The position numbers and the translations under genes were made by a program. A DNA stretch of 64,000 nt from Brevibacillus sp. JNUCC-41 (GTDB lineage Bacteria; Bacillota; Bacilli; Bacillales; DSM-1321), in NCBI RefSeq assembly GCF_014844095.1, contig NZ_CP062163.1, positions 310,001 through 374,000 on the forward strand. Reading direction: 5' to 3'. Shown here piece by piece: positions 1-64,000 of the stretch. The notes below the pieces were generated by a model. It saw only the letters and a list, made by a program, of their open reading frames with translations. It was not told the origin of the DNA and made no database searches. Positions within the stretch are counted from its first letter, which is position 1; every line of letters begins with the position of its first letter.

Positions 1-127
1 GGGCAAACCCCTGCTCCAACCATTTATCATACAATGCAGCCAGATCCGTTGGCTCATATTGATAAAGTTTTTCCTGCCATTCATTAATTTCATCCAAAAG
101 TTTCATTTCCCGGTTCGTGAATTCCAT
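1..127 (-). CDS. Partial protein, N-terminus only, possibly EcsC family
   Basis: The first 42 codons of a minus-strand gene run off the left edge. The ATG at 125-127 is preceded on the minus strand by a good AGGAGG ribosome-binding site about 8 bases upstream. The peptide is acidic and helical (MEFTNREMKLLDEIN... ending EPTDLAALYDKWLEQGFA). The pattern of a Trp-containing helix followed by a D-K-W/L segment recalls the N-terminus of the EcsC family, and I recall EcsC-like genes lying downstream of ackA in some bacilli. That is memory, not proof, and too little of the protein is present for a firm call. Confidence 0.45.
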   Translation of the reverse strand, partial: MEFTNREMKLLDEINEWQEKLYQYEPTDLAALYDKWLEQGFA

Positions 128-169
128 GCATCAAGCCTCCTATGTACAGAATTGGTGGATTCTCCCTTA

Positions 170-178
170 AGTATAACA
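170..178 (-). promoter_or_regulatory. Extended -10 promoter for the partial gene at the left edge
   Basis: On the minus strand the sequence reads TG-T-TATACT, an extended -10 for SigA, about 45 bases upstream of the ATG at 127. No good -35 is visible. It implies the edge gene is transcribed separately from ackA. Confidence 0.35.
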
Positions 179-289
179 TAGAGGGAAGCTTTTTTAGAGA
201 ATAGATGATGGCGATCCAGCGTTCAAGGGTTTGGATTGCATGGACATAAAACCAAGTGAAGGAGGGTTTTGAGGATTAAATTTCATGGG

Positions 290-320
290 AAAGCCCCCTT
301 ACCAGAGAGATAAGGGGATC
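290..320 (-). terminator. Weak hairpin downstream of ackA
   Basis: CCCCTTA (295-301) and TAAGGGG (311-317) form a 7-bp stem with a 9-base loop just after the ackA stop. The minus-strand 3' side is only modestly T-rich, so termination may be incomplete. Confidence 0.4.
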
Positions 321-336
321 ATCATAAAACAGGAAG

Positions 337-1542
337 TCATGCTTTCCAAGTTTCGCTCAAAGCTATTTTCATGGTATCCCTGACAATCATGATTTCTTCA
401 TTAGTTGGGATGACCATGACTTTCACAGGGGAATAGGGTGCATTGATGAACGCTTCCTTACCTGAGGTGCGATTGAGATCCTCATCCCAATATACCCCCA
501 TGAATTCAAGCCCCTCCAAGATCCGCCCCCTGATGGTTTGACTGTTTTCACCGATGCCCGCTGTAAATATGATGCCGTCCACGCCTCCCATTTTTGCTGA
601 ATAGGAGCCTATGTACTTGTGAATCCGGTCTGCGAACACTTTAAGTGCGAGTTCAGCCCGCTCATTGCCTTTGTCGGCTTCAACTTGAATATCGCGCAGG
701 TCGCTGGAAAATCCGGAAAGGGCCAGCATGCCGCTTTTCTTATTCAGGATATCCAGCACTTCATCTGCTGTCTTTCCCGTCTTTTCCATGATATAAGGAA
801 TCAGTGCAGGGTCGATGTTCCCTGAACGCGTTCCCATAGTAACACCGGCCAATGGCGTAAATCCCATTGATGTATCAATTGATTTGCCGCCCTTTATGGC
901 CGTAATGCTTGCACCATTCCCCAAATGGCACGATATCAACCGAAGCTGTTCAATTGGGCGGCCAATCATTTCGGCAGCCCGCTGCGATACATATTTATGT
1001 GAAGTGCCATGAAATCCATACTTCCTTATTCCGTACTTTTCATAATATTCAAGAGGTAAGCTGTACAAATAGGAACCCGCCGCCATCGTTTGATGGAAGG
1101 CAGTGTCGAATACCGCAACAGCTGGCACATCTTCCAGTATTCGCCTGAAGGCTTTGATTCCGGTGATATTAGCGGGATTATGAAGGGGCGCCAACTCGGA
1201 AAGCTTTTCGAGTTCCACTATTACGTCCTCCGTAATCAAGACCGATTCCGTGAATATCTCACCGCCATGCACCACCCGATGCCCTACACCATCTATCTCT
1301 TCAAAGGAGTCAATGATGCGATGGTCAATCAGCTTTTTCAATAAAAGCCCTACAGCTATTTCATGATTGGGTATATCCATCGTTTCAGTAACCTTTTCGC
1401 CTACGACGCTTAAGGTAAATGCGGAATTTTTCAAGCCGATTCTTTCTACAAGACCTTTTGTAATTACATTTTCACAAGGCATCTCAAAAAGCTGGAACTT
1501 CAATGATGAGCTGCCCGCATTAATAGCCATGATTTTTGACAT
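337..1542 (-). CDS. ackA: Acetate kinase
   Basis: 401-residue acetate kinase, the usual family length. It interconverts acetyl phosphate plus ADP and acetate plus ATP in the cytoplasm, the final step of acetate overflow metabolism. Visible signatures are the N-terminal phosphate-binding segment [10 protein letters not shown] (about residues 7-16), GHRVVHGG (about 87-94), the [13 protein letters not shown] motif (about 173-185) with a catalytic-type His, the TRSGNIDP segment and the TAGIGENS loop near the C-terminus. The ATG at 1540-1542 follows an AGGGGCAGG ribosome-binding site. ytxK lies 181 bases upstream in the same direction, as in B. subtilis. A weak promoter and a CcpA-like site lie in that gap, which fits known CcpA activation of ackA. 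Confidence 0.98.
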
Positions 1543-1613
1543 CCATCCTGCCCCTTTACTCTAAGCTAGTTCTTCCAATATTCATCGCAACGAAACGTGC
1601 AGTGTATTGTACA

Positions 1614-1677
1614 ATCTTATCATGGCAGGCGAATCCAACCAAATAATAATGAAAAATTGCAAATAATCACTCTTTCA
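1614..1677 (-). promoter_or_regulatory. Candidate ackA promoter with upstream cre-like site
   Basis: On the minus strand TTGGTT (1637-1642) and TAAGAT (1614-1619) are spaced by 17 bases. Upstream at 1664-1677 is TGAAAGAGTGATTA, which matches the cre consensus imperfectly and is centred about 63 bases before the predicted start. CcpA activates ackA in B. subtilis from an upstream cre, so the arrangement fits, but both boxes are weak. Confidence 0.3.
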
Positions 1678-1717
1678 AAAAAAAAAAAAGAAAGCCAATG
1701 CCTGCGGCATCAGCTTT
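1677..1717 (-). terminator. Terminator of ytxK
   Basis: The stem AAAGCCAATGCC / GGCATCAGCTTT at 1691-1717 has a short loop and is followed on the minus strand by a run of more than ten T. It lies immediately after the ytxK stop. Confidence 0.85.
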
Positions 1718-1723
1718 CATTGA

Positions 1724-2710
1724 CTATTTTTCTTCTTTAAACCAATCGTCCATCTGTTGCATGACAGACCTGGTCGCTTCGAAATCCGACAACTTCGGAA
1801 GTTGTACGAGCAATGCCTTCTTCGGTGCTTCGATACCCTCTTTTTTCTTTTGGAGGATCAGGATGCTTTTCGCAGCCGCTTCACTCTTAAACATGGAAAG
1901 CGGCAGTTGCACCATCCCTTGGATATGTGTATGCTTCTTCAAGAAATCATTGAGTTTCGGAGCTTCCTCCGAGACGAACAGGTTATTCGGGACAATGAAG
2001 AATAGGTGTCCGCCATCCTTCGCGTGTTTAACACCTTGTTCAATAAACAAATGATGTGCATACGAATGTCCTTTATCGGCCTTCAATTCATACTCAGCTG
2101 CACGCACATCATTCGGGTAATAGCCTATCGGCAAATCACTGACCACAACATCTGAAGGATCGATGAAAAGCGGCTCCAAGCTGTCCTGGTTGAAAAATTC
2201 CAGCGGGTGTTCTTGCAGGTTGGCACCTGCATATGCAAGCCTGATCAAGGTTTCATCAATCTCGACACCATATGAAGCGATGTTTTTATCAGTAAGTTGA
2301 TTCAAAATCGCAAATAGTAAATTCCCCGTTCCAATGGCAGGATCGAGCATGACTATCTCTTTTTGATCCTTGGTGAATTTACCGACTAAATAGCTGACGA
2401 ACATGCCGACTGCATCAGGAGTCATATGATGATTCGGCTGAACGCTCTGCTGCATGCCTTTTAAAATAGCAAGCTGATAAGCTTTACGGATTGCTTCCTT
2501 CTCATATTTCTCCGGTGAAAAATCTGCATAATGCTTCACTAACCTTTTCTTCGATACTTCACTGATTTCCTCCTGCAGGACTTTCCCTTGGAAGAAATTC
2601 TCGCCCGTTTCACCAAGGGCATCCAGATACGTACATGATAGTTCGCTTTGCAGTATTTGGGCTGTTTCATCAAATTCATAAAATAATTGTTCAACTGGGG
2701 TAGACTTCAC
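1724..2710 (-). CDS. ytxK: YtxK-type class I SAM-dependent methyltransferase
   Basis: 328 residues resembling N6-adenine DNA methylases of the HsdM type, but short and without a specificity partner nearby. The SAM-binding segment is LDPAIGTGNLLFA (about 120-132). An altered catalytic-type motif, SDLPIGYYP, stands where active enzymes usually carry NPPF/NPPY (D-L-P here). The N-terminal third is helical. The position between tpx and ackA matches B. subtilis ytxK. Actual methylation activity is unproven, and the altered motif makes DNA methylation doubtful. The start at 2710 has AGGAGG upstream. Confidence 0.85.
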   Translation of the reverse strand: MKSTPVEQLFYEFDETAQILQSELSCTYLDALGETGENFFQGKVLQEEISEVSKKRLVKHYADFSPEKYEKEAIRKAYQLAILKGMQQSVQPNHHMTPDAVGMFVSYLVGKFTKDQKEIVMLDPAIGTGNLLFAILNQLTDKNIASYGVEIDETLIRLAYAGANLQEHPLEFFNQDSLEPLFIDPSDVVVSDLPIGYYPNDVRAAEYELKADKGHSYAHHLFIEQGVKHAKDGGHLFFIVPNNLFVSEEAPKLNDFLKKHTHIQGMVQLPLSMFKSEAAAKSILILQKKKEGIEAPKKALLVQLPKLSDFEATRSVMQQMDDWFKEEK

Positions 2711-3118
2711 TTATTAATTCCTCCTGTTTGCTTCTGTCCCTATTTTAAAGGTAAGAAGTAAGAGATACAAGCCGTACGTCCTGCCTATCATTCTTCGTTT
2801 GTTTAACGTACTGCGCGCACTCCTTTTTCAAAAATTTCAACCACGCGTAATTAAAAAGTAAATGAAATACCGGATGGATAATTTGGACGCTGATTTTCCC
2901 TCCTGGCACTCGCTTTTCCCACCTGAGTCCCCTCCAATCAACTTTGTTATAAAATTTGCTTCGGGTCAGTTGATTTTGGAAAAACATTTCAAAGGTACGT
3001 TTTTCCGAAGTCCTTTTGTCTACAAAATGAAATAATAGGGGTGTTGCCCTGTATTTTTTATTTTGGAAAAGCTCAATGAATGCCCAAATAGAATAGCATA
3101 CATGAGGTGGTGATTATT
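2711..3118. other. Intergenic region with repeat-element remnant
   Basis: About 400 bases between divergent genes. An 80-codon minus-strand frame at 2745-2987 has no ribosome-binding site and reads through the repeat remnant at 2889-2942, so I do not treat it as a gene. In B. subtilis ytxK and tpx are adjacent, so this gap and the small gene after it are extra here. No clear promoter was found. Confidence 0.6.
2889..2942 (+). repeat. Internally deleted copy of the GTTGATT/AATCAAC repeat element
   Basis: Both ends of the element seen complete at 63661-63785 are recognisable: a left part with GGCACTCGCTTTTCC and a right part with GAGTCCCCTCCAATCAAC. The central 70 or so bases are missing. Orientation is the same as the 63661 copy. 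Confidence 0.55.
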
Positions 3119-3430
3119 ATGGATAATCAATATCAATACTATCATGGGCAGGTTAATCCGATAAATCAGCAACATGATACACAGTCAGAAGATGAAATTA
3201 ACAGGCAACAACAAGGGTTTCAAGAAGCGTTTAGACAAGGGTATCGACAAGGATATCGACAAGGGTATAGGGATGGATACCGAGCAGGGCAACAAGCGGG
3301 GTTTCCAGGACATCATCAAAGACAAATGCCGTCGTGGCCTAATGAAATTGATATAAAAGTGGGTACACCTAATGGTCAAGAGTGGTCTGGCAAAATTGTT
3401 TTACCACTGAATCCGAGTTTGGAGCCATAA
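3119..3430 (+). CDS. Small hypothetical protein with Q-G-Y-R repeats
   Basis: 103 residues from the ATG at 3119, which has an AGGTGG ribosome-binding site eight bases upstream; an in-frame GTG at 3107 is less likely. The N-terminus is rich in Gln, Tyr and Asn. It is followed by a tandem array of four-residue units (RQGY, RQGY, RQGY, RDGY, RAGQ) coded by near-identical 12-base units at 3233-3280. The C-terminal part (EIDIKVGTPNGQEWSGKIVLP) looks like a small beta-rich segment. There is no signal peptide and no membrane segment. The gene stands alone between tpx and ytxK, pointing the opposite way from its neighbours. Function unknown; a spore-coat-like or matrix-like role is only a guess from composition. 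Confidence 0.7.
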   Translation: MDNQYQYYHGQVNPINQQHDTQSEDEINRQQQGFQEAFRQGYRQGYRQGYRDGYRAGQQAGFPGHHQRQMPSWPNEIDIKVGTPNGQEWSGKIVLPLNPSLEP

Positions 3431-3473
3431 CTAAACCAAGCATATAAAATAACATCCGTTAAATAAAGCTAAA

Positions 3474-3504
3474 ACAAAAAACCGGGCACATAGCGCCCGG
3501 TTTC
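3474..3504 (-). terminator. Terminator of tpx
   Basis: ACCGGGC (3481-3487) pairs with GCCCGGT (3495-3501). On the minus strand the stem is followed by a T-rich run. Confidence 0.85.
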
Positions 3505-3517
3505 TTAGGATTGCATC

Positions 3518-4018
3518 TTATTTTGCCGCTTTAGCCGCTTCGATTGCACCTTCGTAATTTGGATGGTTCGTACCTTCACTCACATATTCAACATATGTGA
3601 TTTCATCAGAGCTGTTCACTACGAATACAGAGCGGGCCAATAGACGAAGTTCCTGCATGACGACACCATATGCTTCACCGAATGATAGGTCACGGTGATC
3701 GGAAAGAACTTGAACATTGTCCAAGCCGCTTGCCGCACACCAGCGTTTTTGGGCGAAAGGAAGATCGTTACTGATCGTCAGTACTTTCACATTATCCAAT
3801 TTTGCCGCTTCTTCATTGAATTTACGTGTCTGTGCATCACATACTCCTGTATCCACGGATGGAACCACACTGATAATGCGGACAGAACCTTTGGAGTCGC
3901 TTAATGTAACAGGTGATAAGTCATTTGCCAATACTGTAAAATCAGGTGCTTTGTCCCCAACTTTTAGTTCTTGTCCCACTAAAGTGATCGGGTTGTTTTT
4001 AAATGTAACTGAAGCCAT
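3518..4018 (-). CDS. tpx: Thiol peroxidase
   Basis: 166-residue atypical 2-Cys peroxiredoxin that reduces peroxides with thioredoxin as electron donor. The peroxidatic Cys is in the segment [15 protein letters not shown] (Cys about 60) and the resolving Cys is in QKRWCAASG (about 94), the usual Tpx pair. KAPDFTV near residue 30 is typical of the fold. Start ATG at 4018 with AGGAGG. Single-gene unit with its own terminator; same place as B. subtilis tpx, beside ytfJ. Confidence 0.97.
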
Positions 4019-4165
4019 TAATAATTCCTCCTTTTTATGCTATATGTACAAGCATAATCATATTTGTTTTACCGGAATTTTGCAATAAATTGAATTGGGA
4101 AATGTGAGACGTGCTTGCACATGTCCGACATCCAAGCCTTTTATGGTGTATTGGCAGACTGCAGC

Positions 4166-4193
4166 AAAAAGAAAACTCGGCGGGTGCCGAGTC
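4166..4193 (-). terminator. Terminator of the sppA-ytfJ gene run
   Basis: ACTCGGC (4175-4181) pairs with GCCGAGT (4186-4192). The minus-strand 3' side is T-rich (TTTTCTTTTT). Confidence 0.8.
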
Positions 4194-4197
4194 ACAG

Positions 4198-4674
4198 TTA
4201 GAAATCTATATCCTGTTTAGGTTCTTGGTACCTGTTTACAGCTGGTTGACTGCCGCCTTGATTACTGCCTTGATTTTGATTACTGTCTTTCTTGGATAGC
4301 ATGGACTGAATTTTATCGACGACTTGAGGAGCTAAATCCATCATTTTTTCGAGAAGATGCGTCCCTTCATCCAGATGAATCATTTTCACCCCATGGGAAC
4401 CGACAATCAAAAAGGCAATTGGTGTTATGGAAACCCCACCGCCGCTACCGCCGCCAAAAGGTTGCTTGGAACCACCTTGCTGTCCTTGATGGTTCCCATC
4501 CATCATAAATTCGCTGCCACCGGCTGCAAAACCAAATCCCACTTTGGATACGGTTAAAATGACACTTCCATCCGGAGTCTCCACCGGATCCCCGATGATC
4601 GTATTCACATCAACCATTTCTTTCAGATTTTCCATAGCTTCTTTCATTAAACCTTGGATCGGATGATCTGACAT
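4198..4674 (-). CDS. gerW: Spore germination/sporulation protein GerW (YtfJ)
   Basis: 158 residues of the YtfJ/GerW family, a forespore protein of sporulating Bacillaceae linked to germination. Residues about 1-60 carry the conserved core (HPIQGLMKEAMENLKEMVDVN and GDPVETPDGSVILTVSKVGFGFAAGGSEF). A Gly/Gln-rich linker follows (about 72-100), then SITPIAFLIVGSHGVKMI, then a hydrophilic Asn/Gln-rich tail. Start ATG at 4674 with GGAGG upstream. Only 15 bases separate it from the DUF2953 gene upstream, so the two are very likely co-transcribed. Confidence 0.93.
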   Translation of the reverse strand: MSDHPIQGLMKEAMENLKEMVDVNTIIGDPVETPDGSVILTVSKVGFGFAAGGSEFMMDGNHQGQQGGSKQPFGGGSGGGVSITPIAFLIVGSHGVKMIHLDEGTHLLEKMMDLAPQVVDKIQSMLSKKDSNQNQGSNQGGSQPAVNRYQEPKQDIDF

Positions 4675-4689
4675 TTAAATTCCTCCACT

Positions 4690-5382
4690 CTAGAACGATT
4701 GTTTATTGGAATCACCTGATAGCTTCGCTAATTTCCTGGATTTGAAATGCGGCTTTCCGCCTTTCCAATAACGAAGCAGTTTTATTCCAGTCACCATAGC
4801 CTGCCCGATTCTAAATTGTAATATGCAGGAAATCTTCGTGTTTGCCTGCCATCTCTGAAAGTCGGGTGTAATGGAATAGGAGGGCATGATCCGGAAATTG
4901 AAATAGGTTGTCAGCACCCCGATGATCGAACCTTTAAGTGCCCAGCATGCTCCAGTTAAAACACCGGTGTGTGCAGCGTTTTTAGTACCGACCATACTAT
5001 GCCAGGTGAATTTTTTGACTTGGACTTTCCCTGTGAATTGACGGAGGATCCCATGAAATCCGATTATATGCTGAAGCATTTCCAGACTGTCTGCGAATCC
5101 GTCACGCAAATCTTCTGCTGTGATTTTTTTCTTTTCTTCCTTTTTGGTATTTCCGTTCATTTCTTGCTCTTCCTTTACTACTATAGCTGCAGAATCATCT
5201 TCCATTTTGATGACCGGAACCTTGAATGTATAGTGAAAAAGCCCATGCCAAGCTGATAATTTAATATGTATTTGATCATTAGTTTGGATACGTTTGTAGT
5301 CGATGTACACTCTTACTTTAGTGAAAACAACAATCAGCAGCACCAATATGAGGATACCTATAATCAACAATAGCCACTTCAT
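4690..5382 (-). CDS. ytfI: DUF2953 membrane-anchored protein (YtfI)
   Basis: 230 residues with one N-terminal membrane helix (LLLIIGILILVLLIVVF, about 4-20), then a soluble beta-rich DUF2953 domain with a basic C-terminus. Function unknown; by family and position it pairs with GerW and is probably a forespore protein. Short gap to gerW downstream; yteJ lies 98 bases upstream. Start ATG at 5382 behind AAGGGGTG. Confidence 0.85.
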   Translation of the reverse strand: MKWLLLIIGILILVLLIVVFTKVRVYIDYKRIQTNDQIHIKLSAWHGLFHYTFKVPVIKMEDDSAAIVVKEEQEMNGNTKKEEKKKITAEDLRDGFADSLEMLQHIIGFHGILRQFTGKVQVKKFTWHSMVGTKNAAHTGVLTGACWALKGSIIGVLTTYFNFRIMPSYSITPDFQRWQANTKISCILQFRIGQAMVTGIKLLRYWKGGKPHFKSRKLAKLSGDSNKQSF

Positions 5383-5480
5383 GCACCCACACCCCTTCAG
5401 CCTATCATTATCGGCATATGCAAAAAAAATAAACCTGCAAAAGCGAAAATTCCGCTCTTACAGATTTATGAATGGAAGAA

Positions 5481-6020
5481 TCATCTTCTGATCAACACAA
5501 CGCCCGTGTCTGCAAAGACATCATGCAAAGCCTGCTTTTTCGGTAAAAGGCCTGCCAAGAGATAGCCAATCCATGTGACTTTTGAAATATAGCGGCCAAT
5601 CAGCTCCCTGAACAATATCGTCCCCCATGAAATGGTTTTTTTCTCTTCCTTCAATGCAACGACTTTCAGTCCAAAAATCATCTTGCCAAGGGTCTGGTTC
5701 AAGAATTTGGTCATTAAAACAAAATATAGGAAGAATACGACCCCCGTTAAGAAGCCCTCTGCGGAAAACCAGAGGTCATCTGTCCCTTCATAAAACTTGA
5801 AGATCGGATGAATCAAAATCCGGTTCAAACTTCCGATAACCAATAAATCTGCTAAATAGGCCCAAAACCTCATCCAAAAACCAGCAAAATGCACTTTCTT
5901 GACTCCGTCATCATCCACAGTCTTACTGGCTGGTGTAAATTCCTGCTGAACGGGAACCTCTTGATCTGCCATTAGATTGGATGAAGCGATTTGTTCATTG
6001 TTTTCATTTCGTTCCGTCAT
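5481..6020 (-). CDS. yteJ: RDD family membrane protein (YteJ)
   Basis: 179 residues. A polar N-terminal 45 residues precede an RDD domain with about three to four membrane helices (FWMRFWAYLADLLVIGS, the helix near GVVFFLYFVLM, and the C-terminal helix region). R and D residues of the first helix give the family its name. Its stop lies close behind sppA (12-base gap), so it is in the sppA operon as in B. subtilis, where yteJ (also called spi) is reported to inhibit SppA. That role is knowledge of the homologue and is not visible here. Confidence 0.88.
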   Translation of the reverse strand: MTERNENNEQIASSNLMADQEVPVQQEFTPASKTVDDDGVKKVHFAGFWMRFWAYLADLLVIGSLNRILIHPIFKFYEGTDDLWFSAEGFLTGVVFFLYFVLMTKFLNQTLGKMIFGLKVVALKEEKKTISWGTILFRELIGRYISKVTWIGYLLAGLLPKKQALHDVFADTGVVLIRR

Positions 6021-6032
6021 CCTTCAGCCCCC

Positions 6033-7034
6033 CTATTCCGCATACAAATACATTAAGCGTGGAGAATTTGAAGAGGAAAGGATTTTTGTCAAGACTGCCG
6101 TTTCCACATCATTTCCCAACATTTTTTGCGCACCCATACTGAATAATGAACCGAAACCTGCCTCATCTGTATAACGGATAACTTGAGCATCCTTTTTACC
6201 GATATCCGTTTTCATTGCGGCAATTACATCATCCAAATGACCGAAATCATCGATTAGATGGTTTTCTTTAGCCTGACGCCCATCATAAATGCGTCCATCG
6301 GCAATTTCCCTTACTTCCTTCTCTGTCATTCCGCGTCCGTCTGCAATGACTTTTACAAATTGATCATAAGAATTATTAATCATGTTCTGCAGTATTTCTC
6401 GTTCTTCCCCAGTCATTTCCCTGGTTGGACTCATTATATCTTTGTGTGGTCCGCTTTTGATGGTTTCGAACTCGACACCATACTTCTTGGCCAGCTTCTC
6501 GTAATTATACCCATGCATGATGACGCCTAGTGAACCCGTCATCGTTTCCGGGCTAGCATAAATCTTATCGGCTGGTGCAGAAATATAATATCCGCCTGAA
6601 GCCGCCATTGATCCCATGGAAACATAAACAGGTTTTTTCACTTTCTTGATATCTAGGATCTTGTCATAGATCTCTGCACTTTCGACGACACCGCCGCCTG
6701 GAGAATTCACCCGAAGGATGATTCCTTTGATATCATCATTTTCCTCTGCCATCTTCAGCTTATCCATGAAGGCCCGGTGATTATATGTTGCTGAACTAAG
6801 TAATGAGGCTTCTCCTGTATCTTGAATCGTGCCCTCTACATCAAATACGGCAATAACATTTGAGAAATCATCACCTTCTATGACTTCCTCGTTAAATGCA
6901 CTTTCGGAAGCAAATAATTCATCAATGATATTTTCCGTATCCGCTGTAAATAGAGTCGTAGCCGCCCCAACAGCAATAGAGACAAAAAATAAAACGGCTG
7001 CGATTCCAAGTGCCGCCCAACGCTTTCCATTCAT
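6033..7034 (-). CDS. sppA: Signal peptide peptidase SppA
   Basis: 333-residue membrane serine protease that degrades cleaved signal peptides. One N-terminal membrane anchor (about 7-28) precedes a ClpP-like domain. The catalytic Ser is in GSMAASGGYY (about 145) and the likely catalytic Lys is in SGPHKDIMSP (about 197), the Ser/Lys dyad spacing of the Gram-positive short form. VNSPGGGV contributes the oxyanion region. Start ATG at 7034 after AGGGGG. First gene of the sppA-yteJ unit, divergent from the NAD kinase gene. Confidence 0.96.
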   Translation of the reverse strand: MNGKRWAALGIAAVLFFVSIAVGAATTLFTADTENIIDELFASESAFNEEVIEGDDFSNVIAVFDVEGTIQDTGEASLLSSATYNHRAFMDKLKMAEENDDIKGIILRVNSPGGGVVESAEIYDKILDIKKVKKPVYVSMGSMAASGGYYISAPADKIYASPETMTGSLGVIMHGYNYEKLAKKYGVEFETIKSGPHKDIMSPTREMTGEEREILQNMINNSYDQFVKVIADGRGMTEKEVREIADGRIYDGRQAKENHLIDDFGHLDDVIAAMKTDIGKKDAQVIRYTDEAGFGSLFSMGAQKMLGNDVETAVLTKILSSSNSPRLMYLYAE

Positions 7035-7240
7035 CTGTTTTCCCCCTTAAATATATGTATCCTTCTTACCATACGAACTAATGACAAAAATGTTTCATTC
7101 CATGATAAACTAAGACATATAAAATTGTAGCAAAGAATCCTCAAATTGGAAATGCATTGGTCCATTATGCACAAATTGCATTTATCGTAAACAGGATAAA
7201 GAAAGCCCTTTCATCACCATACATACTAGGGGGGAACATG

Positions 7241-8041
7241 ATGAACACTCGAAGGAATATTTATTTTTTCCATGCACCGAATGCAGAGATGATTAGCAAG
7301 GTAGAATACTTGTCGGACTTGGCTAATCAACATTCGTATGAAGTCATCCAGGATTTCACGAAAGCAAACATCATCGTAAGCATCGGTGATGACGGCACAT
7401 TCCTGCAGGCAGCCCGGAAAACCGGATTCAGGGATGACTGTTTATATGCGGGCATTTCCACCACAGGTAACTTGAATATGTATTGCGATTTCCACTTGGA
7501 AGACAGTGATAAAATGATCGATGCCATGACAAAAGAGCAAATCGAGGTCCGTAAATACCCAACCATCGCTATCCAATTGGACGATCAACCCTCCTTTTAT
7601 GCCCTTAATGAACTCAGTATCCGGTCTTCCATCACCAAAACGTTCATCATGGATATTTTCATCGATCAACTCCATTTTGAAACTTTTCGCGGGGACGGAA
7701 TCATCATTGCGACTCCGACTGGAAGCACCGCCTATAATAAATCGGTCAATGGATCTGTTGTCGATCCCCTCCTCCCTTGCTTTCAAGTGAGCGAGCTTGC
7801 TTCCGTCAATAATAATACCTATCGGACCCTAGGTTCCTCATTTATTTTAAGCGGTGATAAGACGTTGACCGTCCACCTTGAAGAAAACGGACCAAGCTAT
7901 CCGATCATCGGAATGGACAATGAAGCACTAAGTATCAATCATGTCGAAAAAGTAAAGGTCCGGTTAAGCGGTAAAGTCATCAAGACCGTTAAATTAAAAG
8001 ACAATTCCTTTTGGGAAAAGGTTAAAAGGACCTTTCTATGA
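7241..8041 (+). CDS. ppnK: NAD kinase (second paralogue type)
   Basis: 266 residues from the ATG at 7241; an ATG at 7238 is also possible, and both sit behind AGGGGGG. The longer open frame from 7157 lacks a ribosome-binding site. It phosphorylates NAD to NADP. Signatures are SIGDDGTFLQAA (the GGDGT-type motif, here GDDGT), ALNELSIRSS (NE motif) and the Gly/Thr-rich DGIIIATPTGSTAYNKS. The order beside sppA matches B. subtilis ytdI/nadF, the YtdI-type paralogue. Single-gene unit ending in a strong bidirectional terminator shared with the TatD gene. Confidence 0.95.
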   Translation: MNTRRNIYFFHAPNAEMISKVEYLSDLANQHSYEVIQDFTKANIIVSIGDDGTFLQAARKTGFRDDCLYAGISTTGNLNMYCDFHLEDSDKMIDAMTKEQIEVRKYPTIAIQLDDQPSFYALNELSIRSSITKTFIMDIFIDQLHFETFRGDGIIIATPTGSTAYNKSVNGSVVDPLLPCFQVSELASVNNNTYRTLGSSFILSGDKTLTVHLEENGPSYPIIGMDNEALSINHVEKVKVRLSGKVIKTVKLKDNSFWEKVKRTFL

Positions 8042-8044
8042 ACT

Positions 8045-8080
8045 AAAAAAGGTACCGGGTATGGTAACCGGTACCTTTAA
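8045..8080. terminator. Bidirectional terminator between NAD kinase and TatD genes
   Basis: AAAGGTACCGG and CCGGTACCTTT form an 11-bp perfect stem (8048-8078) with a short loop, flanked by A and T runs. It serves both convergent genes. Confidence 0.85.
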
Positions 8081-8847
8081 ATATGATAAAAATCTTTCGT
8101 ATTTTGATAAAGGATTTCATAGACATCCTCAATCGGCAATCCTTTAATCGAAGCAATCTGGCGCACACTGTCATGCATCATGCCGGGATGGGTCCATTTC
8201 CCATTGAAAACCCCTTCAAACGGCCATGGTCCATCCGTTTCAATCATCATCAGCTTAAGTGGGTATTCCGAAACCAATACCTGTATTTCCCTCTCATAAC
8301 AAACATCAGGAGTAATCGAAATGCGATAGTCCTTTTCGGCCATTCTTTCGACTGTCCGGATATCGCCTTTAAACCAATGAAAGTGTGCCTTTGTGATTTG
8401 ATGCTTATCCAAAAGGTCGCAAACGATGGGTGCATCGTCATGTACGGCATGGAGGATAACCGGCTTTTCAACCTCTTTAGCTAAGGTCAGGAACCTCTCC
8501 AGTATCGCTATATACGCTGACTTATCAATATCGGGATTTTCCTGCCTTAAATAATAGGGCAGCCCAACCTCACCTATGGCAACCATATCTTGATGATGTT
8601 CCCGCATCCAGTTCAAAAGTTCGTTCACTTCTTCATCACTTGGGAGGGGCTGCTCAGGATGAAAACCAAAGGCAGGCTTTATTCGTGAATCCTTCAGTGA
8701 GAGCTGATAATTATTAATCGAAGAAGCCAAATTCATGGAAACAGACAGTAAGGATTCCATATGAACCTTTTCCATGTCAGTCAGAATCTGCTTCCGCTTA
8801 ACAACGTCATACCTGTCCAAATGGATATGACTGTCGATGATCCTCAA
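8077..8847 (-). CDS. TatD family metal-dependent hydrolase
   Basis: 256 residues with the amidohydrolase-fold pattern of TatD proteins: DSHIHLDRY (metal-binding His pair, about 4-12), GEVGLPYY (bridging Glu, about 92), LHAVHDDAP, HFHWFKGD and ETDGPWPF (late Asp). TatD members are usually DNases or uncharacterised phosphoesterase/amidohydrolases. It starts only 15 bases after the ABC ATPase gene and shares its direction, so it is probably the last gene of the TPP-controlled thiamine-precursor operon. This suggests a salvage hydrolase, but no substrate can be read from the sequence. Tail overlaps the terminator at 8045-8080. Confidence 0.85.
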   Translation of the reverse strand: MRIIDSHIHLDRYDVVKRKQILTDMEKVHMESLLSVSMNLASSINNYQLSLKDSRIKPAFGFHPEQPLPSDEEVNELLNWMREHHQDMVAIGEVGLPYYLRQENPDIDKSAYIAILERFLTLAKEVEKPVILHAVHDDAPIVCDLLDKHQITKAHFHWFKGDIRTVERMAEKDYRISITPDVCYEREIQVLVSEYPLKLMMIETDGPWPFEGVFNGKWTHPGMMHDSVRQIASIKGLPIEDVYEILYQNTKDFYHI

Positions 8848-8862
8848 GTTTAATCGCCTCCC

Positions 8863-9606
8863 TTAAGTAGAAATAGTTGGCTTCAGCGCTGCATATAAGT
8901 CTCTCTTCAAATGAAAAAACTCATCACTAAGAAGCTGTTCTTCACTTCTTGGCCTTGGAAATGGAATTTCCACTTCTTTGATGACAGCAGCCGGTTTTGC
9001 TGATAACACATAGATTCTATCTGAAAGGAAAACTGCTTCATCTATGCTATGTGTAACAAATAGCACCGACCTCCGATTTTCTTCCCAAACCGACAATAGC
9101 CATTTTTGCATTTGCAATCTTGTCAGTTCATCCAAGGCAGAAAAGGGTTCGTCCAGGCACATCAAGTCCTGTGGACTTAAGATACTCCGGATGAATGCGG
9201 CCCTTTGCTTCATGCCTCCAGATAATTCATGCGGATATGCTTTCTCGTACTCTTCTAATCCGGCTTTCATCAATAGGGCTTTTGCCTTTTCTTTATCTCT
9301 GATCCCAGCAAGTTCACTTCCAAGCAAAACATTTTCCACTACCGTCCTCCAAGGTAAAAGGGAAGGCTGCTGAGGCATATAGCTGATATGGCCCTTTAAG
9401 CCGTTTATCTTTTTGGCACCCAGTGAAATGATTCCCTGATCCGGCTTCAAAATGCCGCCGATCAAGTGGAACAATGTACTTTTACCGCTGCCTGATGGCC
9501 CAAGGATCGTGACAAATTCCCCTTCATCCACATGGAAATTCATATTCTCCAATATATTCTGTTTACCATCGAAAGAATAGGAGACATCTTTAATTTCCAG
9601 ATTCAT
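8863..9606 (-). CDS. thiZ: ABC transporter ATP-binding protein, thiamine precursor (ThiZ-like)
   Basis: 247-residue ABC ATPase: Walker A GPSGSGKST (about 36-44), signature LSGGMKQR (about 127-134), Walker B LMCLDEPFSALDE (about 147-159), and H-loop FVTHSIDEA. The Q-loop is in YMPQQPSLLPW. Similar to the nitrate/taurine/thiamine-precursor subfamily. The start at 9606 overlaps the permease 3' end (9590), so translation is coupled. It energises uptake of a thiamine pyrimidine precursor, inferred from the TPP riboswitch and the binding protein in the same operon. Confidence 0.9.
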   Translation of the reverse strand: MNLEIKDVSYSFDGKQNILENMNFHVDEGEFVTILGPSGSGKSTLFHLIGGILKPDQGIISLGAKKINGLKGHISYMPQQPSLLPWRTVVENVLLGSELAGIRDKEKAKALLMKAGLEEYEKAYPHELSGGMKQRAAFIRSILSPQDLMCLDEPFSALDELTRLQMQKWLLSVWEENRRSVLFVTHSIDEAVFLSDRIYVLSAKPAAVIKEVEIPFPRPRSEEQLLSDEFFHLKRDLYAALKPTIST

Positions 9607-10372
9607 CCCTTTTCCCCTCCTTTCTCTTCCAAGAAACTAAGTATTTCTCCAGGACGGTGATGATTCCAAAAAAGATCAGGCTCATTCCCATGATGATGAA
9701 AATGGCAACAAACACCCGATCTGTCCTGAACGCAGAGGAAGCGAGAGTCATATAAACACCAATCCCCGATTTTGCTCCAAGCCATTCCGAAATAACCGCA
9801 CCCATTACACTATAGGTGGCCGAAATTTTCAGGCCGGAGAAAATGAACGGAATCGAGTGAGGAAGTTCCAGCTTCCAAAATAACTGGCTTTTTCCCGCTC
9901 CCATCATCTTGAAATAATGCTTAAGTTCGTACGGTGTCTGGCGTAAACCATCCAATGATGCAACCGCAACCGGAAAAAAACATACAAGCGATATCACGAT
10001 TAACTTAGGCAGCATGCCAAAGCCAAACCAGATCACCAAGAGCGGCGCCAGAACAATGATGGGTATATTTTGTGATAGTATGAGCAGAGGATAAACCGCA
10101 TCCTTCACACCTGGAAATAGGCGTAAGATTGCCGCGATCAATAAGCCGATGCAGCTTCCAATAAAAAAACCCGACAACGCAAGCTCGGTTGTGGATATAA
10201 GGTGTCCGTATAGATTGCTGGACGACTCAATTCCTTCAATGAAAATGGCCGATGGAGCGGGAAACAGCCATTCTTCGACTTTCAATAAAACTGTCACTGA
10301 CTCCCATACTATCAGCAACAATAATAAAAGAAAGAAGGGAGCCCCCTTCTTCCAAATTCCCCTTCCGTTCAT
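9590..10372 (-). CDS. thiX: ABC transporter permease, thiamine precursor (ThiX-like)
   Basis: 260-residue inner-membrane permease with about six helices and the EAA loop for contact with the ATPase (ELPHSIPFIFSGLKIS, about 168-183). Belongs to the binding-protein-dependent transport family used for nitrate, taurine and hydroxymethylpyrimidine. It overlaps the upstream thiamine-binding gene by four bases and the downstream ATPase by 17 bases, so the three are translationally linked. Confidence 0.9.
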   Translation of the reverse strand: MNGRGIWKKGAPFFLLLLLLIVWESVTVLLKVEEWLFPAPSAIFIEGIESSSNLYGHLISTTELALSGFFIGSCIGLLIAAILRLFPGVKDAVYPLLILSQNIPIIVLAPLLVIWFGFGMLPKLIVISLVCFFPVAVASLDGLRQTPYELKHYFKMMGAGKSQLFWKLELPHSIPFIFSGLKISATYSVMGAVISEWLGAKSGIGVYMTLASSAFRTDRVFVAIFIIMGMSLIFFGIITVLEKYLVSWKRKEGKRDESGN

Positions 10373-10653
10373 GCCCTATATTTCTCCGTTAACGTATCCA
10401 TCGTTATCCCGCTTGGCTGATATAATATTTTCACTTGGGAAATGACATTCGGCGATCCTATTTCAATCATTCTTACATTCATTTTTTCTATCACGGCAAA
10501 AAGTTCGGAAAGCTCACCCTCCATTGTCGTTTCAAGCGGGTGAACCTCATACTTGACACCTGATTCTTCAATGATCTTGATTGCTTCATCGACCATGGGG
10601 ATGACATTTTCCCCTTTAGGAATGATCTGTATGCTAATTAATGAGTTGGCCAT
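10369..10653 (-). CDS. MTH1187/YkoF-type thiamine-binding domain protein (DUF77)
   Basis: 94-residue cytoplasmic protein of the MTH1187 (DUF77) family: SLISIQIIPKGEN at the start, VKYEVHPLETTMEGE in the middle and ISQVKILYQPS near the end. These are small beta-alpha proteins that bind thiamine-like ligands and often sit in TPP-regulated ABC operons. It lies 11 bases after the binding protein gene and overlaps the permease start by four bases. It may act as a ligand sensor or carrier; function in this organism is inferred from context. Confidence 0.85.
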   Translation of the reverse strand: MANSLISIQIIPKGENVIPMVDEAIKIIEESGVKYEVHPLETTMEGELSELFAVIEKMNVRMIEIGSPNVISQVKILYQPSGITMDTLTEKYRA

Positions 10654-10664
10654 TGTATTTCCTC

Positions 10665-11669
10665 CTATTTTGGTAAAAATTCATTTGTAAATGCCTTTTC
10701 AGGATTGAAATCACCTTCAAGAAGCTTATTTTCAGTCATCCAATCACTGTAATTCTTCCAAATTGCAAGCTTTTGCTCACCCCATCGCGGAGCATCATCC
10801 TGATACTTGTCTGCCAGCCACTCCTGGCTTTTCTTCACTAGTTTTGCATCAAGATCCGGTGCAGATTTAATTAACATGTCCGCTGCATCATCAGGATTCT
10901 TGATCGCAAACTGGTACCCTTTCGAAGCTGCATGTACGAATGCTTTAACAGTCTCCGGATCTTCTTTTATCATCTTTTCATTCGTAGTCAATACAGGCGT
11001 ATAGTAATCAAGCTTATCAGAGTATTCGGTTAAGTAAACCATATTAAGCTTTTCATTTCGCAATTCAGCCTCAATCCCTGTCCATCCATAATAAATCCAG
11101 GCAAAATCTATATCCCTTTTAACCGAAGTGAAAAAATCCGTGTCTCCTGTATTGACTATATCCACTTTATTTACATCCGCATTTTCTTTTTTCATGAGTG
11201 AATCAATGATGGCCTTTTCAACCGGAGACCCCCAGCCACCATACGTTTTCCCTTCAAAATCCTTGGGAGTTTTAATGTTCTTTGCCTCAGGTGAAGCGAA
11301 TCCCGAGGTATTATGCTGGATGACGGCAGCTACCGAAACAATCGGCACGCCCTGCACGCGGGCCTGCGTTATGCCCTCCTGGTAACTCACGCCAAATTCA
11401 GATTTCCCTGAAGCGACAAGCTTATCAGCCCCGGCTTCACCTGGCATGATGATTTCCACATCAAGACCTTGTTCTTTAAAATAACCTTTTTCCTTGGCTA
11501 CATACAATCCTGTATGGTTTGTATTAGGTGTCCAATCGAGCACGACCGATACTTTTTTTAATTTTTCATTTCCTTCATTTTTAGATGCTTCTTCTTTTTC
11601 ATTAGTTCCGCCTGCACCGCATCCAGCCAAAAGGAACAACGAAGTTAACAGTGGCAAGAATTTATTCAA
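10665..11669 (-). CDS. thiY: ABC transporter substrate-binding lipoprotein, thiamine pyrimidine precursor (ThiY-like)
   Basis: 334 residues. A lipoprotein signal peptide ends in LFLLAGC (Cys about 17), then a charged linker, then an NMT1/THI5-like periplasmic-binding fold starting VVLDWTPNTNHTGLYVAKEKG (first part about 45-60). That W-T-P-N-T-N-H-T segment is typical of ThiY proteins that bind formylaminopyrimidine or hydroxymethylpyrimidine. First gene of the operon, directly under a TPP riboswitch. The order thiY-DUF77-thiX-thiZ-TatD, with very short gaps, reads as one salvage transporter operon. Confidence 0.93.
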   Translation of the reverse strand: MNKFLPLLTSLFLLAGCGAGGTNEKEEASKNEGNEKLKKVSVVLDWTPNTNHTGLYVAKEKGYFKEQGLDVEIIMPGEAGADKLVASGKSEFGVSYQEGITQARVQGVPIVSVAAVIQHNTSGFASPEAKNIKTPKDFEGKTYGGWGSPVEKAIIDSLMKKENADVNKVDIVNTGDTDFFTSVKRDIDFAWIYYGWTGIEAELRNEKLNMVYLTEYSDKLDYYTPVLTTNEKMIKEDPETVKAFVHAASKGYQFAIKNPDDAADMLIKSAPDLDAKLVKKSQEWLADKYQDDAPRWGEQKLAIWKNYSDWMTENKLLEGDFNPEKAFTNEFLPK

Positions 11670-11750
11670 GTCATTATCCTCCTACACATCATATAAGATC
11701 CATATGCCGGAACCATAATGGGGCTCCAGGGTTTATTCAAATACTGGATG

Positions 11751-11787
11751 AAAAAGCAAAAAACGCCCGAAGATGGATTCGGACGTT
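11751..11787 (-). terminator. Terminator of the TPP riboswitch expression platform
   Basis: AACGCCCGAA (11762-11771) and TTCGGACGTT (11778-11787) form a stem followed on the minus strand by TTTTTTGCTTTTT. It lies between the aptamer and thiY, as expected for ligand-induced premature termination. Confidence 0.85.
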
Positions 11788-11817
11788 AACATACAAAACA
11801 GAAAGTCAGTAATAATA

Positions 11818-11902
11818 TGTTCCCTCCGCTGGCATCATCCAGATCAGGTTCAAAGAGTCAGCATCTAAAGGATGCAATCTCAGCCAGCAGTACTGGCCCC
11901 CC
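11818..11902 (-). promoter_or_regulatory. TPP (THI-box) riboswitch
   Basis: On the minus strand the aptamer carries CTGAGA (within GGCTGAGATTG), then ACCTGATCTGGAT, then ATGCCAGCGGAGGGAA, the diagnostic thi-box segments in the right order and distance. It precedes thiY and a strong terminator, so TPP should switch the operon off. Confidence 0.96.
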
Positions 11903-11935
11903 TACATTTCTCGTACATATGAACTTTTCTCTCTC

Positions 11936-11944
11936 ATTATATCA
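11936..11944 (-). promoter_or_regulatory. Extended -10 promoter of the thiY operon
   Basis: Minus-strand TG-A-TATAAT, a perfect extended -10 for SigA, about 35 bases upstream of the TPP aptamer. The -35 region is weak. Confidence 0.6.
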
Positions 11945-12121
11945 ATTCATGGGGAAAAAGGAATACTAATTTGCTTCTTCTCGCTAATCGGAGAGGTATT
12001 CCTGCACTCTAGGATTTCTAGCAAAACATCTTTTGGAATAAAAGCAAAAAAAATTCTGCCTCTTTTCATTCCAATCATTCTCAGCTGTCACGTTCCAAAT
12101 AGTCAATTCAAAGCTTGCATT

Positions 12122-12173
12122 CATATAATGAGCATTATATGTAAACATTTTTGTTTACCGGTTTTATAAACCG
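12122..12173. promoter_or_regulatory. Three consecutive perfect dyads upstream of tgl
   Basis: CATATAATG-2-CATTATATG (12122-12141), GTAAAC-6-GTTTAC (12141-12158) and CGGTTT-3-AAACCG (12159-12173) follow each other with no gap, ending 31 bases before the tgl start. None has a T run for termination. They look like operator or transcription-control sites. In B. subtilis tgl is a late mother-cell gene, but I do not recognise these motifs as a known binding site. Confidence 0.5.
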
Positions 12174-12204
12174 TTCATTTCATAAGTAAAAGGTGGATAT
12201 GATC

Positions 12205-13032
12205 ATGATAAAGATTAATCACAAACGGTTAGATGTCAGTCAAATCCAACCAGGAATAGTATCTGCGAAATCACTTGAAATCGTCCAATTGCTGGCGGAG
12301 GATTCCAACATTTTTGAATATCGGAACTTTAGAATGTTTAATTTCGAGATACAACTGAGGAACCGGGTCATTGCGGCAGCTATTGCGTTGGATAAAAGTA
12401 ATGCAGAATTTTCCACACTTGAAGAATCGGCATCCAATCAACAATATTGGCACCTTTCAAAGGATGGCACCTTTACCCTTCAGCCAGGGGTTCTCCCTCA
12501 TGCTGCACTCGTTGATATTTTCATAAATGGAGGGCTTTATGCTTTTGAATGCGGGACTGCAATAGTCGTCACTTTTTTAAAGGCCATTTTGGATTTGATC
12601 GGCCCTAGGAATTTCGACGACCTTTTTTCAAACCTAGTTTTATATGACTGGCACCCTCCACAAAATATGGAACTCATTGTTCATAAAGGAAGGGATTATT
12701 TACCAGGTGATTGCCTTTACTTCAAAAACCCTGAGCACGACCTGGCAACTCCTGAATGGCAAGGTGAAAATGCCATATTATTAGGAAAAGACCTCTTATA
12801 TGGCCATGGGATCGGGATTACCAGTTCACAGGGAATCATCGATGAATTAAATAGCAATAGAAAGCCGTTCGCCACCATATCGGCATTCCTGACAGATCAT
12901 ATCATTTTCCTGGATAGTTCCTTCTATAGTCAATTCCAACAAAATATCCCCCGTGCAAAGTCCGATTACAGTCCTGTCAGCCTTTCCAATTGTATTGTAT
13001 CAGAAATAGGTTCGAGTTTTTACCTTTCATGA
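12205..13032 (+). CDS. tgl: Protein-glutamine gamma-glutamyltransferase (spore coat transglutaminase)
   Basis: 275 residues from the ATG at 12205, chosen because AGGTGG sits eight bases upstream; an ATG at 12199 is too close to it. It cross-links coat proteins through Gln-Lys isopeptides during sporulation. The catalytic Cys is in YAFECGTAIVV (about 115), and NPEHDLATPEWQGENAILL matches the second conserved block of Tgl. Slightly longer than the 245-residue B. subtilis protein. Monocistronic, convergent with rarD. Its place here, between the thiamine operon and rarD, differs from B. subtilis. Confidence 0.95.
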   Translation: MIKINHKRLDVSQIQPGIVSAKSLEIVQLLAEDSNIFEYRNFRMFNFEIQLRNRVIAAAIALDKSNAEFSTLEESASNQQYWHLSKDGTFTLQPGVLPHAALVDIFINGGLYAFECGTAIVVTFLKAILDLIGPRNFDDLFSNLVLYDWHPPQNMELIVHKGRDYLPGDCLYFKNPEHDLATPEWQGENAILLGKDLLYGHGIGITSSQGIIDELNSNRKPFATISAFLTDHIIFLDSSFYSQFQQNIPRAKSDYSPVSLSNCIVSEIGSSFYLS

Positions 13033-13057
13033 CCCGGGCATTTTCTCCTAACCGGCA

Positions 13058-13096
13058 TAAAAAAATGCTTGGAGAGAAATCTCCGAGCATTTTTTG
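13058..13096. terminator. Bidirectional terminator between tgl and rarD
   Basis: AAAAAATGCTTGGAGA and TCTCCGAGCATTTTTT make a long stem with a GAAA-type loop and A/T runs on both sides. Confidence 0.9.
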
Positions 13097-13100
13097 TTAT

Positions 13101-14030
13101 TCACGCACCAATATTCCCTTTGCCTTTGAACCTGCGGGCACTTGCCTGACCCCATTTCGTTATGGATAATGTATAAACAGCCAAGGCTGACCATATGAAC
13201 AAAAAGGCTAAAAGGTGTGCTTTGGTAAAACTTTCATGATAGACGAATACCCCGATCAATAAAGATAAGGTCGGAGCGATATACTGAAAAATGCCAAGCA
13301 TCGATAACGGGATCTTCTCCGCCCCTTTCGCAAAATATAAAAGAGGCAATGCCGTGACAATCCCGCCGCCCACCAACAGCAAGCTTGTACTTCCCTCTGT
13401 AAAGAATTGCATTTCTGATTGGTTCATCAAGTATATCAGGTAACCCAGGGCAAGAGGCGTTACCATCATCGTTTCGAGCGTCAGCCCGATCGCCGATTCG
13501 GCCTTGATCATTTTTTTTGCCAGACCGTATAATCCGAACGTCATGGCCAAAACAAGAGAGATCCACGGGATGGTGCCGAAATGAATGCCAAGGATCAAGA
13601 CTCCGATTCCTGCAAGCAGGAATGAAATGATTTGGGCCCGGCTCAGTTTTTCTTTTAAGACTATCACTCCCAATAGTACACTGACTAGCGGATTGATATA
13701 ATATCCAAGGCTCGTGTCGAGGATCCGTCCTGAGTTAACGGCCCAGATGAACACTCCCCAATTAGCTGTAACAAGCAGTGACGCCGTTAGTAATGCCGTA
13801 AAGAGTTTGGGATTTCCCATTATGTTTTTGACATAATCAAGAAACGCTTGCCATTTTTTCATGAACATCAATAAAACCAGCATGAACACGAAAGACCATA
13901 ATACCCTCTGAGCTAAAATTTCTGTTGCACCGACTCCCTGAAGGAACTTCCAGTAAATCGGCACGACTCCCCACATCATGTAAGAAAGGGCTGCATAGAT
14001 TGCCCCTTCTCTTTGTTCATCCACTTTCAT
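13101..14030 (-). CDS. rarD: EamA/RarD family membrane transporter
   Basis: 309 residues from the ATG at 14030, which has AGAAGG six bases upstream; a start at 14048 lacks a site. About ten membrane helices in two EamA repeats. Residues near GAIYAALSYMMWGVVPIYWK mark the RarD subgroup, and GYYINPLVSVLLGV and FQYIAPTLSLLIGV are the paired repeat motifs. RarD proteins are predicted drug/metabolite exporters; substrate unknown. Monocistronic. Confidence 0.9.
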   Translation of the reverse strand: MKVDEQREGAIYAALSYMMWGVVPIYWKFLQGVGATEILAQRVLWSFVFMLVLLMFMKKWQAFLDYVKNIMGNPKLFTALLTASLLVTANWGVFIWAVNSGRILDTSLGYYINPLVSVLLGVIVLKEKLSRAQIISFLLAGIGVLILGIHFGTIPWISLVLAMTFGLYGLAKKMIKAESAIGLTLETMMVTPLALGYLIYLMNQSEMQFFTEGSTSLLLVGGGIVTALPLLYFAKGAEKIPLSMLGIFQYIAPTLSLLIGVFVYHESFTKAHLLAFLFIWSALAVYTLSITKWGQASARRFKGKGNIGA

Positions 14031-14110
14031 AACAAGCCTTCTTTCCATTTACATTCCTTTATCTAATTCCATCTAATAATTTTGTATTTCCATTTCTTTT
14101 TTTGCAACTG

Positions 14111-15712
14111 TTATTTTTTATCATACATGATTTTGTCATCGATGACCGTCATGACCGCCTCTGCTTGTAGGAGATCATCCGGCGCCACAGCAAAAACATC
14201 CAGATTAAATACGGTAAAATCGGCATCGTACCCTTCATTGATCACACCGCGGCGCTTTTCCTGGCCGATTGCTGCAGCACTCCCTTTTGTATACAGTGAG
14301 AAAGCCTCGTATACGGAAAGCCTTTCGCCCAAGCCATATACGGTCGGGTCCTCACTGTTGATTTTCTTCCTTGTGATAGCTGCATGAATGCCCAAAATTG
14401 GATTTAATGGTTCAATGGGTGCATCCGACCCTCCCGCACAAATGATGCCCAAATTCAAATAGGTTTTCCAGGCATAGGAGGATTCCAGTAGATCGGCTGG
14501 AACCTTTTCTTCCACCCACGGAAAATCGGAAGGGACGAAACCCGGCTGGATATCAAAGATTACCGGCAGTTTTGCCGCCCGCTCCAACAGCTCCGGCCGG
14601 ACAATCTGCGCATGGATGAGCCGGTCCCTCTGCCCCTTTATTGGCGGGAGGGCTTCTACTGCATTCAGGACGTATTCAAAAGCGAGATCGCCAATCGCAT
14701 GTACAGCAATCGGCATTCCGGCATCCCTTGCTTTTTTCACCCATTCCTGAAGCTCGTTTTCAGTGAATATCGCGACTCCATTCGTATCCTTTTGATCTAC
14801 ATAAGGCTCGCTCAACAGAGCTGTGCGGCCGCCCAAGGAGCCGTCGGTAAATATCTTCATGCTGTCAAATTTGATATATCGCGTACCTTTCTGATAGCCG
14901 CCGCCTGCTGCCAGCATTTCTTCAAACGCTTTGTGATGGACGAGCAAATTGGCGCGAAAGGCCATTCCCCGGTCCTCGATAACCGATTTAAACGCCTGAT
15001 ATGCCGGCATGAAGCCATTGTAATAATAAAGGTCTTCGGTATGCCCCCCTGTCAAACCTAGCTTATATGCGTCTTCTATGGCCTCTGTGAGCGCGTTTTC
15101 GATATACTCTTGATCAATCCCGGGAAGTCTGTCTAAAATAAAGTTCTGCGCTTGACTTTCTTTAAATAAACCATTTAAACGCCCGTCAGGATAACGGCAG
15201 ATCACCCCGCCTGTAGGTTCCTTTATATCTTCTTTAATATCCGCTTCCAATAGGGCGCGGGAATTGACCACCAAGGCATGACGGCAAATCCTTTTCAATA
15301 CGATGGGATGTTCTGTCGATATCTCGTCAAGCTCATCCCGTAATATCAATTCAGGACTCGGCCATTCATTTTCATTCCATCCTTCGGCAACAATCCACTT
15401 TCCGGCCGGGGTTTTTGAGCACTTTTCCTTCAAGGATTTCAAGATGGCCTCCCTGCTATCCATCAAAGAGAGGTCTAAACGAAGCAGCCTTTCACCATGC
15501 CCGACCAAATGAAGGTGACTATCCACTAACCCCGGCAGCATCGTTTGTCCATTTAAGTCGATTTCCCTGGAAATATTGCCGGCATATTCATTTTTCAAAT
15601 AGTCCTGGCTGCCGGTATCAACAATTACCCCCTTTTCAGTGAAGACTGCCTTCACTTGATCGTTTTCTTTAATCATCGTATAAATCGACCCATTGAACCA
15701 TAACGTTCCCAT
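14111..15712 (-). CDS. ytcJ: YtcJ-like amidohydrolase family protein
   Basis: 533 residues. Beta-sandwich ends flank an amidohydrolase barrel: LPGLVDSHLHLVGHG (metal His pair, about 58-72), a Gly/Thr-rich GLTGGHTEDLY, KIFTDGSLGGRTALL, VHAIGDLAFE, then CAGGSDAPIEPLNP (late Asp). It is the YtcJ type (exoenzyme regulatory protein AepA-like annotation in databases). Hydrolyses an unknown cyclic amide, amide or ester. Follows the acyl-CoA synthetase gene with a terminator between, so it is probably a separate unit. Homologue sits at the same place in B. subtilis. Confidence 0.88.
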   Translation of the reverse strand: MGTLWFNGSIYTMIKENDQVKAVFTEKGVIVDTGSQDYLKNEYAGNISREIDLNGQTMLPGLVDSHLHLVGHGERLLRLDLSLMDSREAILKSLKEKCSKTPAGKWIVAEGWNENEWPSPELILRDELDEISTEHPIVLKRICRHALVVNSRALLEADIKEDIKEPTGGVICRYPDGRLNGLFKESQAQNFILDRLPGIDQEYIENALTEAIEDAYKLGLTGGHTEDLYYYNGFMPAYQAFKSVIEDRGMAFRANLLVHHKAFEEMLAAGGGYQKGTRYIKFDSMKIFTDGSLGGRTALLSEPYVDQKDTNGVAIFTENELQEWVKKARDAGMPIAVHAIGDLAFEYVLNAVEALPPIKGQRDRLIHAQIVRPELLERAAKLPVIFDIQPGFVPSDFPWVEEKVPADLLESSYAWKTYLNLGIICAGGSDAPIEPLNPILGIHAAITRKKINSEDPTVYGLGERLSVYEAFSLYTKGSAAAIGQEKRRGVINEGYDADFTVFNLDVFAVAPDDLLQAEAVMTVIDDKIMYDKK

Positions 15713-15822
15713 TCCGGCTTTACACTCCTTATTAAATGATTGTTACTGTGCAGATATGCAGTAAGTGTACCATCTCATATCACGGAATCCCATATTTATG
15801 CTTTTATCCAAGTACCTGTAAT

Positions 15823-15851
15823 AAAAAAAACGCCAGCCGTTGGGGCTGACG
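15823..15851 (-). terminator. Terminator of mbcS
   Basis: CGCCAGCC (15831-15838) pairs with GGCTGACG (15844-15851) using one G-T pair. The minus-strand side has eight T. Confidence 0.85.
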
Positions 15852-15864
15852 GTAATGCTTTCAA

Positions 15865-17448
15865 TCAATTGTTAAGGAGTGCTTCTTCCCTTTTCCGTAA
15901 ATCCACCCGTTTGATTTTACCTGATGTCGTTTTGGGCAGTTCTTCTAAAAATTCGATTTTCCTTGGATATTTATATGGGGCAGTCAATTCCTTCACGTGC
16001 GTTTGGAGCGTCTGGATCAAGCCTTGACTGTTCGGATCGATATCCTCCATCAAGACTACATATGCCTTGACCACATTTCCCCTTATTTCATCAGGACTTG
16101 CTATAACGGCACACTCTTTAACAAATGGATGCTTCACGAGTGCATCTTCCACTTCAAACGGTCCAATCGTATATCCCGAGCTGATGATGATATCATCAGA
16201 TCGACCCTCAAACCAGAAATAACCATCTTCATCCTTTTTCGCTTGGTCACCGGTAATATAATAGTCCCCGCGGAACTGCTGTGATGTCCGCTCCGGATCT
16301 TTAAAATATTCTTTAAATAGAGCAGGTGTATCTACATGTACGGCAATATCCCCCACTACGCCAGGAGAACAAGGTTTGCCTGAATCATCAATGATTTCCA
16401 CATGGTTGCCCGGAGTCGGTTTGCCCATGGAGCCCAATTTAATATCCATGCCTTTCGTTACCCCTACCAACAGGGTATTTTCGGTCTGTCCATAACCATC
16501 ACGCACTTCAATATGGAAATGGTTTTTAAAGACCTCGAACACTTTTTGATTTAAAGGCTCTCCCGCTGATACAGCACTATGAAGATGGGATAAATCATAG
16601 TCATCAAGGTTATCCGCCTTTGCCATCAATCGATACTCGGTCGGCGTGCAGCATAATGCATTCACTTTGTAGTCCTGAAGCAGCTGAAGATATTTTTTCG
16701 CCTCGAACTTCCCATGATAGGCAAGACCGGTCGCTCCCGTTCCTAGAACCGCCAGGAAAGGACTCCAGATCCACTTTTGCCACCCTGGGCCTGCCGTTGC
16801 CCAAACCACATCCGTTTCGCTTATGCCAAGCCAGTTTGCCGCAGACGTTTTCAAATGGGCATAAGCCCATCCATGTGTATGGACGACCCCTTTTGGATTT
16901 CCTGTCGTTCCGGAAGTATATGATAAGAACGCCATATCCTCACTCTTCGTGTCGGCCATGGGCAGCTGATCTGATTCCTCATCGGCAAGCTCATTCAAAT
17001 CCAGCCAATTTTCGATTCGTTTTCCGATTGAAAATTTGAGGAGGCTTTCCGCCCCTTCTACTTCATTCAATTCATGAGTATATTCATGGTAACTGATGAT
17101 TCCTTTGACATCACCATGGTTGACTCGATACTGCAAGTCCTTCGCACGAAGCATTTCGGAACAAGGTATGACAATCATGCCAATTTTCAATGCGGCTAAA
17201 TACACTTGATAAGCTTCCACCAAACGAGGGATTATGATAAGGACCGTATCACCTTTACCCAGTCCTTTTTTCTTGAAGGCATTTCCGATTTTATTTGCAC
17301 TTTTTAATAAGTTCTCATATGTAAGTTGTTTTTTATCCCCGTTTTCGTTCTCCCAGAGGACGGCAACTTTTTCTGGATCTTTTGCAAAACGTTCCATTTC
17401 ACTAACTAAGTTGTAATGTTCCGGAGCCAATAAGTCTTCACGCTTCAT
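15865..17448 (-). CDS. mbcS: Medium/branched-chain acyl-CoA synthetase (MbcS, YtcI)
   Basis: 527 residues from the ATG at 17448, behind GGAGGGG; the in-frame TTG upstream lies inside that site. AMP-forming acyl-CoA ligase: P-loop-like LSYTSGTTGNPKGVVHTHGW (about 165-184), DGYGQTE (about 303), FEGRSDDIIISSGYTIGPFEVE, and the C-terminal PKTTSGKIKR with the catalytic Lys (about 515). In B. subtilis the homologue activates branched short-chain acids such as 2-methylbutyrate. Its place next to the SASP gene matches B. subtilis ytcI-sspA. Confidence 0.92.
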   Translation of the reverse strand: MKREDLLAPEHYNLVSEMERFAKDPEKVAVLWENENGDKKQLTYENLLKSANKIGNAFKKKGLGKGDTVLIIIPRLVEAYQVYLAALKIGMIVIPCSEMLRAKDLQYRVNHGDVKGIISYHEYTHELNEVEGAESLLKFSIGKRIENWLDLNELADEESDQLPMADTKSEDMAFLSYTSGTTGNPKGVVHTHGWAYAHLKTSAANWLGISETDVVWATAGPGWQKWIWSPFLAVLGTGATGLAYHGKFEAKKYLQLLQDYKVNALCCTPTEYRLMAKADNLDDYDLSHLHSAVSAGEPLNQKVFEVFKNHFHIEVRDGYGQTENTLLVGVTKGMDIKLGSMGKPTPGNHVEIIDDSGKPCSPGVVGDIAVHVDTPALFKEYFKDPERTSQQFRGDYYITGDQAKKDEDGYFWFEGRSDDIIISSGYTIGPFEVEDALVKHPFVKECAVIASPDEIRGNVVKAYVVLMEDIDPNSQGLIQTLQTHVKELTAPYKYPRKIEFLEELPKTTSGKIKRVDLRKREEALLNN

Positions 17449-17533
17449 ATTCTTCCCCTCCAATTATGAACTCTTAGTACCTACTCATTATACAAGATAC
17501 TTCTCTAATATTTCTATTTATTTTTACAATTAA

Positions 17534-17569
17534 ATAAAGAGAGTGGGTGTTAGAACCCGCCCTCTGTAG
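17534..17569 (-). terminator. Decayed duplicate of the SASP terminator
   Basis: 34 of 36 bases match the terminator at 18076-18111. The two changes weaken the stem (one A-C mismatch and one G-T pair), so it is the decayed copy. It lies 542 bases beyond the intact one. Confidence 0.8.
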
Positions 17570-17620
17570 ACTGTAGTCAAATTCGATGAACATCCAGTTT
17601 TCACTAAAAAAACCGTTCCA

Positions 17621-17729
17621 GTTGATTTCAGAAATCCGCCGACTGTCTGCCAAGCCTCATCAAAGCAAGCGTCTGTGGGGTCTCGGCCTGCCAGTTTTTC
17701 AAGCAGGGGTGTCGCAAATTTCTTCAATC
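17621..17729 (+). repeat. Degenerate copy of the GTTGATT/AATCAAC repeat element
   Basis: Starts with GTTGATTTC and shares blocks GCCTCATC...AAGC, GTCTGTGGGGTCT and GCAGGGGTGTCGCAAATTTC with the element at 63661-63785, in the same orientation. Heavily mutated. Confidence 0.6.
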
Positions 17730-17831
17730 CTGTGAGTTTTCATTTAACAATGAAATACCCAAAGTGTAATCATTTCTTAATCAAAGTTAGGGATGAGACC
17801 AAACTATAGTTTTTTCTTAAAAAAACAATCC

Positions 17832-17962
17832 AGTTGATTGGAACGGAAGGTACGAGACTCCTGCGGGAAAAGCGTGTCCAAGGGAGACCCCACAGGCGCA
17901 AAGAGCGCCGAGGAGGCTCCCGGACCGCCCGCGGAAAGCGAGTGCCTGGAGAGGAAACCAAC
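17832..17962 (-). repeat. GTTGATT/AATCAAC repeat element, inverted relative to its neighbour
   Basis: 131 bases from GTTGATTGG to GGAAACCAAC with internal GC-rich blocks (GAGACTCCTGCGGGA, GGGAGACCCCACAGGCGC, GCGGAAAGCGAGTGCC). It is the reverse complement of the 63661 copy with about the same length. No coding capacity; non-autonomous element or structural repeat. Confidence 0.8.
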
Positions 17963-18071
17963 GTCCTAGCTGATTTCATATTATATAAAACAGTTAAAAA
18001 TCATGTAGTATATCTAAATCTTGTTTAATATAATGGTTCACACTTTATCGGCCGCCACGAATTTTGTCAAC

Positions 18072-18111
18072 AAAAATAAAGAGAGCGGGTGTTAGAACCC
18101 GCTCTCTGTAG
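18072..18111 (-). terminator. Terminator of the SASP gene
   Basis: AGAGAGCGGG (18080-18089) and CCCGCTCTCT (18098-18107) form a perfect 10-bp stem; minus-strand T run follows. It lies 14 bases after the SASP stop. Confidence 0.9.
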
Positions 18112-18125
18112 CCATGTTTATTAAA

Positions 18126-18332
18126 TTATCTGTTGAATCCTCCGCCTAATTGTTGTTCAGCCATTTGAACAAGGCGTTTTGTGATTTCTCCACCAACTGA
18201 ACCGTTAGCGCGAGATGTTGTGTCGGCACCAAGTTGTACGCCGAATTCTGAAGCGATTTCATATTTCATTTGCTCTAGAGCTTGTTCAACTCCAGGTACC
18301 AATAATTCGTTTGAGCTGTTGTTGTTTGCCAT
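18126..18332 (-). CDS. sspA: Alpha/beta-type small acid-soluble spore protein
   Basis: 68-residue DNA-binding SASP that coats forespore DNA and protects it from UV and other damage. The two conserved blocks are visible: [17 protein letters not shown] (about 25-41) containing the GPR protease site after E-I-A-S-E, and [17 protein letters not shown] (about 43-59). Start ATG at 18332 with AAGGAGGTG. The place beside thiI matches B. subtilis sspA, though paralogue naming is uncertain. A SigG-like promoter sits just upstream. Confidence 0.95.
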
Positions 18333-18356
18333 GTGTTTTTCACCTCCTTGTGATTA

Positions 18357-18386
18357 TAGAGTGTGTTAAAACACATGGCTTCATTC
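18357..18386 (-). promoter_or_regulatory. Candidate SigG promoter of the SASP gene
   Basis: On the minus strand GAATGA (18381-18386) and CACTCTA (18357-18363) are 17 bases apart, close to the forespore SigG consensus. The implied leader is only about 18 bases, just enough for the ribosome-binding site, which lowers confidence. Confidence 0.35.
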
Positions 18387-18414
18387 GCACAATTTTATTG
18401 GTAATTACAGGATA

Positions 18415-19626
18415 TTAAAATAGGTCTTCCATCGCTTCTTCCTTATCGAAAGTCTGACCAGGTTTAACCGTTAATATTTCAGTTTCGGAGACCGCTTTTT
18501 CAATCAAGGATTCAAAGTCGACGAAGCTTTCATAGTAATTGACTTTTTCACGTTTCGGTTTCGTTTTTGGGCTTGCCGGCGTAAAGACCGTACAGCAATC
18601 CTCGTACGGCAGATTGGATATTTCAAAAGTATCGAGCTCTCTCGCAATTTTGATGATTTCTGTCTTATCCATGGTAATCAGCGGACGCAGGATCGGTGTA
18701 TTCGTCACCTCATTGATGGCAAACATGCTGCTCATCGTCTGGCTCGCAACCTGTCCAAGGCTTTCACCGGTAATCAGTGCCATGGCTTCTTCCTTTTCAC
18801 GGATTCGATCGGCGACCCGCATCATTAAACGCCGGGTTGTAGTCATTGAGTAGTTTTCCGGGATTTGTTTTTGAATCAATAATTGGATTTCCGTAAATGG
18901 AACGATATGCACTTTCATGCTTCCATTTATTTCTGCAAGCTTGCCTGCCAAATCAATGACCTTTTGGCGTGAACGTTCGCTTGTGAACGGCGGGCTATAA
19001 AAATGGATCGCTTCCACGTCCAATCCCCGTTTCATCGAAAGGAATCCCGCAACAGGGCTATCAATCCCGCCTGAAAGCATCAGCATCGCCTTCCCGCTTG
19101 AACCGAATGGAAGACCGCCTGCCCCCTGGATGATTTCACCTGTCAAATACACGGCTTCGCGTCTCACTTCCACTAGCAGGTTCAAATCAGGGTTCTTTAC
19201 ATCCACTTTTAAATCTTCTGTATTTCGAAGTAAATGCCCGCCGATTGCCCTGTTAATTTCATCTGTATTATATGGAAAATCCTTATCCGCGCGTTTTGTC
19301 GTGATTTTGAACGTGTTCACCTCTTCAAGAGTATGATTAAGATAATACAGTGCTGCATTTTTCATCACTTCCAGATCACGCTCTATTTTTATTGCAGGGC
19401 TTAATGACTGAATTCCAAAAATGCCTTTCAACCGCTCAATGACAGGCTTATGGTCCGCACCGTTCAGGAGAACGTACATCCGCTCCCTGTTGGCAGTGAG
19501 CACTACACCTTCTATATCTTTTAAACTCCAGCGGATATGTGCCTTCATTTTGTCTACAAAGCCTTTGCGGTTTCTTTTTTTCGTGGAGATTTCTCCATAA
19601 CGGATAATTATATGATCAAATTTCAT
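18415..19626 (-). CDS. thiI: tRNA 4-thiouridine synthase ThiI
   Basis: 403 residues: N-terminal ferredoxin-like and THUMP domains (about 1-165), then an adenylating PP-loop domain with LMLSGGIDSPVAG (about 183-195). It adds sulfur to U8 of tRNA and can feed thiamine thiazole synthesis. It lacks the C-terminal rhodanese domain of the E. coli protein, normal for Bacillus, where the partner desulfurase NifZ supplies sulfur. The start overlaps the nifZ stop by four bases (ATGA), which fits a dedicated pair. Confidence 0.97.
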   Translation of the reverse strand: MKFDHIIIRYGEISTKKRNRKGFVDKMKAHIRWSLKDIEGVVLTANRERMYVLLNGADHKPVIERLKGIFGIQSLSPAIKIERDLEVMKNAALYYLNHTLEEVNTFKITTKRADKDFPYNTDEINRAIGGHLLRNTEDLKVDVKNPDLNLLVEVRREAVYLTGEIIQGAGGLPFGSSGKAMLMLSGGIDSPVAGFLSMKRGLDVEAIHFYSPPFTSERSRQKVIDLAGKLAEINGSMKVHIVPFTEIQLLIQKQIPENYSMTTTRRLMMRVADRIREKEEAMALITGESLGQVASQTMSSMFAINEVTNTPILRPLITMDKTEIIKIARELDTFEISNLPYEDCCTVFTPASPKTKPKREKVNYYESFVDFESLIEKAVSETEILTVKPGQTFDKEEAMEDLF

Positions 19627-20771
19627 TTTGCAACCCTCATTATTTTTTCTAAATTAGCGACTATTTTCTGTATCGCCGCCAGAACTTGCTTTGCTTCTTC
19701 CATTTCATTTCCATAGGTAGTACTGATCCGGATGACGCTTTCGGAACGGGCTGTATTATGGAACATTGCATCCACCGTTTTGCTTACCGTCCTTTTTTTC
19801 GAAGAACAGGCACTGGTCGTCGAAACATATATTCCTTCCGATTCAAGTGCATGCAGCAATACCTCGGATTTAAGCCCCGGAACGGAAAAATTCACAATAT
19901 GGGGTGCACCCTCTTCAGGACTGTTAACCATTACCCCGTCCATTTCCTTCAAGCCTTTATATAAATATGTTTTGATTTGCTGCAGCTTATCAAGATACAG
20001 CAATTGATTGTTCATGCTAATACGCAAAGCCTTCGATAGGGCGACGATTCCTGCAACATTTTCAGTGCCGCTCCTGATTTTCGTTTCTTGATTGCCACCA
20101 TGGAAAAGCGGATCGACCCGAACGCCTTCACGAACATAAAGGATGCCCGTCCCCTTCAAGCCGTGAACCTTATGGCCGGAAATTGTACATAAATCCACAT
20201 TGGCTTCGCGCAATGATAACGAAACTTTGCCTGTTCCCTGTACATTATCGACATGAAAGAGCACGTTTGGGTATTGTTTTAACAATTTGCCAATTTCAGC
20301 AATCGGCTGTATCGAGCCAACTTCATTATTAACATGCATGACGGAAACCAAAATGGTATCTTCCCTCAATGCTTCCTTAAGATCCGTTACATCAATTTGC
20401 CCACATTCGTTAACGGGAAGATATGTGATCTCATAGCCCATTTTCGTCAATGATTGGCATGCATCTTCAACAGAAGGATGTTCAATCGCAGTCGTGATTA
20501 TGTGTTTGCCGCGATTTCCCTGAGATTGGGCGGCCCCTTTGATGGCAAGATTATTTCCTTCCGTCCCCCCGGAAGTGAAATATATTTCCGAACTCTTCAC
20601 CTTTAGTAAATCAGCGACCTGCTTTCTTGCAGCGGAAAGCAGTTTTTCGGATTGCACCCCAAGTCCATGAAGCGAAGAGGGATTCCCGAAATAGTCCGAA
20701 GTAACCTTCATGAATGATTCGATTACTTCGGGATATGGTTTTGTTGTTGCACTATTATCAAAATAAATCAT
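19623..20771 (-). CDS. nifZ: Cysteine desulfurase NifZ (partner of ThiI)
   Basis: 382 residues from the ATG at 20771, with GGAAGGTG five bases upstream. PLP enzyme that mobilises sulfur from cysteine to its own active-site Cys and on to ThiI. IYFDNSATTKPYP opens the protein; the PLP Lys is in TISGHKVHGLKGTG (about 200); the active Cys is in STTSACSSKKRT (about 325). Length and position fit the ThiI-coupled short desulfurase rather than the general SufS. In B. subtilis braB follows upstream; it is absent here. Confidence 0.96.
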   Translation of the reverse strand: MIYFDNSATTKPYPEVIESFMKVTSDYFGNPSSLHGLGVQSEKLLSAARKQVADLLKVKSSEIYFTSGGTEGNNLAIKGAAQSQGNRGKHIITTAIEHPSVEDACQSLTKMGYEITYLPVNECGQIDVTDLKEALREDTILVSVMHVNNEVGSIQPIAEIGKLLKQYPNVLFHVDNVQGTGKVSLSLREANVDLCTISGHKVHGLKGTGILYVREGVRVDPLFHGGNQETKIRSGTENVAGIVALSKALRISMNNQLLYLDKLQQIKTYLYKGLKEMDGVMVNSPEEGAPHIVNFSVPGLKSEVLLHALESEGIYVSTTSACSSKKRTVSKTVDAMFHNTARSESVIRISTTYGNEMEEAKQVLAAIQKIVANLEKIMRVAK

Positions 20772-20976
20772 GGGTTCACCTTCCATGTTTTTGTATCTAT
20801 GATGGTCACTCTACTGAATATAAGTTTGAATGTTGCTGTTGCAACTTCTAATATTAACATAATTGAATTTGAAAGAGAATGTAAAACACTGGTCCACTGA
20901 AATGATAGGAGACCTGCTTTTTTTAGTCCCGCAGAACGATTTAACTTCCTGCCTAGTCTATTGCAGCGTCCTGTAA

Positions 20977-21006
20977 AAGAAAAAACCCGCCATGGCGGGT
21001 TTTTTA
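20977..21006 (-). terminator. Terminator of ezrA
   Basis: AAAAAACCCGCC and GGCGGGTTTTTT surround a three-base loop; T run on the minus strand overlaps the last bases of ezrA. Confidence 0.9.
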
Positions 21007-22698
21007 GGAAAGGACTTCTTCTATGTTCGTCCCGATTTTTCGTAAACTGCCTGGGTCGACCTTTTCTATGGCCGTGGCTGCCGTTTCCAAGGCGGCTTGA
21101 TATTCGTAGCTTCGGAATTTGGCCTCGGCCTCCCTAAGGCTCTCGGCTACCATATCGTGACTGCTGCGATAGCGATTTCCGAATTGGATCACCTTTTCGG
21201 CCAAATACATATGTTCAATCAATTCATTGGCTTTTTCGTGGACCTTATTCACCTGTTGAACCGCCTTTTCCAAGTAAATATAAACAGCGGCCATGTCAAG
21301 CGGCTTTTCTTCAAGTTTCCCCTGAACATCGTCCATGCTTTCTTTGGCGTCCTGAAGCACCACTTTATATTCTTCTGGAAGACCTGGAATATTGCTTTTT
21401 GCAATTAAACGTCCAGTATCGACCATTTTGCGCTTCAATTCGGCCAATGCATCCCTGGCATCCATTTCATCTTTTCGCAAAGCCTGTAATTTAAGGGTAA
21501 AGTCTTTCTGATTTTCCTGCAATTCCTTCAGCTGTTCCGACAGTCCCTGCATCTCTTCGCTGATAAGGGAGCTTGCCATCACATTATCCTCCATTTTCAA
21601 GACAAGCAATTGATGGCGTTTCGAAATCTGGGCAATCTGCTTTTCCATTTTCCGTTGTGCATCAAGCTCATTTTCCGTCAAATGATAGGTGTGTTGAACA
21701 TGTATGGTTTCAACTTTAAGTTTATCGTTTTCATATTCAAGGTCACTTAACGTTTTTCTGAGAACTTCATCATTTTTCAAGATATACTGTTTTGAAAGTA
21801 CTTCTTTTTCCAAAAGGTCATAAAGAACCTCGATGCTTTCGCGCATTTCTTTAATGCCTTTTTCCACGGCTTCCGTTTCGGCATTGTCCAATTGTGTTTT
21901 ATAAAGTTCCAGTTCTTCCTCAAGCCGTGATATTTCCTGCTCGAATTGGATATGGCTCAACAGATACCCTTGTCCTGACATCTCCTCATAACCATCCTTC
22001 AATTCCTGAAGCTGGGAATGCAGCTCTGATTGGCTATCCAACAATAATTTTGGGAGCATTTCCATTTTAACTGACAGAACCGCCAATTTTTCCTTAATGG
22101 ATAGAACTAGCTCCCTCGCATTCAAATAATTGCCGTTCACGGTCTCTTCTTCATACTTCTGGAGGATTTGCAATACTTCATCCAAGGAATTTTCCAGCTT
22201 ATCAGCCGCTTTCCCATAATTATGCCTGTGCGCAAGCAGGGATTTCTTCAATTGACGGTAGGATTCTTTGATATCCTCAATTTCCAATCGATTCTTTTCC
22301 TCACTGCCTACGAGTTCATTCAGTTCATATAAGATCTTTTTGATCATTTCCTCGATTTCATTCAGCTTGACTGTAATTTTGCGCTGTACCTCTTTTGATC
22401 GGCTGAAACGGTATTTATCGACGAATTCCTCGGCATCGAATAAAAGCTCTTCGACTTCGGGCATATGATCCGTAATGATGGCGTCCCATTCAATTCGCCA
22501 GTTTTCGAACATTTCCTCTGTTTCACCTGTCATGTTCAATTGTTTGACTTTAGAAAGCTCTTCCAGCACGGGGCGGTGCGTGATGCTTATTTTCCAGGAT
22601 TCCAGTCGATCGATTTCTTTAAAATATCTCTTTTTGAAAAAATAACCCCAAATGATGAAAATCAAAATTAATACAATTACCCCAATTATGTAATCCAT
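21004..22698 (-). CDS. ezrA: Septation ring formation regulator EzrA
   Basis: 564 residues, the typical EzrA length. One N-terminal membrane helix (about 3-21, IIGVIVLILIFIIWGYFF) is followed by long coiled-coil, spectrin-like repeats rich in Glu, Lys and Leu to the end. Anchored at the membrane, it limits FtsZ ring assembly away from midcell and helps coordinate PBP1 with the divisome. Monocistronic, divergent from hisJ. Start ATG at 22698 with AGGGGG. Confidence 0.96.
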   Translation of the reverse strand: MDYIIGVIVLILIFIIWGYFFKKRYFKEIDRLESWKISITHRPVLEELSKVKQLNMTGETEEMFENWRIEWDAIITDHMPEVEELLFDAEEFVDKYRFSRSKEVQRKITVKLNEIEEMIKKILYELNELVGSEEKNRLEIEDIKESYRQLKKSLLAHRHNYGKAADKLENSLDEVLQILQKYEEETVNGNYLNARELVLSIKEKLAVLSVKMEMLPKLLLDSQSELHSQLQELKDGYEEMSGQGYLLSHIQFEQEISRLEEELELYKTQLDNAETEAVEKGIKEMRESIEVLYDLLEKEVLSKQYILKNDEVLRKTLSDLEYENDKLKVETIHVQHTYHLTENELDAQRKMEKQIAQISKRHQLLVLKMEDNVMASSLISEEMQGLSEQLKELQENQKDFTLKLQALRKDEMDARDALAELKRKMVDTGRLIAKSNIPGLPEEYKVVLQDAKESMDDVQGKLEEKPLDMAAVYIYLEKAVQQVNKVHEKANELIEHMYLAEKVIQFGNRYRSSHDMVAESLREAEAKFRSYEYQAALETAATAIEKVDPGSLRKIGTNIEEVLS

Positions 22699-22820
22699 GG
22701 TAAGCCCCCTGTTCTAGTCCTTACAGTCTTGCTCGTTTATATATCAATTTTATAAATGTTAAATTTAATGCTTTTATGATACCATGTTAGCAATAATTTT
22801 TGACGAGAAAAATGATTTTT

Positions 22821-22839
22821 TTGTAGAAAATTGCTACAA
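22821..22839. promoter_or_regulatory. Dyad in the hisJ leader
   Basis: TTGTAG (22821-22826) and CTACAA (22834-22839) flank seven bases, 28 bases before the hisJ start. It could be an operator or leader hairpin; I do not recognise the factor. Confidence 0.3.
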
Positions 22840-22866
22840 ATACCTGTTTTTTGGGAGGGAAGAACC

Positions 22867-23670
22867 ATGAAAGCTGACGGTCATGTGCACACTCCGTTTT
22901 GTCCACACGGCTCTACGGATAAATTCGATGAATATATTACGCGGGGAATCGAGCTAGGATTAAAGGAAATCACATTTACGGAACATGCTCCATTGCCAAG
23001 GAATTTTCAAGATCCTACGCCTGAAAAAGACAGCGGCATGGACGCTGCCCTGCTCCTGGATTACTTTCAAGAGCTCCGCGTACTGAAAGAACGCTATAAA
23101 GACAAAATCCTGATCAAAACAGGCCTGGAGGTTGACTTTATAGAGGGGTATGAAAATGAAACAAAAGCATTCCTCGACGAAATCGGTGAATTCCTTGATG
23201 ATAGTATACTTTCCGTCCACTTCATCAAGCATCAAAACAGTTGGCATTGCATCGATTTCAGCGATGATGGGTTTAGTGAGATTGCCAATGAACTAGGTTC
23301 AGTGGAATCGGTTTATACCAAATATTACGATACACTGGAAAAATCAATAGAAGCTGATTTAGGCATATATAAACCAAAACGGATCGGGCACATTACGCTT
23401 GTCCATAAATTCCAGCATCGATATCCGCCGGCATCAAGTTTTGACGAGCGGGTTTACAAGGTTCTCGATATGATCAAGGATCAAAGGTATGAACTGGATT
23501 ATAATGGAGCCGGGCTTGTAAAGCCGCTATGCGGTGAGCCCTATCCCCCTGAACGATTTGCAAAACGTGCTTTAGATCTCGGCATTCCGCTTATTTACGG
23601 TTCCGATGCCCATCAGGCTAAAGATTTGGGTCAGGGCCATCAGGCACTGATTGCAGGGTATAAAGGATAA
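22867..23670 (+). CDS. hisJ: Histidinol-phosphatase (PHP family)
   Basis: 267 residues from the ATG at 22867, with GGGAGG eight bases upstream; the longer frame from 22831 has no site. PHP-domain phosphatase removing phosphate from histidinol phosphate in histidine synthesis. Metal ligands appear in KADGHVHTPFCPHG (about 2-15), FTEHAPLP, GLEVDFIEG and YGSDAHQAKDLG near the end. Stands alone, away from other his genes, as in B. subtilis (ytvP/hisJ). Convergent with refZ, with only one base between the stops. Confidence 0.94.
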   Translation: MKADGHVHTPFCPHGSTDKFDEYITRGIELGLKEITFTEHAPLPRNFQDPTPEKDSGMDAALLLDYFQELRVLKERYKDKILIKTGLEVDFIEGYENETKAFLDEIGEFLDDSILSVHFIKHQNSWHCIDFSDDGFSEIANELGSVESVYTKYYDTLEKSIEADLGIYKPKRIGHITLVHKFQHRYPPASSFDERVYKVLDMIKDQRYELDYNGAGLVKPLCGEPYPPERFAKRALDLGIPLIYGSDAHQAKDLGQGHQALIAGYKG

Positions 23671-23671
23671 C

Positions 23672-24328
23672 TCATGTATACACTTCAGGCCGGCCGGCTA
23701 ACAGTGGCTGGAAGTCTTCGGCATTGAAAAGGGTATCTTGCAGAAAACGTCCGACTTCATTGGCATAAATATTCGTGTAATAGGCTTCCTGCGGGAAGAC
23801 GTGAAGCACCTCCATCGCATAATGGGTATGCAGGACAGGGGCCGTCAATAAACCCTTCAACTGCAGCATATACATGGGAACGGATACTTGCTGGAAACTC
23901 CTGCTCTTGATTCCTTGTTCCAAAATATATTGAAAATAAGACTTTTCCTTAGTAAAATAAGTCGAATGAATTTCGCGGTTTAAATTGGAATCTAGTGAAG
24001 ATTCCCCATATATGAACCGTGCAGCAAGGAAGTTTTCCCTCTGGAAAGCGAGAATATCCTTTACAAGATTCATCAAGCAATGTTGCGGGCCTTTAAGTTC
24101 GAGCAATGTCATGTTCTTCTCAAGGACCAGGATATACTCTTCTAAATAGGAAATGAAGCAGAATTCCAGCAACCCCTGTTTATTCTTGAAATAGTAGGCA
24201 ATATTTGCAGCGTTCACTTTCGCTTTATTTGCAATATCCCGTATGGATGTAGCATGATAGCCTTTTAAATGAAATAAATGCAATGCAGCTTCCACAATGG
24301 CTTGTTTCGTTGGCGTCTGGCGATTCAT
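23672..24328 (-). CDS. refZ: TetR-family regulator RefZ
   Basis: 218 residues. An N-terminal TetR helix-turn-helix (YHATSIRDIANKAKVNAANI, about 24-43) then YYFKNKQGLLE, followed by a helical ligand/effector domain. In B. subtilis RefZ (YttP) binds motifs near the origin and affects Z-ring placement during sporulation. Position between hisJ and ytsP is the same. A dyad at 24355-24365 just upstream may be an autoregulatory site. Confidence 0.9.
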   Translation of the reverse strand: MNRQTPTKQAIVEAALHLFHLKGYHATSIRDIANKAKVNAANIAYYFKNKQGLLEFCFISYLEEYILVLEKNMTLLELKGPQHCLMNLVKDILAFQRENFLAARFIYGESSLDSNLNREIHSTYFTKEKSYFQYILEQGIKSRSFQQVSVPMYMLQLKGLLTAPVLHTHYAMEVLHVFPQEAYYTNIYANEVGRFLQDTLFNAEDFQPLLAGRPEVYT

Positions 24329-24354
24329 TCAGGCAATCCCTCGCTTTCTTTGAG

Positions 24355-24365
24355 ACAAGTCTTGT
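24355..24365. promoter_or_regulatory. ACAAG-T-CTTGT dyad upstream of refZ
   Basis: A perfect 5-bp palindrome around one base, 27 bases before the refZ start. TetR proteins commonly bind their own promoter region, and B. subtilis has a RefZ site at refZ; I cannot confirm that this is the same motif. Confidence 0.3.
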
Positions 24366-24482
24366 GGACTACTTCTTCACGGAAGAGCCTGAATCCTTTA
24401 GTAATTTCTCGACAATTTCCCAACAATAAAGCATCATGATTAGATAGTGCTGTAAAAATATGCGGAAGACAGGTGAACGCTT

Positions 24483-24962
24483 TTGTTTAATGTCGAAATG
24501 TATCAAGGAAAAAAAGAAAAAAACTATGAACTGGTCCAAAAACAACTACTTGCCTTAATCGAAGATGAAACGAACCGGATAGCAAATTTAAGCAATGCGG
24601 CAGCTTTACTTAATCTGTTTCTCGATGAGATTAACTGGGTAGGTTTTTATTTATATGAAGAAGGCCAATTAATTCTAGGACCCTTTCAAGGTCTTCCAGC
24701 CTGTGTCCGCATTCCAATGGGCAAGGGCGTATGCGGGACTTCAGCTGCAACTGAAACAACCCTGCGTGTAGAGGATGTCCATCAATTCCCTGGACATATC
24801 GCCTGCGATGCGGCATCAAGATCTGAAATTGTCATACCGCTCATGAAGGATGGCAAATTGCTCGGTGTCCTCGATATCGACAGCCCGATAACGGACCGTT
24901 TCGATGAAATGGATCAGCATGGACTGGAGAAGTTCGCTGAAATCCTTTCCAATCATCTATAA
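24483..24962 (+). CDS. ytsP: Free methionine-(R)-sulfoxide reductase, GAF domain (YtsP)
   Basis: 159 residues, one GAF domain of the fRMsr family. Reactive Cys positions are in GLPACVRIPMGKGVCGTSAA (about 80-99) and HIACDAASRSEIVIP; this Cys pattern marks the enzyme rather than a plain sensor GAF. Reduces free methionine sulfoxide. The start is TTG at 24483, with AGGTGA six bases upstream; the next ATG at 24498 is worse spaced, and homologues begin MF-V-E. In B. subtilis ytrP follows; here rpsD follows directly. Confidence 0.92.
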   Translation: MFNVEMYQGKKEKNYELVQKQLLALIEDETNRIANLSNAAALLNLFLDEINWVGFYLYEEGQLILGPFQGLPACVRIPMGKGVCGTSAATETTLRVEDVHQFPGHIACDAASRSEIVIPLMKDGKLLGVLDIDSPITDRFDEMDQHGLEKFAEILSNHL

Positions 24963-24965
24963 AGT

Positions 24966-25000
24966 AAAAGGGAGCGGCAAACCTTGCCTGCTCCCTTTTC
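24966..25000 (+). terminator. Terminator of ytsP
   Basis: AAAAGGGAGC (24966-24975) pairs with GCTCCCTTTT (24990-24999), with T's at the 3' side. Confidence 0.85.
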
Positions 25001-25250
25001 CATTACTTGTACATGTACCCGTTCCTTCCTGAATTCAGCGACCATTTTGACATTTTCAGCAAAGAAACAGGATTGAACCACCCATGGCATAGGCACCCAA
25101 GAAATGTCTCAAACCATCCATAATTTTTGGATTCATTACCTCATTACGCTTACAATGGAAAAAACCTCTCTATAAAATTGCATTTTTTTAATATATTGTC
25201 TTTCCTCCTGTGATTCTCTTTATCCATTCCTTAATTAATCACAACTGTCC

Positions 25251-25279
25251 TTGACTCATTGAGCAGAATATTATACAAT
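25251..25279 (+). promoter_or_regulatory. SigA promoter of rpsD
   Basis: TTGACT (25251-25256) and TACAAT (25274-25279) at the optimal 17-base spacing. It gives a leader of about 180 bases before rpsD. Confidence 0.85.
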
Positions 25280-25286
25280 ACTCCTT

Positions 25287-25462
25287 GTGTAAAATATTGC
25301 AGCCTATGTGACAGCCTTTATGTTCTCATTTTGTTCCTCAATACAGAGGTGTATCTCGTAACTCTCTGCTGCTAGGGCGAAGGTACATGAAAACAAAATG
25401 GTCATGATCGTACATTCACACGGTTTTTATTTTACCAAAATAAAAACATTTAAAGGAGGAGT
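25287..25462 (+). promoter_or_regulatory. rpsD leader, likely S4 autoregulatory RNA
   Basis: A long untranslated leader runs from the promoter to the rpsD ribosome-binding site, with several local hairpins (for example around 25345-25395). Bacillus rpsD is autoregulated by S4 binding to a pseudoknotted leader, and length and position match. I did not verify the pseudoknot base by base. Confidence 0.6.
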
Positions 25463-25468
25463 CATCCT

Positions 25469-26071
25469 ATGGCTCGTTATACTGGCCCAAGCTGGAAACT
25501 ATCCCGTCGTTTAGGAATTTCCCTAACAGGTACTGGTAAAGAATTAGAAAAACGCCCTTATGCTCCAGGACAACATGGTCCTAACCAACGCAGAAAAATT
25601 TCTGAATACGGAATGCAACTGCAAGAGAAACAAAAACTTCGTCACATGTACGGAATCACTGAACGTCAATTCCGTTCAATGTTCGACCGTGCTGGCAAAC
25701 TTAAAGGTGTTCATGGTGAAAACTTCATGATTCTTCTTGAATCACGTCTTGACAACCTAGTTTACCGTCTTGGTTTAGCTCGTACACGTCGTCAAGCACG
25801 TCAACTTGTTAACCACGGTCACATCACTGTAGACGGAGGCCGCGTAGACATTCCATCTTACAAAGTGACTCTTGGACAAACAATCGCAGTTCGTGAAAAA
25901 TCACGCAACTTCTCAATCATCAAAGAATCAGTTGAAGCAACTAACTTCGTTCCTGATTTCCTTACTTTCGATGCTGAGAAATTAGAAGGTACTTTCACTC
26001 GTTTACCAGAACGTTCTGAATTGCCTGCTGAAATTAACGAAGCTCTTATCGTTGAGTTCTACTCTCGTTAA
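25469..26071 (+). CDS. rpsD: 30S ribosomal protein S4
   Basis: 200-residue primary assembly protein of the small subunit. [18 protein letters not shown] opens the protein; an S4 RNA-binding domain spans about 92-155 ([20 protein letters not shown]). It is the form without the zinc-binding Cys residues. Strong AAAGGAGG site. Codon use is visibly biased to highly expressed codons, unlike neighbours. Monocistronic with its own promoter, leader and terminator, as is usual in Bacillus where rpsD lies outside the main ribosomal cluster. Confidence 0.99.
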
Positions 26072-26078
26072 TAACTTC

Positions 26079-26110
26079 AAAAAAGCCCATCCTTGGATGG
26101 GTTTTTTTTT
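26079..26110 (+). terminator. Terminator of rpsD
   Basis: AAGCCCATCC and GGATGGGTT form the stem, followed by nine T. Confidence 0.93.
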
Positions 26111-26132
26111 GCACCTAAACACCTTTGCATGA

Positions 26133-26166
26133 ACAAAGCCCGGCTGGGATTCAGCCGGGCTTTGAA
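26133..26166 (-). terminator. Terminator of tyrS
   Basis: AAAGCCCGGCTG and CAGCCGGGCTTT form a 12-bp stem just past the tyrS stop, between the convergent genes. The minus-strand side has only a short T tract. Confidence 0.8.
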
Positions 26167-26169
26167 TAA

Positions 26170-27715
<1,546 letters not shown>

Positions 27716-27735
27716 ATTTTATTGTTGTTAATAAA

Positions 27736-27764
27736 CTTTTATCATACATAAGAATCCTTGTCAA
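27736..27764 (-). promoter_or_regulatory. Candidate promoter of tyrS
   Basis: Minus-strand TTGACA (27759-27764) is a perfect -35; TAAAAG (27736-27741), 17 bases on, is a weak -10. It lies right before the T-box leader. Confidence 0.5.
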
Positions 27765-27822
27765 CATCACCCTTACGGATTATAGAAAAATAAGAAAGAT
27801 GCCCTTTCCCCTACCTGTTATA

Positions 27823-27831
27823 TGCTATAAT
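27823..27831 (+). promoter_or_regulatory. Extended -10 promoter of the class A PBP gene
   Basis: TG-C-TATAAT, a perfect extended -10, 28 bases before the start at 27859. It shows that the open frame beginning at 27799 starts before the transcript and cannot be the real start. Confidence 0.6.
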
Positions 27832-27858
27832 ATATGTGATTTCAGGGGGTATGATACG

Positions 27859-30855
27859 ATGAATAATAATCAAAAAGATAGATTTCAAACAGTCTGGAAG
27901 CAGCTGACCCGTTTTTTTCAAAATGAAAAAACACAAAAGAACGCGCGGGTTACATACCAAGTCATTTGGAATTTAACGCTGATCCTCATTATTGTCGGGA
28001 TCCTAGGATTCTCATTCGCCGGCGGCGTCGGAGCCGGCTATTTCGCTGCCCTCGTCAATGATGAGCCGGTACGCTCAAAGGAAGATTTAAAAAAGGACAT
28101 CTACAATTATGAAGAGACCTCTGAGGTATACTTTGCGGATAACGTATACTTGGGCAAGCTTAAGAGTGACCTTGAGCGTGAAGAAGTGTCCATCGATAAA
28201 GTTTCCGAGTATCTTAAAAATGCAGTCATCGCTACAGAAGATGAGTATTTTTATGAACATGACGGGGTTGTCCCGAAAGCCATCCTGCGTGCCATTTACC
28301 AGGAATTTACCAATGCGTCCGTCCAATCGGGAGGAAGCACTTTAACACAGCAGCTCATTAAAAACCAGGTACTGACCAACGAAGTATCATTTGACCGGAA
28401 AGCAAAAGAAATCCTGCTTGCACTCCGTGTCGAAAAGTTCTTTGAAAAAGAAGAGATTTTGGAAACCTATTTAAACGTCTCCACTCTGGGACGAAATTCT
28501 TCCGGTCGTAACATCGCAGGTGTCGAGTCCGCTGCTGAAGGTATTTTCGGCGTGGAGGCCAAAGATCTGACACTGCCCCAATCTGCCTTTATTGCTGGAT
28601 TGCCGCAAAGCCCTTTTGGCTATACTCCCTATACTCAGCAAGGGAAACTTAAAGATAATCAAGAACCCGGCATTAACCGGATGAAAACGGTTTTAAAACG
28701 GATGTATAGTAATGGATACATAACAAAAGAGCAATATGATAAAGCAATCGCATACGACATAACAAAAGACTTTATCGGTAAAAAGGCGTTGCCATCTGAG
28801 AAATATCCATGGCTCACCTATGAAATCGAAAAACGCTCCATCGAAATCCTTTCTGTCAGTCTGGCAAAAGAAGATGGATATGAAGAGAAAGATTTAAAGA
28901 ATGATGATTTAAAAGATCAATATGTAGCACTTGCCGATCGTAAGCTACGTCAAAACGGCTATCAGATTTATACGACGGTCAATAAAAAGGTATATGATAA
29001 AATGCAGGAAGTTACGAAAAACTATCCAAATTTCGGATACGATAAAGCGGGTGAGCCCGTTGAAGCCGGGGCTATTCTAATCGAAAATAAAACAGGAAAA
29101 ATCATCAGTTTCGTAGGTGGCCGTGATTTCAAGCGGGAGCAGACGAATCATGCGACCACATCACTGCGATCAAATGGATCAACGATGAAGCCTTTGCTCG
29201 TATATGGTCCTGGCATTGAGTTAGGAAAAATCTCACCTGGAAGCGTATCGGCCAACGTACCCATTTCCATTCCAGCAGGCAGCAAAGCGTGGCGTCCAGG
29301 AAACTATGGCGGCGGAAGCTATACGGGAGTAACAACAGCCCGGGAGGCATTGAAGAATTCCTATAATATCCCGGCAGCGCTCTTTTACAAGAAAATAATC
29401 AACCTAAGCCCCGCTTCCTATTTGGAGAAGATGGGATTCTCCACCGTGACGAAAGGGGATTACTCCAATCTTGCCATGTCATTAGGTGCCATGGACGAAG
29501 GTGTGACCGTTGAAGAAAATGTCAATGCATTTGGCACATTTGCCAATTCAGGGGAGTTCATCGATGCTTATATGATCGATAAGATCGTATCGAAGGATGG
29601 CAAGGTCATCTATGAACATAAAGTGAAACCAGTGGAAGTATTCTCTCCTCAAGCCGCTTACCTGACGCTTGATATGATGCGTGATGTCGTAAACAGCGGG
29701 ACGGCCGCTTCGGTCAGGAACCGACTTGCTTTCTCAAGTGATTGGGCAGGTAAGACCGGAACTTCACAAAACTATTGGGACGCTTGGTTCGTCGCAACCA
29801 ACCCTAATGTATCATTCGGTACATGGCTGGGTTATGACACACCGAAATCCTTACAAGGGACCTATAATGGTCTAGAATATAATAAACGTAATATGTATTA
29901 TTGGGCAGATCTGATCAATGCCGCATACAAAGTCGATCCTAAACTCATCGACCCCGATAAGCGGTTTGAAATGCCGGGCGGAATTGTCAGCCGTTCCTTC
30001 TGTGGCGTTTCAGGACTGCTGCCTTCAAGTGCATGCCAAAAGGCAGGTCTTGTAAAATCAGATTTATTCATCGCCAAATATGCTCCATCCAGGGCGGATG
30101 ATAGTTTCATAGATGGACAGTATGTATCAGTCGGCAGCAAACGCTACGCAGCCCTCCCGCAAACGCCTGGCGAATTCACAAGCGGCGGGTTCATGTTGAA
30201 TCCCGATTCCTATGCAGATATCGGATTGGAATATGTCGATGACCCGGGATCCGTGATTCCTGGAGGCGAAAAATCAGGAAATGTCGTCGGGGCGAAAGCA
30301 AAATTGAATGATAATGGCAAAGCACCAGATCCCCTATCCATAACGATCAGTAACGATAAGATTACATGGGGCTTGCATCATGAAGGAGATGTCGTCGGTT
30401 ATCGTGTCTATAAAGACGGCAAAAAAGTGGCGAGCATCAATGCTGGCGGGAGTCTTGTTTACAAAGTCGGCTCAGGCGGTTCCTATTACGTAACGGCCGT
30501 AGACATAGTCGGTAAAGAATCAGCCCCTTCTCAACGTGTTGAAAGCGGCGCTAAAAAGACAGGTTCGAAAGAAGATTCCGCAAAAAATAAAGATGATCGC
30601 GGAAAAGATAAAGTAGCTAACGAAGATAAAAAACCGGACTCAAAAGAAAAGAACGGTTCGGATAAAGATAAAGATAAAGATAAAGATAAAGATAAAGAAC
30701 CAGAAAAAGAAACGGATAAAGATAAAGAGCCAGCTCAAGACAAAGATCAAAACAAGGAAAATACAGATAAAGAAATTCAAGAGACCGACAAAGATCAAGA
30801 CACAGTCAATGATAAAGAGAAAGAAACGGATAAAGCTGAAGAAGAGGAAGAATGA
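27859..30855 (+). CDS. Class A penicillin-binding protein (PBP1A family)
   Basis: 998 residues from the ATG at 27859. Bifunctional peptidoglycan synthase: one membrane anchor (about 37-60), a GT51 glycosyltransferase domain (ATEDEYFYEHDGV with catalytic Glu, about 125-137; GGSTLTQQL), and a transpeptidase domain with SNGSTMKP (active Ser-x-x-Lys, about 435), NSYNIPA (SxN) and GKTGTSQN (KTG). An FN3-like domain follows (about 820-910), then an extremely acidic/basic Lys-Asp-Glu tail. The tail contains six exact GATAAA units at 30661-30696. Same place as PBP genes beside tyrS/acsA in other bacilli. Confidence 0.93.
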   Translation: MNNNQKDRFQTVWKQLTRFFQNEKTQKNARVTYQVIWNLTLILIIVGILGFSFAGGVGAGYFAALVNDEPVRSKEDLKKDIYNYEETSEVYFADNVYLGKLKSDLEREEVSIDKVSEYLKNAVIATEDEYFYEHDGVVPKAILRAIYQEFTNASVQSGGSTLTQQLIKNQVLTNEVSFDRKAKEILLALRVEKFFEKEEILETYLNVSTLGRNSSGRNIAGVESAAEGIFGVEAKDLTLPQSAFIAGLPQSPFGYTPYTQQGKLKDNQEPGINRMKTVLKRMYSNGYITKEQYDKAIAYDITKDFIGKKALPSEKYPWLTYEIEKRSIEILSVSLAKEDGYEEKDLKNDDLKDQYVALADRKLRQNGYQIYTTVNKKVYDKMQEVTKNYPNFGYDKAGEPVEAGAILIENKTGKIISFVGGRDFKREQTNHATTSLRSNGSTMKPLLVYGPGIELGKISPGSVSANVPISIPAGSKAWRPGNYGGGSYTGVTTAREALKNSYNIPAALFYKKIINLSPASYLEKMGFSTVTKGDYSNLAMSLGAMDEGVTVEENVNAFGTFANSGEFIDAYMIDKIVSKDGKVIYEHKVKPVEVFSPQAAYLTLDMMRDVVNSGTAASVRNRLAFSSDWAGKTGTSQNYWDAWFVATNPNVSFGTWLGYDTPKSLQGTYNGLEYNKRNMYYWADLINAAYKVDPKLIDPDKRFEMPGGIVSRSFCGVSGLLPSSACQKAGLVKSDLFIAKYAPSRADDSFIDGQYVSVGSKRYAALPQTPGEFTSGGFMLNPDSYADIGLEYVDDPGSVIPGGEKSGNVVGAKAKLNDNGKAPDPLSITISNDKITWGLHHEGDVVGYRVYKDGKKVASINAGGSLVYKVGSGGSYYVTAVDIVGKESAPSQRVESGAKKTGSKEDSAKNKDDRGKDKVANEDKKPDSKEKNGSDKDKDKDKDKDKEPEKETDKDKEPAQDKDQNKENTDKEIQETDKDQDTVNDKEKETDKAEEEEE
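30661..30696 (+). repeat. (GATAAA)6 microsatellite inside the PBP gene
   Basis: Six perfect hexamers encoding alternating Asp-Lys; the pattern continues imperfectly downstream. A hexamer change keeps the reading frame, so the tail length may vary by slippage without inactivating the protein. Confidence 0.95.
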
Positions 30856-30871
30856 CACTCTTTCTTGAACT

Positions 30872-30908
30872 AAAACAGGCTGTCGGGTTCGCCCGGACAG
30901 CCTGTTTC
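30872..30908 (+). terminator. Terminator of the class A PBP gene
   Basis: ACAGGCTGTC and GACAGCCTGT flank a GC-rich inner stem, with a short T run after. Confidence 0.8.
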
Positions 30909-30919
30909 CTTATAATCTC

Positions 30920-30957
30920 CCAAAAAGGCATCCATTGTCCCTTTCATGGATGCCTTT
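30920..30957 (-). terminator. Terminator of acsA
   Basis: AAAAGGCATCCA and TGGATGCCTTTT form a perfect stem, with T's on the minus-strand side. Confidence 0.85.
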
Positions 30958-30988
30958 TCCTTTTCAATAATCAGCACGGCTCAGTTTC

Positions 30989-32707
30989 TCAATCCTCCAT
31001 CGATGATAAATCACCAGTTGGCAAATCAAGTTCCCAAGCTTTCAGGACACGGCGCATGATTTTACCGCTTCTTGTTTTAGGAAGTTTATCCCTGAATTCA
31101 ATTTCACGAGGTGCCGCATGTGCTGCTAGACCATGCTTTACAAATGTACGAATTTCCTCAATCAACTCTTCGTTTGCATCGTATCCGTCACGAAGAGCGA
31201 TAAACGCTTTGATAATTTCCCCCCGAACCGGATCGGGCTTACCAATGACCCCCGCTTCAGCTACGGCAGGATGCTCGACCAACTTGCTTTCCACTTCGAA
31301 AGGTCCGACTCTTTCCCCTGCCGTCATGATGACATCATCAACACGGCCTTGGAACCAGAAATAACCATCTTCATCCATATATGCGGAATCTCCCGAAACA
31401 TACCAATCACCAGGCATAAAGTAAGATTCATATTTCGCTTCATTCTTCCAGACCGTCTTCATCATCGAAGGCCAGCCTTTCTTGATGGCAAGGTTCCCCA
31501 TTCTATGCGGCGGAAGCTCGTTGCCTTGATCATCCACTATCGCCGCCTTCACACCAGGAATCGGTTTGCCCATCGAACCCGGTTTGATTTCCAGGCAAGG
31601 ATAATTGCAGATGACCTGAGCCCCGGTCTCCGTCATCCACCATGTATCATGGATACGGTGATTGAATACCTTCATTCCCCAGCGCACCACTTCCGGATTC
31701 AACGGTTCACCGACACTTAAAATATGGCGGAGAGCGCTTAAATCGAACCGCTTAACGATTTCGTCACCTGCGCCCATCAGCATCCTGAAGGCCGTTGGGG
31801 CACTATACCATACCGTGACACCAAAGTCTTCCAAGGTCTTGTACCAGGATTCAGGCTTGAACCGCCCGCCTACAATGACATTCGAGGTTCCTGTCAGCCA
31901 AGGTCCAAAGATCCCGTAAGACGTCCCTGTCACCCATCCAGGGTCCGCTGTGCACCAATACACGTCCTCATCCTGCAAATCAAGGACCCATCTTGCCGTT
32001 TGATAATGCTGGATCATCGCATTATGGACGTGAAGCACTCCTTTTGGTTTGCCTGTGGAACCGGAGGTATAGTGAAGAATCAGACCGTCATTCCGATCCA
32101 CCCATTCAATTTCGAAATTTTTGTCGGCTTCTTTTAACTTTTTATTGAAGTGATGGTACTTTCCTTCTTCTTTTATATTTTCCCCCACCAAGAAAATATG
32201 CTTTAAATGGGGTAGCTCATCCACTGGGACGCGCGGCAAAAGTTCAGGTGTCGTCACAATCACACTTGCCTCACTATCTTCAAGGCGATCCCTTATTGCG
32301 CCTTCCATGAAGGCTTCGAACAACGGCCCTACGACCGCTCCCGTTTTAATCGCACCCAACAATGCAAAATAAAGCTCCGGGGAGCGAGGCATGAAGATGA
32401 AAACTCGATCACCTTTTTCCACATTGGCAATGTTCTTGAATACATTGGCCGCTTGATTCGTATAATCTTTCATTTCCTTGAATGTATACTTTTCATTTCT
32501 TTTATCGTCTTTGTAATAAAGGGCTACCTTATTCTTTTTGTATGTGTCGACATGGCGGTCAATGGCTTCATATGCAAGATTCACTTTACCGGTTTCAGAC
32601 CAGGAGAATTCCTTTTCCGTCTCAGACCAGTCAAACTTCTTGTATTTTTCATCATAATTCTTTAAATTAAAATTACCTTCCACTACTGGCAACGCTTTCA
32701 CATTCAT
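30989..32707 (-). CDS. acsA: Acetyl-CoA synthetase
   Basis: 572 residues, identical in length to B. subtilis AcsA, from the ATG at 32707 behind GGGGGAG. Activates acetate to acetyl-CoA via acetyl-AMP when sugars run out. Motifs: LHYTSGSTGKPKGVLHVH (about 212-229), WWMTETGAQ (about 364), FQGRVDDVIMTAGERVGPFEVE, and PKTRSGKIMRR with the catalytic Lys (about 549) that AcuA acetylates to switch the enzyme off. Divergent from acuABC, whose products control that acetylation. A near-perfect cre covers codons 3-7. Confidence 0.98.
   Translation of the reverse strand: MNVKALPVVEGNFNLKNYDEKYKKFDWSETEKEFSWSETGKVNLAYEAIDRHVDTYKKNKVALYYKDDKRNEKYTFKEMKDYTNQAANVFKNIANVEKGDRVFIFMPRSPELYFALLGAIKTGAVVGPLFEAFMEGAIRDRLEDSEASVIVTTPELLPRVPVDELPHLKHIFLVGENIKEEGKYHHFNKKLKEADKNFEIEWVDRNDGLILHYTSGSTGKPKGVLHVHNAMIQHYQTARWVLDLQDEDVYWCTADPGWVTGTSYGIFGPWLTGTSNVIVGGRFKPESWYKTLEDFGVTVWYSAPTAFRMLMGAGDEIVKRFDLSALRHILSVGEPLNPEVVRWGMKVFNHRIHDTWWMTETGAQVICNYPCLEIKPGSMGKPIPGVKAAIVDDQGNELPPHRMGNLAIKKGWPSMMKTVWKNEAKYESYFMPGDWYVSGDSAYMDEDGYFWFQGRVDDVIMTAGERVGPFEVESKLVEHPAVAEAGVIGKPDPVRGEIIKAFIALRDGYDANEELIEEIRTFVKHGLAAHAAPREIEFRDKLPKTRSGKIMRRVLKAWELDLPTGDLSSMED
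32687..32700 (-). promoter_or_regulatory. cre (CcpA) site in the start of acsA
   Basis: Minus-strand TGAAAGCGTTGCCA matches the cre consensus at nearly every fixed position. It is centred about 44 bases downstream of the predicted start of transcription, a roadblock-type position as known for CcpA repression of acsA in B. subtilis. Confidence 0.75.
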
Positions 32708-32743
32708 ACGACAAACTCCCCCTTCATTCGGCTCTATATTTTT

Positions 32744-32772
32744 ATTATAGTATAAAAAGACAATTTTCTCAA
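32744..32772 (-). promoter_or_regulatory. SigA promoter of acsA
   Basis: Minus-strand TTGAGA (32767-32772) and TATAAT (32744-32749) with a 17-base spacer. Confidence 0.8.
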
Positions 32773-32947
32773 TTTTTAAAATATTAAGAGCTTCCATATT
32801 AGGGAAAATCCCGCTTGCTGAATTTTGAGAATGACAAGTATGTTAGAGTTAAGGTGAATTCATGTTGATGGCTGGGAAAGAAGGAGTACTGTAACAAAAG
32901 ATTCATATATGTGTTGAACTTTCTAAATTATGCCCCTTGTTTTTATG

Positions 32948-32953
32948 TATAAT
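32948..32953 (+). promoter_or_regulatory. -10 box of acuABC
   Basis: A perfect TATAAT about 100 bases before acuA. No convincing -35 at 16-18 bases, so the promoter may need activation or an alternative start. Confidence 0.4.
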
Positions 32954-32985
32954 TTATTTAAGCTTTCCATTTGGTCAGTTTTTAA

Positions 32986-32999
32986 AAGCAACGCTTCTT
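32986..32999 (+). promoter_or_regulatory. Candidate cre (CcpA) site of acuABC
   Basis: Its reverse complement, AAGAAGCGTTGCTT, has the same AAGCGTTGC core as the acsA cre and departs from the cre consensus at three outer positions. It lies about 30 bases after the predicted start of transcription, mirroring the acsA site. Confidence 0.5.
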
Positions 33000-33024
33000 A
33001 TACTCCGGAATGCCAGAGTATAAG
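32997..33024 (+). promoter_or_regulatory. Perfect 9-bp hairpin in the acuABC leader
   Basis: CTTATACTC (32997-33005) and GAGTATAAG (33016-33024) flank a ten-base loop that can add a GG/CC pair. It touches the candidate cre and ends 28 bases before acuA. No T run follows, so it is not a plain terminator. Confidence 0.6.
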
Positions 33025-33052
33025 ATTACTACATAACAAGGGTGGTGAAAGA

Positions 33053-33685
33053 ATGGAATATAATAAGACCTTTTATACTAAAGAACTGCAGACATCGAGC
33101 GGGACGCTCATCATTGAAGGTCCGTTGAACGGCGAAAAAATGTCCGCTTATGAGTTTCACGAAGATTTGGTCGCCTTTCGCCCGCCTGCTTTGCAGCATA
33201 AAGCGTTAATAGAGATTGCAGACTTGCCTGAGGGCAGGATCTTCATCGCCCGTGAAAATGAAACGATCGTGGGGTATGTAACTTACTTATATCCCGATCC
33301 CTTGGAGCGCTGGTCGGAAATTAAGATGGAGGACCTGATTGAGCTTGGTGCAATCGAGGTCATTCCTAAATACCGGGGTGCCTCCGTCGGGAAGAACCTG
33401 ATCCGCCTTTCCATGGAAGACGATTCGGTTGAAGACTTCATCATCATCACCACTGAATACTATTGGCATTGGGATTTGAAAGGGACAGGTCTGAATATTT
33501 GGGATTATCGCAAAGTCATGGAAAAAATGATGAGTGCGGGTGGCTTGGTCTACTTTGCAACAGATGATCCTGAAATCAGTTCCCACCCGGCCAACTGCCT
33601 GATGGCCCGTATCGGCAAAAGAGTCCCGCCTGAATCCATCCAGAAGTTCGACCAATTGCGTTTTATGAATCGGTTTATGTATTAA
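33053..33685 (+). CDS. acuA: Protein acetyltransferase AcuA
   Basis: 210 residues from the ATG at 33053, the exact length of B. subtilis AcuA; good GGTGG site. GNAT-fold lysine acetyltransferase that acetylates and inactivates AcsA. Acetyl-CoA-binding core is near AIEVIPKYRGASVGKNLIRL (about 101-120, R-G-x-S-V-G). First gene of acuABC, divergent from acsA. Longer in-frame starts lie within the promoter and hairpin and are discounted. Confidence 0.95.
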   Translation: MEYNKTFYTKELQTSSGTLIIEGPLNGEKMSAYEFHEDLVAFRPPALQHKALIEIADLPEGRIFIARENETIVGYVTYLYPDPLERWSEIKMEDLIELGAIEVIPKYRGASVGKNLIRLSMEDDSVEDFIIITTEYYWHWDLKGTGLNIWDYRKVMEKMMSAGGLVYFATDDPEISSHPANCLMARIGKRVPPESIQKFDQLRFMNRFMY

Positions 33686-33711
33686 AGAGGCGAATAAGAG
33701 GAGGAAGGAAA

Positions 33712-34362
33712 ATGATTGTAGAAACAATAATGAATGAGGATATTATCACCCTCACTCCAACAGATACAATCCATAGCGCTGTCATGATCATCAAGGAGAA
33801 GCGAATTCGCCATATACCCATTGTCGATGACAGCTATCATCTTGTGGGATTAGTCAGCGACCGAGATATTCGGGATGCTGCACCTTCTATATTCCGTACC
33901 GCAGAATACAAAAATGATTTACAAAAACCATTATCAAGCATCATGAAAACGGAAATAATCACGGGGCACCCGCTGGATTTCGTGGAAGAAATCGGGGCTG
34001 TTTTCTGTGATAACAATATCAGCTGCCTTCCAATCGTAAAGGGAAGGCAGTTAGTGGGCATCATAACCGGTTCCGATTTACTTCATTCATACGTTGAGTT
34101 GACTGGAGTCAATCAGCCCGGTTCCCAAATTGAAATCAGAATCCCGGATAAGGCAGGTTCCCTTCATGATATTGCCCATATTTTCAAAAGGCGCAATTCG
34201 AATATCCTGAGCACCCTTGTTTATCCTGAAAAAAATGGAAGCGATTATAAAATTCTTGTAATTCGTGTACAGACGATGAATCCATTTATGGTGGTGGAGG
34301 ATTTGAAGAAAGAAGGCTATACCGTTTTATGGCCTAGCCTACCGGGGATTTCACATGAATGA
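33712..34362 (+). CDS. acuB: AcuB, CBS-ACT domain protein
   Basis: 216 residues: two CBS motifs (MNEDIITLTPTDTIHSAV about 5-22, and MKTEIITGHPLDFVEEI about 78-94) that usually bind adenine nucleotides, then an ACT-like domain (QIEIRIPDKAGSLHDIAHIF, about 139-158). Linked to acetoin/acetate use in B. subtilis, with an uncertain molecular role; probably a nucleotide-sensing modulator of the AcuA/AcuC cycle. Strong AGGAGGAAGG site. Its end overlaps acuC by eight bases. Confidence 0.93.
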   Translation: MIVETIMNEDIITLTPTDTIHSAVMIIKEKRIRHIPIVDDSYHLVGLVSDRDIRDAAPSIFRTAEYKNDLQKPLSSIMKTEIITGHPLDFVEEIGAVFCDNNISCLPIVKGRQLVGIITGSDLLHSYVELTGVNQPGSQIEIRIPDKAGSLHDIAHIFKRRNSNILSTLVYPEKNGSDYKILVIRVQTMNPFMVVEDLKKEGYTVLWPSLPGISHE

Positions 34363-35536
34363 TACATCCCTTTTCGTCTATTCGGATGAACTGCTTACCT
34401 ACAAATTCAACGATGAACATCCATTCAATCAAAAGCGGCTTAAACTCACGCTTGATTTATTAAAAAAACACCATGCCATCCATGATGATCAAATTATCAA
34501 GCCCAGAATGGCTACCGATGAAGAATTGGAACTGATCCATGATCACCATTATGTAAACGCTGTCAAACTGGCGGGCCAGGGAAAGCTCCCCCCTGAAAAG
34601 GCAGTAAATTATGGACTGGGAACAGAGGATACCCCTATCTTCCCCAAAATGCACGAAGCGAGTGCCTTGCTTGTAGGCGGCACCTTGACGGCTGTGGATG
34701 CCGTCATGACCGGTCAGTCCCAGCACGCACTTAATCTTGGCGGGGGCCTGCATCACGGTTTCCGGGGGAAGGCGTCAGGCTTTTGCATTTACAATGATAG
34801 TTCGGTCGCGATTAAATACCTGCAAAATAAATATGGGGCACGTGTCTTGTATGTCGATACCGATGCACATCATGGTGACGGAGTCCAATGGTCATTTTAT
34901 GATGATCCCGATGTATGCACCCTATCCATTCATGAAACGGGGCGCTACTTATTTCCCGGCACCGGCAATATTAACGAGCGGGGCCAGGGAAAAGGCTACG
35001 GCTATTCATTCAACATCCCGGTCGATGCGTTCACTGAAGATGAATCCTGGCTCGAATGTTATAGGGATTCCTTTAAGGAGATCATTGAATTCTTCAAACC
35101 GGATGTCATATTAACGCAAAACGGGGCCGACTCCCATTATTACGATCCGCTCACCCATTTATCTGCCACCATGAAGATTTATAGGGAAATACCAAAGTTG
35201 GCCCACGAAATGGCCCATAAGTTCTGCGAAGGACGGTGGATTGCAGTAGGCGGCGGCGGATATGATATATGGCGCGTCGTTCCGAGGGCTTGGGCGAGGG
35301 TCTGGCTTGAAATGACGAACAATGATATATCCGGTCCCCTATCAAAGGAATGGCTCGATTGCTGGCAGCCTGAATCCCCTGTCACGCTGCCGGATGAATG
35401 GGATGATATGGAGGATATTTACGAACCGATTCCGAGGAAGCCTGAAATTACCGAGAAGAATGCCCTGACGCTTGAAAAGGCCCTTTATCCCATCAGGTCT
35501 TCCAAGCAAACGTCGAAAAGCAATGAACAAAGTTAA
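34355..35536 (+). CDS. acuC: AcuC, class I histone-deacetylase-like lysine deacetylase
   Basis: 393 residues of the arginase/deacetylase fold: YVDTDAHHGDGVQWSFY (Zn ligands and the His-Asp relay, about 166-182), GGGLHHGFRGKASGFCIYND (about 128-147), GADSHYYDPL (Zn Asp), and VGGGGYDIWRV. Removes the acetyl group that AcuA puts on AcsA, reactivating it. Start overlaps acuB, so it is translationally coupled. In B. subtilis motP and motS stand between acuC and ccpA; here they are missing and only a terminator separates them. Confidence 0.96.
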   Translation: MNDTSLFVYSDELLTYKFNDEHPFNQKRLKLTLDLLKKHHAIHDDQIIKPRMATDEELELIHDHHYVNAVKLAGQGKLPPEKAVNYGLGTEDTPIFPKMHEASALLVGGTLTAVDAVMTGQSQHALNLGGGLHHGFRGKASGFCIYNDSSVAIKYLQNKYGARVLYVDTDAHHGDGVQWSFYDDPDVCTLSIHETGRYLFPGTGNINERGQGKGYGYSFNIPVDAFTEDESWLECYRDSFKEIIEFFKPDVILTQNGADSHYYDPLTHLSATMKIYREIPKLAHEMAHKFCEGRWIAVGGGGYDIWRVVPRAWARVWLEMTNNDISGPLSKEWLDCWQPESPVTLPDEWDDMEDIYEPIPRKPEITEKNALTLEKALYPIRSSKQTSKSNEQS

Positions 35537-35571
35537 AAGTTTGAAAAACGATCCTTTTTGTTCGGGTTGGG

Positions 35572-35606
35572 AAATAAAAAGAGAGTGTCCTCCGGGACAC
35601 TCTCCA
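35572..35606 (-). terminator. Terminator of ccpA
   Basis: GAGAGTGTCC and GGACACTCTC (35581-35604) around a four-base loop, with TTTTTATTT on the minus-strand side. Confidence 0.9.
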
Positions 35607-35613
35607 AACAAGT

Positions 35614-36618
35614 TTATTTCGTTGATTGACGGTTTTCAATCCGGTGCGGGAGGATCACTTTTTCAAGACCTTCCTCCACTTGTTCTTTATTCATCAACTT
35701 TGTAAGGAGCCTCATCGCAACCGCACCAATGTCATATAAAGGTTGAACGATCGTGGTGATTTGCGGACGCACCATCAAGGTCAATCTCGTGTTATCGAAG
35801 CTGATCACTTCAAAGTCTTCCGGTACATTATACCCTTTGTCCTGTGCGGCATGGACAATTCCAAGAGCCATTTCATCAGCACCGGCGATGAATGCCGTCG
35901 GTCTGTCTTCAACTTCCAGGTACTTTTCAAAAGATTCAATTCCTGAATCATATGTATAATCACCTTCAACAATATAACTTTCATCAAATGAAAGACCAGC
36001 TTCTTTCAATCCTCGTTTATAACCAGTCAATTTCATTTCATTAATCAGCGCGGAAGGGTTTCCGCTTACAAAAGCGATATGCTTGTGACCTTTATTAGCA
36101 AAGAATGTCACTGCGTCAAATGCCGCCGCCTCATAATCAATATTAACCGATGGAACTTGCCCGCTTTCATCCACCGAACCCGCCAGAACGATTGGAACCG
36201 GTGAATTCTTAAACTCCTTGACATGCTCATCAGAGATGTTGCCGCCCATGAACACGATACCATCCACTTGTTTTCCAAGCATCGTATTCAGCAAATGGAA
36301 TTCCTTATCTATATTCTCATCAGAACTGCTAAGAATGATATTGTATTTATACATTGTGGCTATATCTTCTATGCCCCGTGCCAATTCAGCAAAAAAGATG
36401 CTCGAGATATCCGGGATGATGACCCCGACTGTAGTCGTTTTCTTTGAGGCAAGTCCCCTTGCCACTGCATTGGGACGATACCCTAACTTCTCAATCACAT
36501 CGGAAACTTTCTTCCTTGTTGCAGGCTTTACATTTGGATTCCCGTTAACTACGCGGGAAACGGTGGCCATGGAAACATTCGCCTCACGCGCCACATCATA
36601 AATGGTTATATTATTCAT
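35614..36618 (-). CDS. ccpA: Catabolite control protein A
   Basis: 334-residue LacI/GalR-type global regulator of carbon metabolism. Helix-turn-helix [20 protein letters not shown] (about 4-23) with the hinge helix [21 protein letters not shown], then a periplasmic-binding-like core that docks HPr-Ser46-P instead of a sugar. It represses acsA/acuABC and activates ackA, all in this window. Start ATG at 36618 with GGAGG. A 40-base palindrome lies in the leader at 36649-36688. Confidence 0.97.
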
Positions 36619-36648
36619 TCATCCATTCCTCCATTTCTTTCATTTTCC

Positions 36649-36688
36649 CCATAAAAGACCCGAATTATTTCGGAAAAAGATCTTTTAT
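36649..36688 (-). promoter_or_regulatory. Nested palindrome in the ccpA leader
   Basis: Outer arms CATAAAAGA (36649-36657) and TCTTTTATG (36680-36688) are perfect complements; inner arms CCGAA (36659-36663) and TTCGG (36668-36672) also pair around ATAA. It ends 30 bases before ccpA. Could be an operator or an RNA stem; the two stems cannot stack fully because of an unpaired stretch of A's. Confidence 0.55.
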
Positions 36689-36938
36689 GCGTTTTTCTCT
36701 ATAAGGAAGATTATTTTAGGAACGACCTGCCTAACAAAAATGCAGTCCTACTCTCTTCTCAGTCAAATATTCAATACCCTATTTAAGTATAAAATCCACA
36801 TAGATATCACTTTATGTATGACTCAATCTTCCGAACAGTTCTCATTCTTGTTATTTATCATACGATAGTAGAATCTTTCCTGCAATCCAATAGTGCTTAT
36901 TTCGAAGCTTTTTCTGTAAAAACTAGTATTTTACCATT
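36689..36938. other. Upstream region of ccpA, no gene seen
   Basis: AT-rich. A minus-strand TATACT and several TTGA-like hexamers are present, but no pair has good spacing. Short frames here lack ribosome-binding sites. Confidence 0.5.
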
Positions 36939-36969
36939 AAAAAAAGCCCTTGCCAAGTTGGTAAGGGCC
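36939..36969 (-). terminator. Terminator of aroA
   Basis: AAGCCCTTGCC and GGTAAGGGCC form the stem, with six T on the minus-strand side. Confidence 0.85.
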
Positions 36970-36999
36970 GTAAGTAGATCATTTGAAGACTTTCTTGGC

Positions 37000-38076
37000 T
37001 TATACAGTTACCCAGTTCAAACGTTTAATTTCATCGTAGAATTCATCAAATTGTTTGAAGTCCATTTGCTGTGCAGAATCCGATAAAGCAACGGAAGGAT
37101 CTGGATGCACTTCAGCCATAACACCGTCAGCACCGATTGCAAGAGCCGCCTTAGCTGTAGGAAGCAGAAGGTCGCGACGTCCAGTTGAATGCGTCACATC
37201 AACCATGACCGGTAAATGAGTTTCTTGTTTTAAAATCGGTACAGCTGAGATATCAAGTGTATTCCTTGTTGCTTTTTCGTAAGTACGGATACCGCGTTCG
37301 CAAAGGATGATGTTGCCATTGCCCTGCGACATGATGTATTCCGCTGCATGAATGAACTCTTCGATCGTTGCCGCCAGTCCACGCTTTAAAAGAACTGGTT
37401 TATTTACAGCACCTGCAGCTTTTAGCAAGTCGAAGTTTTGCATGTTGCGCGCACCGATTTGGATGACATCGATATGATCGATCGCCGCTTCAATATCGTT
37501 GGCACTCACGATTTCACTGATGACAGCCAAGCCGTATTCATCAGCAACACGTTTAAGTATTTGTAAACCTTCCAAACCAAGCCCTTGGAAGTCATATGGA
37601 GATGTACGTGGCTTAAATGCACCGCCGCGCATCAATTTCAGGCCTTTAGCTTTAATGACTTCCGCCACCGCAGCTGTTTGTTCATAAGATTCAACGGCAC
37701 ATGGTCCGAAAACGAAGCTAGGGATTCCGTTACCTACCAATTCACCTTTAATGTCGATGATCGTGTCTTCAGCCTTTTGTTTTCTTGATACAAGAAGCGT
37801 TTTCTTCTGATCATCTTTTTGCAGCTCCAAGCCTAATTTAAAGATTTCTTTGAAAATATGTTTAATCGAACCAAGATCAAGCGGCCCTTGATTATTGGCT
37901 TCGATAAGATCCAGCATTGTTCTTTCACGGACCGGATCGTAACGGTTTACACCTTGTTTTTCTTTAACGCGACCAATTTCCTGTACAAGTTCAGCACGTT
38001 GATTAATAAGATGTAATAACTGAAGGTTCACATCATCCAGTTGATTACGAAGTCCATCAAGCTCTTTGTTGCTCAT
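37000..38076 (-). CDS. aroA: Bifunctional DAHP synthase / chorismate mutase
   Basis: 358 residues, exactly the Bacillus AroA(G) length. An N-terminal AroQ chorismate mutase domain (about 1-90; [22 protein letters not shown]) is fused to a DAHP synthase barrel (about 110-358; [49 protein letters not shown]). It condenses PEP and erythrose 4-phosphate; the mutase domain serves as the sensor for feedback by prephenate/chorismate. Same neighbours as in B. subtilis (ccpA on one side, ytxJ on the other). Confidence 0.97.
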
Positions 38077-38523
38077 TACATATCCATCCCTTCGTTTTTT
38101 AAAATAGAAATCGGTTCAGCGGACTCCAACTAAAAAAATCCCATCTGGATCCTCGAACGTCCACCCCGATTGTATTATCAATGAAAAATTTAGAATATTT
38201 CATGTATGATTAAATCAATTATAAATGAAGTGTCCATAAATGTCACTATATTTTTCTTTAATAATTAAACGCTTTTAAGCATTAAAGTTATGAATGCATA
38301 AAATCAGGTGTTACATTCAGGAAAACCGAATTATACTGAATATTGGAACAATCCATTGTAGGAATTATATTGGAAATAGAACAAGAAAGCTATAATTTAA
38401 TCGATATTTTATCTTAAAGAGTATTGGACATGATCAAATCGTCTGCCACTTTAACAGGAAGGGCCTTTAAAGAAAAGGGTTCCCCTGGAGACCGTTTAAA
38501 ATTCCCATGGCCACCAAATGGAA
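38077..38523. other. 490-base gap upstream of aroA
   Basis: No gene seen. On the minus strand near aroA, ATCC-loop-GGGAT followed by TTTTTTT (about 38133-38150) resembles a weak attenuator. A TACAAT-like box lies just upstream of it. ATTAAACGCTTTTA at 38264-38277 is cre-like with two or three mismatches. None is strong alone. Confidence 0.4.
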
Positions 38524-38564
38524 CATTAAAAGGCCGGACCCCTTACTAAAGGGATCCGGCCTTC
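38524..38564 (-). terminator. Terminator of the ytxGHJ operon
   Basis: AAGGCCGG...CCCTT and AAGGG..CCGGCCTT (38530-38563) make a long stem. The minus-strand side has TTTAATG. Confidence 0.8.
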
Positions 38565-38566
38565 AT

Positions 38567-38893
38567 TCATTCAGTAATGGCCTTGCTCAATGAATCATAT
38601 GTAATCCGCCAATGAGATTCATTCCAGGCAGGTTTTCCACTTTTAAAAAGGATGGCCTGAGGTGATTGATGTTTGACATCAAATGTTTCTGCCACATAAT
38701 TAGATAGTGGACGAGCTTCCTGAACGGCTAAATAGGCCGTTTTAAGTTGCTCGTTCTCCAAGATGTACCTCTGATATTGTTCAAATGCTTCAGCACTGAC
38801 CGGGCATGTTACACTATGCTTGAAAAGCAGGAATGTATCCTCTTTTAGAAGCTCATTGAATTGTTCTTCTGTTTCGATTTTACTCATGACCAT
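38567..38893 (-). CDS. ytxJ: Bacillithiol system redox protein YtxJ
   Basis: 108 residues from the ATG at 38893, behind GGAAAGGAG. Thioredoxin-like fold with a single active Cys in FKHSVTCPVSAEAF (about 31), the C-P-V-S type of monothiol bacilliredoxin-like proteins. Predicted to remove bacillithiol from mixed disulfides. Last of ytxG-ytxH-ytxJ; 129 bases after ytxH. Confidence 0.9.
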   Translation of the reverse strand: MVMSKIETEEQFNELLKEDTFLLFKHSVTCPVSAEAFEQYQRYILENEQLKTAYLAVQEARPLSNYVAETFDVKHQSPQAILFKSGKPAWNESHWRITYDSLSKAITE

Positions 38894-39022
38894 AAAACAA
38901 TCTCCTTTCCTTGTCCATATAAATTTTACCATCAAAAAGGCGATGAAGCCATCAAAGCACTCCACCGCCTTATTCTTCGTCCCTTTATGCCTCTTCATCC
39001 CCATTGAAGGAATCCAAGGAAT

Positions 39023-39595
39023 TTATTTCTTTAGATTATTCTCTGTTTCATCAAATGCCTTTTTCGCTTCATCAAGTTTTAATTTTGCAGCATTCTTGTT
39101 TCCGCTTGTAGGATCTGCAGGATTATTTTCCGAGTCATTGCCGTTAGCAAAGTTCGTTTCGACGGATACGATAGGAGCATCGGTAGTTCCGGTCACATCT
39201 ATATCCTTATTGCTGGAATTCGTCGTATCATCAGCTGCGTCCCCGTTTTCTTTTCCCGTTTTTAGGCTTTTCACTTTATTGACGATATTTGAAGATTTAT
39301 TGGAAACGATTTCCGTGACAGAGCTCGTTTTTTCTTTTGCAGTATCAGCAAGGACTGTCCCTTTTTCCATCGCCGTTTGTCTTAATCTTTCTGTTTTCTC
39401 TGAAATGTTTCTAGCTTGTTCATTGAAATCATTCCTTAATTCCTTGCCTGTTTTCGGAGCCATGAATAAAGCTGTTGCCGCTCCGATCATGCCGCCAATC
39501 AAGGCGCCAATCATAAAGTCCTTAGAATTGATCGAGTCGCGTTCGTCCTCATATGATTTCTGATAATCTTTTGTCGGAAATTCTTTTTGAGTCAT
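39023..39595 (-). CDS. ytxH: YtxH family general stress protein
   Basis: 190 residues from the ATG at 39595, behind AAAGGGGA. An N-terminal hydrophobic segment DFMIGALIGGMIGAATALFMAP (starts about 25) with the G-x-x-x-G-rich YtxH pattern, then a Lys/Asp/Asn-rich disordered tail. In B. subtilis ytxGHJ is a SigB/SigH stress operon. It likely acts at or near the membrane; no enzyme function is known. Confidence 0.88.
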   Translation of the reverse strand: MTQKEFPTKDYQKSYEDERDSINSKDFMIGALIGGMIGAATALFMAPKTGKELRNDFNEQARNISEKTERLRQTAMEKGTVLADTAKEKTSSVTEIVSNKSSNIVNKVKSLKTGKENGDAADDTTNSSNKDIDVTGTTDAPIVSVETNFANGNDSENNPADPTSGNKNAAKLKLDEAKKAFDETENNLKK

Positions 39596-39644
39596 AATAC
39601 ATTCCCCTTTCAATTTTCAGTTCATTTTTTTATTTAACTAGATT

Positions 39645-40154
39645 TTAAGATCTAGAACGTAAAAACCTTTTTTTAGGCAGGTTATCTGTTTCAAGCGCTT
39701 CCCTTTCTAACTCCGCCCTTTCAGTAGGCGTCGGGGCAGCCTGTTTGCTTCTGGCCTTCCACTTGTCCCTGATCTCCATGGCTACATTGCTCCATTGTAC
39801 AATTTGTGAGATTCGTTCTTGATTATTATCAATCTCAGCCTGTACTTTATGGGAAACCTTTTGGATGGAAGAATTAAAGCTAGAGATGGATGTGCCTACA
39901 TCCTTCACTGCATCCACCACCGTGTTCAGGTTTTCCGACTTTTGCTGCAAATCTTCAGCCAACGTATTCGTTTTATGTAATAACTGAGTAGTTTCGAGCG
40001 TTATGCCCTGCATTTGGCTCTCTAGTCCTGTCAGCGTCCGGGCCACACTGTCTAGGGTAGTTTGAAGTGATGTCAGTACCTTTGTTAGAAAAATAACAAG
40101 TACCAAAAAAGCTATCGCTGCAACTGCAGCACTTACGTACAAAATAATCTCCAT
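39645..40154 (-). CDS. ytxG: DUF948 protein YtxG
   Basis: 169 residues: an N-terminal membrane helix (about 3-25, LYVSAAVAAIAFLVLVIFLT) followed by coiled-coil helices (LQTTLDSVARTLTGLESQMQ, about 31-50), then a basic tail. DUF948 family, unknown function, general stress. Good AGGTG site; 49 bases before ytxH in one operon. Divergent from the M29 peptidase gene. Confidence 0.9.
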   Translation of the reverse strand: MEIILYVSAAVAAIAFLVLVIFLTKVLTSLQTTLDSVARTLTGLESQMQGITLETTQLLHKTNTLAEDLQQKSENLNTVVDAVKDVGTSISSFNSSIQKVSHKVQAEIDNNQERISQIVQWSNVAMEIRDKWKARSKQAAPTPTERAELEREALETDNLPKKRFLRSRS

Positions 40155-40381
40155 TGGAACACCTCCGAAAAAATCGACTTAATTAATAGCTGTTAGATAT
40201 TAATTACCCCTTCCCTATTATTATAAACTTATTTATTTTTTCAATATACCCTATCAAACCCTAATCTGGAAATATTGTTGTCTGCATCCAGTTCCTCCGT
40301 CAATTCATGGGTGACACTTATGGCAGGAAATCGGGTATGATAGAAAAGATAAGTCGAATTTAAACAATGGAGGTATTTTTT

Positions 40382-41494
40382 ATGAAAGATCCCAGAATTG
40401 GTACATTGGCCAAAAACTTAATCAATTATTCCGTGAAGCTTCAAAAAGGTGAAAGAATCTTGATCGAAAACTTCGGATTGCAGCGTGAACTTGTTAACGC
40501 ACTTGTGAATGAAGCCTATGCAGCAGGTGGTTACCCATTCGTCCTTTTAAAGGATCACCAAGTGGATCGTGCCTTGCTGATGGGTGCCAAAGAAGAACAG
40601 TACAAGTTGATGGGTGAATTTGAAGCAAACGTAATGAAACAGATGGATGCTTATATCGGGCTTCGTGCCGGGGATAATATCAATGAACAATCCGATGTCC
40701 CTTCAGAGAAGATGGCGATTCATGGACAGACAGTCGGTAAAGTACATAGAAATATCCGCGTGCCAAAAACAAAATGGGTCGTACTTCGCTACCCGACAAA
40801 TTCAATGGCCCAATTAGCCAAAATGAGCACAGAAGCATTCGAAGACTTTTATTTCGAAGTCTGCAACCTCGACTATGGCAAAATGAGCGCAGCAATGGAC
40901 AATCTTGTTGAATTGATGGATAAAACGGATAAGGTCCGCTTAACTGGGCCCGGTACGGACTTAACCTTCTCCATCAAAGACATCAAAGCCATCAAATGTG
41001 CGGGTGAGCTGAACATTCCTGACGGTGAAGTATATACGGCCCCGGTTAAAGATTCCATCAATGGAGTGATTTCGTATAATACTCCGTCCCCTTATCAGGG
41101 TTTTACTTTTGAAAACGTGAAGTTGACATTCAAGGATGGAAAAATCGTTGAAGCGGTTGCGAATGATACGGAACGCATCAACAAAATTTTTGATACTGAT
41201 GAAGGCGCACGATATGTCGGTGAATTTGCAATTGGTGTAAATCCATATATTCTACACCCGATGCAAGATATCCTCTTTGATGAAAAAATTGATGGAAGTT
41301 TTCATTTCACTCCCGGGCAATGCTATGATGATGCCTTTAACGGAAACCAGTCAGACATTCACTGGGACCTGGTCAATATCCAGCGGCCTGAATATGGCGG
41401 CGGGGAAATCCATTTTGATGACGTCTTGATACGTAAGGACGGCCGCTTCGTTTTACCGGAACTGGAAAATTTAAATCCTGAAAATTTGAAATAA
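40382..41494 (+). CDS. M29 family aminopeptidase (AmpS/AmpT type)
   Basis: 370 residues from the ATG at 40382, with GGAGG upstream. Metallo-aminopeptidase of the thermophilic M29 family: metal-ligand segments include EFAIGVNPYI (Glu), ILHPMQDILFDEKIDGSFHFTPG (Glu/His) and DIHWDLVNIQRPEYGGGEIHFDD near the end. Removes N-terminal residues from peptides in the cytoplasm. It sits between ytxG and murC, which are adjacent in B. subtilis, so it is an extra gene at this position. Confidence 0.92.
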   Translation: MKDPRIGTLAKNLINYSVKLQKGERILIENFGLQRELVNALVNEAYAAGGYPFVLLKDHQVDRALLMGAKEEQYKLMGEFEANVMKQMDAYIGLRAGDNINEQSDVPSEKMAIHGQTVGKVHRNIRVPKTKWVVLRYPTNSMAQLAKMSTEAFEDFYFEVCNLDYGKMSAAMDNLVELMDKTDKVRLTGPGTDLTFSIKDIKAIKCAGELNIPDGEVYTAPVKDSINGVISYNTPSPYQGFTFENVKLTFKDGKIVEAVANDTERINKIFDTDEGARYVGEFAIGVNPYILHPMQDILFDEKIDGSFHFTPGQCYDDAFNGNQSDIHWDLVNIQRPEYGGGEIHFDDVLIRKDGRFVLPELENLNPENLK

Positions 41495-41507
41495 CATAAA
41501 AACCAAT

Positions 41508-41550
41508 AAAAAAACGACCGACCCGCTACTAACGGATGGTCGTTTTTTTT
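41508..41550. terminator. Bidirectional terminator between M29 peptidase gene and murC
   Basis: AAAACGACC and GGTCGTTTT flank a long loop with an inner CCG/CGG pair; A and T runs lie on both sides. Overlaps the last bases of murC. Confidence 0.85.
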
Positions 41551-42853
41551 ATTTTACCTGCAGTGAATGCTCGTAGGCTGCCTGGAACTTTTGAATGTCC
41601 CCCGCACCCATGAATAACACGACACTGTTTTCATGATGTTGCAATTTTGATGTTGTGTTCTCCGTAATCAGCTCGGCACCGGGAATCTTATCTTGAAGGT
41701 CTTCAATCGATAACTTCCCTTGATGTTCACGAGCAGATCCAAAAATTTCACATAAGTATACTTTGTCGGCCAAATTCAAGCTGTCGGCGAATTCATCCAG
41801 GAATGCCTGCGTTCTCGAGAAAGTATGTGGCTGGAATACTGCAACAACTTCACGCTCTGGATATTTCTGACGAGCCGAGTCGACAGTTGCAGAGATCTCG
41901 GTCGGATGGTGTGCATAATCATCAATGATGATCTGACTTCCGATTTCCTTTTCGGAGAACCGGCGTTTAACTCCGCCAAAAGTCCGCAATTGGGCTTTCA
42001 CAGCTTCCGTATCCAAGTTTTCATATTTACAAAGTGCAATGACACCAAGTGCATTCAATACATTATGCTTTCCAAAAGTAGGAATAGTGAATGTATCATA
42101 GTAATTGTTCCTTACATGCACATCAAAAGTCGTGCCATCCGGTTTGACGGAAACATTTTTCGCTTGAAAATCATTTCCTTCTGCAAATCCGTAAAAAATA
42201 ACCGGTACTTTCGCCTGAATATGTGGTAAATGCTCATCATCCCCGCACGCAATGATGCCTTTGTTGACTTGAAGGGCCATTGTTTGGAAAGCCTCGAACA
42301 CGTCTTCGACATTGGCGTAATAATCAGGATGATCAAAATCGATATTCGTCATGATTGCATAATCCGGATAATAGGAAAGGAAATGACGGCGATATTCACA
42401 TGCTTCGAATACGAAGTAATCAGAATTCACGATTCCTTTACCCGTTCCATCCCCAATCAAGAAGGATGTCGGTTTAGCGCCCCCCATTACATGGGCAAGC
42501 AAGCCGGTCGTCGATGTTTTACCATGCGCTCCCGTAACGGCCACGCTAATGAAGTTTTTCATGAAATCACCTAGGAAGCGGTGATAACGGATAATCGGCA
42601 AATCAAGTTCTTTTGCCTTCATGATTTCCGGATGACTATCCGGAAACGCATTTCCTGCAATGATGGTCATTCCAGGTTGAATATTTTCCTCGTTAAAAGG
42701 AAGGATTTTAATCCCGGCTTTTTCTAATGCCAATTGTGTAAAAAATTCTTTTTCGTAATCGGAACCCTGCACTTCAATATTCATATCATGCAGTATTTGT
42801 GCAAGAGCACTCATACCCGACCCTTTAATTCCCACAAAATGGTAAGCAGTCAT
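41549..42853 (-). CDS. murC: UDP-N-acetylmuramate-L-alanine ligase
   Basis: 434 residues from the ATG at 42853, behind GGTGGAGG. Adds L-Ala to UDP-MurNAc in peptidoglycan precursor synthesis. N-terminal Rossmann motif [14 protein letters not shown] (about 5-18), ATP loop [14 protein letters not shown] (about 102-115), HHPTEISAT and FQPHTFSRT in the C-terminal domain. Standing alone outside the main mur cluster, next to sftA, is the normal Bacillus arrangement. Confidence 0.97.
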
Positions 42854-43138
42854 AAAGCGAACCTCCACCAATCGTCTACCTGTATGACAGTATATGACGT
42901 CATCTTTTATTTGTTTTTTCCATTACGAGACTTGTTAGTAACGCAATTCTTAATAGGTTTTTCAAGCTCTTATTTTCAATCATTCATCAACAAAAAACTA
43001 TTATATCACTTTTTTATTCATTCTTCCATGTCAGGCAGATGCCAATTTATCAAATCATTGGTTTTTCCCTCAATTAAGGTGATAAAAAAGGGTTTTCACC
43101 CTTTCACATTATATTCAATTTCCTTTTATTAGGTTCTC

Positions 43139-45979
43139 TTAATTAACATGTAAAAATTCCAGTTCTTCTTCCGTAATCAATACATCCCTGGGCCTTGAGC
43201 CCCTGGATTCGGAAACGACTCCCCGTTGCTCCATCATTTCTATTAGACGCGCTGCACGGTTATAGCCGACACGGAAGCGCCTTTGGACACTCGATGCAGA
43301 TGCAGCCTGCTGGCTCACGACAAATTCACATGCCTCGAAAAACAGTTCATCCGCTTCTTCCGTGACCTCGGCCCTGTTCAGCAAGTCTTCCTGTTCAAAC
43401 AGGTACTTCGGCTGCTGTTCCAGTTTAACGTGGTTGACGACTTGATCGATTTCTTCATCACTCACAAAAGTCCCTTGCAGGCGCACCGTTTTCGATGAGC
43501 CGTTTTCAGCGAATAACATATCTCCTCTTCCCAATAATTTTTCTGCACCGCCGCTATCGATGATTGTACGGGAGTCGACTTGTGAAGAAACTGAAAAAGC
43601 GATCCTTGTCGGGATATTTGCCTTGATCAATCCCGTTATGACATCGACTGAAGGCCTTTGAGTGGCTACAATCAAATGGATGCCGCAGGCACGGGCCTTT
43701 TGCGCAATCCGGCAAATCGCTTCCTCTACATCAGCCGGGGACATCATCATTAGATCCGCAAGCTCATCGATGATCACCAGGATATAAGGCAGCTTGCTTG
43801 AATATTGACCGGCTTTTTCCGCTTGGTCATTAAAGCGGGTGATATCACGCACACCAGCATGTACAAACAATTCATAACGCCGTTCCATCTCTTCTACAGC
43901 CCATTTCAACGCAGCCGTAGCGGCTTTGACATCGGTTATGACTGGACTGACCAAATGCGGGATCCGGTTATAAGGGGCGAGCTCGACCATTTTCGGATCA
44001 ATCAAGAGTAATTTCAACTCCTGCGGCGTCGCTTTATACAGCAAGCTGACCAGCATCGTGTTGATACAGACACTTTTCCCCGATCCCGTTTGCCCGGCTA
44101 TCAATCCATGCGGCATCTTTCTCAAATCCGTGATGATCGGCTGACCGGATATATCGAGTCCTAAAGCGACAGCAAGCGGTGATTCATGCTCTTGAAACTC
44201 AGTACTTTCCAAAACCTCACGCAAAAATACCGGTTTGCTTTTCCTGTTCGGAATCTCTATGCCAATTGTATGTTTACCGGGAATGGGCGCTTCCATCCGC
44301 ATATCCTGTGCAGCAAGGCTTAATTTGATGTCATCCATCAGGTTCGTCACCTTATTCACCTTCACTCCCGGTTCCGGATGTACCTCGAAACGGGTTACTG
44401 CCGGTCCTTGAGTGACATTGACGACCTTTGCACGGACATTGAAATTTTTCAATGTCTCATCAAGTAATAAAGTCTGTTCCTCGAGCCACTCATCATCATG
44501 CACAGCATAAGTGGGAGGTGTCAGCAATTCGATATTCGGAAACACATAATATGGATTATCCTCCGCTTCCACGGAGCCATAAACTGCCGGGGTATCGCCC
44601 TGGCCACTTTCTGCTGCCGCCTCTGTATAAACTGCTTCTTGATACCCATTTCCAGAAAGGGGTTCCTGCTCCAAGAGCGGCCTAGAGACCGAACTGGAAC
44701 CCATATTGGATTCAACTGTATTTTCAGGCTCGGCGGCGGTTTCCGAACCAGCCTTCGTGTCCAAAAAGGTTGATTTAATGATCGGAGTCCCCTCTTTCGG
44801 CATAACTCTGCCCTCCTCCTGTTTCCGTTCAGGAATGGCGGATGGTTTCGCTTGTCCTGCCTCCGTTTCAGCAGCATCATTCATTGGCCGCTTATCAGGT
44901 GAAGCTACTGCCCTTTCCGAATTAAGGCTTTTTTTTTCCGGCATCATCTTATCCATGAAGCTGTTTTTTTCCCGGTCTTGCTTAAGCATCATCACATTGA
45001 ATGGGATATGTTTTTTCGGACGTTTAGACTGCCCTTCAGGTGTTGCCTCAGATGGATCTTCAGGCAGTGTCCCTTGACTGACGTAAGGTTGATTTGATTG
45101 TGCAGCAACCTCCTCCGGTACCGATATAGCTTCAGGCGGTGTGTCGTCGGCCTGTTCGATGATGGATACAGCGACTTCGCGTCCAAAATCGACCTGGTCC
45201 TGTTCAATAGCCTCTTTTTCCACCGCAGGCTCAATTATGTCAGGCTCGCTTACAGCTTCTTCTGGCAGAGACTCTATGGAATTCCTGCGAAAGAAAGCGG
45301 GTATCTCCGAATCTTCCCTTTTTTCTTCCGCTTTTTCCGGTATAAGAACGGATGGCTCTATCGTCATTTCCTCATGTGAAACTTCTTTTGGAATTTCAGG
45401 GATCGATACCGGAATCTCGATATCGGCTCCTTCTTTTTTAGGGATGGGCATTTTGCTTTCTAATTCATATTCGACAATTTCTTCAGATGGGACTATTTTT
45501 TTTTCCGGACGACGGAACCCATAAATGGGTGAAGGGATTTCCGTTGGGCGGAATGGAGTATTTGACGGGACTATTTTTGAGGTTTCCTCCCGGTCGAAAC
45601 TTCTCCGTTTTGGTTCACTATCCCTTACAGGCCTTTTCGTTGTTTCCTTGGTCACATTTTTCCCCTGTTTGGGTTCATTTTCTTCCCTATTTCTTTCCCT
45701 TGGCTTTCTTTTATTCTGCTCCCGGTCTGGAATGAGCGGAAACTTGAACTGTCCTTTTGGATATTGAAACAGGATTTTCGTATCCGGGTCTGGGGTCTGG
45801 GACATTTTTTCCACTTTTTGATTGTAAACTTTTATTTCTTCTTTCTTTGACTTCGAAAGCTTTGAAAAATCCATTTTCTTTAATGTCTCTTCATCTAGCG
45901 GCTCATCTATAATTATTTCTTCGATTTCAATAATTTCCTCTGCTTGGAACCATTTTTTCATCTTATTTAGCCATTTCAA
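43139..45979 (-). CDS. sftA: DNA translocase SftA
   Basis: About 946 residues. An FtsK/SpoIIIE-type motor without membrane helices: a very long, charged, low-complexity N-terminal region (about 1-470), then the motor with Walker A GLIAGQTGSGKSVCIN (about 610), Walker B LLLIDPKMVEL, IIDELADLMM, and a C-terminal gamma winged-helix (RRFRVGYNRAARLIEMME). Works with FtsZ to clear DNA from the closing septum. Start uncertain: TTG at 45979 (AGAGTGA upstream) is preferred over GTG at 45988; an ATG lies six codons further in. Confidence 0.93.
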   Translation of the reverse strand: MKWLNKMKKWFQAEEIIEIEEIIIDEPLDEETLKKMDFSKLSKSKKEEIKVYNQKVEKMSQTPDPDTKILFQYPKGQFKFPLIPDREQNKRKPRERNREENEPKQGKNVTKETTKRPVRDSEPKRRSFDREETSKIVPSNTPFRPTEIPSPIYGFRRPEKKIVPSEEIVEYELESKMPIPKKEGADIEIPVSIPEIPKEVSHEEMTIEPSVLIPEKAEEKREDSEIPAFFRRNSIESLPEEAVSEPDIIEPAVEKEAIEQDQVDFGREVAVSIIEQADDTPPEAISVPEEVAAQSNQPYVSQGTLPEDPSEATPEGQSKRPKKHIPFNVMMLKQDREKNSFMDKMMPEKKSLNSERAVASPDKRPMNDAAETEAGQAKPSAIPERKQEEGRVMPKEGTPIIKSTFLDTKAGSETAAEPENTVESNMGSSSVSRPLLEQEPLSGNGYQEAVYTEAAAESGQGDTPAVYGSVEAEDNPYYVFPNIELLTPPTYAVHDDEWLEEQTLLLDETLKNFNVRAKVVNVTQGPAVTRFEVHPEPGVKVNKVTNLMDDIKLSLAAQDMRMEAPIPGKHTIGIEIPNRKSKPVFLREVLESTEFQEHESPLAVALGLDISGQPIITDLRKMPHGLIAGQTGSGKSVCINTMLVSLLYKATPQELKLLLIDPKMVELAPYNRIPHLVSPVITDVKAATAALKWAVEEMERRYELFVHAGVRDITRFNDQAEKAGQYSSKLPYILVIIDELADLMMMSPADVEEAICRIAQKARACGIHLIVATQRPSVDVITGLIKANIPTRIAFSVSSQVDSRTIIDSGGAEKLLGRGDMLFAENGSSKTVRLQGTFVSDEEIDQVVNHVKLEQQPKYLFEQEDLLNRAEVTEEADELFFEACEFVVSQQAASASSVQRRFRVGYNRAARLIEMMEQRGVVSESRGSRPRDVLITEEELEFLHVN

Positions 45980-46330
45980 AACTATCACTCTTTCTACATC
46001 TGTAGTTATGTAACTAATTCTACCAGTTATTTTAAAAATATCGAGAAAATTTAAGCTGAATTGGGATTAGCATCTATTTTTTTATCGCATTCCTGCTAAC
46101 TTAACGGAGTTCGCAGAACTCCTACCCTATTAAACCCCTTCTGGAATGAGATTAAACCTATCGATTGCGAATTAACATTAGCCCCTAGTCTACTATTTAA
46201 ATAAAACACCGCTGTTAAATCGCGTTTACAAAGAGATTAAGTTTTCATGCAGCCTTGGAAGCAGACTGGCCAATTCATTGCAACATCCTTCATGAAACCG
46301 CCGGCGGCATTCAAATACATGCCGCAACCC
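45980..46330. other. Gap between sftA and the M20 amidohydrolase gene
   Basis: No gene. GGAGTTC-3-GAACTCC (46106-46122) is a perfect 7-bp dyad about 130 bases upstream of sftA and could be an operator. Otherwise AT-rich and unremarkable; no clear promoter pair found. Confidence 0.45.
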
Positions 46331-46366
46331 ATAAAACACCGTTCGTTAATACCGAACGGTGTTTTG
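46331..46366 (-). terminator. Terminator of the M20 amidohydrolase gene
   Basis: AAAACACCGTTCG and CGAACGGTGTTTT form a 13-bp stem; modest T tract on the minus strand. Confidence 0.8.
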
Positions 46367-46407
46367 TGGGTTTCTGCGTTTTTTTTGCAAACAAAGACCA
46401 AAGAAGA

Positions 46408-47601
46408 CTATTTCCATTCATAAAAACTGCATACAACCTGCGCCACTGATTTGGAGGCAATCAAAAGGGCATCTTCATCAATGTCGAATTTAGGATGGTG
46501 ATTGAAATAGGCCTTCTCCACTCCTTTCGGTTTACAGCCAATGTAAAAGAAGCAGCCAGGAATCTTTTCTGCATAATACGAAAAATCTTCCGAACCTGAG
46601 AAAACCGGAAATTCCACAACATTCTTAATATCATTGTCATTCATGCTTTCCAGGCTATTTTTCACGAATTCGGTCAGTTCAGGGTCATTATATAACGGAG
46701 GATAATCGGGCACATATGTAAGCTCGCACTGAACATCAAATTCCGTTTCTATCCCTTTAACGATCCGGTGGATTTCCTTATCGATCAGCTGCTGGGTCTC
46801 TGCCGTCATATAACGGACATCCCCTTCAATTTCTATACGATCTTTAATGACATTAAAGCTTCCCTTTCCATCGAAGGAGCCGATTGTGACTACTCCCATA
46901 TCAAATGGATTCAAGCGACGGCTGATTACGGTTTGTATGGCTGTCACGAAATGGGCGCCTGCCACAATGGTATCATTAGCCATATGCGGGGAGGAACCAT
47001 GGCCGCCTACACCCTTTATGGCTAATTTGAAATAGGTCCGTCCAGCCATCGAATAGCCGCTGCGATACCCGACGACCCCTGCTGGATGGGAAGGGAATAA
47101 ATGGATTCCGAAGACAGCGTCCAGTTCATCCAAAACCCCTGATTCCATGATGCTCTTTGCTCCACCAGGAGGTGTTTCTTCTGCATGTTGATGAATTATT
47201 TTGATCGTACCTGATAGGGAATCTTTCAGCTCAATGATGCAGTCTGCCAATACCAATAAATAAGCGGTATGCCCATCGTGTCCGCAGGCATGCATGACAC
47301 CTTCATTTTTTGAACGGAACGGAACCTCCGCTTCTTCTGTAATCGGCAGTGCATCGAAATCGGCACGGAGACCTATCGTTTTCCCTGGTTTCCCGCCTTC
47401 GATCGTCACGATGATCCCTAATCCATTTCCTGCATTCGTTTGAATCGATACATCTTTCCCGTTATAAAAATCAATGATATATTTTGCCGTTTTCTCTTCT
47501 TTGAAGGATAGCTCCGGATTCTCGTGTAAATGACGGCGGATTTGAACCATTTCCTCTTTACGGGCTTCCAGCATGTTCATTAATTTGCTTTTCAAATTCA
47601 C
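46408..47601 (-). CDS. M20 (M20D) family metal-dependent amidohydrolase
   Basis: 397 residues from the GTG at 47601, which is well spaced from GGGGGAG; the ATG at 47607 sits almost on that site. Di-metal amidohydrolase of the N-acyl-amino-acid/hippurate hydrolase type: IRRHLHENPELSFKEEKTA (starts about 20), GLRADFDALPI (about 78), MHACGHDGHTAYLL, HQHAEETPPGGAKSIM (catalytic Glu), a dimerisation domain, then GSEDFSYYAEKIPG. Family members free an amino acid from an N-acyl or N-aryl conjugate. A tandem glycine riboswitch directly upstream suggests the amino acid is glycine; that is inference. Confidence 0.93.
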   Translation of the reverse strand: MNLKSKLMNMLEARKEEMVQIRRHLHENPELSFKEEKTAKYIIDFYNGKDVSIQTNAGNGLGIIVTIEGGKPGKTIGLRADFDALPITEEAEVPFRSKNEGVMHACGHDGHTAYLLVLADCIIELKDSLSGTIKIIHQHAEETPPGGAKSIMESGVLDELDAVFGIHLFPSHPAGVVGYRSGYSMAGRTYFKLAIKGVGGHGSSPHMANDTIVAGAHFVTAIQTVISRRLNPFDMGVVTIGSFDGKGSFNVIKDRIEIEGDVRYMTAETQQLIDKEIHRIVKGIETEFDVQCELTYVPDYPPLYNDPELTEFVKNSLESMNDNDIKNVVEFPVFSGSEDFSYYAEKIPGCFFYIGCKPKGVEKAYFNHHPKFDIDEDALLIASKSVAQVVCSFYEWK

Positions 47602-47688
47602 GATCATTCTCCCCCATTATTTTAAGTTGATTGGCCTATTAGTAAGTTCCATGTTCGCTGCAAACCTTTTGTATGCATAAAGCCAATT

Positions 47689-47738
47689 AAAAAAGGACAG
47701 AGAAGGGTTGCGCAAACCTGCCGCTCCCTTCTCTGTCC
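47689..47738 (-). terminator. Terminator of the glycine riboswitch expression platform
   Basis: Minus-strand GGACAGAGAAGGG and CCCTTCTCTGTCC (47695-47707 and 47726-47738) form a 13-bp perfect stem followed by six T. The 5' arm is also the end of the second aptamer, so ligand binding should prevent this hairpin. Confidence 0.93.
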
Positions 47739-47918
47739 TTTCACCTGAGAATTCAACTCCATTTTGGTCGTGGAGATTTCCCCGTTGGCGGCACACTTCC
47801 TGCGCGCTGTCCAGAGTTGCGTCCAGCTGCGGTTCCATTTACCTGAGAGATTTGCTCCAAGGGATATTTTTGGAACTTGCTCCTTCGGTGGCTCAATGCT
47901 TTGCACTCTCCCACAACG
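47726..47918 (-). promoter_or_regulatory. Tandem glycine riboswitch
   Basis: On the minus strand aptamer 1 has GGGAGAGTGC, GCCACCGAAGGAGCAAG, AAATCTCTCAGGTAAA, GGAACCGC, GCTGGACGCAACTCTGG. Aptamer 2 has GCCGCCAACGGGGAAA, GAATTCTCAGGTGAAAGGAC. This is the usual cooperative two-aptamer layout with a short linker, directly before a terminator and the M20 amidohydrolase gene 90 bases further on. Aptamer 2 departs from consensus at the usual CCGAAGGGGCAA block. Expected behaviour is on with glycine. Confidence 0.9.
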
Positions 47919-48028
47919 TTCACAAGCTCGTTCTATCGTTTTATTCCGTATTTTCAAAATATTACAATTTCATTATCACCGATAAAAAAATAAATATCAA
48001 CTCTAAAAGTCATAAACTCTATTAAACT

Positions 48029-48067
48029 TTAAAAGGACCGATGTCAGATGCTGACACGGTCCTTTTA
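48029..48067 (-). terminator. Terminator of ytpQ
   Basis: AAAGGACCG/CGGTCCTTT outer and TGTCAG/CTGACA inner stems; T run on the minus strand. Confidence 0.85.
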
Positions 48068-48079
48068 TGATTCAATATA

Positions 48080-48886
48080 TCATTGTTCACGCTTTTTGTT
48101 TTTACCCATAATGAAGATGGGCTCCAACTCATTTTCTTCGTAAAGAAATGATAGAGCCGTTATCGGAACATGCCCGCTGGCAAAGAAGCTCATCGCCATT
48201 TGCGCAAGAATATCATAGCCCGTATCATTCTTCACATCGGCAATGATGATGACATCCTGATGGGGAATGGCAACAGCCATGGTTCCCTCGATCTTGTCCT
48301 TCATTTCCCGAAGCCATGATTCATTCAGGATCCTGCTGGCATCATACCCATCATTCGTGTTCAAAAAATAAAATGCATTACCTGCAACGATATCCGACTT
48401 CATTTCAGTGGAGAGGGAACGGGCATTGAAAAGGGCAATTTCACGGATCCTGTCACCCTGCCAATTTTCCCGTTGAATCATCTTTTCATCTATAAGACGG
48501 TAGGTTTTCCCTAAATCAAGGGCATAAAAAATCCGGGTTTCAGCCGTATGCTCATCGAATAAAAATGGATTTCCTTCTTCCGATTCCATCGGAAAGGAGG
48601 TCGAGCGGATGACTGGGAAAATGAATTTCTCCTTGCCTTCCATGCTGTGTTCTCCCCCCATCACATTCAGGGCCTCTTCCACGTAATAGATAATTTCATC
48701 GATGGCCTTTTCCTGTACGTTTTCATAGTTAGCAAGTACAGGAGGCAACTCGATGGTGATTCCCTTCCCGGTCTTCACATTTTCCACCCGTAACGTATCT
48801 TGCTTGCTATCGAATTTGAATGTGCGATTTTCATCTTTTAAACGTTCTTTCAGGATATTTTTCAGCTTCGTGCTGTCCATTTTCAT
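48080..48886 (-). CDS. ytpQ: DUF1444 family protein YtpQ
   Basis: 268 residues, soluble, DUF1444 family of unknown function. Visible conserved pieces are [24 protein letters not shown] and [18 protein letters not shown]. No enzyme motif recognised. Start ATG at 48886 behind GAGGAGG. 50 bases after ytpP in the same direction, as in B. subtilis. Confidence 0.88.
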
Positions 48887-48936
48887 GACTGACCCTCCTC
48901 TTCATTGAAAAATCCCCAGCGAGAAGGGGAAATTAA

Positions 48937-49248
48937 TTATAGTGATTGAATGAATTCCTCAATTTGTTCTTGCGTTTTGCGATCCTTGCTCACAAATCTG
49001 CCTAGCTCTTCACCATTATCATACGCGATGAAACTTGGTATGCCGAATACATCATTCGCTGCACACACATCGATGAATTCATCACGGTCCACATGAATGA
49101 ATGTAAAATCAGGAAATTTCGTTTCGATCTCCGGCATGATCGGTTCGATTACACGGCAATCCCCGCACCATGTCGCTGAAAAAAGAAAGATATGTTTGCC
49201 TTCATTTTTCAATGCATCATATTGCTCAACGGTTTGTAAATTTTCCAT
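48937..49248 (-). CDS. ytpP: Thioredoxin-like protein YtpP
   Basis: 103 residues, thioredoxin fold with a Cys-x-x-Cys site in SATWCGDCRVIEP (Cys about 28 and 31) and the cis-Pro in DVFGIPSFIAY. Likely cytoplasmic disulfide reductase of unknown target. Start ATG at 49248 with AGGAGG. Probably heads a ytpP-ytpQ operon. Confidence 0.92.
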   Translation of the reverse strand: MENLQTVEQYDALKNEGKHIFLFSATWCGDCRVIEPIMPEIETKFPDFTFIHVDRDEFIDVCAANDVFGIPSFIAYDNGEELGRFVSKDRKTQEQIEEFIQSL

Positions 49249-49359
49249 TTGAATATTCCTCCTGCTCTAAATGACACCATAGTTTTTTATAATCCCATCA
49301 TACCAGACTCTCCAGAAATCAACCATTAATACGGATCGGTTGAACGGCCGTGATAAAGC

Positions 49360-49866
49360 TTATTTCTGGGGCACGGATGAAACGATTTCCATCATTTGTT
49401 TTGCATCGGTTTTTAATTGGTCTTTATCCGTTTCGGTTGTCAGCTTCACCCCGCCGATCCCCACTGCAAGCTCATACTTTTCTTTCGGTATCTCTTTGAC
49501 CGAAATAAAGCCGAATTTATCATCCGTTTGGAAAGAATGCAGCATCACATTTTGATCACCTTGTTCTTTTATCGCCAAATATAACACGGAGCTGTCTTCT
49601 TTTTCATTTGGATTGACAAATAATATATAAATCTTATCATCTTTTTGTAAAATCAAATTATTATCATGTTCTTCCACTACTTTAAAATCCTTTGGCAGAT
49701 AGACCTGAATTAGCCCCGCCTCTTGATTGGGCTGTTTTTCATCGTCACGAAAAGCCACTTCAGCAGCCTTCATTGCCTTTTCGGTTTGTCTCTCAATGCC
49801 TGAGCAGCCCGCGATCAAACTGCTTATCAACAGGAAAACAAGGATATTCTTATTCGATAAAGCCAT
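49360..49866 (-). CDS. Hypothetical lipoprotein
   Basis: 168 residues from the ATG at 49866, with GGAGG seven bases upstream; longer frames lack a site. A lipoprotein signal peptide ends in LISSLIAGC (lipobox Cys about 20), then a mature domain of alternating strands (GLIQVYLPKDFKVVEEHDNN, LILQKDDKIYILFVNP, LYLAIKE). No known domain recognised. Divergent from ytoQ. I do not recall a gene here in B. subtilis, where ytpP and ytoP are close together. Function unknown; anchored outside the membrane. Confidence 0.8.
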   Translation of the reverse strand: MALSNKNILVFLLISSLIAGCSGIERQTEKAMKAAEVAFRDDEKQPNQEAGLIQVYLPKDFKVVEEHDNNLILQKDDKIYILFVNPNEKEDSSVLYLAIKEQGDQNVMLHSFQTDDKFGFISVKEIPKEKYELAVGIGGVKLTTETDKDQLKTDAKQMMEIVSSVPQK

Positions 49867-49989
49867 CGTCATTCCTCCAGCCGTCTCTTTTACTACCTTA
49901 TGGATAATATTATCCTTATTTATGGAATTCATCCATTTTCTAAAAAACATGGTACAATGAAAGCAATTTTAATACTGAGGAGGAAAACA

Positions 49990-50439
49990 ATGAAGTTAAC
50001 CGTGTATCTTGCTGGGGAGATCCATTCGAATTGGAGAAGTGAGCTGAGAGATAAGGCCGCTGCACTGAAGCTCCCTTTAGAATTTGTAGGCCCGATGGAA
50101 AATCATGAACGCTCCGATAATATCGGTGAAGATATCCTCGGGGAACAGCCGAATCCCATCCTGAAGGATGCGGCAGCTTCCCAAATCAATAATTTGCGGA
50201 CAGGTCTTTTGATGAAAAAAGCTGATCTTGTCGTCGCTCTATTTGGCGAGAAATATAAACAGTGGAATACCGCCATGGACGCAAGCACCGCCATTTCCCT
50301 GGGTAAACCGCTTATTTTGATTCGTCCGGAATCCCATCATCATGCCTTAAAGGAATTATCGGAAAAGGCGAGTGTCACAGTAGAATCCGTTAATCAAGCG
50401 ATGAAAGTGCTTTCTTATATTTTTGAAGAAGGGCTGTAA
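49990..50439 (+). CDS. ytoQ: YtoQ family protein
   Basis: 149 residues from the ATG at 49990, behind GAGGAGG. YtoQ family, distantly like nucleoside deoxyribosyltransferases: VYLAGEIHSNWR opening, the acidic GPMENHERSDNIGEDILGEQ and the LVVALFGEKYKQWNTAMDA block with a central Glu-Lys-Tyr and Asn-Thr-Ala. The enzyme activity has not been shown to my knowledge. Monocistronic. Confidence 0.88.
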   Translation: MKLTVYLAGEIHSNWRSELRDKAAALKLPLEFVGPMENHERSDNIGEDILGEQPNPILKDAAASQINNLRTGLLMKKADLVVALFGEKYKQWNTAMDASTAISLGKPLILIRPESHHHALKELSEKASVTVESVNQAMKVLSYIFEEGL

Positions 50440-50498
50440 AGCTCCCTGCCCCTTAACTGCTCAGCTCTAGTATGAATGTCTGATCATCATAAAGAAAT

Positions 50499-50530
50499 GA
50501 AAAAAAGCTTGCAGGGCCTCCCCTGCAAGC
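50499..50530 (-). terminator. Terminator of the AraC-family gene
   Basis: GCTTGCAGGG and CCCTGCAAGC form a perfect stem, with TTTTTTC on the minus strand. Confidence 0.88.
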
Positions 50531-50547
50531 GAAAAGAATTTTTTAAC

Positions 50548-51417
50548 TTATCCCTTTTTTATGGGAATCCAAATTTCAGAGTAATAGTCAGGGTTTGAAG
50601 CGTCATCATTCGCGTATACTTCCAATTCTGGAGTTCCGGCATGTTCATAACCGCTGGTAGGGAACCATTCGGAAAAAATTCGTTTCCAAGCTTGTTGGAT
50701 GGCATCAGGCATAGGTCCGTGAACTTCGAATGCAACCCACTTGGAAGCCGGTATCGTCAGGGTTGAAAACTCTTCAGGCACTATCCCGGCATACTCTGCA
50801 CCTATCCAATAATCCATCATTTCATTTTTTTCCACAGCCCGCTTATCGACACATACACCAATCAAGCCATCTATTTGGCCATTGTTCAACTTAGCTAACC
50901 TATCATCTGTTCCATCCGCATTCACTTTCTCCCACAACTTTGGAATCCCGATCAAATTCTCTTCATTAACCAAGGAAAACTCCTGCTTGATTCCAATCAA
51001 TTGAAAGGAATCCCTTTCAAGGATATTGTATTTCATCGGTTTTGCCCCTTTCAGAATCACCTGTATTACCAGGCGTTCATAGAATTTCAGTTTCCCCATA
51101 TACTTTCGGGCTTCGCTTGGAGATACCCCATGCTGCCTTCGAAAAGCTTTCGAGAATGCCTCGGGGGTGTCATAGCCATACTTGTAGGCTAAATCAATGA
51201 CCTTGCCATTTGTTGATGAAATCTCCTGGGCCGCTAAGGTCAGTCTTCGACGACGAATATAGTCACCAATGGTTATATCCGTTAAAATGGTGAAAGTCCG
51301 TTGAAAATGAAAAACTGAGGCATTCGCCTGCCTGGAAATGCTCTCGATCGTCAGGTCCTCCAATAAGTGCTCCTCGATATATTCGATGGCCTTTTGGATT
51401 GATTCAACCCACCCCAT
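50548..51417 (-). CDS. AraC-family regulator with GyrI-like effector domain
   Basis: 289 residues. N-terminal AraC double helix-turn-helix (EDLTIESISRQANASVFHFQ about 19-38; AYKYGYDTPEAFSKAFRRQH about 73-92), then a GyrI/BmrR-like ligand domain (about 130-289) ending in the usual VYANDDASNPDYYSEIWIPI. Such proteins sense small hydrophobic molecules or drugs and activate efflux or detoxification genes. No target next to it; target unknown. Monocistronic. Confidence 0.9.
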   Translation of the reverse strand: MGWVESIQKAIEYIEEHLLEDLTIESISRQANASVFHFQRTFTILTDITIGDYIRRRRLTLAAQEISSTNGKVIDLAYKYGYDTPEAFSKAFRRQHGVSPSEARKYMGKLKFYERLVIQVILKGAKPMKYNILERDSFQLIGIKQEFSLVNEENLIGIPKLWEKVNADGTDDRLAKLNNGQIDGLIGVCVDKRAVEKNEMMDYWIGAEYAGIVPEEFSTLTIPASKWVAFEVHGPMPDAIQQAWKRIFSEWFPTSGYEHAGTPELEVYANDDASNPDYYSEIWIPIKKG

Positions 51418-51536
51418 TTCGTTCCCCCCTTGTCACTATACTAGCAAGGCCGCTCAATAAAATCCTGTCCGTTCCTGCTCTGTTTTGGCAGTATTCGTTT
51501 TCCATCATTCGAAACCCGCTTTTCCATGACAGGGAT

Positions 51537-52058
51537 TCAAAACTCCTGTTTTTTCATTTTCAGCTTATACTCGTGTTGACCGGCAAGCATCGTCATGATA
51601 TGAAGGAACATGTCCCCCCTGGTGATTCGCTCATTTGTAAATACGCCGATCGCTCCTTCCTTTTTGCTAATATTCTCTTGCCTTGTGAAGGCGTCCATCA
51701 CTGGGCCCAACTCTTCACCGTCCAGCAGCTTCTCAGCAACAATTCCCGGAATTGGGATTCTCGCTCCGGCAGCTACAAAGACCTCACCGTCCCTTGTTGC
51801 CATTGCACCCCAATTACACAAAAACAGGACTTGTCCCATTTTCACGACACCGCCTTCAAGCCCGATGCCCATTTCGGCATCACTGTGAATCAAGCAGTTC
51901 CGGGCACGTGTCATTGCCCCCTCCATCGTTTCCTCGTCTGAAAAAGGCTGTTCCGGGACCCCGCTCTCCACTTGAAGCGAAATGATTTCTGCATCTTCAT
52001 ATACACCTAGCACGGCACTTACTTTCGCCGGATTCTTACTGCCTACTGCTATTTTCAA
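51537..52058 (-). CDS. DUF84 protein, inosine/xanthosine triphosphatase (YjjX-like)
   Basis: 173 residues of the DUF84/YjjX family, which removes non-canonical purine triphosphates. MKIAVGSKNPAKVSAV (about 1-16) and SGVPEQPFSDEETMEGAMTR (about 32-51) are the conserved blocks. The start is TTG at 52058, with AAGGAAGG upstream; no ATG fits. It stands between the AraC gene and the M42 peptidase gene, as a single gene or as distal gene to the latter. Confidence 0.88.
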   Translation of the reverse strand: MKIAVGSKNPAKVSAVLGVYEDAEIISLQVESGVPEQPFSDEETMEGAMTRARNCLIHSDAEMGIGLEGGVVKMGQVLFLCNWGAMATRDGEVFVAAGARIPIPGIVAEKLLDGEELGPVMDAFTRQENISKKEGAIGVFTNERITRGDMFLHIMTMLAGQHEYKLKMKKQEF

Positions 52059-52079
52059 TATAATTACCTTCCTTCTATG

Positions 52080-52134
52080 TAAAAAAAAGCTGATGGAAAA
52101 GGATACATGACAGCATCCCTTTCCATTTCAGCTT
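52080..52134 (-). terminator. Terminator of the M42 peptidase gene
   Basis: AAGCTGATGGAAA and TTTCCATTTCAGCTT with inner GGATAC/GCATCC pairing form a long imperfect stem; eight T on the minus-strand side. Confidence 0.75.
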
Positions 52135-52140
52135 CCACCA

Positions 52141-53214
52141 TCAACCGTTATTAATCAAGGTCTCGAATGTCGTTTTATCACAGGAACGAACCAATTTCCC
52201 AATCAGTTCACGTGCAGCGGCATAATCATCAATATGAATCATGGATGCATGTGTATGAATATAGCGGGAACAAATGCCAATCACCCCGCTTGGAATGCCT
52301 TCGTTTGCAATATGGACTTGCCCTGCATCCGTGCCGCCTTGGGATACGAAATATTGATATGGAATCTCATTCGACTCGGCCGTATCAAGGATGAATTCCC
52401 TCATGCCGCGATGAGTGACCATCGAACGATCGAAAATGCGGAGCAGTGCCCCTTTTCCTAGCTGGCCAAATTCATTCTTACTGCCGGACATATCATTCGC
52501 CGGACTTGCATCCAAAGCGAAGAAAAGATCCGGTTTGATCATATGAGCTGCAGTTTGCGCACCCCTTAATCCAACTTCCTCCTGGACGGTTGCCCCGGAA
52601 TATAAGATATTCGGTAACGTTTCACCTTTTAAATCCTTTAACAATTCTATCGCAAGTCCGCAGCCGTAACGATTATCCCACGCTTTTGCGAGGATTTTCT
52701 TCTCATTGGCCATGGGAGTGAATGGACAAATCGGTACAATCTGCTGACCTGGCTTTATACCGATTCTCTTCACATCTTCCTTATCATCCGCACCGATATC
52801 AATCAGCATATTTTTGATATCCATTGGTTTTGAGCGTTGCGATTCATCAAGCAAATGGGGCGGAATCGAAGCGATGACACCAATGACCGGACCGTTATCG
52901 GTTATGATCTCGACTCTTTGGGCCAATAGCACTTGACTCCACCAGCCTCCCAAAGTCTGAAAGCGGATCATTCCGTTTTCTGTTACGGAGGTGACCATGA
53001 ATCCCACTTCATCCATGTGTCCGGCAACTAGTACAGTCGGCCCATCCTCATCGCCTCTTTTTACGCCAAATATTCCGCCAAGGCGATCCTGGACGATTTC
53101 ATCCGAATACTTTTCCAGCTCCCTCTTCATGAAACTCCGAACTGCATGTTCATTTCCCGAGGCTCCCGGTAATTCCGTCAATGTTTTAAAAAGCTCCAAA
53201 GTCTCATGATTCAT
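52141..53214 (-). CDS. ytoP: M42 family glutamyl/other aminopeptidase YtoP
   Basis: 357 residues, di-zinc aminopeptidase of family M42, forming large tetrahedral complexes in relatives. [12 protein letters not shown] (metal His/Asp, about 63-74), [14 protein letters not shown] (Asp, about 180), [14 protein letters not shown] (catalytic Glu, about 212), [11 protein letters not shown] (Asp) and the late [11 protein letters not shown]. Trims peptides in the cytoplasm. In B. subtilis ytoP is also by ytzB. Confidence 0.93.
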
Positions 53215-53391
53215 TTTTCTACCCCTAACTTATGTATTGTTTCTTACTATTTTACAGAACTTAGCATCGTGATACACTAGAAAGTTCTAATTTATCAGTT
53301 AATGGGTAAAATTTCAAATTATTAGTCAAATAAAGCGTTCTTCTGTATACTGGAGGAAGCGATTTTAATAAATGCAATGGAGGAGAAATCA

Positions 53392-53709
53392 ATGAATTGG
53401 AAAACGTTTTTATTAGGTACTGCAGCCGGGTTTGCTGCTGGCTATGCGACAAAACAGCTATTGGATCAATCAAGTAAACCTTCTCCCGATAAAGTCTTGG
53501 CCCAAGTGAAGGAAACGGTCAAAAAGGATGGAAATATATATGGCTCATGGATTTTGATGAAGCCGGAGAGCTTTACAAAAAATGACTTGGACTATGAAGT
53601 GTACAAAGGCGGGATCACCAGAAACACAGAGGGTAAACGCGAGCAATTCGAATTTGTCGCAGATGCCTCAACAGGAACGATATTGGAGCTTAATGCGCAA
53701 AATGATTGA
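53392..53709 (+). CDS. ytzB: Small membrane-associated protein YtzB (PepSY-like)
   Basis: 105 residues from the ATG at 53392, with GGAGG upstream. Hydrophobic N-terminus (WKTFLLGTAAGFAAGYATK, about 3-21) acting as an anchor or signal, then a small domain (DKVLAQVKETVKKDGNIYGS, then DLDYEVYKGGITRN, and FVADASTGTILE) with PepSY-like spacing. Unknown function. Convergent with ytnP, ended by its own hairpin. Confidence 0.82.
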   Translation: MNWKTFLLGTAAGFAAGYATKQLLDQSSKPSPDKVLAQVKETVKKDGNIYGSWILMKPESFTKNDLDYEVYKGGITRNTEGKREQFEFVADASTGTILELNAQND

Positions 53710-53718
53710 AACAACAAC

Positions 53719-53749
53719 AGGAGGGCCGTCAAAATGACGTCCTCCTTTT
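53719..53749 (+). terminator. Terminator of ytzB
   Basis: AGGAGG/CCTCCT and CGTCA/TGACG stems, followed by TTTT. Confidence 0.8.
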
Positions 53750-53759
53750 GCTTTCCCTC

Positions 53760-54605
53760 TTATCGCTTCCGTTTCAATTTGGCTATTATTTCCTTACCGG
53801 TTACATCCCATTTGATGGCACAGTATTGGGCATCATGGTAAAAGCTATACCAGGACCCATTTTGCAGTCCGGATTTCATCCACTTTTCCTTTGCTTCAAT
53901 GGAAGTCATGGGATAATCGTCATAAGCGAGGACCCAGAGGACATTCGCATGCGCGTGCGTCGGCATGATATCTGCCATGTGAATCAGTCTATCCCCACCA
54001 TCCTCAATGATGATGATCGCATGACCATCACTATGCCCACCGGTATGGATCATTTTAATGCCGTCCGTAATTTCCTGCTCACCTTCAAAAGGGCGTACAA
54101 GAGAAGCGACAGCCTCCCAGTTTTCTGCCCAATATGTACTTTTTGAACGAATATTCGGGTTTTTCATTTCCACCCATTCAGTTTGGGTCGTAATGATTTC
54201 TGCTCGCTCGAAAACAGGCACCCAAGTTTCACCTTCACGTTTCGTCAAACCGCAGGCATGGTCGAAATGTAGATGGGTCATTAAAATGTAATCGATATCA
54301 TTTGGCTGAATCCCAAGTCTGCCAAGATCTTCGACAAGATTGGATTCCTCCGTCACCCCAAAATTCCGCTTCTGCTTGTCATTCAGCTTTCCATTGCCGA
54401 TACCGGAATCTATAAGCATGTTCAATCCGTTGGCCTGCACCAAAATCGGATCCGTGCGTAACTCGATTTGGTTATTTTCGTTAACAGGATACTTCTTGGC
54501 CCAAAGCGGTTTCGGTACAACACCAAACATCGCACCGCCATCCAAGTGAGTCACACCGCCATTCAACCATGTTAATTTAATTTCCCCTATTTGCATCGTT
54601 TCCAT
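53760..54605 (-). CDS. ytnP: Metallo-beta-lactamase-fold lactonase YtnP
   Basis: 281 residues, MBL-fold hydrolase of the quorum-quenching lactonase group. Zn motif [12 protein letters not shown] (HxHxDH, about 108-119), later [13 protein letters not shown] (His, about 203) and [10 protein letters not shown] (Asp). In B. subtilis YtnP degrades a signalling lactone of Streptomyces; substrate here is inferred from homology. Cytoplasmic by sequence (no signal peptide). Start ATG at 54605 with GAGGGGT. Confidence 0.9.
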
Positions 54606-54697
54606 TTTACCCCTCCTCTCCCTTTATTTTAACACCCACCTCCATATATTGAAATCGATAACAATCAAGTCATCCTCCTGAATGAATACACCGCATG

Positions 54698-54733
54698 AAC
54701 AAGAAAAAAACCAGATGCTGTGCACCTGGTTGG
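54698..54733 (-). terminator. Terminator of trmB
   Basis: AACCAG.../...CTGGTT stem with a TGTGCA loop core; seven T on the minus strand. Confidence 0.8.
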
Positions 54734-54746
54734 TTTCTGATGATGA

Positions 54747-55385
54747 TTATTGGAACATTGCTTCCAATCTGTATATCCGGTTGCCTTTACTCGAGAACTT
54801 TTCTTCATATTCAGTCATGATGTTGCCTTCAAAACTGCTATTGTGAAGATCAAGGCTTACATATTTCAAAAGCATGCCGTACTCGGAAATACTTTTCAAG
54901 GAAGATTCGAATAACCCTTGGTTATCCGTCTTGAAGTGGATTTCGCCTTTGTCTGGAAGGATGCCTTCATATACTTCGAGGAAGGTCTTATACGTTAACC
55001 GACGTTTTGCATGACGTGATTTCGGCCATGGATCAGAGAAATTCAAGTAGACGCGGTCCACGTCACCTTTTGCAAAATAGTCCCCTAAGTTTGCTGCATC
55101 AACATTCAACAGCTTTAAATTTGGAACATCCGCTTCAATCAGCAAATCCAAAGCTGCTACAATGACGCTTCCATATACTTCAATTCCAATGAAATTCACA
55201 TCAGGATGGGCTTTTGCCATTTCTGTGATGAAACGGCCTTTTCCGGTACCCACTTCAATATATAACGGATTATCGTTACCGAAAACTTCATGCCATTTAC
55301 CTTTATGGCTCACTGGCTGATGAATTACATATTGTGGAAAATCATTCAAACGGTCTTCAGCCCAAGGTTTATTTCTTAAACGCAT
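54747..55385 (-). CDS. trmB: tRNA (guanine-N7)-methyltransferase
   Basis: 212 residues from the ATG at 55385; a longer frame lacks a site. Class I SAM enzyme that makes m7G46 in tRNA. SAM loop [14 protein letters not shown] (about 41-54), [11 protein letters not shown], the catalytic-region [15 protein letters not shown] (about 115-129) and [10 protein letters not shown]. Matches B. subtilis ytmQ by position. Confidence 0.96.
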
Positions 55386-55626
55386 GATGACACCCCTATT
55401 TATAATATAATCGTTCAAACCATAACACGAGTGCATGGATTCCTGCAAGTTGATTTTTTCAGGAAACACACACAGAACAAATAAAAAAACTGCCGGCCAT
55501 CCAGGCGACAGTCTCTGTAGTTTTCATGTATAAAACTTTCAGCAAAACACACCATAAATAAGTGAAGGGCAGGCGAGAACCACCTGGGAATCCCTTGAAT
55601 CATATTTAAGAAAGGAGAGGTATTAT

Positions 55627-55902
55627 ATGCCGCTTTCCCATGAACATCAAATGTCACTATTAAAAGATATATTGACCAACCATCAAACAGACTGCTGTGG
55701 ATCCGTTTCTGAATGTGAACAGGTTGAAAGGCTCGTCAAATCCCTAATGATCAATATGGAAATTGACAGCAATGTGAAACCGATTCTGACGGAGATTTAC
55801 GAATACAGTCGAACAGGCATCGGTACCGCCGATTTAGATGCACATATTTCAACCCACCAGAACGACCTGTCCCAGTGGGTGGATGATATCGATCAATTCT
55901 GA
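55627..55902 (+). CDS. ytzH: YtzH-like protein
   Basis: 91 residues behind AAAGGAGAGG. Small helical protein with paired Cys (TDCCGSVSECEQVERLVKSL, about 19-38). YtzH family, unknown function. Its stop at 55900-55902 is directly followed by the stop of the convergent phosphotransferase gene. Confidence 0.88.
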   Translation: MPLSHEHQMSLLKDILTNHQTDCCGSVSECEQVERLVKSLMINMEIDSNVKPILTEIYEYSRTGIGTADLDAHISTHQNDLSQWVDDIDQF

Positions 55903-56694
55903 TCAGCCAACCATCAATAATGCTTCCAGCTTTTGCAGTAATTCATTTCTTTCCTCGTAACGCTTTCTTCGATGATGCCATTGGATGGAAAGCACAAGTT
56001 GTGAAACCGTGTGCCATTTCATCCTCATCTCCAGGCCTGCGTCAAGTTTCTTGCCGTAACGGGCAAGCCATTGATTCCATTCTTCCCTTGGGACATAAGA
56101 ATACAGGAGTATGCCGAGATCAATGGCGGGATCGCCAATGACCGCTCCATCCCAATCAATCAGGAACAATCCGTCGGTTTCGGTCATGAGCCAATTATTA
56201 TGGTTCACATCACAATGACAGACGACTTTTTCGTCGCATTCAATCAACAGGAGATTATTCTGTAAAAAATGGATGGCCTGCTTGATAATCGGAATATCCG
56301 TAACATCCGAAGATAACCCGGTTTCTATGTCTGTAAGTATACTTTCAGGTCGTAAAGGGGATTTCCCAAGCCTTTTGAGCATGCTTAACAAAGGATCGGA
56401 TTGATGAATTTTTTGAAGCAGCTTTGCGACTCTTATATTGTTCATTTCCTGCTGAGATAGCTCCCTGCCTTCCATCCAATGCTGGGCCGTAATTACATCC
56501 CCATTTTCCAGGCGTTTTGTCCACATTAACTTTGGAACAATGCCCTCTGCCGAAAGAACAGCTAAAAATGGCGATGAATTTCGTTTAAGGAAGAGCTTCT
56601 GCCCCTCTTTCTCGGCAATAAAGGCTTCCCCCGTAGCTCCTCCGGCAGGGGATATATCCCACTCCTGACCTAATAAATGTTCCAACTGGTTCAC
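55903..56694 (-). CDS. ytmP: APH-family phosphotransferase YtmP
   Basis: 263 residues, aminoglycoside/choline-kinase-like fold. Catalytic loop VVCHCDVNHNNWLM (about 157-170) and metal site LFLIDWDGAVIGDPAIDLG (about 177-195). Likely phosphorylates a small sugar or choline-like substrate, unknown. The stop abuts the ytzH stop (TGATCA reads as both). Confidence 0.9.
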   Translation of the reverse strand: MNQLEHLLGQEWDISPAGGATGEAFIAEKEGQKLFLKRNSSPFLAVLSAEGIVPKLMWTKRLENGDVITAQHWMEGRELSQQEMNNIRVAKLLQKIHQSDPLLSMLKRLGKSPLRPESILTDIETGLSSDVTDIPIIKQAIHFLQNNLLLIECDEKVVCHCDVNHNNWLMTETDGLFLIDWDGAVIGDPAIDLGILLYSYVPREEWNQWLARYGKKLDAGLEMRMKWHTVSQLVLSIQWHHRRKRYEERNELLQKLEALLMVG

Positions 56695-56861
56695 CTTCGA
56701 TTTCCTCGCTTAATCATACAAATGTGGGTACGTTCACCTAGTGTATGTATTACCACTACTTTGAGTCCATGTTTTATAAAAAATCCGCCTGTTGGCGAAG
56801 CTGCATATATACTTGCATCGGGATGATACCCGCAATTAAAAACATCCTCATTTTAGAGAAA
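56695..56861. other. Gap between ytmP and ytlR
   Basis: Nothing coding seen. It should hold the ytmP promoter on the minus strand, but no clear -35/-10 pair was found. Confidence 0.45.
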
Positions 56862-56896
56862 TAAAAAAATAGCTATTGAGCAATTAAACAATAGCC
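56862..56896 (-). terminator. Terminator of the ytlQ-ytlR unit
   Basis: GCTATTG (56872-56878) and CAATAGC (56889-56895) with a ten-base loop; ATTTTTTTATTT follows on the minus strand. Confidence 0.8.
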
Positions 56897-56977
56897 ATAA
56901 ATTAAATTTTAGTTGAAAAACGGTTTCTTCGTCAAGTACTATAAAACGATTATACGCATAAAACAAAAACAAATAAA

Positions 56978-57934
56978 TCATTTCATATTTTTGTATGGGT
57001 TATCATCCTTGAACATGACGCGGATTTTCTCTTTCAGAACCACTGCAGCTACTTCATGCGTACCAACAATTTCCCCATCAGACTGGATTTTTACTGACCC
57101 TTGATTCTTCATTTTTATTATTTTACCGGAAAAAGAATCAACATTTTTCATGTTTAGGTGACCGCCCCAAAAAACGGTGATGAAGACGGTCAATAACTTC
57201 AACAAAGTAATATCATGGACCGCAATCACGTTCAACCTGTCATCATCCAGCTTCGACATCGGTGAAATTTTCATCCCACCGCCAAAGTAGGGCTGGTTCG
57301 CAATAACAATGAACCATACCTTTTTCAAAAGATGCCGATCCCCATCAATGATCAATTCCATGCTGCTGGGCTTATAAGTAAATATCTTTTTTATAAAAAT
57401 GAACAGATAAATTAATTTACCCGCCCTGACAAAATTAAACCATTTTTTCAGAGCGGAACGTTCTGCTTCATCGGATATTTCAGCATCAATGCCCATTCCC
57501 AGGCAGTTCACGAAATAACCCGCCTTGCCATTCGTCTCGTACCGTCCAATATCAATGGCACGGAAGGCATTATCCTGAAATAAAGAAAGAGCTTCTTCCA
57601 CACTCTCCGTTTTTTGAATGCCCCTTACATAATCATTGCCGGATCCAGCCGCAATGGAGCCGATGATAGCGTGAGGGAAATCACTGGCGCCATTTATCAT
57701 TTCATTAATCGTGCCATCTCCCCCGACAGCGATCACCCTGGTATCCTGATTCGTCCCTGATAGAATTTCCTTCGTCAATCTTAGCGCATGCCCCTTTTCA
57801 CGTGTAAAGAACACCTCATGGGGAACAGCTTTTGATTTCAGTATTTCCTCGGCTTTTTTCCAAATCTTCAAACTTTCTTCATTTCCAGCCATTGGATTGA
57901 CAATGAAATATACCGTTTCATTAAGGCGCGGCAT
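56978..57934 (-). CDS. ytlR: Diacylglycerol-kinase-like lipid kinase (YtlR)
   Basis: 318 residues from the ATG at 57934, with AGAAGG seven bases upstream. DAGK catalytic domain: VYFIVNPMAGNEES (about 8-21), VIAVGGDGTINEMINGA (about 65-81), GSIAAGSGNDYVRG (about 89-102). Phosphorylates a lipid, possibly diacylglycerol or a related lipid. Its first 14 bases overlap the end of ytlQ, so the two are coupled. Confidence 0.92.
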   Translation of the reverse strand: MPRLNETVYFIVNPMAGNEESLKIWKKAEEILKSKAVPHEVFFTREKGHALRLTKEILSGTNQDTRVIAVGGDGTINEMINGASDFPHAIIGSIAAGSGNDYVRGIQKTESVEEALSLFQDNAFRAIDIGRYETNGKAGYFVNCLGMGIDAEISDEAERSALKKWFNFVRAGKLIYLFIFIKKIFTYKPSSMELIIDGDRHLLKKVWFIVIANQPYFGGGMKISPMSKLDDDRLNVIAVHDITLLKLLTVFITVFWGGHLNMKNVDSFSGKIIKMKNQGSVKIQSDGEIVGTHEVAAVVLKEKIRVMFKDDNPYKNMK

Positions 57935-58928
57935 GCTCATTTCCTTCTGTTTGGTTATAATCGGCTTCCCATTCAGGTCGCAGGCTGGATGTAGTTTGGC
58001 AATATTCAAGCAATGCCTGTGCCCCTTTTAACTGCTGTGCCTTAAGAGGGGACGATATAGCCCGCATCCTTTCAAACCATTCCGGGAAGGTCCGTTTATC
58101 CACCATCGTAATATCATAAGGTGCTTCGGGATAATCGACATATCCATTCCGGGATAAAACCACCTTTTTAATCGGCATGTTCACTTCATATAGCTCAAAT
58201 AACTGGGAGACGATGTTCGTCATCCGATTTGCACCCAATAATGGGTTAAGCACTTTTTTATCTGGATGCTTATGATGCCTTCGGACCCAGAACCGTTCAC
58301 TCGAACCGATGAAAGCAGCGTCTTCTTCCGCTTCCAGAAAAGTGATGCACCAAGCATCAACAGGGGTCAATAAAATGACTTCGACTTCAACAGGCGCATT
58401 TTTCAATAGAAAGATAGGTTTATATAATACAAGAAACGTATCCGGAAAACGCTGCAGAAAAAAGCGGAGCCTTTCATCCAAAAAGAATGATTGGTCCACA
58501 AATGACTTTTCACGAAGCGTCGAACTCCCCCATTTCATTTGAAAACGGAGCAATTGATTTAAAAAATTTTGCTTTAATTCATCCAGGCTGGCCGGCCGGA
58601 ACGGAAACCTTAATGAAAAAACATTAGGATCTTCAATCTGGTTCGGTATTAGCAGTTCTTCTGCCTCTGCCTCCAGTTTCCCTGTCCGGTAGAATATGCC
58701 TTTCACCTTTTTAAGCAGGCCCTTTGATTCTTCCTGAGGCGGATCAAATTTGACCTGTGTTTCACTTTCAGTATGCTCGCTATACAACCGATCCAGCTCG
58801 CCCGCATTATAAGCAGCCTTCAATTTATCCCATTGCTGTTTTTTCAACCGTGCAAATTGTGTTGGATAATGATAAATATCCTGCTCATACCGGGAAATAT
58901 AATCCTGCATCTTTATGAGCTGTGCCAT
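57921..58928 (-). CDS. ytlQ: YtlQ, conserved hypothetical protein
   Basis: 335 residues from the ATG at 58928, behind GGTGGTGG. Soluble, with charged helices at the start (QDYISRYEQDIYHYPTQFAR) and a later domain with PVEVEVILLTPVDAWCITFLE and FWVRRHHKHPDKKVLNPLLG. It recalls NERD-like nuclease-associated proteins faintly, but I do not assign a function. Coupled to ytlR by overlap and downstream of the ThpR gene. Confidence 0.82.
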   Translation of the reverse strand: MAQLIKMQDYISRYEQDIYHYPTQFARLKKQQWDKLKAAYNAGELDRLYSEHTESETQVKFDPPQEESKGLLKKVKGIFYRTGKLEAEAEELLIPNQIEDPNVFSLRFPFRPASLDELKQNFLNQLLRFQMKWGSSTLREKSFVDQSFFLDERLRFFLQRFPDTFLVLYKPIFLLKNAPVEVEVILLTPVDAWCITFLEAEEDAAFIGSSERFWVRRHHKHPDKKVLNPLLGANRMTNIVSQLFELYEVNMPIKKVVLSRNGYVDYPEAPYDITMVDKRTFPEWFERMRAISSPLKAQQLKGAQALLEYCQTTSSLRPEWEADYNQTEGNEHAAP

Positions 58929-58949
58929 TCGACCACCACCCATTTCTCT

Positions 58950-59513
58950 CTATTTTAGAAGGTTTATCGTGAAAATCTTTTCATATGAAGGGGAAGCTCC
59001 AAGATGTGTTTGATATAACGCAACCTGTACTGCTTCAAAATGCTTATCCTCCAAATTCGCTATCTGGCGAACGCTCTCCAACGAAAAGGGACTATCCCCC
59101 TCGAATTTTCTTGCCAGCGTAATATGAGGCTTGAACGGCTTTTTATCAAGTTCAAAACCCGCATCGATACAAGAATTATAGACTTTCCTTTGAATGGCAA
59201 AAAGCCGTTCTTGCTGCTTGACGCCTGCCCATAGGATCCTTGGGCTCTCACTCTTGCCAAAACCGCCGATATCGCCGAGTTCCAAGCCGAATGAGGCTTC
59301 GTTGGCAAGCTCGTTTTCCACACGCCTCAAAGCATCCTCTTTCAATGTATCGGGAGCATTGCCCAAAAATGCCATCGTAATATGATAATCGGCTGGATGC
59401 AGCCATTTCTTAAATGGAAAGTCTTGCTTAAGTTGTTCCGTAACAGCATGTAAATAAGCCTTAATATCATCAGGCAATACTAAAGCAAAGAAAAAATGAG
59501 TATTCATAGTCAC
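58950..59513 (-). CDS. thpR: RNA 2',3'-cyclic phosphodiesterase (ThpR, YtlP)
   Basis: 187 residues, 2H phosphoesterase fold with two His-x-Thr-x motifs, DYHITMAFLG (about 44-53) and PFKPHITLARKF (about 127-138). Opens 2',3'-cyclic phosphates on RNA/tRNA ends. The GTG at 59513 is preferred because AGGAAGG lies seven bases upstream; an ATG at 59507 is also possible. Followed by ytlQ 21 bases on, suggesting the unit thpR-ytlQ-ytlR. Confidence 0.93.
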   Translation of the reverse strand: MTMNTHFFFALVLPDDIKAYLHAVTEQLKQDFPFKKWLHPADYHITMAFLGNAPDTLKEDALRRVENELANEASFGLELGDIGGFGKSESPRILWAGVKQQERLFAIQRKVYNSCIDAGFELDKKPFKPHITLARKFEGDSPFSLESVRQIANLEDKHFEAVQVALYQTHLGASPSYEKIFTINLLK

Positions 59514-59677
59514 TTACATTCCTTCCTGTTTTCCCTTTAATTTTACCATAATTCCCATTCATATACCTTTTCTTGGGCATCCTATTGAATATTCCCTCCA
59601 TCAGGAAAATTCCCAATCTACCATACTATGTACAAAGGGTCGCATAAAACGAAAAATACAGCAAAATTAAAAAATAA

Positions 59678-59702
59678 GGACCAAAAAATTGGTCCTTCCC
59701 TG
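59678..59702 (-). terminator. Terminator of mntH
   Basis: AAGGACCA and TGGTCCTT around a short A/T loop, with TATTTTTTAATTTT on the minus strand. Confidence 0.85.
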
Positions 59703-59714
59703 TCATTTCTTCTT

Positions 59715-60953
59715 TTAGCTGAACAGTGTTTCGTAAAGCAGGAACAAGTTCAGTCCTATGATTAGTACGGCTATAAGCCAAGCGACGCTTGAGGTGATTT
59801 TATGATTGACCAGGCGGCCCATGATTTTTTCATTGCTTGTAAACATGATCAATGGCACTAAGGCAAACGCGATGCCAAACGAGAGTACAATTTGGCTCAT
59901 CACAAGGGCTTTGGATGGGTTCACTCCCCATAAAATTATGAGCAGGGGCGGAACGGTGGTAATGACCCTTCTTAAATAAATCGGTATATGCCTTTTAATG
60001 AATCCTTGCATGACTACATCACCTGTCATTACACCAACGGATGAGCTGGATAAACCGGCAAATAATAATCCTATTCCAAAGAGCATCGCGACTGATGGTC
60101 CAAGTATCGCACCGAATTGTTGATAGGCAACATCTAAGTCCTCTACAAGTATTCCATTCTTATGAAATAGTGCAGCTGAAACTATGACCATGGCGGCATT
60201 GATCGCGCCTGCAATCAACATGGCGATGACAATGTCAATTAGCTCAAAACGATAAATCCTTTTTCTTTCCAAATCGTTTTTTCCGACTATTCTTCTTTGA
60301 GTCAAAGAAGAATGAAGGTAGATCGCATGAGGCATAACGGTGGCTCCAAGCATACCGGCCGATAGCAAAATACTGTCCACTCCTTCGAACTTTGGAGTGA
60401 AGAGTCCTAAAACAACGGCAGAAGTGTCAGGTTTTGCATAAAAAACTTGAGCGCCAAATGCTATCACAACGACAAATATCATGACCGTGATCAGAGCTTC
60501 GAAAGTTCGATAACCTCTGCGCTGGAATTCCAGAATGGCAAAGGAACCAATTGCTGCAATTATTGCCGATGTGATAAGCGGTAAGTCAAATAGCAAATAA
60601 ATCCCTAGTGCAGCTCCTATGAATTCAGCTAGGTCGGTTGCCATTATAACGGCTTCGGCCTGAATCCATAATAAGAAAGATGTTTTTTTTGAAAACTTTT
60701 CCCTGCATAGCTCTGGAAGGTTCTTTCCAGTTGCTATTCCCAATTTAGCTGATAGTGATTGGATTAGCACAGCCATTAAATTGGATGCGAAGATCACCCA
60801 TAATAACGTATAGCCATATTTTGATCCGGCTGTAATATTGGTCGCATAATTCCCTGGATCAATATAGGCAACAGCCGCTATAAAGGCAGGCCCTAGATAA
60901 GGAAGCAGATTTTTTATTCCTCTCGAAGAAGATTGATGCAACACATCGGACAT
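59715..60953 (-). CDS. mntH: Nramp-family divalent metal (manganese) transporter
   Basis: 412 residues with about 11 membrane helices. Nramp signatures: VAYIDPGNYATNI (metal site D-P-G-N, about 28-40) and GATVMPHAIYLHSSLTQRR (M-P-H, about 203-221). Imports Mn2+ with protons. Monocistronic with a strong promoter and a candidate MntR box overlapping the early transcript. The start at 60953 (AAGGAG upstream) agrees. Confidence 0.95.
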   Translation of the reverse strand: MSDVLHQSSSRGIKNLLPYLGPAFIAAVAYIDPGNYATNITAGSKYGYTLLWVIFASNLMAVLIQSLSAKLGIATGKNLPELCREKFSKKTSFLLWIQAEAVIMATDLAEFIGAALGIYLLFDLPLITSAIIAAIGSFAILEFQRRGYRTFEALITVMIFVVVIAFGAQVFYAKPDTSAVVLGLFTPKFEGVDSILLSAGMLGATVMPHAIYLHSSLTQRRIVGKNDLERKRIYRFELIDIVIAMLIAGAINAAMVIVSAALFHKNGILVEDLDVAYQQFGAILGPSVAMLFGIGLLFAGLSSSSVGVMTGDVVMQGFIKRHIPIYLRRVITTVPPLLIILWGVNPSKALVMSQIVLSFGIAFALVPLIMFTSNEKIMGRLVNHKITSSVAWLIAVLIIGLNLFLLYETLFS

Positions 60954-60989
60954 ATCTACGTCAACTCCTTTTTATACGCAACTCAAATT

Positions 60990-61008
60990 GTTGCGACAGG
61001 TAAACTTT
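60990..61008 (-). promoter_or_regulatory. Candidate MntR operator
   Basis: The plus-strand reading GTTGCGACAGGTAAACTTT agrees at about 13 of 19 positions with the B. subtilis mntH MntR box as I remember it. It lies about 8 to 26 bases after the predicted start of transcription, a place where a bound repressor would block transcription. Confidence 0.4.
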
Positions 61009-61022
61009 TTAGGTTATTAGCA

Positions 61023-61051
61023 AGTATATTCCTGGTTTTTGAAAATGTCAA
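61023..61051 (-). promoter_or_regulatory. SigA promoter of mntH
   Basis: Minus-strand TTGACA (61046-61051) and TATACT (61023-61028) at 17-base spacing, close to consensus. Confidence 0.85.
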
Positions 61052-61129
61052 AAAGTGAGGATTGCATATAGATTTAATTAACGTAAATGGGGATTCGGTG
61101 ATGGCCAGCTGCTTCCGGCTACACAGAGT

Positions 61130-61164
61130 AAAAACCCCTTTGCCACTAGTGGCAAAGGGGTTTT
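61130..61164 (-). terminator. Terminator of dat
   Basis: AAAACCCCTTTGCCAC and GTGGCAAAGGGGTTTT form a 16-bp perfect stem. Confidence 0.92.
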
Positions 61165-61167
61165 AAT

Positions 61168-62022
61168 TTATTTAACGGAACCGCATTGCTTCTCGATTTC
61201 CCCATAAAACAGTTTCTGCAGTCTTTTGGTTATCGGACCGGGTTCCCCGGCTGCAATCGATTGGCCATCGATATTAATAATTGGTGTCACTTCAACGCTT
61301 GTGCTTGTATAAAGGACTTCGTCGGCTGCCATCATGTCCTCGACGGTGAAGGCTTCCTCGACATATGGAATCCCATGTTCAGCGCAAAGTTTCAGCATCA
61401 CCTGACGGGTAATTCCATTCAGGATCAAGTTTGTGGCCGGATGCGTTTTAAGTAGCCCATCCACCACGATTGAGACATTTGACGAACTTCCCTCCGTCAC
61501 CGTACCATCACGATGCTGGATGGCTTCATCACAGCCGGCTTCTACCGCTTGCTGTTTAGCCATTATATTACCCAGTAGATTTAAACTCTTGATATTACAG
61601 CGCATCCAGCGTATATCGTCGGTGGTAACAGCCTTGACCCCTGGCTTGATTTTCCCTGTATAAGGCATTTCCTTGGTATAGGCAACAAAGACCGGTTCCA
61701 CCTCAGCAGTCGGAAATGAGTGTGTACGCGGAGATACGCCCCTTGTCAGCTGCATATAGACGATACCGTCCCTCAGTTGATCTTCAGCGATCAGCTCTTC
61801 CATGCGGGCTTTGATTTCCGCTTCAGTAAAGGGAACTTTCATCTGTATCAACTTCGCACTGTCCATCAGCCGGTTCAGATGCATATCCCCCGCAAATAAT
61901 TCGCCATTATAAACCCGGATGACTTCATAGACGCCATCTCCGAATTGATATCCCCTGTCTTCAATATCTAGCTTTACTTCGGACCTGCTTTTAAGGTCGC
62001 CGTTAAAAATGATTTTCCCCAT
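61168..62022 (-). CDS. dat: D-amino-acid (D-alanine) aminotransferase
   Basis: 284 residues, fold-type IV PLP transaminase that makes D-Glu/D-Ala for peptidoglycan. KLDIEDRGYQFGDGVYEVIRV (first part about 17-36), RCNIKSLNLLGNI with the PLP Lys (about 145), GSSSNVSIVVDG and TSTSVEVTPI late. Very close behind pepV (21 bases), probably one operon. Confidence 0.95.
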   Translation of the reverse strand: MGKIIFNGDLKSRSEVKLDIEDRGYQFGDGVYEVIRVYNGELFAGDMHLNRLMDSAKLIQMKVPFTEAEIKARMEELIAEDQLRDGIVYMQLTRGVSPRTHSFPTAEVEPVFVAYTKEMPYTGKIKPGVKAVTTDDIRWMRCNIKSLNLLGNIMAKQQAVEAGCDEAIQHRDGTVTEGSSSNVSIVVDGLLKTHPATNLILNGITRQVMLKLCAEHGIPYVEEAFTVEDMMAADEVLYTSTSVEVTPIINIDGQSIAAGEPGPITKRLQKLFYGEIEKQCGSVK

Positions 62023-62043
62023 GTCTTACTCCCTCTTTGCCTC

Positions 62044-63456
62044 TTATTTAGCCAATTCTTGAATGGCACGTGCATAAATGGACGTAGCCTTAAGCATATC
62101 TTCAATATCAATATATTCATCTTTCTGATGCGCAATGTCTTCGCTGCCAGGGAAAAGCGGGCCAAATGCAACGCCTTCTTTCAATGAACGCGCGTATGTG
62201 CCGCCGCCAATCGAAAGAAGTTCAGCTTCATCACCTGTCTCCGCTTCATAAACTTCCTGCAACGTCTTAATCAAGAAGCTATCACTGTCCACATAATGTG
62301 GAGTTGAATGCGAATTGGTCTTCACTTTCAAATTATATGCCGCAAGTCTTTCTTCCAATGCCGCCTTTTGCTGTTCCCACTCAAACGTCACAGGATAACG
62401 CATGCTGAAACCAATCGAGCTGTCGCCTTGTTTGGAATAATTGAAAACGCCAGCATTGACCGTCAATTCTCCTGTTTGCTCATCCGAATAAGCCACACCT
62501 AAATTATTTCCGCGGGAATCTTCAAACAAACGATCCTTTATGAAAGTGAAGTAGGCTTTCGCATGCGGATCAAGAGTAAGATCAGCTAAAAATACAGCTA
62601 AATGCAGACCTGCATTCTTTCCATTTTTCGGTTCCATCGCGTGTGCCGAGACACCATTCATCTCAAGCAGCACTTGATTTTTTTGCGGAACGGCCTGGCC
62701 CCTCAATGAGTATTTTTGCAAATAATCCTGATAGTTTGCCGCCACTTCAGCAGGGTTGGCCGCTTCCACAATGGCCGTAGCAAAATCCGGTACCATATTC
62801 GTCCTTCGACCTGAAGAAAATTCCATAACATTCACTTCAGAATTCGTGCCATTTCCTGCATCGGCAGGGTGTATAACCGAGAAATCCCAGATTCCTTTTT
62901 CCGCACTGATGATTGGGAAGTCAGCATCTGGTGCGAAGCCGATCGATGGCATTTCCTCCACTTCAAAGTAACGGTCAACGCAGCGCCAGTTCGATTCTTC
63001 ATCGGTTCCAATGATCATCCTCACACGTTTGTTCAAAGGTTCTCCCATCTCCCGGACCAGCTTCATCGCATGATAAGCAGCCATCGTTGGCCCTTTATCA
63101 TCGATTGCCCCGCGAGCATATATGCGGCCATTACGGATTTCAGCGCCGAACGGATCCGAACTCCAGCCATCTCCCTCAGGTACCACGTCGACATGGCATA
63201 ATATCCCAACTAACTCCTCACCTTCACCCATTTCGATATGGCCAGCGACATTATCGACATTTTTAACAGTAAAACCGTCTTTTTCGCCCAATTGAAGCAT
63301 GAAATCAAGCGCTTCCTTCACCCCTTTACCGAATGGGGCCTCCTCTGTCGGATGTTCTTCATCCAGTACACTTTTTATTTTCAATAAGTTTTGTGTATCC
63401 AGTAATAAGTCCATTTTACGTTTTTCAACTTCTTCTCGCCAATTCAATTCACTCAA
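62044..63456 (-). CDS. pepV: Dipeptidase PepV
   Basis: 470 residues, M20 di-zinc dipeptidase of the PepV type with a lid domain, splitting Xaa-Xaa and carnosine-like dipeptides. GILCHVDVVPEGDGW (His/Asp, about 83-97), YARGAIDDKGPTMAAY (about 113-128), GTDEESNWRC (catalytic Glu, about 150), FAPDADFPI, and the late LSIGGGTYARSL. Start at 63456. pepV followed by dat is the usual Bacillus order. Confidence 0.95.
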   Translation of the reverse strand: MSELNWREEVEKRKMDLLLDTQNLLKIKSVLDEEHPTEEAPFGKGVKEALDFMLQLGEKDGFTVKNVDNVAGHIEMGEGEELVGILCHVDVVPEGDGWSSDPFGAEIRNGRIYARGAIDDKGPTMAAYHAMKLVREMGEPLNKRVRMIIGTDEESNWRCVDRYFEVEEMPSIGFAPDADFPIISAEKGIWDFSVIHPADAGNGTNSEVNVMEFSSGRRTNMVPDFATAIVEAANPAEVAANYQDYLQKYSLRGQAVPQKNQVLLEMNGVSAHAMEPKNGKNAGLHLAVFLADLTLDPHAKAYFTFIKDRLFEDSRGNNLGVAYSDEQTGELTVNAGVFNYSKQGDSSIGFSMRYPVTFEWEQQKAALEERLAAYNLKVKTNSHSTPHYVDSDSFLIKTLQEVYEAETGDEAELLSIGGGTYARSLKEGVAFGPLFPGSEDIAHQKDEYIDIEDMLKATSIYARAIQELAK

Positions 63457-63837
63457 AATACGACAACTCCTCTTTTATTATATTTTTCATTTTATCACTT
63501 TTACTACCTGATTCGCCAAGCGTTGCTACCTATTCTTCGTATTCCCGTATTATCGCCAACATCAAACTACCGATAAAATTCCCTGCATTTAAAAAAACAC
63601 CCTCTTTTATTAAGGCTGTTTTCGCATACTTTGTTGCTATTCACCAAGTAATGCGGTGTGGTTGATTTCCCCTCCATTGCCCGCTTTCCGCGGGGCGGAC
63701 GGTGAGCCTCATCGGCTTGAACGCCTGTGGGGTCTGACCTGTCCCGCTGCTCCCGCAGGAGTCTCGGATTTCCGCTCCAATCAACCTTAAATCGTTTCGT
63801 TTTAAAAACAACAATCTTTTCGAAAAGAGCGCTTTTA
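63457..63837. other. Gap between pepV and the MATE gene, holding a repeat element
   Basis: Contains the repeat element at 63661-63785. The rest is AT-rich with no clear gene, promoter or terminator seen. Confidence 0.5.
63661..63785 (+). repeat. Complete GTTGATT...AATCAAC repeat element
   Basis: 125 bases with 7-bp terminal inverted repeats (GTTGATT and AATCAAC) and GC-rich internal blocks (GCTTTCCGCGGGGCGGACGG, GCCTGTGGGGTCTGACC, CTCCCGCAGGAGTCTCGG). GC content is far above the surroundings. Related copies lie at 17621-17729, 17832-17962 and, deleted, 2889-2942. No coding capacity. Confidence 0.85.
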
Positions 63838-64000
63838 TTAAAAAGAAGATGATTTCATTAGACTATCGTCATCCATAAGCTTTGTTACTTTTCGGTTCAG
63901 CCTTGGGATGTATAGAGCTAAAAAAACGGACCGTCCAAAACTGAAAGCCAGGAATGCAAGCCATAATCCATGATTGCCATGATTGCTGACCGCTGTGAAT
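63838..64000 (-). CDS. MATE-type efflux transporter, C-terminal fragment
   Basis: The last 53 codons of a minus-strand gene run off the right edge. NHGLWLAFLAFSFGRSVFLALYIPRL looks like the last membrane helix and end of a MATE/NorM multidrug exporter (H-G-L-W-L-A then aromatic/aliphatic helix), followed by a charged tail ending SSSF. Partial, so the family call is tentative. Confidence 0.6.
   Translation of the reverse strand, partial: FTAVSNHGNHGLWLAFLAFSFGRSVFLALYIPRLNRKVTKLMDDDSLMKSSSF

Follow-up and report, generated by a model that had tools for sequence, protein, structure and literature searches.

A tandem glycine riboswitch upstream of an M20D amidohydrolase gene in Peribacillus, the probable remainder of a switch–pump–hydrolase operon

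The window, i.e. the whole stretch of 64,000 nucleotides analysed here, belongs to a genome of the genus Peribacillus (G000; 5.49 Mb, single contig), in which a search of the entire genome returned ten RF00504 aptamer matches at six places. The genus assignment follows from P. simplex VanAntwerpen02 (L098), of which a stretch of 3000 bases shows 100% identity to G024, a genome placed in the same genus as the window. On the minus strand of the window, a tandem glycine riboswitch and its terminator lie directly upstream of an M20D amidohydrolase gene, as claimed in the preliminary description. The regulatory feature outruns the range first noted (46408-47918) and reaches a promoter-like site at 48000-47972. 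The parts are given below in the direction of transcription.

47972..48000, minus strand: promoter-like site TTGATA-17-GATAAT, a pattern match only (10/12 matches)
47820..47923, minus strand: glycine aptamer 1 (RF00504 51.4 bits, E 1.2e-7, cut-off 32; model R1 73.4 bits)
47723..47824 (357723-357824 in G000), minus strand: glycine aptamer 2 (RF00504 37.1 bits, cut-off 32; R1 50.2 bits)
47731..47735, minus strand: 3' strand of P1, the closing helix of aptamer 2, pairing with 47812-47816 and lying within the 5' strand of the terminator
47689..47741, minus strand: intrinsic terminator, 16-bp stem plus U tract (hairpin -32.0 kcal/mol)
47640..47688, minus strand: leader homologous to the stretch preceding the MFS gene in G036 (score reached by 0/2000 shuffles)
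47617..47625, minus strand: TTAAAATAA, apparent remnant of the last MFS codons and stop (1/2000 shuffles; G022: 0/2000)
47608..47615, minus strand: ribosome-binding site GGGGGAGA, read directly from the sequence
46408..47607, minus strand: M20D amidohydrolase, 399 aa from ATG 47607, or 397 aa from the likelier GTG 47601

Promoter-like sites of this kind number three in the region against a chance expectation of 3.8, and comparison by eye finds the stretch in the leaders of relatives as well. Further regulatory elements were recorded in the window, namely a 20-bp inverted repeat at 46326-46372, between the M20D gene and an FtsK-like gene, which the scan scores as a terminator only for the plus strand, a T-box leader at 27493-27709 (minus strand, 155.7 bits) and a TPP riboswitch at 11804-11913 (minus strand, 75.4 bits).

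The proposed run of the Rfam glycine model placed both aptamers above the RF00504 cut-off, as a tandem pair sharing one expression platform. The suspected divergence of aptamer 2 is reflected in its lower score (37.1 vs 51.4 bits) and in a GGACAG motif instead of GGAGAG. The model of the glycine-GGAnGA variant (RF03166, a tandem model of 177 positions) matches 47729-47927 with 75.7 bits (E 4.8e-16), short of its cut-off of 110. The terminator stem comprises 16 perfect pairs (47741-47726 with 47707 onward) and is followed by a U tract to 47689; its 5' strand, 47741-47726, contains the 3' strand of P1 of aptamer 2 (47735-47731). When folded computationally without ligand, the unconstrained leader forms 16/16 terminator pairs whereas only 5/16 are left with P1 forced, and the terminator form is much more stable than the P1-forced form (-89.6 vs -70.0 kcal/mol). 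As P1 of aptamer 2 overlaps the terminator stem, a ligand-stabilised P1 would oppose termination. Judged by this anatomy, the switch should be of the glycine-ON transcriptional type, and to this extent the glycine-on logic put forward at the outset is borne out.

Across 19 switches from the genus, pairing is conserved in 98.7% of the cells of the two P1 helices, and in P1 of aptamer 2 every cell is paired in all 19 sequences. The observed P1 covariation score is reached by 0/500 shuffles. Changes on both sides of a pair occur in three pairs, all in P1 of aptamer 1; this count is matched by 25/500 shuffles, and most of the changes are contributed by three MFS switches that are related to one another. 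Over the same 19 sequences, 98.0% of the terminator-stem cells are paired, with no compensatory change and at a level no better than in shuffles. Rfam microRNA matches at 47683-47750 were rejected, as they coincide with the terminator hairpin and score far under their cut-offs. The M20D reading frame begins 81 nt past the U tract of the terminator. The idea that the real target is a small unlisted gene located ahead of the peptidase gene was likewise rejected because these 81 nt hold no separate ORF of at least 60 aa; a 73-aa ORF at 47617-47838 coincides in part with aptamer 2 and the terminator and was not taken as a gene.

The encoded enzyme passes the general amidohydrolase model TIGR01891 (353.4 bits, cut-off 153.75). 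No equivalog model is passed (CpsA 354.3 of 500, DoeB2 301.1 of 550), and a model named hippurate hydrolase (HipO) does not occur among its 22 NCBIfam matches. The closest solved structure is 4ewt (“Peptidase, M20/M25/M40 family”), with E 8.4e-144 and a match of nearly full length. Residues C108, H110, E144, H169 and H370, presumably the metal ligands (Cys, His, Glu, His and His of M20D structures), are invariant across nine aligned members. Purifying selection on the gene is indicated by dN/dS values of 0.065-0.124 against 15 orthologues, three further sequences having given no computable dS. The start codon ATG 47607 is not conserved (TTG, ATA and TTA in G027, G028 and G026) and GTG 47601 is kept in these genomes, so that a product of 397 aa is more likely than one of 399 aa. 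Identity with the metallo bile-salt hydrolases was rejected, these being assigned to a different family, PF07969, in the accessible text of PMC13081902.

The M20D gene had also been described as an unusual target for a glycine switch. To place it, an order sample of 120 genomes was used, of which 110 contain an RF00504 match. Fifty-one switch places, drawn from the 30 best loci and from 20 regions chosen among lower-ranked rows, were classified, and their targets were assigned by local BLAST with a small set of reference proteins. The switches precede gcvT in 27 places, a CycA-like permease in 5, glyA in 3 and other genes in 13, with 3 places lacking an ORF; neither M20D nor the MFS pump is a target at any of the 51. 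Inspection by eye also revealed single-aptamer glycine switches before small ACT-domain-like proteins (L264, L269, L271, L272, L278) and before long DUF711-like proteins (L268, L273, L275, L276, L277). M20D enzymes fall, we assume, in COG1473. The accessible part of PMC12452182 (Table 2) lists COG1473 (amhX) genes behind SAM-SAM (40%) and T-box-T-box (60%) pairs, i.e. a similar enzyme under paired riboswitches, but not glycine ones. For 48 Bacillaceae tandems, the accessible part of Crum 2019 (PMC6944388) gives 41 GCV and 7 transport targets, and neither a peptidase nor an amidohydrolase or other hydrolase is among the glycine-switch targets named in the accessible part of PMC2211319. Among the titles and visible abstracts listed by full-text searches, none reports a glycine riboswitch paired with M20D or MFS. 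Within these survey parts and the 51 classified places, the description as an unusual target holds.

In architecture the switch resembles the Bacillaceae gcvT tandem switch (RF00504), one copy of which is present in G000 and which likewise has two aptamers and a P1 of aptamer 2 overlapping the terminator; the difference lies in the target, here M20D and formerly, as argued below, pump plus M20D. In sequence, the large group that comes closest to the M20D switches is the glyA type, found among the Peribacillus switches of glyA-(sda)-gcv operons and CycA-like permeases. Unlike the M20D switch, the glyA and CycA-like permease switches drive genes of glycine catabolism and uptake.

A search for the same riboswitch-M20D pair in relatives had been recommended and was carried out in 43 genomes of the family. 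An M20D orthologue is present in 17 Peribacillus genomes; the order DUF1444 - M20D - FtsK-like was checked in 16 of them, and in G014 the FtsK-like side only. The tandem switch is intact at the locus in 9/17 (G000, G013, G022, G026, G027, G028, G030, G036, G041). Weak remnants are left in two, G031 (R1 19.4 bits, E 0.038; nhmmer E 7e-8) and G014 (R1 16.2 bits, E 0.29; nhmmer E 4e-4), the latter with a broken M20D gene, and no switch was found at the orthologous locus in the other six (G010, G020, G024, G025, G037, G038). These six loci and the two remnants indicate that glycine control is dispensable. In the orthologue tree, the branches that tell gain from loss lie near the root and are weakly supported (0.58, 0.71). 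As a separate observation, a protein of 238-254 aa is encoded between decayed switch and M20D in G031 (L049:2877-3593) and G014 (L065:294-1058); neither Pfam nor NCBIfam gives a match for the copy in G031.

The enzyme had been called a “lone” M20D. This is correct for the present arrangement, with no gene between switch and M20D, but the order appears to be derived. In G036, the genes are arranged as DUF1444 gene, tandem switch, MFS gene, M20D and FtsK-like gene, with an M20D 95% identical to that of the window and 8 nt between MFS and M20D. The MFS protein matches 7d5p (“Drug transporter, putative”), which we take to be NorC, with E 5.3e-162 over residues 1-447 of 462. It meets the general model PF07690 and misses the DHA2 efflux model TIGR00711 (141 vs 230.2 bits). 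The partner resembles the NorB/NorC DHA2 MFS pumps and in G036 stands behind a glycine switch, immediately before M20D. The 49-nt leader of the window corresponds to the stretch before MFS in G036 (0/2000 shuffles; 8/2000 for G022) and is joined straight to the MFS stop region and the ribosome-binding site. The counterpart of TTAAAATAA in G036 is TTGAAATAA, and the same GGGGGAGA follows in both.

Different remains are seen in G041, where the M20D leader encodes, directly upstream of the ribosome-binding site, the MFS C-terminus SETKPSISKGLPDQKLILK (52.6% over 19 residues, E 1.6e-4 with a 1.3-kb subject; DNA match 0/2000 shuffles). In G031, TKGIPDQQ occupies the matching place before M20D; with E 0.35, it is the position that speaks for this fossil. 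Together, the switch-MFS-M20D order in G036 and the MFS fossils argue that the enzyme is not lone by origin, and the comparison suggests that the pump gene was deleted from an ancestral switch-MFS-M20D operon. As G041 and the clade of the window keep different MFS pieces, we infer that the losses were at least partly separate. A similar picture is found at the locus of an M20D paralogue, where MFS is intact in G037, its last 60 residues persist in G024 (98%, E 1.5e-35) and G025 (97%, E 8.5e-35), and two fragments remain in G020 (E 5.8e-9, 8.0e-7). The MFS that is present in G009 is missing from between comparable neighbours in G008, and a search there found no fossil. The fossils at both the M20D locus and the paralogue locus indicate repeated loss of the pump while M20D stayed.

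The pairing of pump and M20D extends beyond this locus. MFS is present in 8/43 family genomes (E up to 1e-60, 14 matches) and adjoins an M20D gene in 7/8; in four matches it lies directly behind a glycine switch (G036, G016 on contig C4, and G029 twice). A class sample of 348 genomes provided 29 class loci, for 10/29 of which more than 1.5 kb of flanking sequence was taken on either side, and the best 80 named loci were added. All 80 were searched for a switch by nhmmer and 5/80 also by the covariance model R1, which with default filters missed aptamer 2 in L045, L077 and L050, all reported by nhmmer. MFS adjoins M20D in 8/29 class-sample loci and in 3 of the best 80 named loci, and no glycine switch was found at these pairs. 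Other riboswitches over the Rfam cut-offs were not detected near pump-M20D pairs in 20 sources. In a midpoint-rooted tree, the switches preceding M20D form one group (0.961), while those before MFS alone (G016, G029) group with glyA switches (0.757) within a glyA-type group of support 0.960. This separation suggests two captures of the switch, one before MFS-M20D and one before MFS alone.

A related observation concerns tandem switches with a terminator and no convincing target behind them, at L071:6619-6812, L078:16456-16650 and L082:6190-6351 (in G000, G010 and G041). Each lies ~125-170 nt past the stop of an agmatinase/arginase-family gene on the same strand. In G016 (L228), the gene following a similar agmatinase-family gene is a NorB-like MFS, and the three switches may therefore be orphans of another lost pump. 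Candidate MFS fossils behind them were rejected as chance-level matches.

The genomic surroundings of related M20D genes provide a further link to glycine. The paralogue (72-74%) lies beside glycine genes in 7/8 genomes: a CycA-like permease and glyA-gcv in G000, G023 and G028, and a PF03458 (Gly_transporter) gene in G020, G024, G025 and G037 (Pfam scan on G020 and G037). The eighth, in G010, has no glycine-gene neighbour. Downstream of a more distant relative (58-59%), an L-serine dehydratase gene comes next in 6/6 genomes; the two of these scanned, from G012 and G022, pass the TIGR00718 and TIGR00719 cut-offs. A split gene of the L-serine dehydratase type also follows an M20D relative in Oceanobacillus caeni (L088). 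These neighbourhoods represent three or four inherited gene orders rather than 13 independent events. Neither glycine/serine neighbours nor a switch were found at 11 loci with a 70-80% M20D in other genera, and such neighbours are absent from the stretches examined around the M20D copies of G016, G017 and G029 and from the 55-56% copies of G008 and G009. As controls, 0/75 named loci with an M20D below 50% identity (among the matches listed) and 0/4 lower-identity copies in G000 and G026 have such neighbours. The neighbourhoods point to glycine/serine metabolism, not to any given substrate.

The other glycine-switched genes of G000 are the gcvT operon, CycA-like permeases and glyA-gcvT-gcvH-gcvPA-gcvPB. 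For the CycA-like permeases in Peribacillus, the best model, NF008272, gives 627.4 and 615.8 bits, below its cut-off of 732. Beside these, a glycine-switched operon glyA-sdaAB-sdaAA-gcvT-gcvH-gcvPA was observed in G010, G017 and G029 (L078:2586-5250, L075, L076); gcvPB then follows in G017 and G029, and the G010 stretch ends earlier. There is no sda gene between glyA and gcvT in G000, G023 and G028. In two other genomes of the order (L259, L260), a tandem glycine switch directly precedes a PF03458 (Gly_transporter) gene, whose products share 54% and 53% identity with the protein that Peribacillus encodes after the M20D paralogue.

In summary, the locus is best read as a glycine-ON tandem riboswitch controlling M20D, the remainder of an operon of switch, NorB/NorC-like MFS and M20D after deletion of the MFS gene. 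From the sequence comparisons, we assign this reading a probability of roughly 65%. For a riboswitch already known, the module is a new target, and repeated pump loss has shaped it. At high glycine, binding to the aptamers would hold P1 of aptamer 2, the terminator would not form, and M20D would be made together with the other glycine-switched genes of the genome. With less certainty, the enzyme may act on a peptide or N-acyl conjugate and liberate glycine, or some other small amino acid, as a supply for GcvTHP/GlyA, and the pump may have handled the conjugate or the released acid; the enzyme would then have been retained after the pump was lost.

A partly competing view is that the switch is decaying in the genome of the window and that M20D is expressed without real glycine control. 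At eight positions the window differs where the eight other M20D-linked switches agree. The changes include the GGAGAG to GGACAG exchange in aptamer 2, at a base that is G in 18 other aligned switches and C here, and affect the 5' GCGGATGA stretch as well. The remnants in G031 and G014 and the six genomes with no switch found at the same locus fit such a process. The corresponding numbers of private changes are 0, 3, 0, 3, 1, 6, 4 and 15 in G027, G028, G026, G022, G036, G030, G013 and G041, where the zeros of G026 and G027 mean little since these are near-identical sisters. G041 thus carries more private changes than the window, but also lies farthest from the rest among the nine intact M20D switches. 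Moreover, both aptamers of the window pass the Rfam cut-off, its terminator has no mismatch and aptamer 2 retains an intact P1. Weakened switch function in this strain is possible, but outright decay we consider unlikely, if deserving of serious consideration.

The nature of the lost partner bears on what the operon was for. NorB/NorC-like pumps are known for efflux, a role that is a poor fit to an uptake-and-salvage circuit. The switch might instead have served the relief of glycine stress, inducing a pump and a hydrolase to clear away faulty peptides or conjugates that contain glycine, with glycine itself not the relevant product. The closeness of the partner to NorC (7d5p) and to DHA2 efflux models (below cut-offs) agrees with this, as does an ON logic like that of the gcvT switch, which the accessible part of PMC11477304 links to glycine detoxification in C. 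difficile. The pump was, however, lost at two loci or more while M20D stayed, and the neighbours include genes of uptake (a CycA-like permease behind an ON-type switch, PF03458), which makes stress relief distinctly improbable as the main function.

The narrower circuit envisaged in the preliminary description, feed-forward control by glycine of a hydrolase of the hippurate type (N-aroyl- or N-acylglycine), is more doubtful again. The ON logic would suit feed-forward induction, and a table in the accessible part of PMC11511702 places Campylobacter HipO in M20D. Still, no model or structure links the present enzyme to hippurate, its closest structure being 4ewt, and the location of the 58-59% relatives beside serine dehydratase suggests a broader or different amino acid. 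Finally, chance capture, in which a glyA-type switch was copied before the pump-M20D pair and tolerated there with no functional link to glycine, would account for a switch before M20D/MFS only in Peribacillus among the genomes examined and for its frequent loss, but is the least probable of these explanations given two apparently separate captures, paralogues beside glycine or serine genes and the lack of such neighbours at the 75 less similar M20D loci (among the matches listed).

A broader proposal can be made tentatively, with the odds against it. The NorB/NorC-like pump and M20D may constitute a widespread two-gene module for small-amino-acid conjugates that was joined to the glycine regulon in Peribacillus. 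This would reveal a natural, non-drug role of the pump in moving a glycine/serine conjugate or the released acid, with M20D continuing alone after several pump losses. The locus adds an enzyme-plus-pump module to the known targets of glycine riboswitches, and it illustrates that a riboswitch-enzyme pair of designed appearance can arise by deletion of an intervening gene. If glycine is indeed the inducer, the switch would bear directly on the substrate of an M20D clade distributed across Bacilli and on the natural role of NorB/NorC-like pumps.
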